Below are positions 1 to 64,000 of a stretch of DNA of 64,000 nt, piece after piece; within the stretch, counting starts at the first letter, position 1; each line of letters begins with the position of its first letter. The stretch comes from Cordylochernes scorpioides. Taxonomy: Eukaryota; Arthropoda; Arachnida; Pseudoscorpiones; Chernetidae. Below the pieces are notes generated by a model. It had not been told where the DNA came from and did not search any database. It was given only the letters and a program-made list of their open reading frames with translations. The translations under genes were made by a program, and so were the position numbers. The stretch lies in the NCBI GenBank assembly GCA_030710605.1, contig CP092882.1, positions 21,338,446 to 21,402,445 of the forward strand, written 5' to 3'.

Positions 1-2325
1 TTTCACACACACACACGCACATGTCAAATGTGCCACACGTCACACATGTATGTACGCAATATCCATATGTTCTAGTTCACGCATACAAACTCGCTCAAAA
101 TAAACCCTCCCAGTTTTAAATTGATAGTTGAAAATGCTAAATTCCCCAAAATATCTTCTAATGTTCTCAAACAATTTTTACATGAAAAATATTTATTTCC
201 CATAGTTTAATGTTCTCAAGCATTTTTGGCATTAAATGCACTCTTTTTCAAATCAAGAGACCTCTTTGCCCATCTGATTTGATATGGTACAGCTTCATAT
301 GCGATTGATCAAGAAAATATTTTCTGACAATATTTTTGAATTAAAAATATATCTATCAAACGTTTTTTAAACGTTATTTATTCCGATAGATGGCGCCAGC
401 CATGAGTATCATTCATTTGAACGATCGGGTGATACCGTTTTCTTACCTTTACAATAATTCATTAATGGTATCCACACTTACTAATTCAACAAACATAGAT
501 ATCCTTCCTTGAGATACATTATCAAAACTAAAAAGTAATTTTAAATATCATTTATATATATTCATTTTGATTTAAAGATGTCAAAGATTTTAATATAAAT
601 TAGAATATTTTTTAAAATCTTCTATAAATTATGTTACAATCCAATTTTCAGAAAGTTTGATGCACATTTTGGTAATTCCCACTGCCATTTCTTATATCAA
701 TAAATAAACAGATTTTTTCCCAAAAAGATTTCAACACATCATCCATCTTAGGTTTTTTCTTCTTCCTCATCAAGTGCCGTCAGAAATAAGAACCAATGAT
801 GAATTCGCCGAATTTAATTTAAGAAAGTACGTTTATTTGGGAAGTTATTTATCAATTTTCTTCTCTCCCTTTATAAAAATTGAAGTTTTGCCGCGGTGAT
901 TGATTTTTTTCAAGTTTCTGTTTAAACCTGGCGACTTACTTCTCAATCACACGCAGAAATCGCGATAACCTCCGATATTTTAAATATATTTTTCTATAGA
1001 CATTATTGTAGGCAAAACATTTTTGCCGTATTAAAAATTCAATTTAGTTCAGAATTATCCCTGTTTTACGATAATTTCTCAACGTTTTTTTTTACACTTT
1101 TAATTAGAGATTTTATTTTTGCTCTTAAATCTTTCCTTCAAATATAAATTATCTTTAATAGTTATGAAAATTTTCCGCATTTTTCAACAAGCATCCAAAA
1201 TTATGCGTTCTATTTTTTTTTAAATAGTCGAAACTCTTTTTCTATTCCCATTAATTTTATTCACACACACAGCCTTTATTAAGACATTAGTCTTATACAG
1301 ATTCTCCGTATAAGGTGCAATAACAGGAAAAGAGCAGCACAGGAAACCAGTAGTTCCGCAACTATATACAATTATTAGTAATAAGGAAAAGTAAGATTTA
1401 ATATGAAAGGTCGACGCCATCGTCCCAAGTCTTCAAATCCATAAGCGCGGAGCAGAAATAGGGACTAAGTTGTTTAGTTCGACATAAATATAGCATCCAG
1501 ACACAAAAAAAGGAGGTTTACTCCAGCACAGCCATCCATATTACCAGCTCCGCAATCTCATCGTCGACCAACACGATGGCCCCTCGATGTTTCGTCATCA
1601 TTCTGAGGTGTAAGAACAATAGCTTCCGAGTTCTCTTTTCTCCCTCTTTACACCTACTGCCTTGTAAAAATTATATAGGGTCTGAGCAACTAGTCTACTT
1701 GTTTGGGCACTGGTTAACATCGTTTGGCATTAATTTTATTCAAATTTTTCAGTTTTTAAAATTATTTATATAACAAGTCGGTGGATGAGTAGGTAACACC
1801 CTCGATTCCCGACAGTCATTAACCGGGATATAATCCCACGTTAACCTATGTTTAATATGTGAATAACTCACATATTATACATTGTTTCAATTATCATAAA
1901 CTAGGTTGCTCTTGTTGAGCGGTACCTAATAAAGTTATTTTGGAAAATATCTATCTGATTTCTCCACAATATTTCTATTTAAAAAAAACTAAACGAATTT
2001 TTAAAGTGTAGTTTTCAAAAGGAATGATTGACTCGATCACCCTTTCTCTGATTATATAAACGTCCCAGCACAGCTTCTATGCGGATTGTGCGTGAGCTGC
2101 GACTGATTTGTCAGGATGTTTTTAAAACGTCTCAATATTGGAAACATCAATAATCTGCCATAAAAAGAAGTACTGCGGACAGATAACATCAATATTTAAT
2201 ATATCAATAATTGCCTGATAAATTGGTATATTGATTGATAAATTGATTTTATACGATCCGAATAAGGTTTTAATCATATACCATACCATTTTACTTTTAA
2301 TCAAAGTTGCGTTGGTGATGTGCAG
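1..2325. other. AT-rich intergenic or intronic DNA
   Basis: No gene was recognised here. The stretch opens with a short (CA)n run. Positions about 370-440 match the GATGGCGC-containing body of the element family also seen at 7000-7130 and 22050-22335. Positions about 1895-1945 carry a short repeat whose inverted copy lies at 60262-60310. The last bases form a plausible splice acceptor (GATGTGCAG) for the exon that starts at 2326. Confidence 0.5.
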
Positions 2326-3110
2326 ACGGCCACGATGGATCCAAGAAAGGGGACTTGGCAGATTCCACGACCTCAGTTCCCATGCCGAGACCTCCAAAAG
2401 TCCGAAGACCCAAGCATCCCATTCCAACTACCACCACCCAGCCTCCTTCTTCAAGCATAACAACTCTCGAGAATTCCACCTTAGAGCCGCCCAAGCTGGT
2501 CGAGACAACCGTGCCTTCAGCAGCCCACCCTCCACGGAAGGTAGAGCCCCTAGTGCAGTTCATCATCCCGCCGCAGAACCTTCCGGCCGCCGAGCCCAAG
2601 GTTACTACACCTAACCTCACCCTCCTCAATGACACTGAAGTGGTGACGGCCAACCTCCCCGAAGAGAACCATACCCAACCGAACGAAGAGATTCCTACAG
2701 TCCAGACCACAATCTACCCCGAGGGTATCCGACCAAATCAGAGTATGGAGCAGTTCGACAGCAATGTCACCCAGAGGCTGCACGAAGAAACCTTCCAGGA
2801 GATTAAAGTGGAAGTCGTGAACGACACCAAGGTGGAGACGACGTCACCTGTCACACGGGAGAGCACCACTATGGTGACCACAGAGGAGACCAGTCCAAGA
2901 GCGACCACCAGAGGTCCGGCGGAGTTCACCAAGCCCACCGCGGTGATCACCGAGGAGTCCGTAGTCACCACGACCAGTGCTCCGGTTCTGGACTCCCCCA
3001 TCAAAATCACAGGTATCATCAGGATCCTGCGCGGGATGGATTGGATCTGGGAGTTGGAGGACCGCTCGTCCCCGGAGTTCCAGTACTACTCAGGGCTGCT
3101 GCAGACCACG
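2326..3110 (+). CDS. Exon of a mucin-like protein with the first half of a SEA domain
   Basis: This is an internal exon of 785 bp lying between a GTGCAG acceptor and an ACG|GTGAGT donor. Its reading frame is open throughout: two leftover bases, then 261 codons. The encoded part is rich in Thr, Ser, Pro and Val, has several N-x-S/T sequons (NST, NLT, NHT, NVT, NDT) and has no membrane segment, as expected of a heavily glycosylated extracellular stalk. The last 40 or so residues read as the start of a SEA domain (KITGIIRIL, then a W-W-ELEDRSSPEF stretch and YYSGLLQTT). SEA domains occur in mucins, agrin and perlecan. The base composition is clearly GC-richer than the surroundings, so this looks like a maintained host gene. 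The exon ends in phase 0, and the second half of the domain is found in phase at 60152. Earlier exons must lie outside the window. The exact gene identity is not recognised. Confidence 0.75.
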
Positions 3111-3242
3111 GTGAGTTCTGTCATCTCTATAATAGTCGGCTTAATAACTGACCACCGCTGGAACCACAGGATAGAGAGGGAACACTAGGGCCGCGGGGGA
3201 ACAAAAGGCAGTGAGAATATATTCCCCATCATAACACTTATA

Positions 3243-3420
3243 CACTCATGGACAAAACTTAAAGAAGGGATTCAGACAATAACTTTGAAGGTTATATTTT
3301 ATAGACAGTGATCTTTATTGAAGATACACGAGATAACCAAGTGTAAACAAAATTGCATCTGTCTTCTTCTTTAAAAAAAAGACGACCGGCGATGTTGAAG
3401 ACTTGTTTTGTCCATTAGTG
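3243..3420. mobile_element. Tc1-like MITE, complete
   Basis: This 178-bp element has terminal inverted repeats CACTCATGGACAAAACTT on the left and CACTAATGGACAAAAC on the right (reverse complement), with TA on both sides. The interior has no coding capacity. Related copies lie at 15447-15659, 16012-16170, about 21117-21322 and 39085-39204. Confidence 0.75.
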
Positions 3421-3425
3421 TACAT

Positions 3426-3890
3426 ATGACGCTTATTATTATAATCAAGGACATACAATTATGTGATCGCCAGTTATTTTATTATAAAGGAACACAAAAC
3501 AAGCTGAGCTCCACATTAAGTAGGCAAATATTTTATTTTAGGTAATATATTACTTTAAAAATATATATATTTAAATTTAATAGTTATTCAAAATATCCTC
3601 TATTTGATTCCAAACACAATCTAAGTCTTTCAGGGACACTTTGACAAATACGAGCACATAAATCCCCATCAAGAAGATTAAATTCTTCTTCTAGTGCAAT
3701 ATTCATTTGCTCTAAAGCCTTGGGTTTTCGATGATAAACTTTACCTCTAAAATAACACCACAAAATTTTTAAAATTATTTAAAAAGGAAAACTTTCGTAT
3801 TTATATGTATGAGAATCCCGTCGTTATATAATAAAACGAGGAGTGGTTTATTTAGAAAAAAAAGGCATGAAACTTGTCCACACATGAGTG
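3426..3890 (-). mobile_element. Tc1/mariner remnant with a transposase tail
   Basis: A terminal inverted repeat of the Tc1 type (CACTCATGTGTGGACAAG on the minus strand) ends at 3890 next to a TA. Between it and the MITE at 3243-3420 lie AT-rich sequence and the transposase C-terminus at 3584-3745. Most of the transposase gene is gone, so this is an internally deleted copy. Confidence 0.55.
3584..3745 (-). pseudogene. Transposase C-terminal fragment (Tc1/mariner)
   Basis: This is a 53-codon open stretch ending at a stop. It contains YHRKPKALEQMNIALEEEF and ends ESNRGYFE. The pattern, with paired Glu-rich and Arg-rich helices followed by C..SNRGYF, is that of the extreme C-terminus of Tc1/mariner DDE transposases, typically ending in a G-G/R-H/Y-F motif. 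None of the catalytic residues is present. Confidence 0.6.
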
Positions 3891-4670
3891 TATACATATT
3901 CAACTATAAGTACTGGAATCCCTTCAATAAAGTAAGATAACAATTCGAGAATCAGAAAATATTCCCAACTCTACTACATTCAATAGCTATTATCATGCAT
4001 GTTAATTCCGCCTTTCCATAATTTCCTAGTATGCTAATTATTCCTCTCAACATTTCATAGATATGCAAAATCCCTATAGTTTTTAAATATGTAAATAGTC
4101 TCTTCCCTATATAGTGTCCAATGTGCCATATGTTTTCACTTGTCTCCTGTAGAAGGGCCGGCCAGCCCGAAAGCTTGAGCGTTTTACAATAAATCAACGT
4201 ATAAAAGACACTCATCCCTTGATTCTTGAATTGTTATCTTACATATTTAACAGAAAAACTGCGTCAACTGAAAAATAAAAGTGTAATATATCGCTTTTTA
4301 AGATATAAATACGCTTTTTTAAAATGCTAACAAGGTTATTTAGAGGATTAAGTAGCTACAAGAGCTAGACATTAGATTCCTCAATTGAGAAGAAAGGCCG
4401 CCATTAAGGAGGGAGGGTTGCCAACTCCCAAGCGTCCAGTTGGGACTTCTCCTGAGTAGAACACAACTTCCCATTTTCCTGGTGGAGGTGGCCAGGAATC
4501 TGCTTGTTGTTGGTTCCTTAGTTCGGACAACTGAACTAGTCTTATTTTGACGCCATCTATCTCTGGAAAGTGGTACTAATTTATGCGCAACACCTTTCAT
4601 CTCTAATTGTCAAATGTCGTTCTGCAATCATAAGCCGCATTATATTGTATTATAAATTACTTTATATAAT

Positions 4671-4935
4671 ATTTACGAACGGAAAAATATGTCCAGGGTA
4701 ATCTAGTGGACATGGCATCTGCCCGGTAAGCGGAACACTGTGGGTTCGATTCCCATCCCTGTACACTTTATTTTTCCCTTTATCATTACTCTTTACAATT
4801 CATCCTTTCATACTTCATTCTTAAGGTTAGAAATAATCGTTATTTCTCCTTGAAATAAATTTCGATTATTCGTTTAAAATAAACATTTGCGGGATAATTA
4901 TTGAATATCGTTCTACAACCTTTTATCTCTATTAT
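4671..4935 (+). mobile_element. tRNA-derived SINE, family B, copy 1
   Basis: The head folds as a tRNA: acceptor TCCAGGG, D arm, an anticodon arm with GGT in the loop, and a T arm with GGTTCGATTCC. This gives box A (TCTAGTGGACATGGC) and box B for RNA polymerase III. The tail runs through TTTCATACTTCATTCTTAAGG and ends in AT-rich sequence. In this copy the 3' acceptor strand carries a change (CCCTGTA). The tail is shared with copies at 11352-11620 and 14551-14777. Confidence 0.75.
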
Positions 4936-5326
4936 TATAAAGATTAAAATTTGTCTGTCAATCTGTTCATTGATAAAAAAGGGCCAAATAAAGGCCAAAT
5001 TCCATATTTTATTCCTGAGAAAATGATACTAATAAAATAATATAACTTTTAACAGATTTTGAAGACTTATTTTTAATTTAGAAATAATTTTCATGACCCT
5101 GTTTCTCCCCAAGTAAATGTTTGCCAAACGAATGTTGCTTCAACAAATGCTAATTATTATGATTATGTCATTATCACTCTAAAATAAAATAATTTGGATT
5201 CAGAAAATGATGATAATAGTACATTAATCTTATCATCCAGACTACTAATCATGGTGCCATGATAATGATACAATCATAATAAATATAAAAATTTAAAAAC
5301 AATATTCCTTTGAGGCAAACTATCAC

Positions 5327-5365
5327 TCAAGGAGAACCCGGGCGAAGCCGGGTGCATCATTCAAA
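5327..5365 (+). repeat. Helentron-like terminal hairpin fragment
   Basis: This contains the short hairpin CCCGGGCGAAGCCGGG that also ends the elements at 43150-43856, 52985-53690 and 57541-59147. It is isolated from any body sequence, so it is a remnant. Confidence 0.45.
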
Positions 5366-5549
5366 TAGTGAACGAATAAAACAGACTAGGAAAACTTTAC
5401 AGTTGTTCCGAAATTTTGTTCGAAATGGGATTCAAGGAAGTTGGAAAATGTTGTTATAACAATTTATTTCTTCCGCATGCATTATTGGCTCTATGCAACT
5501 TAGCCTACAGCACCCGGTGTACTGACCGAGCCCGACATTGAAAAAAAGG

Positions 5550-5621
5550 TGGATATACCGGGGAATGAACCCGGGTCCTTTCACATGCAAAGAGGACGCT
5601 TTACCACTGAGCTACATAATG
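5550..5621 (-). pseudogene. tRNA-Ala(TGC)-like pseudogene
   Basis: The D arm (TAGCTCAGTGGTAAAGCG), the anticodon arm with TTTGCAT (anticodon TGC) and the T arm (CCGGGTTCATTCCCCGG) match tRNA-Ala. The acceptor stem is broken: the 5' strand CATTATG does not pair with the outer three bases of the 3' strand TATATCC. The cognate tRNA-Ala has an acceptor ending ATCTCCA. The core is therefore kept, but the molecule is probably not functional. Confidence 0.65.
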
Positions 5622-5779
5622 GCCTTATGCTCTTGTAGGCTGGGATTCTAGGGAGCATTTATTATTATATATAACCTCTATTATATTTATTATATATATC
5701 TCCAACTAACTATTTAAAACTACGTATATGAAGTCTCAAATATTGTGATAAAAATTATATAATTCGCCCTATATGAAGG

Positions 5780-5786
<7 letters not shown>

Positions 5787-5810
<24 letters not shown>

Positions 5811-5811
5811 A
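5787..5811. repeat. (GA)n microsatellite
   Basis: This is a run of GA dinucleotides, flanked by AT-rich DNA. Confidence 0.9.
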
Positions 5812-5837
5812 CCATATCTATTTTATAGATATAATAT

Positions 5838-6003
5838 CGTATCAAAGTATTTATTATTTTATTAACAGAGTATCATTTTTTATGTTTATATTTTGTTAAT
5901 CTGTAAACTTCCCTCATTACTTATCTTTTGTTTATCATTCATAGTTTGTTCTTGACTTAAATAAATTGCTGTGTCGTTCCCTAATTTTCCACGTGAGCAT
6001 ATC
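5838..6003 (+). repeat. Solo LTR fragment, TRIM family
   Basis: The stretch matches the 188-bp LTR of the element at 37544-38250: AAAGTATTTATT at the start, AACAGAGT, an AATAAA polyadenylation signal, then CCCTAATTTTCCACGTG. A second solo copy lies at 8722-8910. It is diverged, with no partner LTR nearby. Confidence 0.6.
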
Positions 6004-6229
6004 TTGCAACGCTTGGATCCAAATAGAATGATCATTAAAATATTCCGATATTTGGACGCAGCTGGTTCTTCTAGAACTTCGTTCCCTAGCCGTCAATAGA
6101 TAATCGATATTTCGCAGAGAGCTAACTCATCTTTAATATACAGATTGTAATTCTCTCTATACATATAATAATTATTCATCGACATACAAAAATACTGGAT
6201 TTAATCTAACTTTATATGTTGACAATATT

Positions 6230-6535
6230 AACTAGGGGGTCGGTGAAAGGATGGTCTAAACCATTGTTTTACGACCACTACAACCCGGGTTCGATTCCCG
6301 CATTGGACACTTTTTTCTGATTTAAAAAAAATGCTCCAATGGCCCCCGATTCTTGCAAAAGTTCAACCCCACCAGCGAGTGAAAGTAACCAAACGGGGCT
6401 CTGGCACATTTGTAAGTGCAAAGTCGAACTGCTTTTCACATGTGTAGACATGTGGTGCATTTACAGTAAAAGCAGTCGCCTTCTACCCACTATAATTATC
6501 ATGGCCTGTACCACATGTACTAGGGATAAGCAAAT
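6230..6535 (+). mobile_element. tRNA-derived SINE, family A, copy 1
   Basis: The tRNA-like head (GGGGGTCGGTGAAAGGATGG, then CCCGGGTTCGATTCCCGC as box B) is followed by a body with GCCCCCGATTCTTGCAAAAG, CACATGTGTAGACATGTGG, and an end at ATCATGGCCTGTACCACATG. The same order occurs at 8175-8490 (minus strand) and 62634-62945, and in pieces at 55915-56700 and 60010-60115. Confidence 0.75.
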
Positions 6536-6984
6536 AATAAATATATATATCTTAACTATATATATGTTATATAAATATTTAATTTTAAAATATATAGTTC
6601 TAGAAAACCTCTGTGTAAAGTCGACCGCCAGATGGCGACTCCTTGCACTTATATAAATTTATTGTTGCTGTTTTCTTTGGCGGACTTAATTTTTCTGTAA
6701 ATATGTGTTATAAAATCTTTTATTTTCTTCCTTATTTACGCCCCAATTTGTGTATTTCACTCTCGATTATTTTATCTCTCAGCCCATTTAGAGAGAGAAA
6801 TAAGAATACCCCAGGCCCCTGGAGCATAAAAAACGCCAACTGCCCGGTAGCTCAATTAGATCAAATTGTGACTTAAAGTTGTTTCATTGTATTTTCTTCA
6901 AAAGGGATTTCACAACTGCATACCATTGGCATAATAGTCATGCATTAAAAACAGCAAATAATTTCTATCTAAGCAAAATAATAT

Positions 6985-7190
6985 AATATTTATTAAAGTA
7001 AATGGCATCTCCTGATCGTGCAACTAAAGGTTACTGATGGCTTGCGCCATCTGTCGGAATAAATATCAACTAATTGTTGATTTTTATTTATTCCATAATT
7101 GGCAAAAATACCCTATCTTGGTTTAACAAAAAAAGCTAGCCACGTACGCGTTCCGGGGGTGTTGGCCCTCATCAGCGTGGTGTAAGCTAA
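6985..7190 (-). mobile_element. Hammerhead-bearing unit e
   Basis: On the minus strand a hammerhead-like motif (7134-7188) is followed by a body with a TTCCGACAGATGGCGCAAGC hairpin and CAGGAGATGCC near its end. It follows unit d (7205-7510) in the same orientation, so the two form a direct tandem with 287 bp between equivalent core positions. The body is shared with the palindrome at 22050-22335 and the fragment near 400. Confidence 0.6.
7134..7188 (-). ncRNA. Hammerhead ribozyme motif e, core mutated
   Basis: The minus strand has CTGATGA at 7169-7175. Inner stem I CCACG/CGTGG and outer stem AGCT/AGCT lie around an internal loop. Stem II is about GGG/CCC, and GGAA stands in place of the required GAAA. 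Stem III is short (CGCGT) with A at the cleavage position. The A-to-G change in the core predicts loss of activity. The stems are kept although sequence differs from the other copies. Confidence 0.55.
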
Positions 7191-7204
7191 ATTTTATTGT
7201 ACAA

Positions 7205-7510
7205 TTCCACTTTTGTACTATTTTGACTTATATATTTGTGTGTGTGAAAATAATTGAAATATATATATACATATAAATGGTCAGGTGTTTATATTAAAAA
7301 TAATAAAAGCATTTCCTAATCCCTCACATGAACATTTCAGAAGGCAGAGCGCCATCTCGAGCAACAAAAATAAACTAAACATCGATATTTGGCGAACCCG
7401 TTTTCTTGATAATTCAAGAGAAGTCAACCACAATCGCGTTTCGGGCTGTTGGCCCTCGTCAGGGTGGTGCAGGCTGAACCTCCACCTCCAAAAATACTAA
7501 TGACGCGTAC
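7205..7510 (-). mobile_element. Hammerhead-bearing unit d
   Basis: On the minus strand this runs from the ribozyme motif (7424-7474) through TTGAATTATCAAGAAAACGG, the GATGGCGCTCTGCC box, and a tail ending ATAAACACCTGACC. It matches the bodies at 35816-36060 and 36205-36510. It directly precedes unit e. Confidence 0.6.
7424..7474 (-). ncRNA. Hammerhead ribozyme motif d, degenerate
   Basis: CTGACGA (7456-7462), stem II GGGC/GCCC with loop CAACA, and GAAA are intact on the minus strand. The segment after GAAA reads CGCGATTGTGG, where the better copies have CGCGTTCGTGG, so the U at 16.1 is lost and stem I is shortened to CCAC/GTGG. It is probably inactive. Confidence 0.55.
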
Positions 7511-8174
7511 GTAGTTTACTTTTTTATCTATCAGGAATATGAGTTGTTCAAATATTATGGAACAAACTAAAATGAACGTTTAGTTTATTTTTTGATCCAC
7601 TAGATGGCCTTCTGTCATATAAAACTCTTTTGTGAGCAGTCAGGAAATTCTCTTTTTAAAATCATCATATGATTTCGAGGGGCAACTCACCTCTCTTTAT
7701 CGAGGATGTTTTGAACGAGTGCACGCGTGCACAACTCTCGTTCTGCAAGGCCAACGAAAGAATTGTATCTGTGATTTGAATATTGCCATTAGTATATATA
7801 TAGATAATAAATATATATAATATTATAATAACTTTTGTTTTATTATTTCAATATATAGAAAATATAAACAGTGATGTTTGTGATTATGAATAATTCTCTA
7901 TAAAAATATATTAAATAATAATTACAAATTAATAATAACAAAAATTAAAACAAATGGAATGAATAAATTAAAAGTTTATTTTTTTAAATAATTAAGATAT
8001 AAATTCTTAATAAATTTCTGGAAAATCAATTTTTCTATCTATTCTCTGTTTATCTTCTGCGGAAATTTCTAAAATTAATCTACAATGCTCTTCTGCTATA
8101 TTCTGTTACATAATTGATGCCTATTCGAAAAATCTGTTCTATGGTTATTTAAATAGTGGTGAACTATAGGAGGG

Positions 8175-8490
8175 ATAATGGCTTTTTCTTTTTGCTAATC
8201 CCTATTACACGTGGTACAGGCCATGATAATCATGGTGGGTAGTTAGTGACTGCTTTTACTGTAAGTGCACCACATGTCTACACATGTGAAAAGCAGTTCG
8301 ACTTTGCACTTACAAATGTGCCAGAGCCTCGTTTGGTTACTTGCACTCGCTGGTGCGGTTGGACTTTTGCAAGAATCGGGGGCCATTGGATTTTTTTTTA
8401 ATCAGAAAAAAGTGCCCAATTCAGGTATCGAACCCGGGTCGTAGTGGTCGAAAACCAACGGTTTAGACTATCCTTCCACCGACCCCCCAT
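8175..8490 (-). mobile_element. tRNA-derived SINE, family A, copy 2
   Basis: On the minus strand this has the head GGGGGTCGGTGGAAGGATAG, box B GGGTTCGATACCTG, then the family body with CACATGTGTAGACATGTGG and the end ATCATGGCCTGTACCACG. It looks full length. Confidence 0.75.
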
Positions 8491-8721
8491 ATAATGGCTT
8501 ATAATTTGTTTATGCTGATTGATACGGTTTTTCAGTGATTTAGCGGCTTCTCTGATATAGGTAGCATGACATGTTGTGCAAGGAATTGTATTACATTACA
8601 TTGTATTCATTTTGCTGTTTCGAAATATGTTTAGTACATGAGTAGCTTAAATATTTGTTTCAGATTTGAGACTGGTTGGTATATTACAATCTTATATCTC
8701 TTCAAAATTCTCTGTCAATAT

Positions 8722-8910
8722 TGTAACAAAGTATTTATTAATTTTATTATTTTTATTAACAGAGTGGTCATTTTTATGTTTATATTTTGATACTCTGTAA
8801 ATTTCCCTCGTGGCTTATCTTTTGTTTACCATTCATAGTGTGTTCTTGCCTGAAATAAATTGTTGTCTCCTCCTGAAGTTTTTGTCTTCCCTAATTTTAC
8901 ACGTGGCAAT
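8722..8910 (+). repeat. Solo LTR, TRIM family
   Basis: This matches the 188-bp LTRs at 37544 and 38063 from AACAAAGTATTTATT to ACACGTGGCA, with an internal AATAAA. No internal region or second LTR is adjacent. Confidence 0.65.
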
Positions 8911-10560
8911 ATTTTCTGAGCTATATGGAATAGAGCAATATCTTCTTTAGATGGAGAGAGAGTGAGGATTGTGTTGATCATGACTCTATTATTTGAATAT
9001 AAAATTTAACGTTTATTAGAATGTTTTCAATGAAGTTTTGGAATAATAATTTTTTCATCAATTCTTTAAATATTCTATTTTATTTTTTCTGTTGCAATAT
9101 TTATATTCGAACTGTATTTTTTATTTTATTTTGGGAATAAATTTAGCTGCGATTTTATTATGTATAGGGCAAAAAGAACTTAAATTCAAATAGTTTCCTG
9201 TGTGAGTAGAGGTTTTCTGTACATGCCAGTTTCTATGTGAAATTGTTTTCTGTTAAGTTGGATGTTTAAAAAGGCTAAGGAATTTTGATTTACATCTTGT
9301 AGTAGAGAATTTTTGAAAAGGTTCAAGATTATTTAGAAACCTTATGAAGTTGTCAATGTATGTTTCAGTTAGACAAGATGTCATAAATATATCTTATTCA
9401 TAGCTATATTTACAAATTATTTGAATTAATGATTTTTGAAACTATTTCGTTCATAAATATGTTAGCCAACTCTGATAAAATGAGGTTGCCCATTGATAGG
9501 CCTTTAATTTGCCAGAAGAATTTCTCTTTGAAACTGAAGTAACTATATATGGTCTGAATAAAGTTTGATTAAATATATTCACGTTTCTTTATAGAGAATA
9601 ATAACTTTTTCCTGGTGTAGAAATTATTGGAAAATCAAGAGTGTCTCATCGCGCGGGATTAAAATTTAAAGAGATTTTTTATCAAAGGAAACCATCCTGC
9701 CGTCATTCCAAATTTGAACGGCTTTGATCGCTTCAATGAATATTTTGGTAATTGATTTTGGAACTGAGAATGAAGATAAACAGAATGCCACATTGGAATG
9801 AACCAGCAATAAGGTTCGCGGAAGAAACCGTAGTGTTCTGCAACAAGATATATCCCTCAATGGAAGAAGAGAGGAGTATTTAATATGTAATTGGGGGATT
9901 CAACGAAAACGAGTTTATTGTTATCTGCAAGAAAAGGGACTCCTTTTAAAAGGATATTCAAGAACGTATTGAAAAATCCTTATTTTATATAATAGCCCCC
10001 CCCCCCCCTAAGCTATTCTCGACTGTAACAAGAGATTACAAGAACACTTCCAAGCCCCATGTCTCTGCTCCCAGACAATAGCAGATCAGCACCAATTATC
10101 TGCCCCTAGATGACCTACCCAGAGACAATCTCCGCTTCGAAACAGAAACCCCCAAATAAATTCTACAACGAGATCCTAGATGCAAAAACAAAAGGGTGGG
10201 GCAGATTATGGTAAATTGATTTATTTTTAAGTCCAACGAGCCATGACACATCGCGCGCTACTGTTGGGTCAAGTTGGTAAGAATAATGGAAGAAAAGACC
10301 CCGTATTGACGCTAGAGAAAGTCAAGGAAAACATCTAATTTGATTAGGGTATGGACACTCTACGCTGACCTGTGTAATAGCACACAAACACACAGAAGCA
10401 TTGCAACATGGAATAGATATATCGTGTGTTGGAAGATTTAACTGAATGTCACGCCTAATTCAATCAATCAAGGCCTGTTGACCATAAATAGAATTGAAAA
10501 GTTGTACCTAAAATACAAATGGATTATTCATATGTATAAAATAGGTTCTTGTAAAGCTTT
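8911..10560. other. AT-rich stretch without recognised gene
   Basis: Only low-complexity and unassigned sequence was recognised. It includes a 13-base C run at 9996-10008 and a moderately GC-rich patch at 10030-10340 with no coding signal that could be named. Confidence 0.4.
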
Positions 10561-10776
10561 TTGATGGATACAGGCGTTTATCCTTCAATGGCTGACCTTA
10601 GAACAGCCATCGCTACAAGCCTTGACACAAATAGTACCGATATGAACAAATATTGTGAAGGGAATCAAGTGTGGAATGACCAAGGAAAACCGTTGACTGC
10701 TCTAATGAGGGCCATAGTACATATGGAAACAATTAACTTGCCTTTACCAGATATCGTTGGAAATTCTTGTATCTAA
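10561..10776 (+). pseudogene. Coding remnant of unknown family
   Basis: This 71-codon open frame (MMDTGVYPSMADLRTAIATS at the start, PLPDIVGNSCI at the end) has protein-like composition in an AT-rich setting. The readable sequence appears to continue past the stop in the same frame (DGNDAFATR, YNLFPEIKR, then PELKIFLDKEFYSKY) with further stops. No family was recognised. It is most likely part of a decayed element or retrocopy. Confidence 0.3.
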
Positions 10777-11351
10777 ATGTAAACGATTCACTCAGATGGT
10801 AATGATGCTTTTGCTACTCGTTAAAAAAGTAAAGATGCTTCTTTTAGAGAGTATAATCTCTTTCCAGAAATAAAACGATAAAACCGTTTAGCTATCTTTT
10901 TATCTGAAATAAGATTATCCTATTCCCAAGGTAAACAACCAGAACTAAAGATATTTTTAGACAAAGAATTCTATTCTAAATATATTCCAAAAGCTCTTTA
11001 TAAAGATTTATATATATATATATAGTTTAAAATAGGACTTGTCCACACACTCGCAGCTATAATTGTCCCCCAGGGGAGCTTGATAAAACTACCAGTTAAG
11101 CGAAGAGATGGTTAGCAGACAAAATATTCTAAAAATAAGTCTTATAGTATCTTGAGAGCGGCTCTTTTGGAGACGATTTGATTAGGGCGTTGGAGGGATG
11201 CATAAGAAGATATTTAAAGAATGCCTATTTCGGTTCAGATATATTTATTTTTTCAATATTTCGTGTGACAACACACCAAACTTATTCGGAGAACAAGATT
11301 CATAACACATAAGAAAATACATATTGAAAAATAAAACAATAATGTATCATT

Positions 11352-11620
11352 TACGAACGGAAAAATACGTCCAGGGTAGCCTAGTGGACATGGCATCTGC
11401 CCGGTAAGCGGAACATTGTGGGTTCGATTCCCATTCCTGGACACTTTTATTTTTCCGTTCGTCATTACTCTTCATAATTCATCCTTTCATACCTCATCCA
11501 AAAAGGTTAGAAATAGTCGATATTTCACCTTGAAATAAAATTTTGATTTTTCGTTAAAAAGAAACTCATGCGGTGTAACTTCAAGTGTCGTTTTACATTT
11601 ATAATATGATAACGAAGAAA
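11352..11620 (+). mobile_element. tRNA-derived SINE, family B, copy 2
   Basis: Both arms of the tRNA acceptor stem are kept here (GTCCAGG and CCTGGAC), with box A TAGCCTAGTGGACATGGC and box B GGTTCGATTCC. The head is bracketed by an inverted pair, ACGAACGGAAAAAT and ATTTTTCCGTTCGT. The tail continues through CTCATCCAAAAAGGTTAG to a TCGTTTTACA end. Confidence 0.75.
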
Positions 11621-11814
11621 AAAAACAATGGTTGCCTGTAAAGTCGGTTTTACGGGCGAAGATTTTACGTGACAACGGTAGAATATTTATTGATATGAAT
11701 ATAATTAAATTGCACAATAGGAACAAGGAATTGAATGAAAATAAGAATTGCACAAATTTTAACTATAGAAATATATTTTGTTTACTAAAACATTGTACAT
11801 GTAAACTAAAACTT

Positions 11815-12350
11815 AACTAATTCCTATTTGAGTGATTTTGTTGAGGATAGGACGATGATAGGAGAAATATGAAATGAAAGGAAGTGTTTCTGCTGTAATG
11901 TGTCTTGCGAAAGTCAAGTCGATAGTTGTTCCTTTTAACGTAGTTGACTTAGAGACGTTTGATACGCAATCAAGATTATACGTATTTTTCATGAATTTAA
12001 GAAACGAGTTGTCAGGCTTTACGTTTTTGTTAAAATCACCACACAGAAGAATCGGTATACTAGAATCAACTTGCACGAACGTGGCACGTACTGGCTGTTG
12101 TGAATGTACGGACCGAGTCCTTGCCATAGTAACATTCCAATATCCTGCATACTAGCTCCTGGATGAATATATACAGCACCGAGTATAAACTTGAAGCTAG
12201 TATTAGCGGCGAAGCAAGTAACTTCAGTCATGCACATGTCACCCTTGGTTTTAATGACACGAGTTACGTCTGTAATCGCAACTTGGAACACTTCCGCCGT
12301 AGATGTCGATGATAATTTACGATAGATCGCCACTCCACCAGCCGCGTTGG
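11815..12350 (-). pseudogene. Endonuclease domain remnant, Helentron type
   Basis: On the minus strand two frames together give the second half of an endonuclease/exonuclease/phosphatase domain. The upstream part reads AAGGVAIYRKLSS, then FILGAVYIHPGAS. The downstream part has IPILLCGDFNKNV, then STTLKGTTIDLTFARH and ISYFSYHRPILN. The CGDFN, TxID and SYH boxes are the Asp/Asn/His motifs of the family. The two parts are joined by a frameshift at about 12130-12150, and the N-terminal half with the Glu motif is missing. This variant, with its FSYHRPI ending, is what I associate with the endonuclease of Helentron-type rolling-circle elements. A LINE endonuclease is the alternative. Nonfunctional. 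Confidence 0.6.
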
Positions 12351-12355
12351 TATTT

Positions 12356-12655
12356 GAAAATCAAAACACTTATTCAGATCGAAGGTTCAAATTTTTGCTA
12401 AATAAATTTGAAATTAAATAAAATTTGTAATTGTAAATGATGAAGTTGAAAATTAAAACATTTACTTAAATTAGATGTTAAAATTCTTGCTCAACACAGT
12501 TTAAATAAAGTTTTCTTATATCTGCCACTTTTTCTTAATATTTGTAATTTTAAAGAATCAATTCGAAAATCAAAACATTTATTCAGATCGAAGGTTCAAA
12601 TTTTTGCTAAATAAATTTGAAACTATTTAAAATTTGTAAAATAATAATAAATTAA
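12356..12655. repeat. Short direct repeat pair
   Basis: A segment beginning AAAATCAAAACA and containing TTATTCAGATCGAAGGTTC occurs at about 12357-12415 and again at about 12569-12625. It may be part of the Helentron remnant beside it. Confidence 0.6.
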
Positions 12656-13717
12656 TTAATTAATTTTAAACTAATAATTTACTTAACACTATCAACATTT
12701 ATCAATAGTATGACATAACCTATAAACTCAGTTTCTCAACTTTTGTGTCAATCTAACAATTAATCAATCAATCATAGTTTACGATAATGAAATATCAGTG
12801 TACAATTATTTACCTTTATTGTTGTAGTTGTTGTAAATGACGAATCTAAGCACTCCACATTTTCACTACAGACACAGCTGACGATACTTTAACCACACGT
12901 GTGAACTTGTATTATGACGCTTTCTTGTTTTTCCAACGCCAAGAACGTTCGAGAAAGACAAAGACAGAGACAAGCATGCGCCGATTCAATGCGCCTAATT
13001 CTCTAGCGCTGCGCGCGCAGCACTCTCGTTCGATGACTCATCGTAACGTTACCGGGCGTTACACTTTTTCATAAGTGACTCCCAGCCGCAACCTAATTTA
13101 AGACGTTGTCACGTCAAAAATACAAATGCATTTTTACAAAGCCTATACATATACAAACAAAAAATACAAAATCTATATTAATAATAATAGCAGGTAATAT
13201 ATTATAGCATCGCTATATCTATATGTGCCTATGTTTATCAATTTGATCTAAAACTAGAAGATCACAGGTGTGGAATATTCCATCTCCAGGTGCAGATAAC
13301 ACAACCCGTATTTACCCGAGTATCGCTAATTCGGACAAATCTCATTTTAAACGAAATCAATGGGGACATTTGATTTTCCATTACCATCCCTTTGCTCTCC
13401 ATTTTCAAAGGTAAATAAAGAACTGATTGATGTTGCGAGGGATTCCATTATTTACATTTTCCATAACAATTTGAGGAGATTTGCGGTGTTGGGATCAATC
13501 CGAGTGGGAAAGTGAATATTGACATAGAACCTTCTCTAAGTCTTGTCACATTGTGGAAATTCTCTTTGATGTATTTTGAATTTTATTTTGAAAGAAGAGA
13601 GTTTATTTATGACAACGATAATCTATCTACCTATACGCTAAAGATGAAAGACAAGTCGGAAAGAAGAATTTCTTATATAAGAGAACGTCGGAACAAGCTT
13701 TAGACAAGATGTCCTTC
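12656..13717. other. Unassigned stretch
   Basis: This holds a GC-richer patch at about 12890-13110 (TAACGTTACCGGGCGTTAC and a GCGCGCGC core), perhaps the 5' flank of the endonuclease-bearing element. The rest is AT-rich with no recognised gene. Confidence 0.35.
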
Positions 13718-14255
13718 TACGGATACAAAATGACAAAGGTGACAATGGTTTATATATAAACCTATCCCCCGATTTACACGGTACTTTTTTTACACGTTTT
13801 CGCTTTTACACGGTTTTCCAAATAAGTTTTTTTTAGAAAAATAGTAGAATAATTCTTCCTGGAGTGAACTTATACGATAATAACAAGGCGAAGGAAGACG
13901 AGTATCTTTATATATCTCAATAAAGATACTCGTCTTCCTTCGCCTTGTTATTATCGTATAAGTTTTTTTTGTTGTTTTTATCGCACTATACTAAATGCTA
14001 CTGTGATTGAACACATGCGCTGTGTACATATCTCACGAGGAATCCCGAGTTTATGTGCTGACTACATATTTTAACCTGTCAATGAATTTTATTTTTATTT
14101 CTGTGTACACCTATCCCCCGATTTACACGTTTTTCTCAGGAACGTATCTACCGGGTAAATCGGGGGATATGTTGTGTGTATATACTTTCATTTTATAGGA
14201 GTACGAAAATATATCTATAAACCATTGCCACTCTCGTGTCATTCTGTACCCATAA
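13718..14255. mobile_element. Nonautonomous DNA element with internal hairpin
   Basis: The ends are imperfect inverted repeats of about 35 bp (GGATACAAAATGACAAAGG on the left, GGGTACAGAATGACACGAG as the reverse complement of the right end). The motif CCTATCCCCCGATTTACAC occurs near 13763 and 14109, and inverted near 14155. The centre carries the hairpin at 13867-13964. No coding sequence. Confidence 0.55.
13867..13964. repeat. Perfect hairpin, 44-bp arms
   Basis: The arms at 13867-13910 and 13921-13964 are exact reverse complements around a 10-base loop. The arms are much more regular than the outer ends of the element that contains them. Confidence 0.9.
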
Positions 14256-14397
14256 AAAGAAATCTTTCCCGAAAGCTTGTAGATCATCCTTTTATACAAT
14301 AATCTCTTCCCCCCAACTTGTGTTTCTTCTTCTGAAGTTTATTTAGAACAGAATAAACATAATATTTAGAATACAATATAATATAATGCAGCTTGTC

Positions 14398-14777
14398 ATT
14401 GTAAAACGACATTTGAAATACTATCCCGAATGTGTTTCTTTTCAAAGAAAATTAAAAATTTATTTCAAGGAGAAATTACGATTATTTCTAACCTTTTGGA
14501 TGAGGTATGAAAGGGTGAACTGTGAAGAGTAATGATAAACGGAAACATTCTATACGTGGACATGGCATCTGCCCAGTAAGCGGAACACTGTGGGTTTGTT
14601 TCCCATCCCTGGACACTTTTATTAGAATGTTTCCGTTTATCATTACTCTTCACAGTTCACCCTTTCATACCTCATCCAAAAGGTTAGAAATAATCGTTAT
14701 TTCTCCTTGAAATAAATTTTGAATTTTCGTTGAAAAGAAACACATGTGGTATAGTATTTCAAATGTCGTTTTACAAT
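14398..14777 (+). mobile_element. SINE family B, copy 3, with inverted tail copies
   Basis: A tRNA-like head fragment at 14551-14623 (GTGGACATGGCATCTGCCC and CCCATCCCTGGACAC) is bracketed by two copies of the SINE tail in opposite orientation, 14398-14550 and 14624-14777, nearly identical as reverse complements. Box B is altered to GGTTTGTTTCC. The normal right-hand tail is expected. The left-hand inverted one is not part of the other copies. Confidence 0.7.
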
Positions 14778-15318
14778 AATATTTAGAGCTGACGGACGTC
14801 TTTCATCTTCAAGCTATTGCTCACGATTTCGATGCCTAGCTGTCTCTGCAAGGCTGTCGGAGAAATTAGCTGGTGAAAGTTTTCTGGGGGCGGATTCTAT
14901 GAATTGTACATCGTCCCCTCTATCCTTTCTTGTTAACACTGTTCTTAATTAGTATGAAGGACCAACTTTTCAGGAACCATCTTGTATCTTGTTTAAAGGG
15001 AATCTTATGGTATAGAATTTTGATGTTATATCGCTTTTGGGGATATGGTTATCATCATGGCATATCAATGATAAAGGAGAATTCTATTGTGATCTTTATT
15101 TTAAACGAATTTATAGAATCACACATACACAAAGATGTTTTAATGTAATAGGAAGGTTTAGCTCATCAATGGTGAACTCTCTCGGCGTTTGTAGAACTCA
15201 ATCTACCAAATCAATTGGATCTTTTGTTTTGTTCGTGAATAGTTTAAATGTAGAGAAGCAGAGATAAAAAATATAACATAATAAAAGGTGATCATGGAAC
15301 TGAATTAGGTTGAAAAAA
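14778..15318. other. Unassigned stretch
   Basis: No gene or repeat was recognised. Short open frames here lack any family signal. Confidence 0.35.
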
Positions 15319-16294
15319 CTTGGGTTTGTCCCATGTCAGCTCCTGGGACGTTAAGCAGATAGGTTTAGCTTCTATCTTGGTTGGAGAGGTGTCTTTTATA
15401 GTTGATATATTTATTTTCGAGGTTTTTTTTTTTGCAATGTGATTTACACTCATGGACAATATTTAAGGAAGTTTTAGCTTTTAGCATGTATATAAGGATT
15501 CAGACAATAACTCTGAAATATGTTTGATACACATATTGACCTTTATTGAAGACACTCGAGATACCCAAAGGCGAAAAATATTGAATCTGTCTCTTTCAAA
15601 AAATAGAAAACTGGCGATATAAAATACTTTCCACTTCTGTTAAGTTTTGCCCATGAGTGTATAGCTCTGTATAGTTTATATAAATAAATATTTAAAAAGA
15701 CTTGATGTGATAGAGCGAAATTGTTTGTCCTTTTGAAAACAGTTTGGTGGAGAACTTCTTTATAATTTCTATACCCCTCATAGAAAGTACCTAAAACTTA
15801 TATTTCTGTGTATATCAAACTTTTCAAAACTTGATTACTACCAATCACTAACTTCATAAAGACCTTTAAATGCATATCTCCTGAGAGATTCATAAAAACG
15901 AAGGAAAAAGAGGAGGAATTAAAAAAGCTATATGAGAAATCTAATTTTATTGATTCACTCTATTATATGAATAAGTAAAAAATAATATCAGGTAAAAAGT
16001 TTCTTTTAAGTCTATTTTTTTGGAAGAGACAGTTTCAATATTTTTCGCCCTTGGGTATCTCGAGTGTCTTCAATAAAGTTTACTGTGTATCAAAAATATT
16101 TCAGAGTTATTGTCTGAATCCTTATATACATGCTAAAAGCTAAACCTTCCTTAAATTTTGTCCATGAGGGTAAATTACATTGCAAAAAATACCTCGGAGA
16201 TAAATATATCAACTATAAAAGACACCTCTCCAACCAACACAAAAGCCAAACCTATCTGCCTAACGTCCCAGAAATTGGCATGGAAAAAAACCCA
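15319..16294. repeat. Long inverted repeat carrying Tc1-like MITEs
   Basis: The arms at about 15319-15606 and 16012-16294 are reverse complements at moderate identity. Each arm holds one end of a MITE of the 3243-3420 family (complete at 15447-15659 with TA on both sides, truncated at 16012-16170) plus the same 120 bp of flanking sequence (CTGGGACGTTA, GGTTGGAGAGGTGTCTTTT). Flank and element were thus inverted and duplicated together. Confidence 0.65.
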
Positions 16295-16579
16295 ATTATA
16301 TATATATAGGTTATGAATAATAATCAAAACGGCTTCCGAAAGTGGGTTTCTTGCTCTATTGTATCTTCCTCTCAAGCTTCCGAGTATCACAAACTCTTTC
16401 ACTGGAGTACGAGTATATATAAGGATCACTTTAAAGGTTTTTGCAATGAATATTAATAAATTAAAAAATAAATTATACCATTAAAATCTACATGCATTTT
16501 TTACCTAATATAAACATTTTCATAAAATATCCTCCTAAGAAAGTTCTCAGAGCTTGAAGTGTTGGAAAACAAATAGTCG

Positions 16580-17107
16580 CTTGTTTTTTTTTTAGAAAAA
16601 GCGGTTTCATTGATATTGTGAAGTTAGAAGATCGAACGGCAGTTAATAGTGACTGGTATACAACAAAATGCCTTCCAGCAGTATTTGAAAAAATCAAGCA
16701 AAGCAGATCAAGAGCTCAACTTAGAGGAGTCCTTCTTCACCATGCCAATGCAAGACCGCACACCTCAGCCCAAACATTAGACTTTTTAGCCAACTCTGGT
16801 GTCTAATTAGTAACTTATCCACCATATTCACCAGGCCTAGCACCTTGTGATTTTTCTTTATTTCCAAAAGTTAAGTTATTGTTGAAAGGGATGGAATTTG
16901 ACACTGATGTTGAAGCACTGCAAGCCATGATCAATGCTGTAAATTCCATCCCCGAAGATGACTGGTGTAAGTGCTTCGATATTTGGATTTCACGGATGAT
17001 ATCTTGCATAGGTGTTAAGGGTGAATACTTTGAGAAACTCTGAAAATTTGAACGTTGCAGCTTCAATAAAAATAGGTGATTGCAAAAATCTTTGGAACGA
17101 CCCTTGT
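16580..17107 (+). pseudogene. 5'-truncated mariner transposase remnant
   Basis: The readable frame gives LEDRTAVNSDWYTTKCL, then LLHHANARPHTSAQTLDFL, a stop at 16804-16806, and YPPYSPGLAPCDFSLFPK, ending FEKL. These are the second and third catalytic boxes of a mariner-type DDE transposase. The second Asp of the H-D-N-A-R-P-H motif has become Ala, so the enzyme is dead. The 3' terminal repeat is visible at 17079-17107 (CTTTGGAACGACCCTTGTA). No matching 5' end was found upstream. Confidence 0.7.
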
Positions 17108-17696
17108 ATATGACATATATGACAAAATGAATCTTAATCTCTCTCTCTTTAAATAATATTCATATATTATATATATGTTTTTAAAATAGTATATAGTAAC
17201 TATTTAGCATTTATATACAGTATTTGTTATTTTTTGAGGTAATTAATTAATATTTTCTTTCATATACAAATTCATCCAAATAAATATATAGGTTGTAGGT
17301 ATTCTTCTGCCATCCATTTTATCTAGAGATTCCCGTATGTTATAGGAGAGGGAAGAGATTACACATTGGAGACTCACAAAGAGAAACATATCTATAAAGC
17401 CTATATTCATTACTAAAATCTTCACCTTCACATGTTGATTGCAGCCCGGGTTGTTGAGAAACCTACAAGCAGAACGTAATCCTTAGATCGAATTCCAAAC
17501 CGTTCTATCGCTGAATAGCCGCCTTCCTTTTCAATCCACAGCTTCCTATAAATAAATGGACAGAGAAAGAAAAGGGAGGGACCGGAGAAAAGGCACAGAG
17601 AAATTCTAAAAAAAGAAACGCTATTCGATCTATCAAAGCCTACGCACAAATCTAAGAAAAAAAAGGATGATGGAAGAAAGCGTATTTAATCGAAGG

Positions 17697-18420
17697 AAAT
17701 ATTTTTGCTCTGGCATACCCAGCTGTGGATGGATATTTCATCATTTAGGTTAATGGCACCTTCCCCGGGACAATATTGATGTGCATACATTACCTGGTCC
17801 GCATTAGAGGTGTGACGCTAAATATTATATTATACTGAGAGATGGCGCTAACCATCGTGAGGCATGATCAGGATACCTCTTTGTTATCATTCTTTATTAT
17901 GATGCATTAGCGCGCCATCTGTTATGAAAATTCGAAACTATTATAGACGCGTATGATTATTTTGAAATTGTTTAATTTCCAAATGAATCATACGCGTCTA
18001 TAATAGTTTCGAATCATTCATTATCCTGGTATTCATCACTCTCCTGTATAGCGCATATTCCTGAAATGATTGACCAGCCCAAAATGCTACCTTCTTATGG
18101 TCATGGAATTGTGCCAAATATTTTGCTCTGGTATACCCAGCTGTGGATGGATATTTCATTATTTAGGGCATCTTCCCGAGGACCATATTGATGTGCGTAC
18201 ATTATCTGGTCCGCATTAGAGATGACGCTAAATATATATTATACAGATAGATGGTGCTTACCATCGTTTTCCCTTTCGTGAGGCATTACCAGGAGACCTC
18301 TTTGTTAGCATTCTCTCTTTATCCTGATAATCTTCGCTCTCCTGTATGGAGCACATACTCTTGCAATGGCTGTCCAACCCAAAATGCAAAGTTATTATGG
18401 GTCATGGAATTGTCTAAAGA
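17697..18420. repeat. Tandem duplication, about 300-415-bp units
   Basis: Two diverged copies start GCTCTGG(C/T)ATACCCAGC at about 17709 and 18123. They run through TGGTCCGCATTAGAG and CCTCTTTGTTA and end near TGGTCATGGAATTGT at 18099 and 18402. The first copy is interrupted at about 17910-18012 by an insert with a palindrome. No coding content. Confidence 0.65.
17930..18013. repeat. Palindrome, 29-bp arms
   Basis: ATTCGAAACTATTATAGACG and its continuation through CGTATGATT recur inverted after a spacer of about 27 bases. The TGATGCGTATGATTC-type end is shared with the MITE copies near 54790 and 56045. Confidence 0.75.
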
Positions 18421-18469
18421 AAATACCTAAGTGTTGATATTTCAATCCCCAATTAAAAAAATCCTGTGA

Positions 18470-18535
18470 AAGGTTTCGAACCAGAAAAATCTTCCGTTCA
18501 GACGTGTTAATCGCTGCACCACACCAACTACTTTC
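18470..18535 (-). pseudogene. tRNA-Arg-like SINE head or tRNA pseudogene
   Basis: The minus strand reads GTGTGGTGCAGCGATTAACA, then CTGGTTCGAAACC as box B. Box A and the D arm resemble tRNA-Arg, but the acceptor stem does not pair. It is either a decayed tRNA or the head of another SINE. Confidence 0.45.
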
Positions 18536-19575
18536 AAACTTCTTTCCTAAAAATGCATCATAGATCAATGTTCTCCCGGCAAATATAATGGATTAAAAGT
18601 AAATCAACGTTCAATTAACATTTATTTAGATAGATGGTGAAAGCCAACATTTATTAACGCGATCAAGAAGTACATTTTCTTTTCCAGATTCGTATACAGG
18701 CCAATTGTAGTCACGTCCTTCTGGTTGACATGGTGTGAATACAACTCAGGTAGCAGCAGTACAAGAATAATGGTATTGTAGATGTATGGCATGTCAATTA
18801 TATGAATTGTAGAGGTGAGACTCTAGAGTTTAACGAGACAACCACTAGATACAGTCCTATGCTGGAAAGGGATCAGGGCGAAGTAAACCAAGGAGTAAAA
18901 AAGAAGTATTAGTCCCGGATGTAACATTCGTCTTTCTAACCTGGTTATCTGCTAACCTTTCTGCGGGCTGCTGAATAATTCGTCTGCTTACACCGAAATG
19001 ATGATGATAGATTTGACCGAGAATATTCACTGATGATGCCTTTTTGCCTCTCACTTTCTTGATTCAATAATGTGTTCCAGAGTTATACCGCCTCTCTTGT
19101 CCTTTCTTTAGATCGCACTATATAGAGCATATATAGCTGTTGCCTAGAATTAAAAGAGAGTTACGAAATATCTGTACATAGGATAGTAAATATAAACCAA
19201 CATTATAGTAAATATGTAAATATGTAAAATAGTTTGATGTTGTATTAGCGATTTATGTAAATTCGGTCTGTGTAGAACTTTCTGAACGGTTTCTGAAAAA
19301 AAAGGAAAATATCACTTTTCAAGTTTTAAAGATAAATAAATTATCGTAGAGGATTGCATTGTGAATAACTATCTAATCTTAATTTAAAAAGTTATTAAAA
19401 ATGTTCGAAGAATCAATCAAAAAAATGGTCTAAAGAGTTTTCAACAGTATCTACAATCTTTCTTCTAATTTAAAGGAGAAATTGACGTCGTATGTTGATG
19501 AACAACCGATTACCAAGAGAAAGCTGAGTTTTTGCAATTTATTTTCACAAACCACTGTAAATCACGATTGTTTTA

Positions 19576-19790
19576 AAAACACAAGGTAATAAGACCAAAT
19601 CCAAATAAATCGTGTGTGATGTTTCGTTAACAGCGTTGTTACCATCTTCAGACAAAGATACTAAAGACCAAATATAAATTAATAAATAGTATCACACAGT
19701 ATATTTGTCTGATGATGGTAACAACGTTGTTACCGAAACCTCACATAGTATTTATTTATTTAGATTTGGTCTTATTACCTTGTGTTTACA
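19576..19790. repeat. Inverted repeat with GAAAC-containing arms
   Basis: AACACAAGGTAATAAGACC at 19578 returns inverted at about 19772-19790, and the arms each carry GGTAACAACG(C/T)TGTTA(A/C)CGAAAC preceded by TCTGA(A/T)GAT. The motif resembles, but does not satisfy, a hammerhead core because an extra T separates TGATGA from the stem. Confidence 0.6.
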
Positions 19791-20139
19791 ATTTACAGTC
19801 CAAATTGTGCCTTATCACGGCAGTATATGTAAGTAACGCCATCTTAGAACTATGTAGAATTTTATCTACAAAGTTTAATCATTGCCAATTCTGTAAATGC
19901 TTCATTTCAATGTGATTCTACAGGGGAGAGCAGCGACTTGTTCTCTACGTGATGTGATTGGTCAGTCAACACTTTATTTGGAACTCACATTCAACTTCAG
20001 ATTCTCCACAGCTGCGAAATATTTATTATATACATGAAGAAACATTTAACCAAATTTATCTTTAATTATATAATGAGGAGCTTTCGGAATATTCTCTTTT
20101 TTTTTCTTTTTCAAAGGTAAAAAGTTATATTATAATATA

Positions 20140-21110
20140 AATGAGCTTATTTTGAATATTTCTATGAATAGTAACATAGAGGTAACCCAGAGGTTCCTGA
20201 AACGTATCCATAAGATCGCCAACTACCCGGGTTTTATGAATATTCATCCAATAGACAGCAATAAGAGAGGCAGGGTAATTTGGTCAAAATCTAATAAATA
20301 TATTTTTTAAATATTCACAGAACGATATAAATAAGATTGCTGTGGTAAAATGTAAAGGTTTTTAACGCGCTCAAAATGTGCATGTCTTTATTTTCAATTT
20401 TATTGTGTAGTTCTTTACTTTGTAACTAATCAAACCTTCTATTGCCCCTTTAATATTTAAAATAAAAAAAAAATAAATATTCAAATATCAATTTTTAAAT
20501 ATAGAAACACAAATACAGATCGTGAAAATACTCTCGACATAGACATTTATTGAAAGAAAAAGAGAGAATAAACTACACAATTCGTGAAATCAACAAACTT
20601 AGAAATTCACGAAAGAAAAATAATAAGTAAAAACAATCCTATATCTTGTCAAATTTACCAATAAATTAATTTATAGAAAATAAGATATAAATCAACAACA
20701 ATTACATATCGAAAAGTATAGCAACCTAGAAATGTAACAGTAATAGAAGATTGAACAATCGTGTTGACACCAAGCTGAACTTACATGGAATAAACTGAAG
20801 AAAACATCAATTAGATATCGTGGAAGATACCACCGACCTATAGGATCAACGTCAATTCCACATATCGGGCACAAACAGCCGTTTTAGACATTTATAAAAG
20901 TTAGAAAAAAGAATACCAATCCGATAGATTTTGGGAAAGATACTTTTCTAAAAATATATATGTTTTAGATAGAAATAGAAAATATATCTAAAGCGATTAA
21001 ATTCAGAAAACTGTCTATTCCTTATGGTTCAATCATTACATATCATATGTGAGAAATTCTTGATGAATAATTCCTTTGTTGTGTTTACTAGGTATTTATA
21101 TTAAAAATAT
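20140..21110. other. AT-rich stretch without recognised gene
   Basis: No coding family, repeat end or RNA gene was recognised. Confidence 0.35.
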
Positions 21111-21116
21111 ATACAT

Positions 21117-21322
21117 TCATAGAAAAAACATAAGGACGTTGTACCTTTCAGCGTGTATATCGGAATTCAGACAATAACTCTAAAAGATATTACAGTGGCA
21201 TTTATTGAATACACACGAGATAAACAAGTGTGAAAAAAATTGTCTCTCTCTCCTAAAAAAAAAGAAAAAGACGACTGACGAAATCAAAGACTTTTAACTT
21301 CCTTAAGTTTTGTTCATTTGTG
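21117..21322. mobile_element. Tc1-like MITE, diverged copy
   Basis: This shares GGAATTCAGACAATAACTCT, ACACGAGATAAACAAGTGTG and a right end CTTAAGTTTTGTTCATTTG with the copy at 3243-3420. The left terminal repeat is decayed. Confidence 0.6.
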
Positions 21323-22049
21323 TATATATATATTATTGTAAAGAGAGAGGCTGCCTGGCCGGCATTCATAGTTCTTAAAATTGAAGATACTTCGGCCAGT
21401 AAATCTTTTTATTATCTTGACTTTTCGACAAAAATGTCTTGTCTTTGTCAGGAGCAAATAAAAATTATACTATTTGGCGATGCGTTAAAGCTATTCATAT
21501 ATGTTACAAGTGTATTTGTACTTTGTACTTGTATTTGTACTTGTATTTATAACTATGGTGTGAAAGCTAACTTGCCCCAAATAGATAGAAGGCATCAACT
21601 GAAGTTATATCGTTAATAACACTGATCTGGGAATTTTATAAATGAGTAGAAACACCAATCTTAATTATGTAAAATTAAACCAAACGCGAGATTTGAGAGG
21701 TAAAAATGATGTAGACAAGCATTTCTCGTTTATAAACTTGTTTGCTTTGTGTGCATGTTTTTAGTTCACAATGGTGATTAGCTGTGTAAAGAGTTATGGA
21801 CTAGACAATTACTAATCAATATATAAATACAAAAGTTGATAATATTGAAATATACAAGAAAAATAAAAAAAACAAAAATTTGGATCTACAATAAGTACGT
21901 CGAAAAAAAGGCCAAGCAATATTTTATGAAAGATTAACGAATCAATAATAATTGGCTTGTTAAATCTCTTTAATGAAAATTGTTGCTAATTTTATTAATT
22001 TTAACTCTCTCTCTATATAAATATATATATTTTTTTTTTTAATAAAAAA

Positions 22050-22335
22050 GGCATCTTCCTATCGGGGAACTGAAAGTTTCTGATGGCTTGCGCCATCTAT
22101 CGGAATAAATGTCAACTATTCATTGATTTTTTTAATTTTTCCAGAATTGGCCAAATACCCATTATTGATTCTTCAAGTAAAACTAACCACGTACTTCTTT
22201 CTTAATTAATCAAGAATGGGTATTCGGCCAATTCTGGAATAATTACAAATCAACAAATAGTTGATATTTATTCCGATAGATGACGCAAGCCATCAGCAAC
22301 TTTCAGTTGACCGATAAGGAGATGCCTTTTCTCTT
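22050..22335. repeat. Palindromic dimer of a hammerhead-unit body
   Basis: The arms at about 22050-22178 and 22206-22335 are inverted copies of the body that follows hammerhead e at 6985-7130 (GATGGCTTGCGCCATCTATC, CCAGAATTGGCC, ACCCATT). The join near 22180-22205 keeps only AACCACGTAC from the ribozyme, whose core has been lost. Confidence 0.65.
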
Positions 22336-22422
22336 CTTTTTAAAAATTTAATCATGAACCTTATCCCAGTTCAATATTACTTTTGTACTATTTTTCCACG
22401 CATATTTATATATATATATATA

Positions 22423-23708
22423 CCAGGTCTATTAGTATGAAACGCGAAAATGGGCGCCAGAGTCCGCTGTGCAACTTTATTTGAGCCGACGGTGGCGCTG
22501 TTGTAGGCGTTTTGTTCTTTGACTCACGTGGCATCAGCATGCGTGCAGTTTTAGAAAAATTCAAATCGTGAAAAATTTCTGGAGCTCGTGGAAAATGGCG
22601 ATTTCCGAGCCAAAAAGTGCCCATTTGCGGGAAGTTTTGTTGTTCGCCTTCAACTGGAAGAAAAGTGCCACTGAAGCCCACCGAATACTCGAGGAGGTTT
22701 ACAGCGACCACGCTCTGAGCAAATCGCAATGTTACAGGTGGTTTAAAAAATTCCAAAGTGGCGATTTTGAACTTGATAATGAACCACATGGAAAACCGCC
22801 CCAAAAGTTCGAGGAAGCTGAGCTGCAAGCTTTGTTGGAAGAGGACAGTACCCAAATGCAGGAGAAACTCGCAAAACAGCTCCAGGTGTCTCAAGGTGCT
22901 GCTTCTCTACGTTTAAACAGCCTCGGAATGACCCAAAAGCTTTCAAGATGGGTCCCCCACGAGTTGAGCGAAAGGCAGCAATAACGGCGTCTGGTAACCT
23001 GCGAAGGGCTGCTCGCCAGGCATGAAAAGAAGTCATTTTTGCACCGAATCGTAACTTCTGATGAGAAATGGATCCATTTCAGCAATCCTACGCGCCAAAA
23101 GTCGTGGGGCCTGCCCGGCCAATTTCCAAAACAGACGCCTAGGCCCAATCGCTTCGGAAAAAAGGCAATGCTTTGCATATGGTGGGACCAGACGGGGGTA
23201 GTATATTTCGAGCTCCTAAAACCTGGCAAAATGGTCAATACTAGTCGCTACGAACAACAAATGCACAGTTTGAGAGAGGCGTTGAATGAAAAAAGACCGG
23301 AATGGCGTGAAAAGCACAACAACCTGATACTGCAGCATGACAACGCTCCAGCCCACAACGCAACGGTGGTCAAAAACACCATAAAAGACTTGGGCTGGGA
23401 ACTCTTACCCCACCCGCCGTACTCACCAGACTTAGCGCCGTCGAACTACCACCTTTTCACATCTTTAGGACACGCCCTAAAAAACCAGGAATTTTCGAAC
23501 TCAGACATACTCCGAAAATGACTTGTTGACTGGTTCGACTCAAAAGGAATAGAAATTTTCAGACAAGGAATTCGAAAATTGCCTGAAAAGTGGTCCGAGT
23601 GTATAGCTAATCAGGGCAGTTACTTTGAATAAAAAATCTTTTGTTGTATGGAATTGGTGAACTTTTGAATTCACTGAAAATTTTCGCGTTTCATACTAAT
23701 AGACCTGG
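22423..23708 (+). mobile_element. Complete mariner transposon, mauritiana type
   Basis: The element is 1286 bp with perfect 29-bp terminal inverted repeats at 22423-22451 and 23680-23708 (CCAGGTCTATTAGTATGAAA at each outer end) and a TA on both sides. This is the usual length and form of mariner. It carries one transposase frame. Perfect terminal repeats suggest a recent insertion, but the gene is broken. Confidence 0.95.
22595..23632 (+). pseudogene. Mariner transposase, inactivated
   Basis: This is a 345-codon frame from ATG at 22595, the same length as Mos1. N-terminal helix-turn-helix segments (residues 1-110) include SKSQCYRWFKKFQSGDF and EAELQALLEED. The linker motif WVPHEL is followed by an in-frame TAA at 22982-22984 (codon 130). 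The catalytic domain has SDEKW (D156), QHDNAPAH (D249) and the third box as PSNYHLF, so residue 284 is Asn where an active D,D34D enzyme needs Asp. A second stop, TGA at 23519-23521 (codon 309), precedes the GSYFE end. Spacing between the second and third catalytic positions is exactly 34. The GDFELDNEPHGKPP stretch places it nearest the mauritiana subfamily. Three independent lesions mean no active enzyme. Confidence 0.95.
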
Positions 23709-23713
23709 TATAT

Positions 23714-23830
23714 ACTAGCCGAATGACCCGGGCAACGCCCGTGTTTTACCCGATTGAATGTTTTGATTCAAATACTATTTGTTACAATTATAAATTGGCG
23801 CCTTAAATAAATGCATATGTTAGGTAATAA
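23714..23830 (+). repeat. Helitron-like terminal fragment (ACTAGCCGAATG type)
   Basis: This starts ACTAGCCGAATGACCCGGGC, then CGCCCGTGTTTTACCCG, and continues ATTCAAATACTATTTGTTAC and TATAAATTGGCGCC. The same module occurs at 43916-44160 and 44468-44575, and inverted at 31886-32112. CTAG next to a GC-rich hairpin is typical of Helitron-like ends. Confidence 0.55.
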
Positions 23831-24114
23831 CTATAGCCTATGAGCTTTATCTGTCTATGTACTGTTGGCTTCCGTAGGCGTCTCTTACTGTAAAAAAGAA
23901 AGAGAGGATTCCATTTGGTTATTAACTAATATATGCATTTATTTAAGGAGTGACCCGCTCCAACACAATAGTTACAGAAATGGGGGGGGGGGGGGGCAAA
24001 GGTGGCGTGTTCGTAGCCAACCAATAGGAGGGCGCCATTCCAAAAAAAAAAAAGCAAACGGTGACAGAGATGACTGACGACTGATTGATTAGGAGATGAG
24101 GAATGACACGCTCG

Positions 24115-24190
24115 TAACTGTATATAGAATAAAAGGGCATTTCCTGACCGCTCTTACATATGAGCATTTTAGGAGGCAGAGAGCGCTATC
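24115..24190. repeat. Fragment of the hammerhead-unit tail
   Basis: AAAAGGGCATTTCCTGACCG, then GAGCATTTTAGGAGGCAGAG, resembles the inverted tail and GATGGCAGAGCGC body of the elements at 7285-7370 and 35816-35880. The BEL element inserted just to its right. Confidence 0.45.
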
Positions 24191-24218
24191 ATATAAATAT
24201 AATCGACCAATGTTATAA

Positions 24219-25223
24219 TGTTAAGAACGGGGTAATTAAAAAAGCTCGTGGAGGAAAAGAAAAATTCTGAACGCTCCACAAACCCCCTTTTTAACAAAAT
24301 AAAAACTTTAACCTAAAGTTTGATATTGTTTTGGGCTGCCTTGGGTGTTCAAGCAAGAAAAAAGGAAGACAACAAAAAGGTTACACATATAAAGTTTTGT
24401 TTAATGTTAGCTATAAAATGAAGGATAAAAAAATATATGAAAACTTATTATTTTTGTATATTCCAAAATTTTTGCATGCAACTTAAATGTTTTTTAACAA
24501 AAAGAAAATATATAATGATGATATTGACGAAAATAGAAAAAAAACTTAGTAAAAATAAGAAAAAGAAAAATACTACAAAATATGCTAGATTAACATAAAA
24601 AATATATCAATTTTTAGGAAATAAAAGCATGTGAGAGAGTGCTCACCAAAAAACAGTTCCTCTCAGTTGTTAGGTCGGCTTGCCCGAGCCCCCCTGCCTT
24701 GGAAGCACAATTTTCGTCTGTCCTCGACGAACTTCCTGGAATCTTCAGATGAAGCACAATATTCGTCGCTCTTGACGTACTCCAACCACTATGCGAATCT
24801 CTCAACGATTCGTCTCGGCTTCACCTTTCTTTGAGATGTCAGCCACTCAGTCCCTTCTCAGACCGCTTGTATGGTCGTTTATGGAAGATGGACGAAGATC
24901 CCGGAGCTCCTCTTGGGCAAGCCCCCGCGAGGATTTTTTCTTGTCTTGTCGGCACAACTGTGACACCAACTCTGGCGCCCGCGCCCTGACCTTTTTGACC
25001 CCTCCGCCCCTCCAATTGGTCGGTGGGTACTTTGGACGGTCCATCCGGCCGGTGGACGCTTACATTCTCTCGGCAAGGGGGGGCCGGTGTGTGAAAAGAG
25101 GAGAAGAAAAAGCAAAAAATAGATTCCCCTTCGCTGAGGGGTCAGACACACAAAAAACCAAAAATATGAAAAAATAGTTGTAATATTTACATATATACAT
25201 ACAATATTCCATGAGTTCTAACA
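24219..25223 (-). repeat. 3' LTR of the BEL/Pao element
   Basis: On the plus strand it starts TGTTAAGAACGGGG and ends GAGTTCTAACA. It is about 1005 bp. The GC-rich part (24640-25120) contains a 128-codon open frame that repeats in the other LTR and is not thought to be a gene. If a TATAA shared by both LTRs is counted, the outer edge is 24214. Confidence 0.85.
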
Positions 25224-25291
25224 TACCCCCACCTTTTCTTTGTGTGAAAACACAAAAAAAAAACAAGGAAATGTGCTCTCCCTTTCTTTTG

Positions 25292-25452
25292 TCACTGATT
25301 CAAAACATCAGGAGCAAACCTTATTGGTTTGCGGACTTCACGTCCGGATCTTGTTTTGATCGTTAGAGGTTTTTTATCCCCAGAGGCCTTTTCAGAAGTT
25401 TCCTCAGAGGAAATCTCAAGGGGAAACAGTCTCTGTACAGGGCGTAGCCATT
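25292..25452 (-). pseudogene. C-terminal tail of BEL/Pao Pol
   Basis: A 53-codon frame starts EWLRPVQRLFPLEI and ends GREVRKPIRFAPDVLNQ before a stop. This R-P-V/I-x-R-L-x-P-L-E-I ending, followed by a TRSGR-x-V-K/R-K-P stretch, is the extreme C-terminus of BEL/Pao integrase. It sits directly against the interrupted reverse transcriptase, so the deletion joins the two at about 25452. Confidence 0.7.
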
Positions 25453-25455
25453 CGC

Positions 25456-26870
25456 CTATTGATGTCTAAAAACGGTTAACTTCATAGGGTCAGTTTGATC
25501 CCACCAAAGGAAGCGAAGAAAGTCCTGGTCTTGAAGCTGCACTGTAATCATCTGAAATGCCTTTCGAATATCGGCTAGAACACCAATACCCTTTTCTCTA
25601 AACCTAATTAATATTTCAGGTATTTTTTCCAAAAGGTTAGGTCCCTTTTCTAGATAGTCATTCAGAGAGAGACCATTATACGACCTGCAGGAGGCATCGA
25701 AAACAGGACGAAGAGGCGTCGTCCTACTTTCAGCCTTGAACACCGGCCTATGCGGTAAATAATGGCCCTTCTTTTGAGGCCTATTCTCCTCTATCCTCTC
25801 AATTAGGCCCTCTCTCTCCCATTCTTGAAGAATAGTAGAATATTCAATAACCATTTTCTCCTTCCTTAACTTACTAGTGCATGCTTCCAATCTCCTCTGC
25901 GCTATTCCTAAATTTGAGGGTATATTATTTCTTTCGCATTTCCATGGTAGCGCGACTGAATATCGTTGATCTTCATCCCTCTTTATATTTTTTATAAAAT
26001 GTTCCCTTAGTTCAGTTTCTCTTTTCTTTTTTGAGACAACTTCGATGGGATCTTGGATTCCCAAGATATCCAGCTCCCAAAGATCTTTCAAGTTGTTTCT
26101 TGCAACCAACATATTCAATGCAATTTGGACCTTATCCTCCTTACCCACCACCGGAGATTGCCCCATAAGCGTCCATCCTAATTTTGTCTCTACGGCAGTT
26201 AGGTCCTCTCCTAGATGGACGACCTTCCCGGTCAGTAATTGTCCAAAATAGTCACTACCTATTAAAATATCTATTTCCTCATTTCTAAAATTTGACGGGT
26301 GAATATAGATCTTTTTCCGTTTTAATTTGTATAACAAACGTCCTCTTGGAATCGGCGGTATCCTTGCACAAATTTCTGGTTGATCGAGGGCGACTATGTC
26401 TACATCAATTTTATTGGTTAGACTTCCCAGTTTCAAAACATATTTTCCGTGCAACGCCTCCTTCATATTTCCTCCCCCGAAAAGAGATTTTTCCAAACTT
26501 ATCTCTCCTATTTTGTTTAAACCCAGTTTTTCGACAATTGATCTCTTTATATAGGAGTAGTGACTTCCAGTGTCAAATAACACTTTTACTTCTTTAGTCT
26601 CTTTAGCCCCTTTCAATTTCGCCACGGAAGTCATGAGTAAGATGTCATTGGCGCATGTTCGCGCAGACATATTAACACCCGTGCATGTTGCATTTCCTTC
26701 ATTAACAACCTTAGATGTTTCACCTTTGAAACTATTGTTTCCTCCTTGCTTCAAAGCAATTTTATTGCAAAAGATATCTAGATGATCTTTTCCGCAATTT
26801 CTACATTTTATGTCTGCTCGGCATTCCCTTTTCAGATGGTTACCCTTTAGACATTTAAAGCAGACTTTAG
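25456..26870 (-). pseudogene. Pol of the BEL/Pao element: protease and partial reverse transcriptase
   Basis: The frame opens at about 26870 with two zinc knuckles (CFKCLKGNHLKREC and CRNCGKDHLDIFC). It continues through an aspartic protease (VLFDTGSHYSYI; DTG is the active site), a spacer, and the start of the reverse transcriptase (PVFDASCRSYNG, VLADIRKAFQMI, FLWW). The Asp of the first catalytic box (LADIRKAF) is present. The Y/F-x-D-D box and everything after it are deleted. The zinc knuckles belong to the end of Gag in related elements, so the gag and pol frames are separated here by a -1 shift near 26875. Not functional on its own. Confidence 0.85.
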
Positions 26871-26876
26871 CCTCCT

Positions 26877-28046
26877 TTAATCCCTCTCGCTAGGTGTAAG
26901 CCGCGAGGCAACAAAACATCTACTACTCAGGTGATTATCCCTCTGGCAGAATATGCATTTTGTCTTAAATGCGCTGCCGAATAAATTGGAGACAGTGGGC
27001 GGTGTCTTCCGAGGAGTCTTTAGTTGAGAACCTGTAGCCCTCATTGAGCTATTACCCTCAAAATTCTCCTTAGCAAATGCCATTCGCTCAGCACCCTTCA
27101 CCTCATCCCGAAGGAAGTCCATCAGAGCCTGAAGTCTACCGCTGGCATCGCTCTTATCTCCATTCTCCGCTCCTTCTTCTTTTATCCCATAGCCCACAGC
27201 AGGATTCCTCTGCCAAACCTGAATAATGTCCAATGGCAGACTCGACTCAACCAATGGGTAGAGAAACACGCCTGCCATCTCCGTGTTAACACCCAGTGAT
27301 TCTAGGTTCTTTAAGTGAGCCGTCAGATCATCGTAGATCTCGTCAAGAGGAAGGTTTTCTTTCCTTGCATTAGAAACAACCAATTTCAACAGTCTCCTTA
27401 TGTAGAGTTCTATGAGAAGGTTCTTATCTCCGAATCGATCTTTTAGGGCTTGTACTACCTTGGGATAATTATCCTCAGTTATGGGGTAACTGCACACAAG
27501 ACGTTGAGCTCTGGATCCCTCGACTACCGCTTGTAGCAGATAGTGAAATTTATCTACATCCCCCAGAGTTTCATCGTCATTGATTTTACTAAATTGCCCC
27601 CACCATGAGAGCCAATCCTCTAGGTTGCCCTTAAATTTTGGTAGCTCCACTTTTGGCAACCTAATAGTTCTTTTAGATTCGGTATTTACAACCGAATTCA
27701 CCGCGGACTCCACCAATGAGCCGTCGACCCTATCCCTCGCGGTTTCACACCGAGACAAATATTTATTTTCTATGTCAAACATCCCTTGAACATAGTTTTC
27801 ACAACCCTCGAATTCTTCTTCGATTTTGACCTCCGTTATGGTTTCATCCTCCAGAAGGAGCCCATGATACCTTGAATCAATTTCACTTATTTCCTTGGAG
27901 AGAGCACAAATTCGGTTATATTTAGCTCTATATTTTTCTGTATCGAAATCTGGCTTTTCTATTTCAGCCCAAAACTCGGTGGACAGCCGAGTAAAAATAG
28001 CTCTTTTGGGGGCTCTAGCCCTTTTTAAGATATCAATATTCTGCAT
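26877..28046 (-). CDS. Gag of the BEL/Pao element
   Basis: This is a 389-codon frame from ATG (MQNIDILKRARAPKRAIFTR) to a stop at 26877. It has the DUF1759-like BEL Gag pattern: LPKVELPKFKGNLEDWLSWW, then FHYLLQAVVEGSRAQRLV, and DRFGDKNLLIELYIRRLL. A zinc knuckle, CIFCQRDNHLSSRC, sits close to the C-terminus. Gag forms the virus-like particle. The end is truncated: two further knuckles are encoded in the next frame, so either a frameshift mutation or a programmed -1 shift separates it from pol. Confidence 0.85.
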   Translation of the reverse strand: MQNIDILKRARAPKRAIFTRLSTEFWAEIEKPDFDTEKYRAKYNRICALSKEISEIDSRYHGLLLEDETITEVKIEEEFEGCENYVQGMFDIENKYLSRCETARDRVDGSLVESAVNSVVNTESKRTIRLPKVELPKFKGNLEDWLSWWGQFSKINDDETLGDVDKFHYLLQAVVEGSRAQRLVCSYPITEDNYPKVVQALKDRFGDKNLLIELYIRRLLKLVVSNARKENLPLDEIYDDLTAHLKNLESLGVNTEMAGVFLYPLVESSLPLDIIQVWQRNPAVGYGIKEEGAENGDKSDASGRLQALMDFLRDEVKGAERMAFAKENFEGNSSMRATGSQLKTPRKTPPTVSNLFGSAFKTKCIFCQRDNHLSSRCFVASRLTPSERD

Positions 28047-28149
28047 TATTTACTATATAATTTTTCTCGAAACCTTTCTCTCTTTTTTTTTTTTTTTTCC
28101 TTTTCTCGATTTGACCAGCCAATGCAGCCTACCCGGGGACGCCAAAAAA

Positions 28150-29158
28150 TATAATGTTAAGAACGGGGTAATTAAAAAAGCTCGTGGAGGAAAAGAAAAA
28201 TTCTGAACGCTCCACAAACCCCCTTTTTAACAAAATAAAAACTTTAACCTAAAGTTTGATATTGTTTTGGGCTGCCTTGGGTGTTCAAGCAAGAAAAAAG
28301 GAAGACAACAAAAAGGTTACACATATAAAATTTTGTTTAATGTTAGCTATAAAATGAAGGATAAAAAAATATATGAAAACTTATTATTTTGTATATTCCA
28401 AAATTTTTGCATGCAACTTAAATGTTTTTTAACAAAAAGAAAATATATAATGATGATATTGACGAAAATAGAAAAAAAAACTTAGTAAAAATAAGAAAAA
28501 GAAAAATACTACAAAATATGCTAGATTAACATAAAAAATATATCAATTTTTAGGAAATAAAAGCATGTGAGAGAGTGCTCACCAAAAAACATTTCCTCTC
28601 AGTTGTTAGGTCGGCTTGCCCGAGCCCCCTGCCTTGGAAGCACAATTTTCGTCTGTCCTCGACGAACTTCCTGGAATCTTCAGATAAAGCACAATATTCG
28701 TCGCTCTTGACGTACTCCAACCACTATGCGAATCTCTCAACGATTCGTCTCGGCTTCACCTTTCTTTGAGATGTCAGCCACTCAGTCCCTTCTCAGACCG
28801 CTTGTATGGTCGTTTATGGAAGATGGACGAAGATCCCGGAGCTCCTCTTGGGCAAGCCCCCGCGAGGATTTTTTCTTGTCTTGTCGGCACAACTGTGACA
28901 CCAACTCTGGCGCCCGCGCCCTGACCTTTTTGACCCCTCCGCCCCTCCAATTGGTCGGTGGGTACTTTGGACGGTCCATCCGGCCGGTGGACGCTTACAT
29001 TCTCTCGGCAAGGGGGGGCCGGTGTGTGAAAAGAGGAGAAGAAACAGCAAAAAATAGATTCCCCTTCGCTGAGGGGTCAGACACACAAAAAACCAAAAAT
29101 ATGAAAAAATAGTTGTAATATTTACATATATACATACAATATTCCATGAGTTCTAACA
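28150..29158 (-). repeat. 5' LTR of the BEL/Pao element
   Basis: It matches the 24219-25223 LTR apart from about seven or eight substitutions and one-base indels. It is followed on the minus strand by the primer-binding-site-like TGGCGTCCCCGGGT. The 5' side (plus position 29159) is flanked by AATGTTATAA, the same ten bases found left of the other LTR. Confidence 0.85.
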
Positions 29159-29330
29159 AATGTTATAATTGATAGAAACTGTATAATTTATGATTGTAAG
29201 GTATCTCTTTATCTTTTGATTACATTTATTTTCACAATGTATCGTTGAAAATTAGTAACATTTTAAAGCGTTAGATGGCGCATAGGAGTTAATTATTGAA
29301 GTCTCTATATCGTACAAATTTCTACATATA

Positions 29331-29902
29331 CAGGGTGCTTCAAAAAAATGTATACACACTTTGAACTTCCATAGAAAATTTATTTACCGTTCTACAAAGT
29401 TAAATTTCAGGAAAATAGAAAACTGAAAGTCCAATATAAATGAAACATAAATAACAAATGTTAATACTGTTCAAATTGGTGACCTGCAGCATCAATACAC
29501 TTCTGAGTACGGGCCAGTGGATAGGACGCAGGGGGCCAATCGAGTTTCCAGCACGCTCTCCAGACCTTACACCACTGGATTTCTTCTTGTGGGGCACAGT
29601 AAAAGATGGGGTGTACAAACGTAAACCACGTAACCTAGACATTCTTTGGAATGAGATTCAAGCAGTGTGTAGAGAAATCTCATTGGACGTTTTGATACGA
29701 TGTACAGAATCTGTGGTGACTCGTACTCAGAATTGTATTGATGCTGCTAGTCACCAATTTGAACAGTATTAACATTTGTTATTTATGTTTCATTTATATT
29801 GGACTTTCAGTTTTCTATTTTCCTGAAATTTAACTTTGCAGAACGGTAAATAAATTTTCTATGGAAGTTCAAAGTGTGTATACATTTTTTTGAAGCACCC
29901 TG
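29331..29902 (+). mobile_element. Foldback mariner/Tc1-type element
   Basis: This is a 572-bp element flanked by TA, starting CAGGGTGCTTCAAAAAAATG and ending in its reverse complement. The arms are long, 29331-29511 and 29722-29902 (181 bp each), and both derive from the 3' end of the element. The left arm even contains the inverted last codons of the transposase. Only the right-hand gene tail is in coding orientation. Confidence 0.8.
29540..29772 (+). pseudogene. Transposase C-terminal fragment
   Basis: The frame reads FPARSPDLTPLDFFLWGTVK, DGVYKRKPRNLDILWNEI and ends HQFEQY before a stop. SPDLTPLDFFLWG contains the third catalytic Asp of a Tc1/mariner-type DDE transposase. Catalytic boxes one and two are missing, replaced on the left by an inverted copy of the element's own end. 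Confidence 0.75.
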
Positions 29903-29916
29903 TATATATGTGTGCA

Positions 29917-30251
29917 GAAGCATAGGGCGCTTCTCCCGTCAAAATAAACGTCAAAAACTGACGCCATCTATTGACCGTCGCCGCAAACTAGCGTCCTCGG
30001 GTCGGTGACAAAGCCACAACACCAGCTTTGGCAAATTGAGAAGCGTCCACCTAGAGAGCCCTAGACTGACGAGGGCCATTAGCCCGAAACCATGGTCTCT
30101 AGGTGGACGCTTCTCAATTTGCCAAAGCTGGTGTTGTGGCTTTGTCACCGACCCGAGGCCGCTAGTTTGCGGCGACGGTCAATAGATGGCGTCAGTTTTT
30201 TATTTTATTTTTTTTGACGTTCATTTTGACAGGAGAAGCGCCCTATGCTTC
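29917..30251. mobile_element. Palindromic element with hammerhead at its apex
   Basis: The arms at 29917-30055 and 30098-30251 are near-perfect reverse complements (CATAGGGCGCTTCTCC at the outside, AATTGAGAAGCGTCCACC inside). The 42-base centre holds a hammerhead core. A second, incomplete copy of the left arm plus ribozyme lies at 30645-30822. Confidence 0.8.
30060..30103 (+). ncRNA. Hammerhead ribozyme f, core intact
   Basis: Core: CTGACGA at 30066-30072 and GAAA at 30086-30089. Stem II is GGGC (30073-30076) with GCCC (30082-30085), loop CATTA. Stem III is ACC/GGT around a two-base loop. The cleavage triplet is GTC, with the scissile bond after C30097. Stem I is CCTAGA (30060-30065) with TCTAGG (30098-30103). 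This is a type I layout with a very short stem III, as in retrozymes and Penelope-like elements. All conserved bases are present, so self-cleavage is plausible. Short stem III motifs often work best as dimers. The copy is in sense with the inferred SEA-gene intron. Confidence 0.8.
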
Positions 30252-30312
30252 TATGGATCAATTTCCTCCCGGCAATATTTACATCTATATATGTGTGTGT
30301 AAAGGAAATAAT

Positions 30313-30600
30313 AGAATTCGGGTAAAAGGCTTCTTTTAAAATAGGCTTTGCAAGCTTTGGGGCAAATTTTCTGTTCTTCAATGGGCAAATACTTTTTGTA
30401 CAATATCAAAATGTTCTTACTACCGAAATAATTGTTACTGTAATATATTTAATAAATAAACATTTTTCAATTCATTTTGATAATAAGATCATGTTGATAT
30501 TGTACATAAAAGTATTTGCCTGTTGAAGAACAGAAAATTTGCTCGAAGCTTGCAAAACTTAAATTAAAAGAAACCTTTTACCCGAATTCTATTATTTCTT
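30313..30600. repeat. Palindromic repeat, about 110-bp arms
   Basis: The arms at about 30313-30420 and 30490-30600 are inverted (AATTCGGGTAAAAGGCTTC at the outside, CAAATACTTTT towards the centre). Each arm has GCAAGCTT(TG/CG) and a TTCTTCAA(T/C)(G/A)GGCAAATAC segment that resembles the arms at 41740-42180. Confidence 0.65.
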
Positions 30601-30644
30601 TTGAAAATAATTTCTGGGTAACTATTGCTCAAATATATGCAGAA

Positions 30645-30850
30645 GCATAAGGCGCTTCTCCCGTCAAAATAAACGTCAAAAACTGACGCCATCTATTGAC
30701 CGTCGCCGCAAACTAGCGGCCTCGGGTCGGTGACAAAGCCACAACACCAGCTTTGGCAAATTGAGAAGCGTCCACCTAAAGAGCCCTAGACTGACGAGGG
30801 CCATTAGCCCGAAACCATGGTCAGGTGTTGATATTAAAAACAAAATCAGC
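30645..30850 (+). mobile_element. Second copy of the 29917 element, ribozyme end fused to an inverted tail
   Basis: Positions 30645-30822 repeat 29917-30097 almost exactly, then switch at the cleavage position to AGGTGTTGATATTAAAAA, the inverted tail of the other hammerhead units (compare 7283 and the complement of 36460). Confidence 0.7.
30785..30822 (+). ncRNA. Hammerhead ribozyme g, 3' half of stem I missing
   Basis: CTGACGA (30791-30797), stem II GGGC/GCCC, GAAA, and stem III ACC/GGT are all present. The sequence ends its homology exactly at GGTC, the cleavage triplet. TCTAGG of stem I is replaced by AGGTGT, so this copy cannot cleave in cis. Confidence 0.65.
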
Positions 30851-31020
30851 CTTTCCTGACCGCTCTGCCATTTGAAATGCTCAAGCGATTTTCCTTCGAT
30901 TTCTCCTTCTTTGTTAAACTTTCTTGGAATACCTTTTACGCTCCTTCTGATGGTACCATTTTCATTGAGATTAGTCAACTTTTTTATTTAAAAAGGCTTT
31001 TTTTGGACTGGCATTTATGG

Positions 31021-31075
31021 TTAGGTTAGATTAGGTTCGGTTAGGTTAGGTTCGGTTAGGTTCGGTTAGGTTAGG
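31021..31075. repeat. Interstitial TTAGG/TTCGG telomere-like repeat
   Basis: About ten units of GGTTA and GGTTC variants lie in a row. A shorter run (TTAGGTTAGGTTAGG) lies at 32270-32285 at the other end of the satellite array. TTAGG is the arthropod telomere unit. Confidence 0.75.
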
Positions 31076-31224
31076 TTTTTTTGGTGTTTTTTTTTTGATG
31101 AATGAAGAATGAAATGAATGATGAATTAAAAATGAATGATGATTTTTGAATCTTTTTTTTTTTTTGTTTTTTTTTTGGTGTTTTTGAATCTTTTTTTTTT
31201 AGACAAACCTTTACTCGGGTAAAA

Positions 31225-32275
31225 CTGGAACTTCATTATGATCATTATTATCATTATCTAATGCTAATTATTATTATTATTATCAACATATATAGTCACG
31301 ACCGTCTTTCCTGGCCTCAGTCACGGATGCGCGCGCATCATCATTATGATCATTATCATTATCTAATGATAATAATAATTATTATTATCAACATATATCA
31401 ACATATATAGTCACGACCGTCTTTCCTCAACAATTCCTCAATTCCTCATGTCACGGATGCGCGCGCATCATCATTATGATCATTATCATTATCTAATGAT
31501 AATAATAATAATAAATATTATTATATTATTATTATTATTATCAACATATATAGTCACGACCGTCTTTCCTCATCGCTGTCCTCAATTCCTCATGTCACGG
31601 ATGCGCGCGCATCATCATTATGATCATTATCATTATCTATCAACATATATAGTCACGACCGTCTTTCCTCATCGCTGTCCTCAATTCCTCATGTCACGGA
31701 TGCGCGCGCATCATCATTATGATCATTATCAGTATCTAATGATAATAATAATAATAATTATTATTATTATATAATTATTATTATTATTATTATCAACATA
31801 TATAGTCACGACCGTCTTTCCTCATCGCTGTCCTCAATTCCTCATGTCACGGATGCGCGCGCATCATCATTATGATCATTATCTTCTATTGAAGCTTCTA
31901 TCTTTATAATTATGTATATTTACAAAAAGTCAATTCGCTCGCGCCTCTAGCGGTGAAAATGAGGGGTAATACCAGCTGAACTAATGTACATGTAAAGTTT
32001 GGAGCGGGACGTTTCACAAGAGTGACATCCACGGCTCCAATTTATAATTGTAACAAATAGTATTTGAATAAAACATTCCATCGAGTAAAACACGGGCGTT
32101 GCCCGGGTCATTCGGCTAGTCAACATATATAGTCACGACCGTCTTTCCTGGCCTCTGTCACAAATGCGCGCGCATCATCATTATGATCATTATCATTATC
32201 TAATGATAATAATAATTATTATTATCAACATATATAGTCACGACCGTCTTTCCTGGCCTCTGTCACGGATTAGGT
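31225..32275. repeat. Satellite array with variable (TTA)n spacers
   Basis: Seven copies of TATAGTCACGACCGTCTTTCC occur at roughly 31290, 31398, 31550, 31646, 31799, 32120 and 32230. Each is followed by (CCTCAATTCCTCATG)TCACGGATGCGCGCGCATCA and the palindromic TTATGATCATTATC. Period varies from about 95 to 155 bp because of TAATAATAA tracts. The array is interrupted at 31886-32112. Confidence 0.85.
31886..32112 (-). repeat. Helitron-like fragment inside the satellite array
   Basis: The right end reads AAAACACGGGCGTTGCCCGG, then GTCATTCGGCTAGT, the inverse of the module at 23714. It also contains GGAGCGGGACGTTTCACAAG and TTTATAATTGTAACAAATAG, shared with 43990-44110. The neighbouring satellite units resume immediately after CTAGT. 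Confidence 0.6.
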
Positions 32276-32594
32276 TAGGTTAGGTTTTTTTGGTGTTTTT
32301 TGAGGCGCGCGCTTCAACCAATATAAATTTGTATATATAAATAAAGATTGAAATATCTATATTAATTATTTGAAAAATTAATATTTTCAAGGCGCGCGCG
32401 CCTTATTCAATATATATTGAAATTTCAAATTAACATATTTAAATTTTTTTTTTTAATTTTAAAATTTTATTTTATCAATGACATTTAAATACATATATTT
32501 TAATCTGTTTTTAAAATGTTTATTCCATTCCTTTTTTTTACTTTTTTACTACTTAGCTTACCTTAGTGCTGTCACTCTGGTTAGCATATTCTAT

Positions 32595-33144
32595 ATATAA
32601 ACATAATGGATGATTTTATGTTTTTTTCTCAAAGAATTTTCGAAAATGAATACGATTATTTTTCTGAAAATGAATCAATCACACATACAACACCGAAATC
32701 TAAACATGCATCTCATGTATCAAATAAAAAAATTAAAATGGATACAGCAGAAGATGAAAAATTAGCACAAAAACAAATAAATGAAGATATAACAAATATT
32801 AATAAAATAGAGGTAAACCAGAGTAAATCAAATTCACAAAACTTTGACATTGTTTCAATGTCATTGTTTCAATGTTTCATTGTTTCAATGTCAAAGTTTT
32901 GTGAATTTGATTTACTCTGGTTTACCTCTATTTTATTAATATTTGTTATATCTTCATTTATTTATTTTTGTGCTAATTTTTTATCTTCTGCTGTATCCAG
33001 TTTAATTTTTTTATTTGATACATGAGATGCATGTTTAGATTTCGGTGTTGTATGTGTGATTGATTCATTTTCAGAAAAATAATCGTATTCATTTTCGAAA
33101 ATTCTTTGAGAAAAAAAACATAAAATCATCCATTATGTTTATAT
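32595..33144. repeat. Near-perfect hairpin with 258-bp arms
   Basis: The arms at 32595-32852 and 32886-33144 are reverse complements with only a few mismatches and one single-base indel (seven T against eight A). The spacer is 33 bases. The left arm begins just before the likely start codon of the helicase copy at 32606. Confidence 0.9.
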
Positions 33145-35350
33145 GTAAATTACTTCTGAAAAGTAATTTAATAAATAATAGCAAAGATAATACAAGGAAT
33201 CGTGCAAATTTCAATGCAGTCGAAGATGGTATATTATCAGTGGCAATGGCCAAAAAGCTGTGGAGAAGGTTAAAACTTCCGCCATATTTTACGGACTACC
33301 CTTGCGCGTTACTCTACAACAAATATTTAGGAATTAAGGAACTTTACGAATGGCAAGATGAATGTCTCAAACTTCCTGCTTTAAATCTAAGAGAAAACCT
33401 TATTTACACGCTTCCCACAAGTGGCGGAAAAACCCTGGTGGCAGAAATCTTGATAATGAAAGAACTTTTAGTGAAGAAGAAGAATGCTTTACTTATCTTA
33501 CCCTTTGTGTCAATTGTACAAGAAAAAGTCAGATCCTTATCCCAATTTTCAGTTGATCTGAATTTCCATATTGAAGAATATGCAGGGTATAGAGTCGCAA
33601 TGCCGCCACGCAAGCGCAGAGGTCAAAAAAGAAGTATTTTCATAGCTACAATTGAAAAAGCTCACAGTCTTATTAATTCTCTGATTGAGACGCAACGGCT
33701 TTCTGAAATAGGACTTATTGTAATTGATGAGCTTCATATGTTGGGTGATGGGTCCCATCGAGGAGCGGCACTCGAGACACTCATCTGTAAAGTGAAACTG
33801 GTTGACAGTACCATTCAGTTCATTGGTATGTCCGCAACCTTAGGTAAGATGGACATCCTACAGAAATTTCTCAACGCTTCCATTTACGCTGCTGATTTCC
33901 GTCAAGTCAAGTTAGAAGAATATATAAAATAGATAATATGATTCTACGATATGAAAATGGAGATTTAACCCCAGTTGAACAACTTAACTACAAACCTGAT
34001 CCAGCCAGCCGAAGAGTAGACCCAGATAACATCTGTAATCTTGTGAAAGAAGTTATTCCAGAACATTCTTGTCTTATTTTCTGTCCGACTAAGAAACATT
34101 GCGAGAATATTGCTCAACTACTAGCTAAAATCCTTCCTAAGGATCTTTAAAAAGTTCATAAAGATGATAAAAAAATTCTTCTTCAGAGACTTATTACAGA
34201 AGTTGGGTCAACTTGCGTTATACTGCAGCATGCAATTCTCTACGGAGTGGCGTACCATCATAGCGGACTGGCCACTGAGGAACGTCGGTTACTAGAAGAA
34301 TCATATATTGAAGGAATTCTCTGCGTACTCGCCTGTACCTCTACTCTAGCCGCAGGTGTCAATCTACCTGCACGTAGGGTCATCCTGCGCGCGCCATATA
34401 TCGGTAGGGATTTCATCTCTCTCAGCACCTACAAACAGATGGTTGGGAGGGCAGGACGTGCCGGACTCAACTCCATAGGAGAAAGCTATCTCATAGTCCA
34501 GAAGGAAGATAAAGACAAAGTCCTTGCGATGCTAAGTTCTCCTCTGGAACTCAATCACAGCGGACTAAGTCTGAACGACAAGGCATCCCTAAATATGCTC
34601 TTACTAAGCCTAATTGCTCTAGGTATCGCAACTACAGAGGAACGTGTGGAATCCGCACTTCAACAGACAATGTTCGCCATCCTTGAGGGACACATAGTCA
34701 CCAAGGAACAAACCCAAGCCACTTTGGACTATCTGAAAAGCAATAACTACGTCTATGAGAAACTGGACCCAGAACAGGGAGCATCTCTCCATGTATCTTC
34801 CTTCGGCAAGGCTGTAGTCAAGGGTCATATGGATGTATCCCAGGCGAAAGACATCTACGAGGAGGTTCAGTAAAACCTACGCAGCTTGAATCTACAGTCT
34901 CACTTACATCTTCTCTTCCTGCTCACACCCAGCGATAACCCAGAGATTGTCGTAGTGCCCAATATCTACTTCAAGGAATACATGACCTTGAGTCCTGAGG
35001 ACCAGAAAGTGGCTGAAGCTATTGGAGTATCAGAGATGTCAGTAGTTGGTGTCATGATGGGTCACAAACCGCAGAACAGCGCCGTCGTATGTTTCTACCA
35101 GACTCTCATCCTTTATGCGCTGTGGCGTGAGGAACCAATCCCATCAGTAGCTGCAAGGTTTCAGCTGCACCGCGGAACCGTGCAGTCTCTCCTCAGCACA
35201 GCAACCACCTACGGCAGTTCCCTAGGAAACTTCTGCCAGGCCATTGACAGTCTATGGGCCTACCAGTGTCTACTTCCATACTTTGTACGCAGGCTGGCGT
35301 CCTGCGCAGCCATAGAGCTACTCTCACTCCTCGACCTACCATCTGTGTAG
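32606..35350 (+). pseudogene. HELQ: HELQ-type DNA helicase, intronless broken copy
   Basis: HELQ is a superfamily 2, 3'-to-5' DNA helicase of replication-fork and interstrand-crosslink repair. The N-terminal end (MDDFMFFSQRIFENEYDYF, 32606) is followed by the inverted copy at 32886-33144, which breaks the frame. The body is readable from about 33190: Walker A TLPTSGGKT, DELH Walker B, GMSATLG, then FCPTKKHCENIA, YHHSGLATEERR, STLAAGVNLPARRVI and QMVGRAGRAG (motif VI), then the C-terminal helical region ending LLSLLDLPSV. Three further lesions follow: a one-base frameshift near 33930, TAA at 34148-34150 and TAA at 34871-34873. No intron interrupts over 2 kb of coding sequence. It is therefore probably a processed retrocopy. 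No clear poly-A tail or target duplication was found. POLQ helicase is a less likely parent. Confidence 0.85.
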
Positions 35351-35403
35351 AATTTCGAATTGTATATAAAAGAAACATGGTGCGTTTTTGCTTTGTATAT
35401 ATA

Positions 35404-35785
35404 TGTTGTAATAATAAATTCCAATATTATATCCCCATGTGTTATATAGTTACAGTATAATTACCAAAACGACAAAATAAAATTCGATTGAGTGACAGCC
35501 GGCGCCAGTCAGGACGAAAGTCTCCTATAAACATGTCGGGGTAACAGGTGTGCCCCCTTGGCTCAAAAACAGATCAGTCCCTCTGGAGAAACGATGATTG
35601 ACAGACTCCCTCCTGGACAGACCTGCCTTGACTGGTGTCGCCTGCACTAGCTCTCTCGCCATCTCTGTGGTGACATCCACATGTCTCGTCCTTTTGTACA
35701 ATCCCATTCACGCCTGAAACCACACTGAACATTGTGGCCACAACGACTGCAACCAACATGCCACATTACAGTCATCCTACAGGAT
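35404..35785 (+). repeat. Noncoding module R-A, copy 1
   Basis: It starts TGTTGTAATAATAAATTCC, contains GACAAAATAAAATTCGATTG (polyadenylation-like AATAAA), CCTTGACTGGTGTCG, ATTCACGCCTGA and ends TCATCCTACAGGAT. The same order appears at 36513-36855 and 53956-54435. In two of three cases it abuts a hammerhead unit. It is the likely internal region of that element. Confidence 0.65.
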
Positions 35786-35815
35786 AAAACAACCACATTA
35801 CAATATATATTAAAA

Positions 35816-36060
35816 ATAAAGAAGGCATCTCCTGACCTCGAGCACATGTGCTTTTTAGATGGCAGAGCGCCATCTAGTGGAGCAAAGATAAACTAAACGT
35901 TTATTAAGCTTGCTCCGAGATATTTGGCCAACCCAATTTCTTGATAAATCAAGAAAAGCCATCCACGAACGCGTTTCGCGCTGTTGGCGCTCGTCAGCGT
36001 GGAGAAGGCTGTAACCACTGCGACCAAAAATATTTTTTGGTCCCAATGGCTTCCCGAAAA
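35816..36060 (-). mobile_element. Hammerhead unit b (inverted)
   Basis: On the minus strand the order is GGTCGCAGTGGTTACAGCC, ribozyme, TTGATTTATCAAGAAATTGG, an AACGTTTAGTTTATCTTTGC box, GATGGCGCTCTGCCATC hairpin, and CAGGAGATGCCTTCTTTA. It is the inverted partner of 36205-36440. Confidence 0.75.
35957..36010 (-). ncRNA. Hammerhead ribozyme b, core intact
   Basis: On the minus strand it is base-for-base the same as copy a (36251-36304): AGCC outer stem, TCCACG/CGTGGA stem I, CTGACGA, GCGC-CAACA-GCGC stem II, GAAA, a two-pair stem III and cleavage after GTT (between plus positions 35968 and 35967). It is antisense to the inferred host intron, so it would act only in transcripts of the element itself. 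Confidence 0.75.
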
Positions 36061-36204
36061 ATGTGCTCGTGGTCAGGAGATGCCTTCTTTATTTTTAATA
36101 TCAACACCTGACCCACTTATCTTTTATATATTTTTTCTATTGTTTTTCATGTGTAAAGCGACTTTACGCAAATTTGGCCTTAAATACCCATTTCTTGATT
36201 TTTC

Positions 36205-36510
36205 GGGAAGCCATTGGGACCAAAAAAATATTTTTGGTCGCAGTGGTTACAGCCTTCTCCACGCTGACGAGCGCCAACAGCGCGAAACGCGTTCGTGGAT
36301 GGCTTTTCTTGATTTATCAAGAAATTGGGTTGACCAAATATCTCGGAGCAAGCTAAATAAACGTTTAGTTTATTTTTGCTCCACTAGATGGCGCTCTGCC
36401 ATCTAAAAAGCACATGTGCTCGTGGTCAGGAGATGCCTTCTTTATTTTTAATATCAACACCTGACCCACTTATCTTTTATATTTTTTTTCTATTGTTTTT
36501 CATATATATA
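36205..36510 (+). mobile_element. Hammerhead unit a
   Basis: Same structure as unit b in the sense orientation. It continues past CAGGAGATGCCTTC into a tail TTTTTAATATCAACACCTGA, CCCACTTATC. That tail is also present at 36062-36155 without a ribozyme, 353 bp upstream, giving an LTR-like direct repeat. Module R-A follows at 36513. Confidence 0.75.
36251..36304 (+). ncRNA. Hammerhead ribozyme a, core intact
   Basis: CTGACGA is at 36264-36270. Stem II is GCGC (36271-36274) with GCGC (36280-36283), loop CAACA. GAAA is at 36284-36287. Stem III is AC/GT closed by a two-base loop, and the triplet is GTT with cleavage after T36293. Stem I has an inner TCCACG/CGTGGA part, an asymmetric internal loop (TTC opposite T) and an outer AGCC/GGCT part. 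Internal loops in stem I facing loop II are what natural fast hammerheads use for tertiary contact. It is in sense with the inferred host intron. Confidence 0.8.
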
Positions 36511-36512
36511 AA

Positions 36513-36855
36513 TGTTGTAATATATTCCAATATATATCTATGTCTCCATGTATTGTATAGATGTAAATGCCAAAGTGCCAAATAAAATCGAGTGAGTTAC
36601 AGTCTGCGCCGGAAAAGGGTCCGAAAAACGAATCGGATATGCCCCCTTCTTACGCAAACAGATTAGTCGGCTTTGAGACACGATTGACAGTTCTCCCCTG
36701 ACCGGCGTCGGCTACACTCACTCTCTCGCCATCTCCGTGGCGACATCTACCATGTCTCGTTCTTTGGTGCAATACATTCACGCCTGAACCCACTCTAACA
36801 TTGAGGCCACAACGACTGCATTTAACCAACACACTACAGTCATCCTACAGGATCG
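36513..36855 (+). repeat. Noncoding module R-A, copy 2
   Basis: It starts TGTTGTAATATATTCC, contains CCAAATAAAATCGAGTGAG, CTCTCTCGCCATCTCCGTGG, and ends CATCCTACAGGAT. It directly follows hammerhead unit a, and the flank on its right is unrelated. Confidence 0.65.
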
Positions 36856-37543
36856 ACTACCTTACTACATATATATATATAGAAGAAATAGGGAAGCCAC
36901 CAACGATGGAAACAGATGAGAAGTCTCTCAATATTTATCTTGATCTTTCTAGACACCATTCTATAGGGAGATCAATACCAGGCCGCACCTCTATACCGAT
37001 CAAGACGTCCCGTGGGGTAAGAGCAAAGCCGTGTTTTGTGCTAGATTAATAAATGTGTTTAAAGCTAAGTAAATATATACACCACAGATATTCACTTTGG
37101 AGCTCTCAACCAATATTCAATTAAAGATTCAGTAATTAACTGACTCTCCAAAATATTTGTTTTTATCTCTCTGATAACTGAGATAAATCTCTACCTTCTG
37201 GTTTGAAAATAGATGAGAATTTGAAAAGAGAAAAAATACTTTTTTATTATTCAGAGAAAGCTTGTTAAAATTTGTAGGAAGATATTCAAAGTTTAATTAA
37301 CAGATGATTAATTTAGGTATTTTGTTACTCAGGTTTTTTGTATTTACCTTTTTTATTTATTGTTTACAATTTACAATTATTTTATTTCCAAAGCGCTATA
37401 TCCCGCAAGGGATACTTGCGCCAAACAAGGAGAAAATTTATTTACATAAGTTATTTACATTATTCAAAGCATGAAAACATTAGAGATCCAGATTTTGTAG
37501 AAGGTTTAGAATGTATTTACAAAATGAATTGAACTTTAAATAT

Positions 37544-38250
37544 TGTAACCAAGTATTTATTCATTTTATTATTTTTTTATTAACAGAGTGGTCATTTTCA
37601 TATTTATATTTTGCTACTCTGTAAATTTCCCTCGTGGCTTATCTTTTGTTTACCTTTCATAGTTTGTGTTTGCCTGAAATAAATTTTGTTTCCTCCTGAA
37701 GTTTTTGTCTTCCCTAATTTTCCACGTGGCCTTTTGGTGGAGATGCTGGGTAAGTTAGGGAAGACAAACTGAAGATCGCCGAGAAGACCATGTAGCCACG
37801 GGTGCTGTGATCTACATTTTCGGAGACTGACTCCTGGATTCCACCGCCGTGCTAAAGCCAAGACTTCCCTCGAAGATGACGATGTCCCTATAGACGATAC
37901 GACGACAAAGCCGCTCTTCACGCCGCCAGAAAAAGGACGCAAAGGTACTAGGGACAAAGTTCCAAGACTTCGATGGAATCCTTGGCAGAAGCACGTCAGA
38001 TCCAAGTCAGTAACTACAATAATTTCTAGCTGTAGGTCACAGCTCTCATAGGGAAGAAGCTATGTAACCAAGTATTTATTCATTTTATTATTTTTTTATT
38101 AACAGAGTGGTCATTTTCATATTTATATTTTGCTACTCTGTAAATTCCCCTCGTGGCTTATCTTTTGTTTACCTTTCATAGTTTGTGTTTGCCTGAAATA
38201 AATTTTGTTTCCTCCTGAAGTTTTTGTCTTCCCTAATTTTCCACGTGGCA
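37544..38250 (+). mobile_element. TRIM-like miniature LTR retrotransposon
   Basis: Two 188-bp LTRs (37544-37731 and 38063-38250), TGTAACC to ACGTGGC(A), each with AATAAA, flank only 331 bp. The element is bordered by ATAT on both sides. The primer binding site at 37735-37750 (TGGTGGAGATGCTGGG) complements CCA plus the 3' end of a tRNA-Ala with one mismatch. A purine run (AGGGAAGAAG) precedes the right LTR. No gag or pol is present, so it would depend on proteins from another element. Confidence 0.85.
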
Positions 38251-38399
38251 ATATGATTTTTTATCGGAAATCAAATCGTTAATTTCACAAACAACTAGTT
38301 CATTCTATAATCTTGGAATGCTGGGCAATCGATCAGTAGATGTCTTGATGTTTGTTCCTCAATACCACAAAAGCAACTTGAATCCTCCACTGCCTTTAT

Positions 38400-39000
38400 T
38401 CTATTTAAAAAACTTTATAAGTTAATAAGTTGTTAAATGTTTTTTTTTTTTTGGTATCAAAATAAAATTGTGTAGTTATCCTCGTGTTTATCTTACCTCA
38501 AATTTCTACGTGACATTTTGGAGGAAATTCTGAGTAGATATTGAGGAAGACAATCGGAAGATCGCCAGCAGACCTTGAAGATAGGTGTTGAGAACTCTCA
38601 TTTCCGCGGCTGATTCCATCGCCATGTAAAATTCAAGACCTTCCTCCAAGATGACGATGTCCTTATAGACGATAAAACCGCTCTTCACGCCGCAAGGATG
38701 TAGAGCCTCTAGGGTCCACATTCAAGACGCTGAGAGAAACCTTGAGCAAAATATATAAAATCCATTTGAGCAACAATAAGCTTTGCAAGCTGTGGGCCAC
38801 AACTTTAGTAGCAAAGGTGTTTTGTACCATAATTTTGATCCAAACAACTTATTAATTTATTTTTCTATTCAGAATCTTTCTCTTATTATCTCACTTATTT
38901 GTTGTTAATAAGTTGGTATGTGTTTTGATCAAAATAAAGTACCTTGTCATCTTCGTTTTTGTCTTCTCTCATTTTTCTACATGATAATAAATACATTCTC
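38400..39000 (+). mobile_element. Second, diverged TRIM-like element
   Basis: The left LTR (to 38516, ending CAAATTTCTACGTGAC) and right LTR (about 38855-38996, with AATAAAGTACC) resemble each other weakly. The interior shares GGAAGATCGCCAGCAGACC, AAGATGACGATGTCC and CCGCTCTTCACGCCGC with the element at 37544-38250. The primer site region is TTTTGGAGGAAATTCTGAG, altered relative to the first. Confidence 0.65.
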
Positions 39001-39084
39001 AATGGCAAAACTTATGGAAGTGGAAAGGTTATTATATCGCTGGGCCTCTTTTCTATTATGAATAAGAAGAAGAAGACAAAGGCA

Positions 39085-39204
39085 ATTATATTCATACTAG
39101 GTTATCTCGTGTGTCTTCAATAAAGATCACTGTGAATCAAATAACTTTCAGAGTTTGAGTCCCGATATACATGCTACAACTTCCTTAGGTTTTGTCTATG
39201 AGTG
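39085..39204. mobile_element. Tc1-like MITE, truncated copy
   Basis: ATCTCGTGTGTCTTCAATAA, ACTTTCAGAGTTTGAG and the end TTTTGTCTATGAGTG next to TA match the family at 3243-3420. The other end is missing. Confidence 0.55.
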
Positions 39205-39531
39205 TATTGATATTGAATCTAAGTATATTTATTAAATCTAATAAATTTATATTTTAATAATCGGCATGATTGCCGTTATCAAAATTATTTCTAAAATAGT
39301 TTCTTATTTGTGCAAAGTGTACGCGGTTATGATATTCATCATAGGTGTTTTTAGTTATTGTTTTTCAATTTTACAGTAAGTAAAACACAAGTCTCATAGG
39401 TAGAAAACAGTTCTACTTATGTCCTAACAAGGTACAAGATCCTTCTTTGTATACTTGCACTCACTTGATGGACTTGTGTAAAAATTGGGTAGTTGTTATT
39501 CTGCGTTCCAGGATCCTGGGTTATATAGTAG

Positions 39532-41681
39532 AGTCTCTCATGAGAGACCGACCAAAAACACGTCAAAACCGGTCATTCTACGAGAAAGTCTCTCATCGGA
39601 GACTCGGTCAGGCCAAATTATGATACTCTTTTAAACCCAAAGATAGCAAGTTTTTATCTTTTATTAAACCTACATAAGTTTGAAAGAGGTAAACATACTT
39701 CAATACCAATGTATTAGTTGTGAAAAAAAAAAGAAATACAATTTATCAACTAGATACAAATAAAATTTATTTACCATTACTTAGCTATTTAAAAAAGTCA
39801 CTCATAAGAGTTTGTTTTTGTACAACTAGAGAATCTTTATACAAATTATTTTCTAAATCTACCAAAACTTGATAGGATTGTGGGCATTTATCAAATACAA
39901 GTCTTTAAGATTTCTAATATATCCCTAGTCTCAGATACAAAAATGTTGGAGTTTTTTTTCAAAGTGGATTCAGCTACTTCAGGATAACTTTCTTCAGATA
40001 AATAGAACACCCTACCAATTAGAATCTGGTTCGACATGTTTGTCCAATCATAGCTTTCAGATGTTTCAATTCCCATTTCACTTTCAAAATTATTCAGCTC
40101 TTTAAAAGAAGCACCAAAATGTTCTTTCGCAATGGTTTCATAATTTAATGGAATCGAAGAGAATTTTTTTTGTTCAACTTGTGAAGTATCTTGCAATCTT
40201 CGGAACCCAGAATTGAAAAAAAAAAAACATTTTTGTATTGTGAATGCTTCAACATAGTCCCATGCAAATTCAGACCAATATAAGGCATCTAAAACGGATA
40301 TTGATTTAATAGCAGTTGGACCATCAACATCCTGTTCCATCAGCTCAATAATATAGGCAGCAAAATGACGCTTTCAGAAATTTAATTTGAAATTTTGAAG
40401 GATACCTTGATCCAACTTACTTGTTGTATTAGGTGGTAAATGAATAAATTCACATTTTTTTTCAAGCTCTAGTTTAGCATGGCTAGCAACATTGTCCAGC
40501 AATGAAATAACATTTATATTTTTAGACTTCATTTTATTGTTGAATCCATTCATGCACAGTTCAAAGATATGTGAAGTCATCCAAGCTTTTTATTTGGAAA
40601 ATAATTCACCAAAAACTTGAATTTCTTACAGGGTTTAAGACAACTAGGATTTTAGAATGACCAATAAAAATTATGGATCCTTTTCTCCTAAATATTTTCT
40701 AGGAAACAGTCTTTTTTGGAATCCTTCCAACCAAATGAAGAATATTTATTCAATTTTCTTTTGAGCACTGCTTGATAAAAAAGATCACTTTCATCAAAAA
40801 TATCCTTTGAAGAATAAGCTTTGCATAAGCAAGATTATTTTTTCCTCTTTCATTCTTCCACTGTGTGCAAGTTTTCTGAGCCACTCTCCAGTTATGGTTC
40901 AAAATTTTAAATTAAATCGATTTTTAAACTTTTCAAGCCAACCTGTGAGAGTCTTGAATTCATATTTGCCTAATTATTCTGCAAAATAATGGGCTTTTTC
41001 TTTCTTATGCAACTCTCTCGGTTATTGGAAGCAATTTGGAATGCATCTCAGCAAACCATTTGTATGTTAGCGTAGTTATCGTGTCATTTCCATATGAATT
41101 ATGTTTTTTCCTACTTAATGATAATTTTTTCTAAATATTTATACATATTTCCTTCTTCTTTGTTATATTTTAAATTTCTGTTTCACTTGTGTTCATTTCT
41201 TGGGCGATTTTTCGAGCGCTAACTCCAGATGACGATATTTTTAAATCATTATTTTTCTCTTTAAAATAAAATAAAAAAGGCACCATTATTCATAGTTAAG
41301 ATATATTTATAATTAAAAATAATTTAAACCTACTATTACTTTCAAAACCTTCAAAAGATTTCTGAAAGAATAAAACGCATTTGTTAGAAAAACAAATTTC
41401 TTTGTTCAAAAAGCCTGGGTTATAAATATCTCTCTCTCGTTCAAAAAGAGCTTAATAAATGCGCCACCGAATATTTTACAACGATTTTTCAATGAATAAT
41501 TTCGAATTTATAATTTTTTAATATATGAAATAGTAATTTTTTAATGATCGCTTATGAGAGAAGAAGAATTTATTTTTAGTGGTCGCTGGTCGTTTAAGAC
41601 GATCATTCATAGGAGATTCGCTATAGTGGTAAAACGGGAAATTCGTTAGTGCCTTACAAGGTGGTCTCTAATGAGAGACTC
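39532..41681 (-). mobile_element. pogo/Tigger-type transposon, inactive
   Basis: The 2150-bp element has TA on both sides and terminal repeats GAGTCTCTCATGAGAGACC and GAGTCTCTCATTAGAGACC (reverse complement of the right end). Inner repeats GTCTCTCATCGGAGACTCGG lie near the left end. It carries a decayed transposase on the minus strand. Confidence 0.8.
39891..41290 (-). pseudogene. Tigger-type transposase, decayed
   Basis: Fragments in several minus-strand frames follow the order of a CENP-B-like transposase. From about 41290 come an N-terminal helix-turn-helix (SGVSARKIAQEMNTS) and a second DNA-binding part with NWRVAQKTCTQW. The catalytic part at 40374-40580 has VISLLDNVASHAKLELEKKC and FIHLPPNTTSKLDQGILQNF. 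These are the D-N-x-x-x-H and L-P-P-N-T-T-x-x-x-x-x-D-Q-G-I motifs of DDE_1 transposases. A C-terminal acidic part lies at 39891-40340. Several stops and shifts, plus run-length slips such as ten A near 40220, rule out a functional enzyme. Confidence 0.75.
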
Positions 41682-41739
41682 TATAATTATATATAATTAA
41701 TAAATACATTATATTAAAAATACTACAAATATTTTCTCA

Positions 41740-42180
41740 GAATGAAATTCTCTTTATTTTAAATTGCAAGCTTTCAAGCAATAATCGCTCTTCAACAGGC
41801 TTAATTAAAACATTTGGCTATTTCTTATTAAAATATTTACAAATATATATTTACATTTTTTCTATTATTAAGTTTATGGAATATGCGCCTTTGTTTACAT
41901 TTTTTGAAACACTTAGAATTTCTTCTATGACATCGGTATTGTGAGATATTAATTCTATCTTTAGATATTTAAAAAAAAATCAAATAATCGAATTTTCTAT
42001 TCGTAATTTCAGTTATAAATATCCAGGCTGAGCACGTATATTTCGAAATATTTCTTTAAAGAAATTGTCAAATGTTTTAATTAACCCCTTTGAAGAGCGA
42101 TTATCGCTTGAAAACTCGCAATTTAAAATAAAAAGGAACTAATTTTGAGAAAATATTTGTAAAACCTTTCCTTGAATTAT
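41740..42180. repeat. Inverted repeat arms flanking unique DNA
   Basis: The arms at about 41740-41830 and 42060-42175 are inverted (AATATTTTCTCAGAATGAAA against TTTTGAGAAAATATTTG). Each holds a GCAAGCTTTCAAGC/GAAGAGCGATTAT element related to 30313-30600. The MYST copy starts just to the right. Confidence 0.6.
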
Positions 42181-42206
42181 ATTAAATAGTTAAAAATTTT
42201 AAGTTT

Positions 42207-43071
42207 TCAATGGTTAGGTGTCTGCATATATGTAGGATTGAATCTGAGCCTCTGTTTACAGGGCGCAGGCTGGTACCTATCAATGGAGGAAATGAGCCGT
42301 CCGTTCACTTTCAAGCCTGCCATTTTGTAAACGGCCATGTTGACCTCTTCTGGGAAAAACCCGGTCTGCTTTGCGATATCTTTAATGGACAGAAACGTGA
42401 TGCCTTTTTTCTTGGAATTCACTAGGACGTTCTCGATTTCTGTTTTCCAATAGGAGAGGAAATCTGCTTTTTCCACCTGGGGAAAAAGGTTTTTCTGGCT
42501 CTGCTGGCGAATCCCCCTCCATCTTGTTTAATTTATAGGCGAAGTCGATCATAAACCAACCATAGCCCAGCTGACGGAATGATTGAAACACCCAAATCAG
42601 ATTGAGTAAGGTCTTCGGTGTAGTCTGCTCGATTTGTTTTGAAAAGTAGCCAAGGATTTGATGGAACCCGGTGTCTGAAATTTTGGTGAAGATATACACC
42701 TTGAAGACGCTAGGGTCTGTACTTAGGTTCTTTACTTTCATGAAAATCTTGACGGTATGAAAGAGATCCTTGGTAAATCGAGGATCTTCTTCCACTCTGG
42801 CCTCGTAGACGAAGAGATTATCTTGTCTGTAGATAACCTTCCCCGGTATCTTCTTCTGGCAATTCTCAGGGTTTTGATTCAGATGTTCCCTGGGTCTCTC
42901 GGGGAACCTTTCCAAACATCCTAGACAGATGAACGTGTACTTTTGGTCCACTAAATTGGCCGCTTGTTTTTCTGGAACTATCAATTCATCTACTTCATGT
43001 GCTTCGAGGTACATGCAGAGAATGGCTTTGTTTGCTGCTGCTCGTTTTGCGATACTCATATTTCCTGCCAT
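42207..43071 (-). pseudogene. MYST-family histone acetyltransferase, diverged intronless copy
   Basis: From ATG at 43071 the frame gives a C2HC-type zinc finger (FICLGCLERF through NPENC) and YRQDNLFVYEA. DTGFHQILGYFSKQ matches the MYST D-x-x-G-x-H-x-x-G-Y-F-S-K core. RQLGYGWFMIDFAYKLNKME is the acetyl-CoA-binding RxxGYG loop plus helix, followed by EPEKPFS. A frameshift near 42476-42500 moves the C-terminal helices (FLSYWKTEIENVL, ISIKDIAKQTGF-like) to another frame, ending at 42207. The position of the catalytic Cys of Esa1/KAT5 (NLACIL) is occupied by Leu. The Glu of the SPEKP region is retained. There is no intron and the sequence is far from standard MYST, so an old retrocopy is likely. 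A diverged but once selected gene is possible. Confidence 0.7.
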
Positions 43072-43149
43072 TATATTCGATAATTTTATTTTAATACGAG
43101 AAATACACTATTAACAAGAGATATGATCTAGTGGAATATAAATATTTAT

Positions 43150-43856
43150 TATAAACTAGCGGACGTACCCGGCTTCGCCCGGGTTTTACCCGAGTAAAAG
43201 TTTGTCTAACGAATCTCTCGATAAAGTGAACATTTTTTCCCGGTCCCTTGAAAAATACTCGATAAGTTGAATAAAATCAATATTAATTGGTTCCCTCGGT
43301 AATTGGAAGTTAAAGAAATAGTATCTTGCCTTGGAATTGTATCATTATTCTTGTATGGATGTACCCGGCTTCGCCCGGGTTTTACCCGAGTAAAGGTTTG
43401 TTTAACGAATCTCTCGATAAAGTGAACATTTTTTCCCGGTCCCTTGAAAAATACTCGATAAGTTGAATAAAATCAATATTAATTGGTTCCCTCGGTAATT
43501 GGAAGTTAAAGGAATAGTATCTTGCCTTTGAATTGTATCATTATTCTTGTCTCAAATAAATTGCCGTGTCATCCTGAATTTTGTCTTTCCTAATTTTCTA
43601 CATTACAAAATCATCGTATCATCATGATAATATTTAGAGCAGATTGTTGAATTATAACAGATAAATTAGAATATTTATCTTGATTATTTCTAGGCGAAAA
43701 GTTATTTCAAAAATTTTATTTGCTAGAAACCCTTCCAGTACTATACTAAATAACTTCCCAAAGTTTCATGGCGATCCAATGAGTGGTTTGGTCAGGCATA
43801 AAGGACAAACAAACAAACAGACACACATACATTCATTTTTATATATATAGATAAAA
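43150..43856 (-). mobile_element. Helentron-like nonautonomous element
   Basis: On the minus strand it starts ATCTATATATATAAAAATGA, then a TGTGTGTCTG/TTTGTTTGTC run, and GGCGATCCAATG-like text as its complement. It ends with two tandem modules of about 200 bp, each finishing TACTCGGGTAAAACCCGGGC, GAAGCCGGGTAC(G/A)TC. The outer one closes with CGCTAGT. Closely related copies: 52985-53690 and 57541-59147. Confidence 0.65.
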
Positions 43857-43915
43857 GAGATTAATCTGTTTTAAAATAAATCCCGCGCTAATTATTACAT
43901 TTATTTTTCAACTAG

Positions 43916-44160
43916 ACGAATGACCCGGGCAACGCACGGGTTTTACCCGAGTGCATATATATTTTAAAAACGTTTTAATTCAAATACTATTCGTTACAAT
44001 TGTAAATTGCCGCCATGGATGTCACTCTTGTGAAACGTCCCGTTCCAAACTGTGTGTTTTTAAAATGTTTTAATTAAAATACTATTCGTTACAATTATAA
44101 ATTGGCGCCGTGGATGTCTCTCTTGTGAAACGTCCCGCCCCAAACTGTGTGTGTCTTGAA
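43916..44160 (+). repeat. Helitron-like end modules, two copies
   Basis: ACTAGACGAATGACCCGGGC begins the first. The ATTCAAATACTATTCGTTAC, TTGCCGCCATGGATGTCAC and GTGAAACGTCCCG text recurs from 44066. Same family as 23714. Confidence 0.55.
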
Positions 44161-44467
44161 AATATAAAAATAAAAATGTGAATTTTCATAAAGATTTCAT
44201 CATGTCGATTTTTTTTTTTTGCATTTCACCTACTAAATCGATAGAGATAATTACATTTGCAACATGAACTTAGGTATATTGACTAAATAGAAAACTGCAT
44301 AGTAATAAAGATCATTTTTTAAAGGCACCATATCGTTTTTTTTTCAATGAAATCGAAACAAAAATTAACGATAAATAACGATAATTGCCTTAAAAAGAAA
44401 TTGCCTTAAAAAAAAGAAACATTCGCGGTGATTTTGTCTTGCATTCGTTTATACAATTATTATATAC

Positions 44468-44575
44468 GAATGACCCGGGCAACGCCCGGGTTTTACCCGA
44501 TTAAATGCTTTTATTCAAATACTATTCGTTACAATTATAAATTGGCGCCGTAGATGTCATTCTTGTATAATATAT
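44468..44575 (+). repeat. Helitron-like end module
   Basis: CGAATGACCCGGGCAACGCC, then TTATTCAAATACTATTCG and AATTGGCGCCGTAGATGTC. It ends just before the tRNA-Gly gene. Confidence 0.55.
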
Positions 44576-44613
44576 AAATGTGTTTTAAAAATTGTAAAAA
44601 AAAAAAAAAAAAA

Positions 44614-44684
44614 TGCATCGGCCGGGAATCGAACCCGGGCCGCCCGCGTGGCAGGCGAGCATTCTACCACTGAACCACCGATGG
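44614..44684 (-). tRNA. tRNA-Gly(GCC)
   Basis: This is a 71-nt cloverleaf with D arm GGTTCAGTGGTAGAATGC, anticodon loop CTGCCAC (anticodon GCC), T arm CCCGGGTTCGATTCCCGG and discriminator A. Box A and box B for RNA polymerase III are intact, and a long T run follows at once on the minus strand as terminator. The first base is C where tRNA-Gly normally has G, so pair 1-72 is C/C. Otherwise it matches the metazoan consensus. It may be a working gene with a weakened acceptor end or a very young pseudogene. Confidence 0.85.
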
Positions 44685-44850
44685 TTATGAAAAATCCCAT
44701 CCGTGAGCTTCAAACAGACAAACAGACAGAATAAGGCAAATATATAAGTAGATATTTAGGAATTTTTAATAGTATAATTAATTTTTGTATTTATTTATTA
44801 CAAAATATACGCTATATCCTATGTAGATATTTGAGTGTAAATGTTTAAAC

Positions 44851-45105
44851 TATTTATTAGATAATAAAAAGGCATATATTGGATTTAATAAAAGATTTAT
44901 TTGCCAATATATGCTTTTTTAAAATTACAAAATATTTTCTCACAATGAGTTTTTTTTTATTCCAAAATGCTAGCTTTCAAGCGTTTTGAAATGAAAATAA
45001 ACTCATATTGTGAGAAAATATTTTGTCATTTTAAAACGTTCCTCAATTTTTTTTATCATGAATAGAGATTTATATGCTTTTTTTATTATCTAATAATTTA
45101 AATAT
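44851..45105. repeat. Palindromic MITE-like repeat
   Basis: TTATTAGATAATAAAAAGGC on the left and the complement of GCTTTTTTTATTATCTAATAA on the right form the outer ends. AAAATATTTTCTCACAAT and ATTGTGAGAAAATATTTTG lie closer in. The centre holds GCTAGCTTTCAAGCG. Confidence 0.65.
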
Positions 45106-45169
45106 AGATTGCTCTATTTTCAAAACTATTTTGTGTAAAAGGTTTTTAAATATATATATATGATAAATC

Positions 45170-46849
45170 AAACCAACAACCCTATATTATAATACTTATA
45201 ACAAGATTGTAATGTTGTATATAGAAACACATCTATAAATAATTATACGCATAATTGACATGTGTCCTTGCATCACCATATGTAATGTACTGAGGATGAA
45301 TAAATAAAACTATATAATAGATTAAAAGCTGAGTTAAGAGCAAGAGAAGTAAATCACAAAGTAACTTCTAAAAATAGATTGGAAGCCGACAGATAGGCGC
45401 CGGTGTCCTGTAGCGACACGTGCATATGCAATTCTCTTTGTCCGAGGAGTGATATAAAAAGGCCCGGCTTAGCAACAGTCAGTTAGTCAGTTCCCCATCA
45501 GCGCGTCGCAGGTTGTCTCCAAGTTCCACCTCATTCACCATGTAGTCAGTAAGAACTATACTCTATCTCCATCTTGCTCTTGGCTCGACTTTTTATCTAT
45601 TCATGGAACTTTCCTTCTACAACTGTGTTGCTTCGTTTTGTGTGTGTGGACATTCCCAAACTTTCCACTCTGCCTCGACCACGACTGCCTGTACCCTGTG
45701 AGAACTGTTAAAGATCCTACGAGGTGCAGAGAGGTACTGGAAAACTCTCCACGCCCTGACTGTCCCCCTCGCGGTTACTACAGGTTTGACCCTCGGTTGC
45801 ATCACCTCATTATTACAGAGAGTCGACAGGATTCTACAAGAGCAACCAGAACTTCAACTTATTATTACATATATGTATAAAAACCTAAATAATTGCAATC
45901 AGTAATATAAGGAAGAAAATATTTTTTTTTGCAACAAGTTTCTTTTATTCTGAAATTTGGCAAGCTTTCAGGCGTTAGCCTATCATCAGGCCGATTTCGC
46001 AAATATATATTAAAAATAATACAAAATCTAAACTATATATAGGCGTAGAACTGATCTTACCGGAAATAAACAAATTGTAATAAAATATATCGTATACACC
46101 GATACAAAATATTTTTTCTTCCTTACATATATGTATGTGATGAAGGTCCTGTTGACTATTGTATTACTGTGTTAACCGAGAGGAACAGTCAGGACGGGGA
46201 GTTTTCCAGTACCTCTCTGCACCTTGGAAGACCTTTAAAAGTTCTCACAGAGTACAGGCAGTCGTGGTCGAGGCAGAGTGGAAAGCTTGGGGATGTCCAC
46301 ACAAAATACGAAGACACAGTGGCAATAAGAAAGTTCCGTGAACATATAAAAGTTGAGCTAGGAGCGAAAGATGGAGATAGAAGAGTTCTTACTGGGCTAC
46401 ATGGTAGATGAGGTGGACCTGGGGTACAACCGACGAGGGCTCACGCAGATGGTGAAGTGACTGTCAAGTGACTGTATTTTTGGCTAAAGACGGGGGCTTT
46501 ATATCCCGTTTTCTGAGAAAGGGAGTGTTGCATTTCAACAGATGCACACGAGGGTGGATCACGGGTGAAATTGGACACTGACGCCGTGGCAGTTTCCATT
46601 TTTAGACCTTGTTGTGGGAATTCTAAATCTATCTCGATTTTAGACGTTATGACTTCTATCTCTTGCTTCAGCTCAACTCTTAATCTAATACAGAGTTTTA
46701 TTTATTTATCCGCAGTTTGTACAAAGTACAATACATATTATGATGTAATGACACATGTCAATCATGCGTATAACAATTTACAGATGTGTTTCTATTATAC
46801 AACATGAAAATCTTGTTATAAGTTATATACAATATGGGGTTGTTGGTTT
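45170..46849. mobile_element. Foldback element with arms of several hundred bp
   Basis: The ends AAACCAACAACC and GGTTGTTGGTTT are inverted. Matching blocks continue inward on both sides: GTTTCTATATACAAC-type, CGCATAATTGACATGTGTC, then at 45540-45830 and 46150-46410 the GAGGTGCAGAGAGGTACTGG, CTGCCTCGACCACGACTGCC and GTCGACAGGA blocks. The middle (45930-46110) carries a unit with AAGCTTTCAGGCGTTAGCC. The GTCGACAGGAT end recalls module R-A. Confidence 0.65.
45450..45495 (+). promoter_or_regulatory. TATA-type promoter-like segment in the foldback element
   Basis: GATATAAAAAGGCCCGG is followed about 25-30 bases later by CAGTCAGTTAGTCAGT, initiator-like TCAGT repeats. This layout is common in arthropod LTRs. 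Inference only. Confidence 0.35.
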
Positions 46850-46860
46850 AAATTACCATA

Positions 46861-48590
46861 TATATACAAAAGAATAAAATCTGTCATAAGAGCCATCATA
46901 TTTATGCGGTTCCTGTTGTAGACACTTAAAACCGCGTTCAAACATAAATAATAAATTATATTTCCTTTATAATGAACTATATAAATGGCCAGTTCAATGA
47001 ATAGCCCTATAACGAGATGAGTCCTTAGACTTATTCATGTTTTGTCGTAACGAATCCCAATGATAAGGTAGATGGAAATTTATGGTAATTTTGATCTCTA
47101 CTCTTAATACAAATTTATGTAAATAAACTCTTATTTGCAAATTATTACACTTCCCAAGATTCTTTACCTATTCTCTCAATATATACGTATAAGAATATTG
47201 CCGCCCTCGATACTGATTCATTTCTAATAATATAAAAGCATTTGCATTGAAGTTTCTATATTCCGTATTATAAACCCCTTTCTCAGTTTTCATTTCCAAC
47301 TGCTTATTCACGGTGACAAACCTTTTTAGAAAAATATTTAGAGAGATAGACATCCCTCAGTATAATTTATCCTTTAACTTTTTATCAAGGTAAAATATTA
47401 AATAAAGTTTATATATAGGAGTGGCTTACGTTATTTACCGGGCCATTCGTCTAGTACCTATGTACATATTGGCTTCTATACTAGATGAATGACCCGTACA
47501 ACGAACTGTTTTTATACTTCATATATTAAAGCATTTTAAAAATGAGTTCGTCGTCAAACACGTGTTGGTGGTAGCACAAATTTCTTTGAATTTTTACGTG
47601 AGCTTGATGAAATTGTAGCCACGCGATATGGATTTAATGTTTCTATATGGATAATGCAAGAGCGCGCACAGATCCGCAGAAACACGGCCAATTTATTTTT
47701 AAAATTGACGATTTCACTCTTAAAATGCTACATATAATTAATAAATAAAAAATATATTAAATAAAAATATTTTATCTCCTGCTATTGAACAATTAGATGT
47801 ATATGAGTGAATATAAAAGCGGCGATCATCATGAATTTCGAACAATGTATGAATCAAATGTCATTAGTGATCTTTATAAGTGTTTACTAAATTTTTCCCT
47901 CTTCTCTCAATATGATCGTCCTCCACCGCTTTCATTTTCACTCAGATACATCTATTTGATCAATTGCAGAAGATACAATATTTTATTGTTTTCTTTTTAG
48001 TACATTTAAATAAAAGCTTTTTCAAATTTTTTTTTAATTATTATTAATTATTTGGTTAGTTTTTAATCATGAATTTACAAAACCGAGTATTTGGCGCTCT
48101 GCGCTCCAGGAACGTGGGTTATAAATATCTCTCTCTAGAATCAAAAGTTAAAATATATACGCAATCTCACCAAAATATTTAAATATGAACATCAATATTA
48201 AACACATACCCCGTATTATTATTTACTTATAAAATAATTCACACACAATGATATTAGAATACATATGTACTTAATCCGAGTTCATTAGACCTTCAAAAGA
48301 TCTCTCTAAGATATTGTCAAGCAGATTTATTTCTAGGGATATTTGCTATTGTTGCAATGATTGAGGTTTATAATACATAGGAGATTGGCCGTTTGATTTC
48401 TTTGTTATCAGAAAGCCAAGCAGATGACTCACTGTTTGGTCTTCCTTCTAGCAGTTGGGGTAAATCGATCCTCTTTCAAAATTTCACGGAGTATACTTGT
48501 GCGTTGCCATGGCCAGATAAGATGGTTGTTGAAGTGTACTCATGTTAGATTCTTGGAAGCATGGAGATCAAAATTCTTGGCGTAAATTTT
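46861..48590. other. AT-rich stretch, few features
   Basis: Decayed Helitron-like ends lie at about 47435-47520 (GGGCCATTCGTCTAGTA and ACTAGATGAATGACCCG). No gene was recognised in the rest. Confidence 0.4.
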
Positions 48591-48592
48591 CT

Positions 48593-48597
<5 letters not shown>

Positions 48598-48629
<32 letters not shown>
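48598..48629. repeat. (TA)n microsatellite
   Basis: This is an uninterrupted AT dinucleotide run. A similar run lies near 50604-50624, close to the other end of the following element. Confidence 0.85.
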
Positions 48630-48631
<2 letters not shown>

Positions 48632-48763
48632 TAGAAACTATATAACAAAATTATAACAGTGATTCTAATTTTAAAAAATTTAAGGAGCAAACTGATAATA
48701 ATGATAACTTATATCAGTTAGATTTGATTAGATTAGCAAGCTAAATCTAAATTAATTATAATA

Positions 48764-50604
48764 ATAAATAGTTATTTAATTTTATAGTCCAGTTTTGTAT
48801 TAAAATTATCTTCACTATTATGATCATTTAAATACAAATTATAAAATTTGTAAAATGTTATTAATTTGTAGATAGAGAGAGAAAAAAAAAAAAAAAAATT
48901 CATTACTTCTTTTACATCCTCAAGTTAATTATATATTTATAATTAATAACAATAAAAAAAATTAACAAAGTAACGTCTATTACATCGGCTTTTACACGTC
49001 ATTCAGACATACTCTAATCCTATATATAGAATAATCGAAGAGATAATATATATAATAGTTAGAAAAAAGAGAGAAAGACAGAACCATGCACTTTTAATCA
49101 AACTAATAATAAGGGAAAAAAAAAAAGAGTTTTATAAAGAAGGTAGATAAAATTGTTAGTATATATATATATATTTTTTTATGATTTTATGTTTTATCCT
49201 TTTTTTTTTTTTTTTTTAAGATTTTTAAAGGTTTTTTTATTTTATAATATGATTATAAATAGTTGTATTTAGTAATATATCTATAGTATGAATTAACATT
49301 TGTTATAAGTTTGGATATTATGTTTTGAAACCCTAATGGTAGACCAGACATACACAAAAAACTTTAAATTGAAATAAAATGGAAAAAGAGATCTGCTGAA
49401 ACGGGGATCATCAGATAAAATTTCAGCGACATTTCAACCCCTCCTTTATTATGTCATAGATCTCTTTTAAACCGTATTTTATGTGTTAATATTAAGTTGT
49501 TTCAGTGAAATATTTAAATGAACATATAACAGATACCAGTGTTAACAAATTCAAACTGTAAACCTACCTTGACCGCTGCGTCCTCCATTGTGTATATCTA
49601 TTTCTGGCTTGCACATGTCGCGGGAGGGGAATGTCCCCCCACATTTCAAATTTAGACCATTTCTTCAGAATTTATTTGAACAACAAGAAAATTAAAGAAG
49701 ATAGGAAAAATAGTTAAAGGAAGAAAGCTAAGTTTTATAATCTTTACAGATAGTTATATCAAAATAACTGATTTAACACTTAATCATCTTTTAATATTCC
49801 TTTAAAAAGGCAAATTATAAGAGTTTAATAAAGCTATTAATTGTGCAAATTCATCTTTATTTAACTTCCATTTTCCTCCCCAGAAATTGGAGATTAAACA
49901 AAAATGAAATATATACTTTAAAACTTTAAAAATCTTGTGAAAAAATCTTTTAATCAGTTATTTAATAAAAGTTTAATTAACTGTTAAAGATTATAAATTT
50001 GTTTTAGTTAATATTAAGAGAAATTATAGAAAGTTGATTTCATAAATGGATATTTCCATTTATTTTTTTTTAAATATTTTATAATTGATATACTGTTGAA
50101 ATATTTTACTTGTTTGATACTAAATTTGTTTTTAATAAATTCCATGTTTAAATTTTTAACATCTTCTATGAAATTATCTAATATATTATTTATTCTATAA
50201 AATCTTAGAAACTGACCATAATATATACCTTTACAGCAATTTAATGATATATTAGAATTCATATTACAGTATTTTATAATATTGAAATTATAATTACTCT
50301 TTTTATTATAAACTCTAACAGCACTATTTGTAAGGTCTATATTCAAGTCTAAAAAGTTAACTTTTTTGTTTCTATAAATTTTTTCATTGTTCTTAAGTTT
50401 CAAGTATTTAGGATATATTTCAGGTATTAATTTTTTAAACAGTGGATTATTAAATATTATTATGTCATCTACATATCGGAATATTTGCCAATTAATATTA
50501 TTTTGTAGAAAGTATTCTCTTTCGTACCAGAACAATATTAAATTTGCTAGTACATTTGCTAATACAAAACTGGACTATAAAATTAAATAACTATTTATTA
50601 TTAT
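48764..50604 (-). mobile_element. Retroelement remnant with inverted ends, possibly Penelope-like
   Basis: AATAGTTATTTAATTTTATA, then GTCCAGTTTTGTATTA at 48770-48804, recurs as its reverse complement at 50565-50600. Between them on the minus strand lies a reverse transcriptase frame (50014-50535) and AT-rich DNA. Terminal repeats in inverted orientation are known from Penelope-like elements, which fits but does not prove the assignment. Confidence 0.5.
50014..50535 (-). pseudogene. Reverse transcriptase fragment
   Basis: This 173-codon open frame starts close to the catalytic box. FRYVDDIIIFNN holds the Y-V-D-D active site. Then come VNFLDLNIDL, a YNFNIIKYCNMNSNIS stretch and GIYYGQFLRFYRINN, ending FMKSTFYNFS. 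The FLDL motif and the G-x-Y-x-x-Q-x-x-R-x-x-R-I pattern are found in Penelope-like reverse transcriptases. The fingers and early palm are missing and codon usage has drifted to A/T. A LINE or DIRS origin is possible. Confidence 0.65.
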
Positions 50605-50680
50605 ATATATATATATATATATATAAACTGGTTGTTTAATCCATGATGTATAGGTCTATTGATAGATTCTGTGTGATCTT

Positions 50681-50828
50681 TTATTGTGGGCAACACTTTA
50701 TAGAAATATTTTGAAAGACAGTGTATAAGTTACAAGGTACAACGGGCTTGGCTCTTTGGTCTGTTAATTCATTTCCCAGAATACCGCTGTGACCTTTGAC
50801 ACAGCAGATTTGAATATTGGTGTATAGT
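50681..50828 (-). pseudogene. RNase H fragment of a non-LTR retrotransposon
   Basis: The minus strand gives IQICCVKGHSGILGNELTDQ, then RAK. The G-H-S-G-I-x-G-N-E-x-x-D-x-x-A motif is the last conserved block of the RNase H domain in I, Jockey and R1-type LINEs. About 49 codons are readable, followed by a stop. It was too short for a simple ORF search. Confidence 0.7.
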
Positions 50829-51099
50829 GGGGTAGACTGCATATGACAGTCAATTGGCAGTCTGAGGAAATTCGGAAATTTACACGCGGGAAAACCTAGC
50901 TAGCTTTAGTCGCTTAAAGAACCAGGGTTTCTTCTTGGAATTTTGAATATCCGTGATATCAGCCGCTCATTACGCTACAGAAACTGCTGCGCCTACTCTC
51001 TTCATTTTAAAATTAATATAAAATTCTATTTTATATCTTATACCTGGCCACCAAAATCATCTAAAAGTTTGATATTTATTATCTTGCTTTGTAAGTTGT

Positions 51100-52740
51100 T
51101 TTAAGCGAGTATACCAAATATGATACTTCTATGTTGTCTGGGATTATATCAGAATTCGATCACAAAAATTGAAAGGAAACATGGAAATAAGTCCTTTCCC
51201 GACCACATATTAATATAGAATGCTGGCTGCTCTTTACACCACAGAAGCAGCTTCATTTTAAAGAAAAAATACAATTTCTATTCTATAATCTATTCTATGC
51301 CATGACGTCATTTAGAAGTGTTAAATTTTGCAAATCTTGTATTGTTAGCAGTGATGAAATAACCTATGAAATACCAGAATTCTACATGGTCTAGATATAT
51401 TAAGACCTAGATCATTATCCCGTTCTAAGAACGAGTCTAGAAAGATAAGAACTTGAGTATTTGGATTTATATCTTCTTTGAATTCTTGAATAATCACTGA
51501 AGAATTCAAGTCGCTACTTCCAACAGTCTTCCCGATCAGACAGATGTCTGGAAATGTGTACACCTGCAAAGGTAGTTGGACTGAGCGAGTGTTTCAAATT
51601 TAATTCCATGTTGTCTGGAAACTTAGTAAAATTAAATTATAAAGTTTGAAAGGCAATTCGTAAATCAGTCCGTTCCCCCGGCCACTCTGACGCCAACCAG
51701 AAGTCTAGAAATTTGTCAATCTGAATTGTCATCAGGTTCGAATAAGTGTACAAAATATTAGACTCTAAGTAATAATTGATTGCAAAATTTGTAGATAGAC
51801 AAAAATGAAGCAAGTTAATTATTTTTTAAAATATTTTTCACTGGGGATTAGGCCTTAAATAGACGGAAATCTGCTTCGCGGCGGATTGGCCAATTCCTCA
51901 TACGAAGCAAAAGCCTAATTGATATATGTCTCTTGGGTTTGGAGGAATCCTAAATGTATTGTGAACTATATCACAAAGTTACAGACACATAATGGTTCAT
52001 TGTAGAAGGATAATTGGTACATATTTAATATGGATTATAATTTCCAATTTATTAATTTAGTTATAAGTAATAAAGAAATTAATAGAGAAAGGGGCATTAT
52101 TTATAACGGTGTCGTGAAATGAGTGGTCTTATCGTTTATCATATATGTAAATATATAATGATTATATATAAATATATGCGTGATGATATTTAAATCAGAC
52201 TACTAAATTATAACAGATAAATTATTATATATTTATTAACTTTTGACAGCTTTTTGCTTGTAATTTCAAGGTGGTTTTGAATAGGAACCTGAATATTCGA
52301 ATTTCTAACTTGTTTGAGGTCTGGAACAATTTCTGAAAAATCAAATCGCAACTCTCAAAAGTTTCCGACTTGACTTCGTGCCACATATAAGATGTTAAAT
52401 GAAATATGATAATTTATTTATTCCCGGCTATCTCCGAACACCCAGAAGTCTGAAAATTTGTACAATGGCATTGTTCATTGGACTGAGCGAGTGTTAGAAG
52501 TTTCACACTTCTATGTGGTCTGAAAGTATATTAAAATTGAATTTGAAATTTTGAAAGGCAATTTGGAAATTTGTCCATTCCTGGCAATTCTGACAACCCA
52601 GAAGTCTGAAAATTTGTCAACTTGCATTGTCATCAGGTTCTAACAAGTTTACAAAATTTTTGATTTCTACGTGCTCTAGAAGTATACTAAAACTTGATTA
52701 CAAGATTTGTGGACAGACAGACATGGAAGCAAGTTAAATA
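51100..52740. repeat. Degenerate tandem repeats of about 160-190 bp
   Basis: Recurrent blocks include CCAGAAGTCTGAAAATTTGT, TGGACTGAGCGAGTGTT, TCTACGTGCTCTAGAAGTAT, AATTTGAAATTTTGAAAGGC and GTCC(A/G)TTCC. They occur near 51120-51300, 51550-51790, 52310-52420, 52430-52560 and 52590-52730, with variable spacing. Ancient array; no coding content. Confidence 0.6.
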
Positions 52741-52984
52741 AAATCTTTTAAAAAGGGCTCTGTAGAAAAAGATTTAAATATTAATTTGCGCTTAAAATAA
52801 TTTTCAAATTTTCATATATAAATGTACATAAGTGATCTACCCCACCTTTGTAGATTAGATTTTCAACTGCATTTTATAACGATATATATTATTCTTGTGT
52901 GAGAAAAAGACGAATCCCTTTAAATGACGACGAGAGAATATAAATCATATTTATTAAATATATTCTCCCGATGCGTGCCCCTAT

Positions 52985-53690
52985 ATCTATATATATAAAA
53001 ATGAATGTATGTGTGTGTGTGTGTCTGTCTGTCTGTCCTTTATGCCTGACCAAACCACTCATTGGAACGCCATGAAACTTTGGGAATTTATTTAGTATAG
53101 TACTGGGAAGGTTTCTAGCAAATAAAATATTTGAAATAACTTTTCACTTTAAAATAATCAAGATAAATATTCTAATTTATCTGTTATAATTCAACAATCT
53201 GCTCTAAATATTATCATGATGATACCATGATTTTGTAATGTAGAAAATTAGGAAAGACAAAATTCAGGATGACACGGCAATTTATTTGAGACAAGAATAA
53301 TGATACAATTTCAAGGCAAGATACTATTCCTTTAACTTCCACTTACCGAGGGAACCAATTAATATTGATTTTATTCAACTTATCGAGTATTTTTCAAGGG
53401 ACCGGGAAAAGATGTTCACTTTATTGAGAGATTCGTTAGACAAACCTTTACTCGGGTAAAACCCGGGCGAAGCCGGGTACGTCCATACAAGAATAATGAT
53501 ACAATTCCTAGGCAAGATACTATTCCTTTAACTTCCAATTACCGAGGGAACCAATTAATATTGATTTTATTCAACTTATCGAGTATTTTTCAAGGGACCG
53601 GGAAAAATGTTCACTTTATCGAGAGATTCGTTATACAAACCTTTACTCGGGTAAAACCCGGGCGAAGCCGGGTACGTCCGCTAGTATATT
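52985..53690 (+). mobile_element. Helentron-like nonautonomous element
   Basis: It starts ATATATATAAAAATGAATGT, then TGTGTGTGTCTGTCTGTC, ACCACTCATTGGAACGCC. It runs to two tandem end modules (53360-53485 and 53510-53690), each ending TAAAACCCGGGCGAAGCCGG, GTACGTCC, and the last closing with GCTAGT. It is 90% or more similar by eye to 43150-43856. Confidence 0.65.
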
Positions 53691-53955
53691 ATAAATTTTA
53701 ATGCATTCAGCAAATGCATCTAAACAAAGCAGCAAATAGGAATTAAACGAATAATCTCCAACATCAGTTTTTGGAAATTCAGATAAGCGTTAACCATGGT
53801 TTCTGGCTATGGCACTCATTAGGAGGACTTGCGATGTCGTGACATGGGGGGTTCTGATACATTTATGAAATGTATTTAGTAAAGGGAAGAGAGAGAGGTG
53901 CCTTCTTTTAACATCAATAACATCTTCCCTCCGCACCTTTACAATGTTATATATA

Positions 53956-54435
53956 TGTTGTAATATATTTCAATATATACTTAATATCTCCATATGTAAT
54001 AGAGTTATATTGTAACAACCAGAACTGTAGACAATTCAACTCTCCACTTTGGCCATCATGTGATATAAAAGGAAATAATAAAATTAAATTGAGTGACAGC
54101 CTGCGCCAGACAGGAGAAAGGTCTCCGATTACACCGTTGGTCCGAAAAACATAGTCGGATTACCACCTGTCTCTCCCTGACACTAGAATAGATCAGCCCC
54201 CTCTACAGACATGCCTTGACCATCGTCGGCGTCTCCCTCTCTCTCTGGTGATATCCAACATGCCTCGTCCTTTCGTGAAATCCTATTCACGCCTGAACCC
54301 ACTCTGATCATGTGGCCACCACGACTGCATCTAACCAACATACCACACTCCACTACAACACAACATTTAGCCGACACGATACACTCTTCATTTCGACAGG
54401 AACGTTTGCATCACAGCAGAAAGTCGACAGGATCA
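53956..54435 (+). repeat. Noncoding module R-A, copy 3
   Basis: TGTTGTAATATATTTCAATA at the start, AATAAAATTAAATTGAGTGA in the middle, then CCTGCGCCAGACAGGAG, TATTCACGCCTGAACCCAC and a GTCGACAGGATC end. It is longer than copies 1 and 2 because of an extra segment near 54020. Confidence 0.65.
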
Positions 54436-54455
54436 TTTTTGGTCGCAGTGGTATA

Positions 54456-54509
54456 GCCTACTCCACGCTGACGAGCGCCAACAGCGCGAAACGCGTTCGT
54501 GGATGGCTT
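54456..54509 (+). ncRNA. Hammerhead ribozyme c, core intact
   Basis: Core CTGACGA at 54469-54475 and GAAA at 54489-54492. Stem II is GCGC/GCGC with loop CAACA, stem III two pairs, cleavage after T54498 (GTT). Stem I inner CCACG/CGTGG, outer AGCC/GGCT (54456-54459 with 54506-54509), and internal loop TACT opposite AT instead of TTC opposite T. It is in sense with the inferred host intron. Confidence 0.8.
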
Positions 54510-54699
54510 TTCTTGATTTATCAAGAAATTGGGTTGGTCAAATATCAGGGAACAGGCTAAATTAATATTTAGTTGATTTCTGTTCCACCAGATGGCACTC
54601 TGCCTTCTGTAAAGCACATGTGCTCCTGGTCAGGATATACTTTATTTTTAATATATATATATATATTCGATATGTATAACATATATATTATATAGCGCA

Positions 54700-55090
54700 T
54701 CAAATATATGTGATATCATATAGTATCACAGACTCTATTAATATGATTTATTAGCACGCCATTTTTTTATAAGAAATTCGTTCTATTTTTGATGCGTATG
54801 ATTCTTTTTGATATAAAACAATTTTATACTGCCCTCTAATTGTAATGATAAAATAATGGGAGGGCATGACTCATCAGTGGTGAATCCTCCCAGCGGTTTC
54901 GCCAGTTTAATCTATCATACCGCTGTAATATTGAATTTTGCTGCTTTCCTTTTATACTGGTACTGATTCTAAAATAAACCTTTGGAAAAGGTATTTTGAA
55001 TCAACTATGGACATAAGTTTGAGGACAGTAGAAATAAATATGTCTATGAATATATATTAGGTTTCGAGCAATGCTCTTTCGCAAATTGTA
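54700..55090. mobile_element. Decayed MITE, family C
   Basis: ATGCGTATGATTC near the left end, then GGGAGGGCATGACTCATCAG, CCTCCCAGCGGTTTCGCC and GCTCTTTCGCAAAT at the right. Related pieces lie at 56037-56620, 57120-57540 (inverted), 59860-59950, 60740-60800 and 61560-61800. Confidence 0.5.
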
Positions 55091-55589
55091 ATTATTCTTT
55101 TTAAAATACAATCATATCAGTAAGAGAAGTAAAAAAATTGGTTTATCTCAAAAAGAATGATAGGCATCAAAAATAGTATAACTTTCTTATTGCTCTCTAT
55201 TATTATTTTTCGACAAGCTATTAGCGCTTAGAATTATCGAATGTTTTGATCGAAAGGAGATGATGAAATACAAACAACGTGTAGAGTTCTGCATTATTTT
55301 ACAATTTTTATATTTATACTACAGAGATTATATAATATGTAGAAGAGAGAGAAAGAGTTCTTAGAAATAAATAAACACTTCGGCCAGATAAGGTTTTATT
55401 TTCTTGAAATTAAATATTTTTTTGGCTGAAGTGTCGCTCATTTTTAAGAACAATGAATGCCGACCAGGTATCCCCAATCTTGAAGAGGTAAAAAAGAGTT
55501 ATTTTAAACGTTAAAATTCTAATTATCATTAAAACAGATGGGAGTTTAGATATGATATATCTCAGATGACCACATATCGAATCTTTACA

Positions 55590-55660
55590 TAGAAATCCAC
55601 TCGAGGCCGGAGTTTAAACGGAGCAGTCCAGGCGACCGCTCTCCATCCCACCGAGCTCAA
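55590..55660 (-). pseudogene. tRNA-like SINE head, decayed
   Basis: The minus strand reads GAGCTCGGTGGGATGGAGAG, CGGTCGCCTGG, then CGTTTAAACTCCGGCC. A D arm and a degenerate box B are visible, but no cloverleaf closes. Confidence 0.35.
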
Positions 55661-55914
55661 GTAAATCCTCCCACTTGATCCACCCCATAAATATCCCCGT
55701 TATTTGATCTTCCCACTTTAAATAATTTCCCACTCACGGTGAACTCTCAACTTCTGTTGTTGTTTATTCATAAATCTTTCAAGTAGCGCGTGAGGATGTC
55801 TGTCTGCCTTCACCTAATAACTCTTTTATGAATATATTGATAGATATGATACTTGTCTCTACAGCATTGGACACTTTTTATTGAATATAAATTGCTTCAA
55901 TGACTCTCTATTCT

Positions 55915-56700
55915 TTCATAAGTCTAACCCCATCAGTGAGTGCAAGTAAATCAAACGGGCTATGGCTCATTTGTAAGTGCCAAAGTCGAACTGCCTCCGA
56001 CATATGTAAACGTATGATACACTTAGAGTAAATAAATGTAAACTATTTTTGACGTGTATGATTCTTTTTATAATTAAAACATTTTCCATTGTCCTCACTG
56101 CATTGATAAATTGATGGAAGGGCCATCAGTGGTGAAATCTCCGAGAAATTTCGCCTGTTTAATATACCATACCACTGTTTTGCTTTTATACCTGTATGAA
56201 AAGTGAAAGTTGTATAAGCTTATGATTTTGCTTTGTTTCAAAAATGAATCGATGTTGGTTCGATATGCTTGAATTGAATATTACACCTTACTCCTATATA
56301 CTTTATTGCTTAAAAAGGAGCACAAAAAAAATAAAAAATAAACTATAATTACAAAATGATTCGATAACTAACAAAGAAAAAATAATAATGCTGATGATAA
56401 TAAAAAATTGAATATGTCTGCCAGAAAAATGCTTCTATGAATAAAAAAATAAGAATAATTACAAAATTAACATATAAACCTCAAACAATACCGATACTGA
56501 AGCTTATCTTTTGAAAATGATATTTTAAATGAACTCTGGGCATATGGTTTGAAGAGAGACAATAGAAATACATGTAATTATATATTAATAACATGCTTCA
56601 ACCATTGCTCTTCCGCAAATAGCAAGTAAAAGCAGTCGCCTGCACAACATTATCATGGCCTGTATTCCACGTGTACTAGAGGGATATTAATAGAATACTC
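55915..56700 (+). mobile_element. SINE family A, interrupted by a family C MITE
   Basis: Body pieces at 55925-56035 (CCAGTGAGTGCAAG-like, CACTTAGAGTAAA) and 56625-56700 (AAAGCAGTCGCC, ATCATGGCCTGTATTCCACG) are consecutive in intact copies. The sequence between them (56037-56620) is a family C MITE. Nested insertion. Confidence 0.6.
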
Positions 56701-57119
56701 GTTGAGTGGTTCTCTGACATATTGGGGTTAGTGAAAACGTACCACATTGAGTTAACCTGTATTACATCTACCGAAATAACAAATGTTATCTTCACTCTCA
56801 GGTCTATAACGCCGACAGTACTATGACTACTTTGGCTTTGATATGGATAAATGTGAAGAAGTGTGGGTGTGAAAATTATATCTGAAATATACTATGTGTT
56901 TGTCAATGCCATGTTATTCCATCTCAAATTGTTATATTAGCTTTTTTTTATATAAAAACAACAGGAATTCGAAATTATCAAAATCCCATATCAATAAAAG
57001 TTATCAATATTCTTTTCTATTATCCTTAATTCTATTTTATATAGGTGTACTATATTTCTGTATATAGTTGCTACAACGGTTTTTAAAAGGCCAAAATACA
57101 TCATATATATGCAAGGAGA

Positions 57120-57540
57120 CATTATATGCAAATATATTTATCAATATCACGTAGCACCACCTATTGGCTCTATGAGCCAGGCACTTACATCATTTTATCA
57201 TTACAGTAAGGGGGCAGTAGAAAATTGTTTTTTTAAAGAGTCATTCGCGTCAAAAATAGTTTGAAATTCACATAACATATGGCGAGTAAATTCATCATGT
57301 TGATGTTCGGAATTGTTTACGGTAGAGCATTCATTGCTCGAGGAAAATATGTAATTCTACTGTCTTCCAAGCTTATGTCCATAGTTTGATTGAATATCTT
57401 AACCCAGATTCAACCTACAGTATATTTATACGCCGAACCACAAAAAACAATACTAGAGATCTAAAAATAGCGATATATATGGTGGACTGCACTGGCGAAA
57501 TGTGTAGGAAAGTTCAGCACTGATGAGCCAGGCCTTCCTA
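57120..57540 (-). mobile_element. Family C MITE, inverted copy
   Basis: GTCAAAAATAGTTTGAAATT, GCATTCATTGCTCGAGG and CACTGATGAGCCAGGCCTTC are the inverted counterparts of 54700-55090 and 56037-56620. Confidence 0.45.
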
Positions 57541-58258
57541 ATCTATATATATATATAAAAATGAATGTCTGTCTGTCTGTGTGTGTGTGTGTGTCCTCTA
57601 TGGATTCAAAAACCATACATCCAATCGCCGTGAAAATTTGGGATATTATTAGGCATATCCCCGGAAAGGTTTACGAAAAATAATATCTTGAATATCTTTA
57701 ATATCCTTAGAGTTATTTGCAGATATGTAGCTTTAACTCGCAAGCAGCACCACCATTGAGACGGAGATAGGCTTAGGTTTGCTGGTCCTGATGACCTTGG
57801 GTCTGCCCCACCCCGTGAGAGAATGGATTCGCCCGGCCGCCGGCCGACAGTCCAAGTACCCACCGACCAATCAGGGCAGAGTTGGTGACACAGCTATGCC
57901 AAGTAGACAAGAAAAAAAGCCTCGCGGGAGCTTGCCCAAGATGACCTCCGGGAACTTGGTCCATCTTCCATAAACGACCATGAATTTATTCAACCTTATC
58001 GAGTATTTTTCAAGGGACCGGGAAAAAATGTTCACTAGATAAACGATGATTTTGTAATGTAGAAAATTAGGAAAGACAAAATTCAGAATGACACGGCACA
58101 CAGGGACCGGGAATAAATGATCACTTTATCAGTTTCAAATTATCAAAATATATCTATTTCTTTTTATAAGTTTATAGAGAATTGTTTTAACAAATGTTCG
58201 TTAGACAGACCTTTACTCGGGTACCGATTAATATTGATTTTATTCAACTTATCGAGTA

Positions 58259-59033
58259 CAACAACAACAACAAAAGCCTTTATTGAGGACCTCTCGTCCT
58301 ATATAGGATTCGCCAATTTACAGAGTAATTGAAGAGAAGAGAACTAAGAATACAGAGAGAAACCTATAAGTAGTAGGTATAGTGTAGTATTTTCTACACT
58401 GTGACTATATACAACCGCAACAACAAGCCTTTTACTGGAATCAAAGACCCATACAGGATTCTTCATTCTAATCATGACAAGGATTATTTACATATAATTA
58501 TTTACATCAATTATATTATATATATAACTTCCTTTTCTCTTTAGCCGTTTTCCAAAATTTGAACAACGCAAACGCTCCCGCTCTGTTTCTCACCACCTCA
58601 TTCAACAGGAGCTCCAAAGAGAGTCCATCAAGGCCTATTTCACTGAGGAGCACTTCTCGTTCGTCTTTCAGCCCCATACATGAGAGTATATGGTGATGTA
58701 GCCCCGGCTCCATTCTTGTCCCGCAAATCTCGCATGTCCATCCGTCTGTTTTAAATATTTTGGGGCGATCATCAGTAAAGAGCACCGAGAGGATTCTCAG
58801 TCCGGCAATACACCGTTTGACCCGGAGCGGGAAATCGCTGGACAGATAGTGTTCCGGTAACGGAGTTGAGCAGATGTTTTTATAGTGTGGGTATAGTCTT
58901 GAATTTGTTATTCTTGTGTGATCCTTTTGCAGAGATTGATCTATTGCAGTCCTGATTATGTGGGGAATTTCTCTTTGTAATGTTCTATAGTCTGTGCAGA
59001 AATTCAACCATTGAAATCCGGTGGTGTTTAAAA
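58259..59033 (-). mobile_element. 5'-truncated LINE with (TTG)n tail
   Basis: It is flanked by a 15-bp target duplication, TCAACTTATCGAGTA at 58244-58258 and 59034-59048. On the minus strand the 3' end is AATAAAGGCTTTTGTTGTTG. A similar tail block (CAGTAAAAGGCTTGTTGTTG) lies about 150 bases upstream, so the 3' end looks duplicated. The insertion is inside a Helentron end module. Confidence 0.8.
58516..59033 (-). pseudogene. C-terminal part of a LINE ORF2
   Basis: About 172 open codons end in KEKRKLYI. SSDFPLRVKRCIAGLRILSV is followed by CEICGTRMEPGLHHHILSC, a C-x-x-C...H...C knuckle typical of the region after reverse transcriptase in LINEs. Then a helical end with LLLNEVVRNRAGAFALFKFW. The 5' part is absent because of truncation on insertion. 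The frame is intact as far as it goes, suggesting a young copy. Confidence 0.65.
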
Positions 59034-59539
59034 TCAACTTATCGAGTATTTTTCAAGGGACCGGGAAAAATGTTTACTTTATCGAGAGATTCGTTAGACA
59101 AACCTTTACTCGGGTAAAACACGGGCGAAGCCGGGTACATCCGCTAGTATTTTATCATCGCAGCAAGGACAGCTAGAAAAATTTAGAGAATAAATTTTTT
59201 CATGCTTAGCAGTTTCATTTCGTTTGGTATACACATGTGGCAATAAAACTTCAGAAAAACAAATATCTAAAGTTTTGTTCTGCCGATGTACGAGGGTAAT
59301 GAAAATTTCGGTGTATTATTTCATTAAAAGAGCTTCAAAAATTAATATATTACATCAATGAGACTTCTCACTTAAAGTATTAACATTAACTTAGCGCCAT
59401 CTAACGTTGAAAATTACTTTTATTTTAAATTATATCTACCGTCCTGATCCGGGCTACGTTACTTTTATATTAAATTATATTTTAAATTATTTCAACAGCC
59501 CTTATTCTGCGATGATTAAAATTTGAAAGAGGGAGGGCA

Positions 59540-59890
59540 CGGCAATTTTGACAATTGAAACAAATTTTATTGACTTCTTGTCAATAATTTACATTAAAAA
59601 TTGAAATAAAACTAAAATATAGATGATCATGCGGGGGATGTGCCCCGGCGAGTGAGCCTTCTTTCCCAGGCGATGAGCGGGTCCTCTGCTCCTCCGTTTA
59701 GCCCAACCTGTACGAAGTACCGGTAGATGATGGATTTGGCCGACGCTAGGATGGCCAAGTCGTCATCTCCGAGGCTAGACCCGAAAATCCAGGTCCGCAA
59801 GTCAGGGGGTCGCCCGAGGACACTGAAGGCTTCGATGATGAGGGGCCTGATACGCCTGCAGCTCCAGTAAGGGAGGGCTTGGTTCATCAG
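59540..59890 (-). pseudogene. LINE-type C-terminal fragment
   Basis: An 86-codon frame (59627-59887) contains YWSCRRIRPLIIEAFSVLG, PPDLRTWIFGSSLGDDDLA and AKSIIYRYFVQVGLNGG, ending LIAWERRLTRRGTSPA. The A-K-x-x-I/W...R/G...W pattern resembles the zf-RVT tail of LINE polymerases. An AATAAAATTTG lies downstream on the minus strand. The family assignment is tentative. Confidence 0.4.
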
Positions 59891-60009
59891 TAGTGAACCC
59901 TCCCAGCGGTTTCGCCATTACAATCTCCAGATCGCTTCACTATTGTATAGGACTGAGTTCATATATACCCTGCCTGCACTTGCTATTGAATACAGACTTA
60001 TCACTAGTT

Positions 60010-60115
60010 ATGCAAATCTACGTTGTCCAGTAAGTGCCAGTAAATATACGGGATATCTTGTAAGTAGAAAAATACTGTTTCCACATGTGATGTAATACCG
60101 TATAGTATCTCACTA
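60010..60115 (+). repeat. SINE family A fragment
   Basis: CCAGTAAGTGCCAGTAAATA and CACATGTGATGTAATAC correspond to the middle of the SINE body. It ends just before the splice acceptor of the next exon. Confidence 0.45.
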
Positions 60116-60151
60116 TAGACGTGCCGGTCTCAATCCAGCGGTGTGTTCCAG

Positions 60152-60219
60152 CTGGAGAGTGTCTTCAAGGCCACACCGCTCGGTCCCCATCTGACAGCCA
60201 TCTACGTCGACAACTTCTG
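60152..60219 (+). CDS. Exon with the second half of the SEA domain
   Basis: This is a 68-bp exon between GTGTGTTCCAG and CTG|GTGAGT. It starts in phase 0, exactly as the exon at 2326-3110 ends, and gives LESVFKATPLGPHL, then TAIYVDNF. That continues the SEA pattern (a Leu-x-x-x-F/Y helix followed by a V-x-x-F strand) left unfinished at LLQTT. It ends with TG, leaving a phase 2 intron; the following SEA turn (usually G-S-V) must be in a later exon. Base composition is GC-rich like the first exon. An alternative acceptor (CTATAG at 60118) would also be in frame but would add residues that do not fit SEA spacing. Confidence 0.65.
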
Positions 60220-60261
60220 GTGAGTCATACTACCTCCCTGATATATATATATCATTGTACA

Positions 60262-60310
60262 TAGTTCCAAATAACTTTATTAGGTGCCGCTCTAAAAGAG
60301 CAACCTAGAT
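60262..60310 (-). repeat. Short dispersed repeat
   Basis: AATAACTTTATTAGGTGCCG, then AGAGCAACCTAG, is the inverse of 1895-1945 (CTAGGTTGCTC, GGTACCTAATAAAGTTATT). The two copies lie outside opposite ends of the inferred intron. Confidence 0.6.
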
Positions 60311-60696
60311 CATCATATTTACAATATACTGTGGGGGATGTACAGGGGTTCATTGTCAATTAAAATTTATATTGATGTCGTTGGGTCCGGATTCTCATTG
60401 TATATATATTCATATAACATACATACTGTTGTGTTCTCTACCTAACAAAATAAGCACTTGACGAACACTATAAGGTATAAACTATTTATTACTATAAAAA
60501 AGATACTTTCACTCTCCTCTTACACTCTATATACATTCAATCATTTTTACATATTTAATTTTCTATCAGAAAATTAATAAATATTTACATATATGCTGCA
60601 TTTTTTCTTTAAGAATAAAATTTGCATATGGAATCATTACACATACCATCATTAATATAAATCAATAACCCGCAATGTATATATAAGTATTCTGGC

Positions 60697-60868
60697 ATTT
60701 AAGAACAAATGTTACTTTTACACACAAAACAAAAACTTCTACTGTTCTTACTGCGATGAAAAGTATTGGGAGGGCTTGTCTCATCAGTGGTGTATAATAT
60801 ATTTCACATCGCAGTAAGGATAGTAGAAGTGTATTTTGTGAGTGTGAAAGAAACATTCGTGCTTAAAT
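60697..60868. repeat. Inverted repeat, about 62-bp arms
   Basis: ATTTAAGAACAAATGTTAC and CTTACTGCGATG on the left pair with CATCGCAGTAAGG and AACATTCGTGCTTAAAT on the right. A family C piece (GGGAGGGCTTGTCTCATCAG) lies in the centre. Confidence 0.65.
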
Positions 60869-61079
60869 TTTTTAATTTGCATATATAGATGGCGCGTTAT
60901 TGCTTTATATCAATGAAGATATATATGTTATATGGATATGCTCGATGATATTTTAGATGATATGTTCGATTATATTATATATTTTATATAAAAATATTAT
61001 TTTATTTTTAAAATTATATTTCATACTATTCTGTTAAGTATGCCACCAGATGTCGCGACTTCCCTTTATATAGCCTATT

Positions 61080-62630
61080 GTTGTTGTTTCCCGTTGGCCG
61101 GCTCAAATCTTTTGTCCATATGTAAATAAGTCTTTTGTTTCCTTTATCCTATTCGCTTATAAACAAGTAATACTTCATCAAATTATATATTTATGTTCCA
61201 TTAGCTTAATTAAAGCTATTTCTGATCTAAACGGTTTTTATTTATATTTTCAAGATTTTCCACGACTACATACCAATACCATTTAGTACCATTGTACTCA
61301 ATAGAGAACCAGCAAATACCATAATATTATTCATCTATCAATAAAATGATCAATATTTCTATATGAAATATCCTAAAATCAAAAGAAAATCTCCTTTTGT
61401 ACTATATATATATATATTCACATATTACTGCATACATCATCTCTAATACCCTTCTCAAATTGGAAGCATTTTGGCTCTATACGAAATTTGAATTTCGATG
61501 TGCTATATGCGCTCGTCTTCAAACATAGCGTACCATCTGTATTTAGTAAATAAACCCATTTTCAAATAAAACATACCTCCTGATGTTCTTATTGCGATAA
61601 AAAATATTGGGAGGGTCTGGCTTATTAGTGAACCCTTCTAGAAGTTTCACCAGTTTAATCTACCATACCGCTTTTTAGAGTTCTACTATTGTATTAGTAT
61701 TTTAGATTCTGCTTATAGACCCGACACTGTAGAGGGAATCTTGGCTATTAAACAATAATATTGTATTCCTTAGAAGGTCTGTCTTGATAGAGAGAAGCGT
61801 TCTACCCATCGAAATATCAAAGTATGACAAGAATGATGCTAAAATATGATGCATAATCAATATACGAAATATTTAAATGAAAATTATTTTTGAAAGATAA
61901 TACTAGAAAACATTATTATTGAGAGATAATCAATTAGTTACAAAGTTTAGGTGGCAAAACTAGCACATTTGATGTTTTTGTGGGAAAATCATTTATATAA
62001 AAGTAATAATTATAAAGAAAATTAAATTATATACACAAGAACAAATTATGAAAAAGCAATTAATAATTTTGTGTAAAATATCAAGAATTAATGGTAAAAT
62101 AAGCAATGATCATTTAAAAAAGAATCAAGATGAATTGATAGAGAAAAATATATTTAAAATTAACATAACCACCATATATTCAGAGAGAGAGATCAACAGC
62201 TGACGTTTGAATGCCATTTTTAACCAATAAAAGATTTTTTTTTTTTTTGCAAAATTTGTTTTTACTTACGACGTTGTTATAATTGGTCCCTCTTACCTAC
62301 GAATGCAACTGTTGACGCGGCCAATATACGGAGGACTCTCCGGCTCGATATTGTAAGACAAATGAGCCATTGTCACGACACCGGCCTGTCAATAGATAAT
62401 TGTCCACTCGGCCTCTATTTAGAGAACGTGCGACCCTTTCTTGGGGAGAAACCTGAGCTCTTTAAAGATAATCCTATTATATTACATATACATAAAGTCG
62501 TTAGAAATAGATTAAAATATAATAAGGTATAAGGATCTTGAAGATAAGGTTACCTGACGGATATTTATAGTTATTTAAAATAAAAGATACATCGGTCTAA
62601 TATTTATTTGCTTCTTTTTCTAAAAAAAGA
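61080..62630. other. AT-rich stretch
   Basis: A family C MITE remnant lies at about 61560-61800. A GC-richer patch at 62280-62450 has no recognisable coding pattern. Confidence 0.4.
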
Positions 62631-62633
62631 CTA

Positions 62634-62945
62634 TCTGGGGTCAGTGGATGGTTGGCATAAACCGTCTATTTCCGATATTCACGACCTGGGATCAAATCCC
62701 GCTTCTGGAACTTTTTCCTGAATAAAAAATTGCTCCAATTACCCCCGATTCTTACAGAAGTCCAATCCCGCCAGTAAGTGTAAAGAACCAAACAGGGCTA
62801 TGGCACATCTCTAAGTACAAAAATCGAACATGTTTTATACATGTGCAGACATATGGTACACTTACAGGAAAAGCAGCTGCCAACTACTACCCACCATGAT
62901 TATCATGGGTTTTACGACGTGTACTAGAGATAAAAATGTTGGTAG
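62634..62945 (+). mobile_element. tRNA-derived SINE, family A, copy 3
   Basis: Head GGGGTCAGTGGATGGTTGGC, box B GGGATCAAATCCCGC (altered), body TTACCCCCGATTCTTACAG, ACATGTGCAGACATATGG, end ATCATGGGTTTTACGACGTG. Diverged but full length. Confidence 0.65.
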
Positions 62946-63412
62946 CTGAGACTTCCCTATTCTACCATCAAGCAGAGTAATCACCAACACCTCCAAGAAA
63001 TTAACACTTTTAATTTACTTTCATAACTAACTAATTTACATCATTTCAATAACCAAATATATACATGCAAAGTAGTCCGGTCATCTGGTCAAAAATATAA
63101 AAAATATAAATCTATGAAAAACAACTTTTAAAAAAGCTAACAAAAAATATAACCTATCTTGGGCTGAAGCGTTTCTTATTGTAAAAAACGCTGAAGATGT
63201 CCCATGGTAGAACCTTAGATCAAAAGATTGGCATCTAAATTTTGTATTAGTAAAGTCGAAATCTTTTCTATGCATGTTATATTTTTTAATCCATTGTTTA
63301 GCCTCTTTTGTTCTTATCGTAGAGACATACAATCAGTGGTATGATGGTGGACAAGTGCTAGTTGAATTAATGGATCAGATTTCTCTAATACCAGTGGAGA
63401 TCAATTTTATAC

Positions 63413-63548
63413 ACGTGTGAACATTTGTATTAGTTTCGTAGGGAGAGCGACCGCTTTTATGTTTTGCATTAAAGGTGAGAAAAAAAGAGAAACGTGTGAA
63501 CATCTGTATTAGTTTTGTTGAGAGAATGGTCGCTATTTATATTTTGAA
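63413..63548 (+). repeat. Tandem duplication of about 78 bp
   Basis: CGTGTGAACAT(T/C)TGTATTAG, then GAGAG(C/A)(G/A), recurs at 63413 and 63491. Confidence 0.6.
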
Positions 63549-63654
63549 GAATAGTTGGTAATGTGTAAAAAGGATTAATTCTATACATCCAATTCAAGCT
63601 AAAGATCAAGTAGATGGTAAATAACCTTCGTGGATTTTTCCTTCTTGTACATGT

Positions 63655-63765
63655 CCAAGCTTTCTTCTGGCATATGCACCAACTTTCTTTGGTATATGAA
63701 CTAACTTTCCTCTGGTATATACACCAACTTTCTTCTCGAATATGCACCAACTTTCTTTAAAGCTA
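63655..63765 (+). repeat. Minisatellite, 24-26-bp units
   Basis: Four diverged units of the type CTTTCTTCTGGCATATGCAC, then CAA, lie in a row. The open frame across them is a by-product of the repeat. Confidence 0.65.
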
Positions 63766-64000
63766 TGTTAAATCAGATAGTAATGTCTTCAATATTCAAT
63801 CTGACTTTAATCTCCAGTATAGGATCTATATTATCTGTAACGACTTGCAGATGATATATCCTAGTTGTCTACATTCCATAATTCTCGCTTTGATCTTTTT
63901 AGTCTGTTTGGCTTTAAGTCTGATTCCTGACACTATATTCTCTGTCAGTTAGCGATATAGAAAAACATTAAACCTCAAATTTCATTATCCGTCGTTTCAG

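What the first reader, a model, noticed from the sequence alone, without database searches (positions are those of the whole stretch)
36251..36304. Intact type I hammerhead ribozymes in a dispersed intronic element family
Copies a, b and c carry every conserved hammerhead base (CTGANGA, GAAA, a U at 16.1 and a permitted nucleotide at 17) with stems I, II and III all formed. Stem III has only two pairs, and stem I has an internal loop opposite a five-base loop II. That arrangement is known for retrozymes and Penelope-like elements. I know of no host-gene role for such copies in arthropods.
Basis: partly seen in the sequence, partly recalled or inferred. Interest (0 to 1): 0.88.

Follow-up and report, generated by a model that had tools for sequence, protein, structure and literature searches.

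The report
Hammerhead ribozymes in Penelope-mobilised retrozymes
A short non-coding mobile element, present in thousands of copies in this animal genome, carries a well-preserved self-cutting RNA (a hammerhead ribozyme) and seems to be copied by the enzymes of Penelope-type retrotransposons; it is a new member of a known kind, useful because its copies bear the insertion marks of that machinery.

Summary
The motif is real. Hammerhead folds lie at 36248-36309 (+), 35952-36013 (-), 54452-54513 (+) and, in a second family, 30050-30113 (+); none of 100 shuffled windows held one. Across 16 copies the helices covary. The genome holds 8661 matches to the family-A core pattern and 11260 to that of B; reversed patterns match nowhere.

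Correction: stem III is a palindrome without a loop (ACGCGU, ACCAUGGU), so one RNA cannot form it; two copies can, as a double hammerhead. The intronic setting is not shown.

A (about 345 nt) and B (about 319 nt) are non-coding and sometimes tandem. They show Penelope marks: head-to-head pairs, AT-rich flanks, and a 3' tail on exactly one arm (by reading: A 14 of 16 pairs, B 11 of 11). Penelope-like elements with a hammerhead-like core of their own sit in the same genome. Best reading: non-autonomous retrozymes mobilised by Penelope-like enzymes, which papers propose. Cleavage in cells is untested; a test on copy 5' ends was inconclusive. Nothing points to a host-gene role.

The parts
36061..36508 (+). 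Family A copy, plus arm of a head-to-head pair: about 1.3 units, with a tail at its 3' end
   Evidence: Direct repeat 36061-36155 / 36414-36508 at 353 nt spacing and inverted repeat 35807-36061 / 36200-36454; tail CAACACCTGACC...TTTTTCAT before AT-rich DNA
36248..36309 (+). Family A hammerhead, predicted cleavage after 36293
   Evidence: Structure scan; model R1 84 bits, a training sequence; Rfam HH9 28 bits, below its threshold
35807..36061 (-). Family A copy, minus arm of the pair, no tail
35952..36013 (-). Family A hammerhead in the minus arm, predicted cleavage after 35968
54435..54654 (+). Family A copy (88% identical to the query copy), no tail
54452..54513 (+). Family A hammerhead, predicted cleavage after 54497
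7285..7496 (-). Older subfamily A' copy with decayed hammerhead at 7417-7478 (U16.1 replaced by A)
7129..7191 (-). Another, diverged hammerhead match of family A type
   Evidence: model R1, 54.6 bits; BLAST match 7116-7188; not accepted by the structure scan
29916..30290 (.). Family B head-to-head pair; minus arm without tail, plus arm with tail (outer ends approximate)
   Evidence: Inverted repeats; arm ends read
30050..30113 (+). Family B hammerhead, predicted cleavage after 30097
30633..30837 (+). Second family B copy; hammerhead core present, 3' half of stem I replaced by inverted family A sequence
50014..50574 (-). Fragment of the reverse transcriptase frame of a very abundant Penelope-like element with N-terminal GIY-YIG; no matching hammerhead found in it; not shown to be the partner

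Best explanation
Families A and B are non-autonomous, non-coding retroelements of the animal retrozyme kind, mobilised in trans by Penelope-like retrotransposon enzymes. Proposed cycle: transcription of tandem units gives multimeric RNA; neighbouring hammerheads pair through their palindromic stem III and cleave as a double hammerhead; unit RNAs may be ligated into circles; a Penelope-like enzyme nicks AT-rich DNA and starts reverse transcription at one of two sites near the unit's 3' end (giving copies with or without the tail), often producing 5'-truncated head-to-head pairs. Shown here: motif, covariation, copy number, tandem units, head-to-head orientation, two discrete 3' ends with one-sided tail, AT-rich flanks, co-resident Penelope-like elements. 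Inferred: transcription, cleavage, circles, and which Penelope-like element supplies the enzyme.
For: Motif and chance control. Covariation over 16 aligned copies: 95.3% of cells paired against 80.3% in shuffles; 33 two-sided changes against 11.1; slid structures 42.2% or less. Double hammerhead -41.1 (A) and -49.6 (B) kcal/mol against -16.9 and -17.6 per monomer hammerhead without stem III; for B the best computed dimer has the same core. Copy number. Tandem units 337-350 nt (A), 319-320 nt (B). Neighbours within 700 nt among the first 100 listed places: A 7 head-to-head, 1 same strand, 0 convergent; B 10, 1, 0; the core of the canonical Penelope-like element 19, 0, 0. Tail on exactly one arm, by reading: A 14 of 16 simple pairs, B 11 of 11. 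The 12 bases beyond A 3' ends are 87-88% A+T (26 ends without, 24 with tail) against 64.6% for the loci. Literature: an optional tail of 31 or 30-40 bp and head-to-head as the most frequent arrangement (passages of PMC3846280, PMC11167929). Elements with RVT_1 and C-terminal GIY-YIG and a hammerhead-like core beside the frame: L069, L070.
Against: No autonomous element sharing the A or B sequence was found, but only five places (holding 7 of the 146 listed GIY-YIG matches) and one later fragment were looked at. The hammerhead-like cores of L069 and L070 pass only a loosened structure scan (one of two cores in L069), and neither model R1 nor Rfam finds them. For A, a regular expression gave one tail in only 9 of 14 pairs; the rest rests on reading diverged tails. 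Two convergent A neighbours occur (L006, L038). The A double hammerhead (-41.1) is hardly better than two free monomers in their best folds (2 x -20.3), and another A dimer is better (-47.7). Copies ending near the cleavage bond cluster 0-2 nt before it in A but not in B, and their total hardly exceeds a control window, so use of cleaved RNA as template is not shown. No expression data.
Confidence: 0.72

Rival explanations
1. A and B are the pseudo-LTRs of autonomous Penelope-like families (present or extinct) rather than independent retrozymes; solo and tandem pseudo-LTRs are what is seen.
For: Hammerheads, tails and inverted arms are features of Penelope pseudo-LTRs (PMC3846280, PMC11167929 passages); canonical elements here carry a hammerhead-like core in that place.
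Against: In 95 A and B loci, frames of 150 aa or more occur in 8; seven of the nine frames were given to Pfam and none is a Penelope-like protein (one Copia-type RVT_2, one RNase H), though flanks reach about 1.5 kb at most. Same-strand neighbours recur at unit length with nothing between. No similarity of A or B to the non-coding parts of the elements compared, except one 58-nt match of A's 3' region in L070. Few autonomous elements were looked at.
Confidence: 0.22
2. Cleavage-dead passengers: the hammerhead is conserved only by recent amplification and plays no part in the cycle.
For: The 43 listed best matches to the A copy are 95-100% identical (40 of 388 candidates scored), so conservation within A says little; PMC11167929 reports that hammerhead mutants do not affect insertion by a Penelope-like protein in vitro (passage).
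Against: A, A', B and C differ in sequence but keep the fold, with two-sided changes in stems I and II. In 60 of 126 A matches, those in loci not chosen by the A core, invariant core bases outside CpG mismatch in 1.3% of 237 cells, non-CpG flanks in 5.6% of 9684.
Confidence: 0.18
3. A co-opted host element: the intact pair near the helicase gene processes its transcript.
For: Nearness of the pair to helicase exons; a role of conserved hammerheads in mRNA biogenesis is suggested for amniotes (passage in PMC7229834).
Against: The same core occurs thousands of times elsewhere; a closely similar pair lies on another contig (L002); a place inside an intron is not shown.
Confidence: 0.02
4. A palindromic DNA transposon or satellite whose hammerhead likeness is accidental.
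For: Long inverted repeats and sub-threshold Rfam miRNA-type hits over the pair look like a foldback element.
Against: No motif in any of 100 shuffles; covariation; inverted junctions vary from copy to copy while 3' ends fall at two places, as in retroelements.
Confidence: 0.02

Closest known systems
Animal non-LTR retrozymes (Cervera and de la Pena 2020, PMC7229834)
   Same: Units of about 170-400 nt with a type I hammerhead, non-coding, tandem copies, about 5000 copies in a mussel; molluscs to arthropods, crustaceans and insects named (abstract, passages, sections 14 and 17 read)
   Different: A review by the same group says most invertebrate hammerheads form a stable helix III (PMC7761336, passage), and both leave the mobilising element open; here stem III is a loop-less palindrome and the copies carry Penelope end marks. 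B has 50.5% G+C, slightly above the low values given
Small hammerhead variants of Penelope-like elements (Cervera and de la Pena 2014; Lunse et al. 2017)
   Same: Minimal helix III, cleavage as dimers, association with Penelope-like elements (from passages and reference lists in PMC7761336 and PMC6155905; neither paper is held)
   Different: A and B have no long reading frame and a two-part stem I with internal loop
Penelope/Poseidon elements with pseudo-LTR and tail (PMC3846280, PMC11167929; passages)
   Same: Head-to-head inverted copies, optional tail on one arm, AT-rich targets; a hammerhead in the element (PMC11167929)
   Different: A and B are short and non-coding; A tails are 43-50 nt in 22 of 23 measured, slightly longer than the reported 30-40
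pDo500 satellite of Dolichopoda cave crickets (PMC2837043, listing only)
   Same: Arthropod repeat with a hammerhead
   Different: Described there as satellite DNA; A and B are dispersed with retroelement-like ends

Membership tests
Type I hammerhead ribozyme | CUGANGA, GAAA, U16.1, H17, helices I and II formed | tested here: met
Type I hammerhead ribozyme | Helix III within one RNA | tested here: not met
   loop-less palindrome in each of 42 distinct motifs listed; only possible between two RNAs
Type I hammerhead ribozyme | Rfam family score above curated threshold | tested here: not met
   HH9 28 bits in the window, up to 30.8 in loci, threshold 52
Type I hammerhead ribozyme | Self-cleavage after H17 | not testable with these tools
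   5'-end distribution of copies was inconclusive
Animal non-LTR retrozyme | Short non-coding unit of about 150-450 nt with a type I hammerhead, occurring in tandem | tested here: met
   longest frames in doubled units 96 aa (A) and 78 aa (B); many copies are single or inverted rather than tandem
Animal non-LTR retrozyme | Low G+C (below 45-50%) | tested here: inconclusive
   A unit 40.4%, B unit 50.5%
Animal non-LTR retrozyme | Expressed as linear and circular RNA | not testable with these tools
   no RNA data
Penelope-type insertion | Head-to-head inverted arrangement | tested here: met
   2 convergent exceptions
Penelope-type insertion | Optional 3' tail on one of the inverted arms | tested here: met
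   By reading A 14 of 16, B 11 of 11, none with two tails; by regular expression 9 of 14 and 7 of 8
Penelope-type insertion | Target duplication | tested here: inconclusive
   15 of 21 pairs share 8 nt or more, but AT runs give this in 49% of mismatched controls; L083 and L085 have clear 12-nt matches
Autonomous Penelope-like element | Reverse transcriptase with GIY-YIG frame in the element | tested here: not met
   No such frame in the units or found in the 95 loci examined, flanks about 1.5 kb at most

The most novel reading that the evidence does not exclude
Retrozymes of this genome are parasites of the Penelope machinery: two different non-coding units each carry a hammerhead with a loop-less palindromic stem III that works only between two units, plus a Penelope-type reverse-transcription start region, so that a double hammerhead measures out unit-length RNAs for a Penelope-like enzyme. 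This would settle which retroelement moves animal retrozymes.
Probability: 0.48. Interest if true: 0.62.

Novelty: new member of a known kind. Interest (0 to 1): 0.45.

Why it matters
How animal retrozymes move is open in the papers read: Penelope-like elements are called strong or likely candidates in PMC7229834 and PMC7761336. Copies that bear Penelope-type end marks, in a genome that also holds Penelope-like elements, make that proposal directly testable. The palindromic stem III also gives a clear prediction: single units should cleave poorly, tandem units well.

Tried and rejected
Rfam miRNA-type hits over 35962-36299: below threshold; they follow from the inverted pair. The 824-aa Penelope-like element of the window as direct partner: no hammerhead by the scan and no meaningful sequence likeness to A. 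A host-gene role: see rivals.

In-vivo cleavage from copy 5' ends: I first thought ends near the bond were greatly enriched; the control window gave 1340 against 1532, so that was wrong. Within the window A ends cluster 0 to 2 nt before the bond (59 of 84 distinct listed copies; the best three neighbouring positions of the control hold 33 of 82, and the script had compared with 28 of 82, which was not the best three; Fisher p 0.00016 after the correction). B ends do not cluster (292 genome-wide; 87 distinct listed, spread over nine positions), and 46 of those 87 include three or more bases beyond the bond, which speaks against a cleaved template for those copies. Left as inconclusive. An exact junction at the cleavage site in the window's B copies (30097, 30822) did not stand out in other B copies.

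An earlier count said 13 head-to-head pairs for the downstream 34-mer; the recount is 12 (6 same strand, 0 convergent).

Full report
Observation. The hammerhead sequence is at the stated place. A scan for the conserved core with all helices found four motifs in the window: 36264 (+), 35997 (-), 54468 (+), 30066 (+); none of 100 dinucleotide shuffles had one. Rfam reports no hammerhead at its curated thresholds; in a 12-kb search Hammerhead_HH9 scores 28 bits against a threshold of 52, E 0.0015. A covariance model built from 16 copies of this genome finds seven places in the window: the four above, two diverged copies near 7.1-7.5 kb, and the truncated copy at 30791; two of the seven were in its training set.

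Structure. In 16 aligned copies of four groups (A, A', B, C), 95.3% of 192 cells form standard pairs (shuffles 80.3%), with 33 two-sided changes (shuffles 11.1); slid structures pair 42.2% or less. Two other measures are weak: the number of pairs with a two-sided change (6 against 4.2; reached by 24 of 500 shuffles) and further pair types (14 against 12.8; 127 of 500). Two-sided changes mostly separate the groups, so they stand for few events. Stem III is a palindrome without a loop in each of the 42 distinct motifs: ACGCGU in A and most A', ACAUGU in one A' copy, ACCAUGGU in B and C; the canonical Penelope-like element has ACGU. One RNA cannot close it; ViennaRNA rejects two pairs with a two-base loop. 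Two RNAs can: the double hammerhead scores -41.1 kcal/mol for A and -49.6 for B, against best folds of two free monomers of 2 x -20.3 and 2 x -23.6; the best computed B dimer (-54.4) keeps the double-hammerhead core, the best A dimer (-47.7) does not. Dimer action of small Penelope hammerheads is in print (Lunse et al. 2017, title seen in the references of PMC7761336; paper not held).

The element. The window is C20:21338446-21402445 of a 2.62-Gb genome in 24 contigs. The 32-base A core pattern (two free positions) matches 8661 times, the B core pattern 11260 times; the reversed patterns never. A downstream 34-base stretch of A matches 11712 times. Same-strand neighbours lie 337-350 nt apart for A and 319-320 nt for B, with one B case at 249 (L080); this is the unit length. 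The A unit has 40.4% G+C, the B unit 50.5%; doubled units hold no frame above 96 and 78 aa. The plus arm at 36061-36508 spans about 1.3 units, so its template was probably multimeric or circular. 5' ends vary from copy to copy; 3' ends fall at two discrete places.

Penelope marks. [quoted passage not shown] PMC11167929 maps the 30-40 bp tail to the stretch between two reverse-transcription starts and reports AT-rich targets. Here, among neighbours within 700 nt in the first 100 listed places, A has 7 head-to-head, 1 same-strand, 0 convergent, the downstream stretch of A 12, 6, 0 (partly the same loci), B 10, 1, 0, and the core of the canonical Penelope-like element 19, 0, 0. In fetched A loci a regular expression gave 19 head-to-head, 7 same-strand and 2 convergent neighbours. 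Tails in A: by expression 9 of 14 pairs had exactly one and 5 none; reading the ends moves L008, L063 and L108 to one tail and adds L034 and L037, giving 14 of 16, two with none (L059, L096), none with two. Three of the 19 (two in L006, one in L047) are arrays and were left out; in L037 the minus arm is cut short at its 3' end; the L008 tail is much diverged. The anchor missed pairs in L020 (an array), L033 and L049; the last two show one tail each. For B, 7 of 8 pairs by expression, not counting L071, and 11 of 11 by reading (L071, an array; L072, L074, L075, L079, L083, L084, L085, L086, L090; the window pair). A tails measure 43-50 nt in 22 of 23 (one 68), B tails about 36 by reading. The 12 bases beyond A ends are 87.2% (26 ends) and 88.2% (24 ends) A+T, the loci 64.6%. 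Target duplications are blurred by AT runs; L083 and L085 share clear 12-nt stretches.

Autonomous elements. A GIY-YIG search had 17015 candidates, 150 scored, 146 matches. Five places holding seven of these were fetched. L068, L069 and L070 hold frames with a reverse transcriptase motif; [quoted passage not shown] All three have a CTGACGA...GAAA core outside the frame; a loosened structure scan accepts one of two cores in L069 and the one in L070. Model R1 and Rfam do not find these, so their status as hammerheads is weaker than that of A and B. Exact copies of the L069/L070 core number 1390. L066 and L067 belong to a second kind with N-terminal GIY-YIG; L066 matches the 4.28-kb tandem element at 80%, and the fragment at 50014-50574 belongs to that element. 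I call it Naiad-like from memory; Pfam does not recognise its frame. It has no hammerhead by the scan and no meaningful likeness to A. One later fragment (L117) is of the same kind. In 95 A and B loci, nine frames of 150 aa or more lie in eight loci; seven frames were given to Pfam and none is Penelope-like.

Cleavage in vivo. The pattern for copies whose 5' end lies within about 8 nt of the A bond matches 1532 times, a control pattern 21 nt downstream 1340 times, so the site is not much enriched as a whole. Within it 59 of 84 distinct listed copies end 0-2 nt before the bond; the best three neighbouring positions of the control hold 33 of 82. Family B shows no such peak (292 matches; 87 distinct listed). 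This neither shows nor excludes use of cleaved RNA.

Conservation. In 60 of 126 A matches (loci not chosen by the A core), invariant core bases outside CpG mismatch the reference in 1.3% of 237 cells, non-CpG flanks in 5.6% of 9684; the hammerhead window as a whole mismatches more (9.2% of 1125), because the reference copy itself differs from most others at four positions in and near stem I.

Comparison and verdict. A and B meet the main tested features of animal non-LTR retrozymes (PMC7229834; abstract, passages, sections 14 and 17 read) and of Penelope-type insertion, and fail as autonomous Penelope-like elements. That paper and PMC7761336 (passages) propose Penelope-like elements as movers. 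My searches in the held library (lists of 49, 94 and 110 capped) showed no title or abstract start that reports such tails on retrozymes; most listed papers were not opened. New member of a known kind; interest moderate.

Noticed in passing
window 50014-50574 and L017, L018: Penelope-like element with N-terminal GIY-YIG and an 824-aa open frame; 9607 first-look candidates, 150 scored and listed at 99-100% identity to the window fragment, many in tandem at about 4.28 kb: an apparently very recent expansion.
   Followed up: partly
window 32621-33117: 240-nt inverted repeat, 98% complementary, 17-nt spacer, overlapping what may be the first coding exon of the helicase gene (MDDFMFFSQ...): a fold-back of host coding sequence or an assembly artefact.
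   Followed up: no
window 31019-31077: Interstitial (GGTTA)n tract, about 12 copies, of the TTAGG telomere type known from arthropods (recalled), a few hundred bases from a family B copy.
   Followed up: no
window 31233-32340: Minisatellite with nested periods of about 99, 144 and 252 nt.
   Followed up: no
window 24712-29112: Pao/BEL-like element (label recalled; aspartyl protease match at 25456-26889) between near-identical frames at 24776-25177 and 28711-29112, probably its LTRs.
   Followed up: no
window 22406-23521: Mariner-type transposase frames (Transposase_1, DDE_3 in 22985-23521).
   Followed up: no
L021 465-527: A further hammerhead group C with four-base loop II and A17, beside A copies; suggests more hammerhead families in this genome.
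   Followed up: partly
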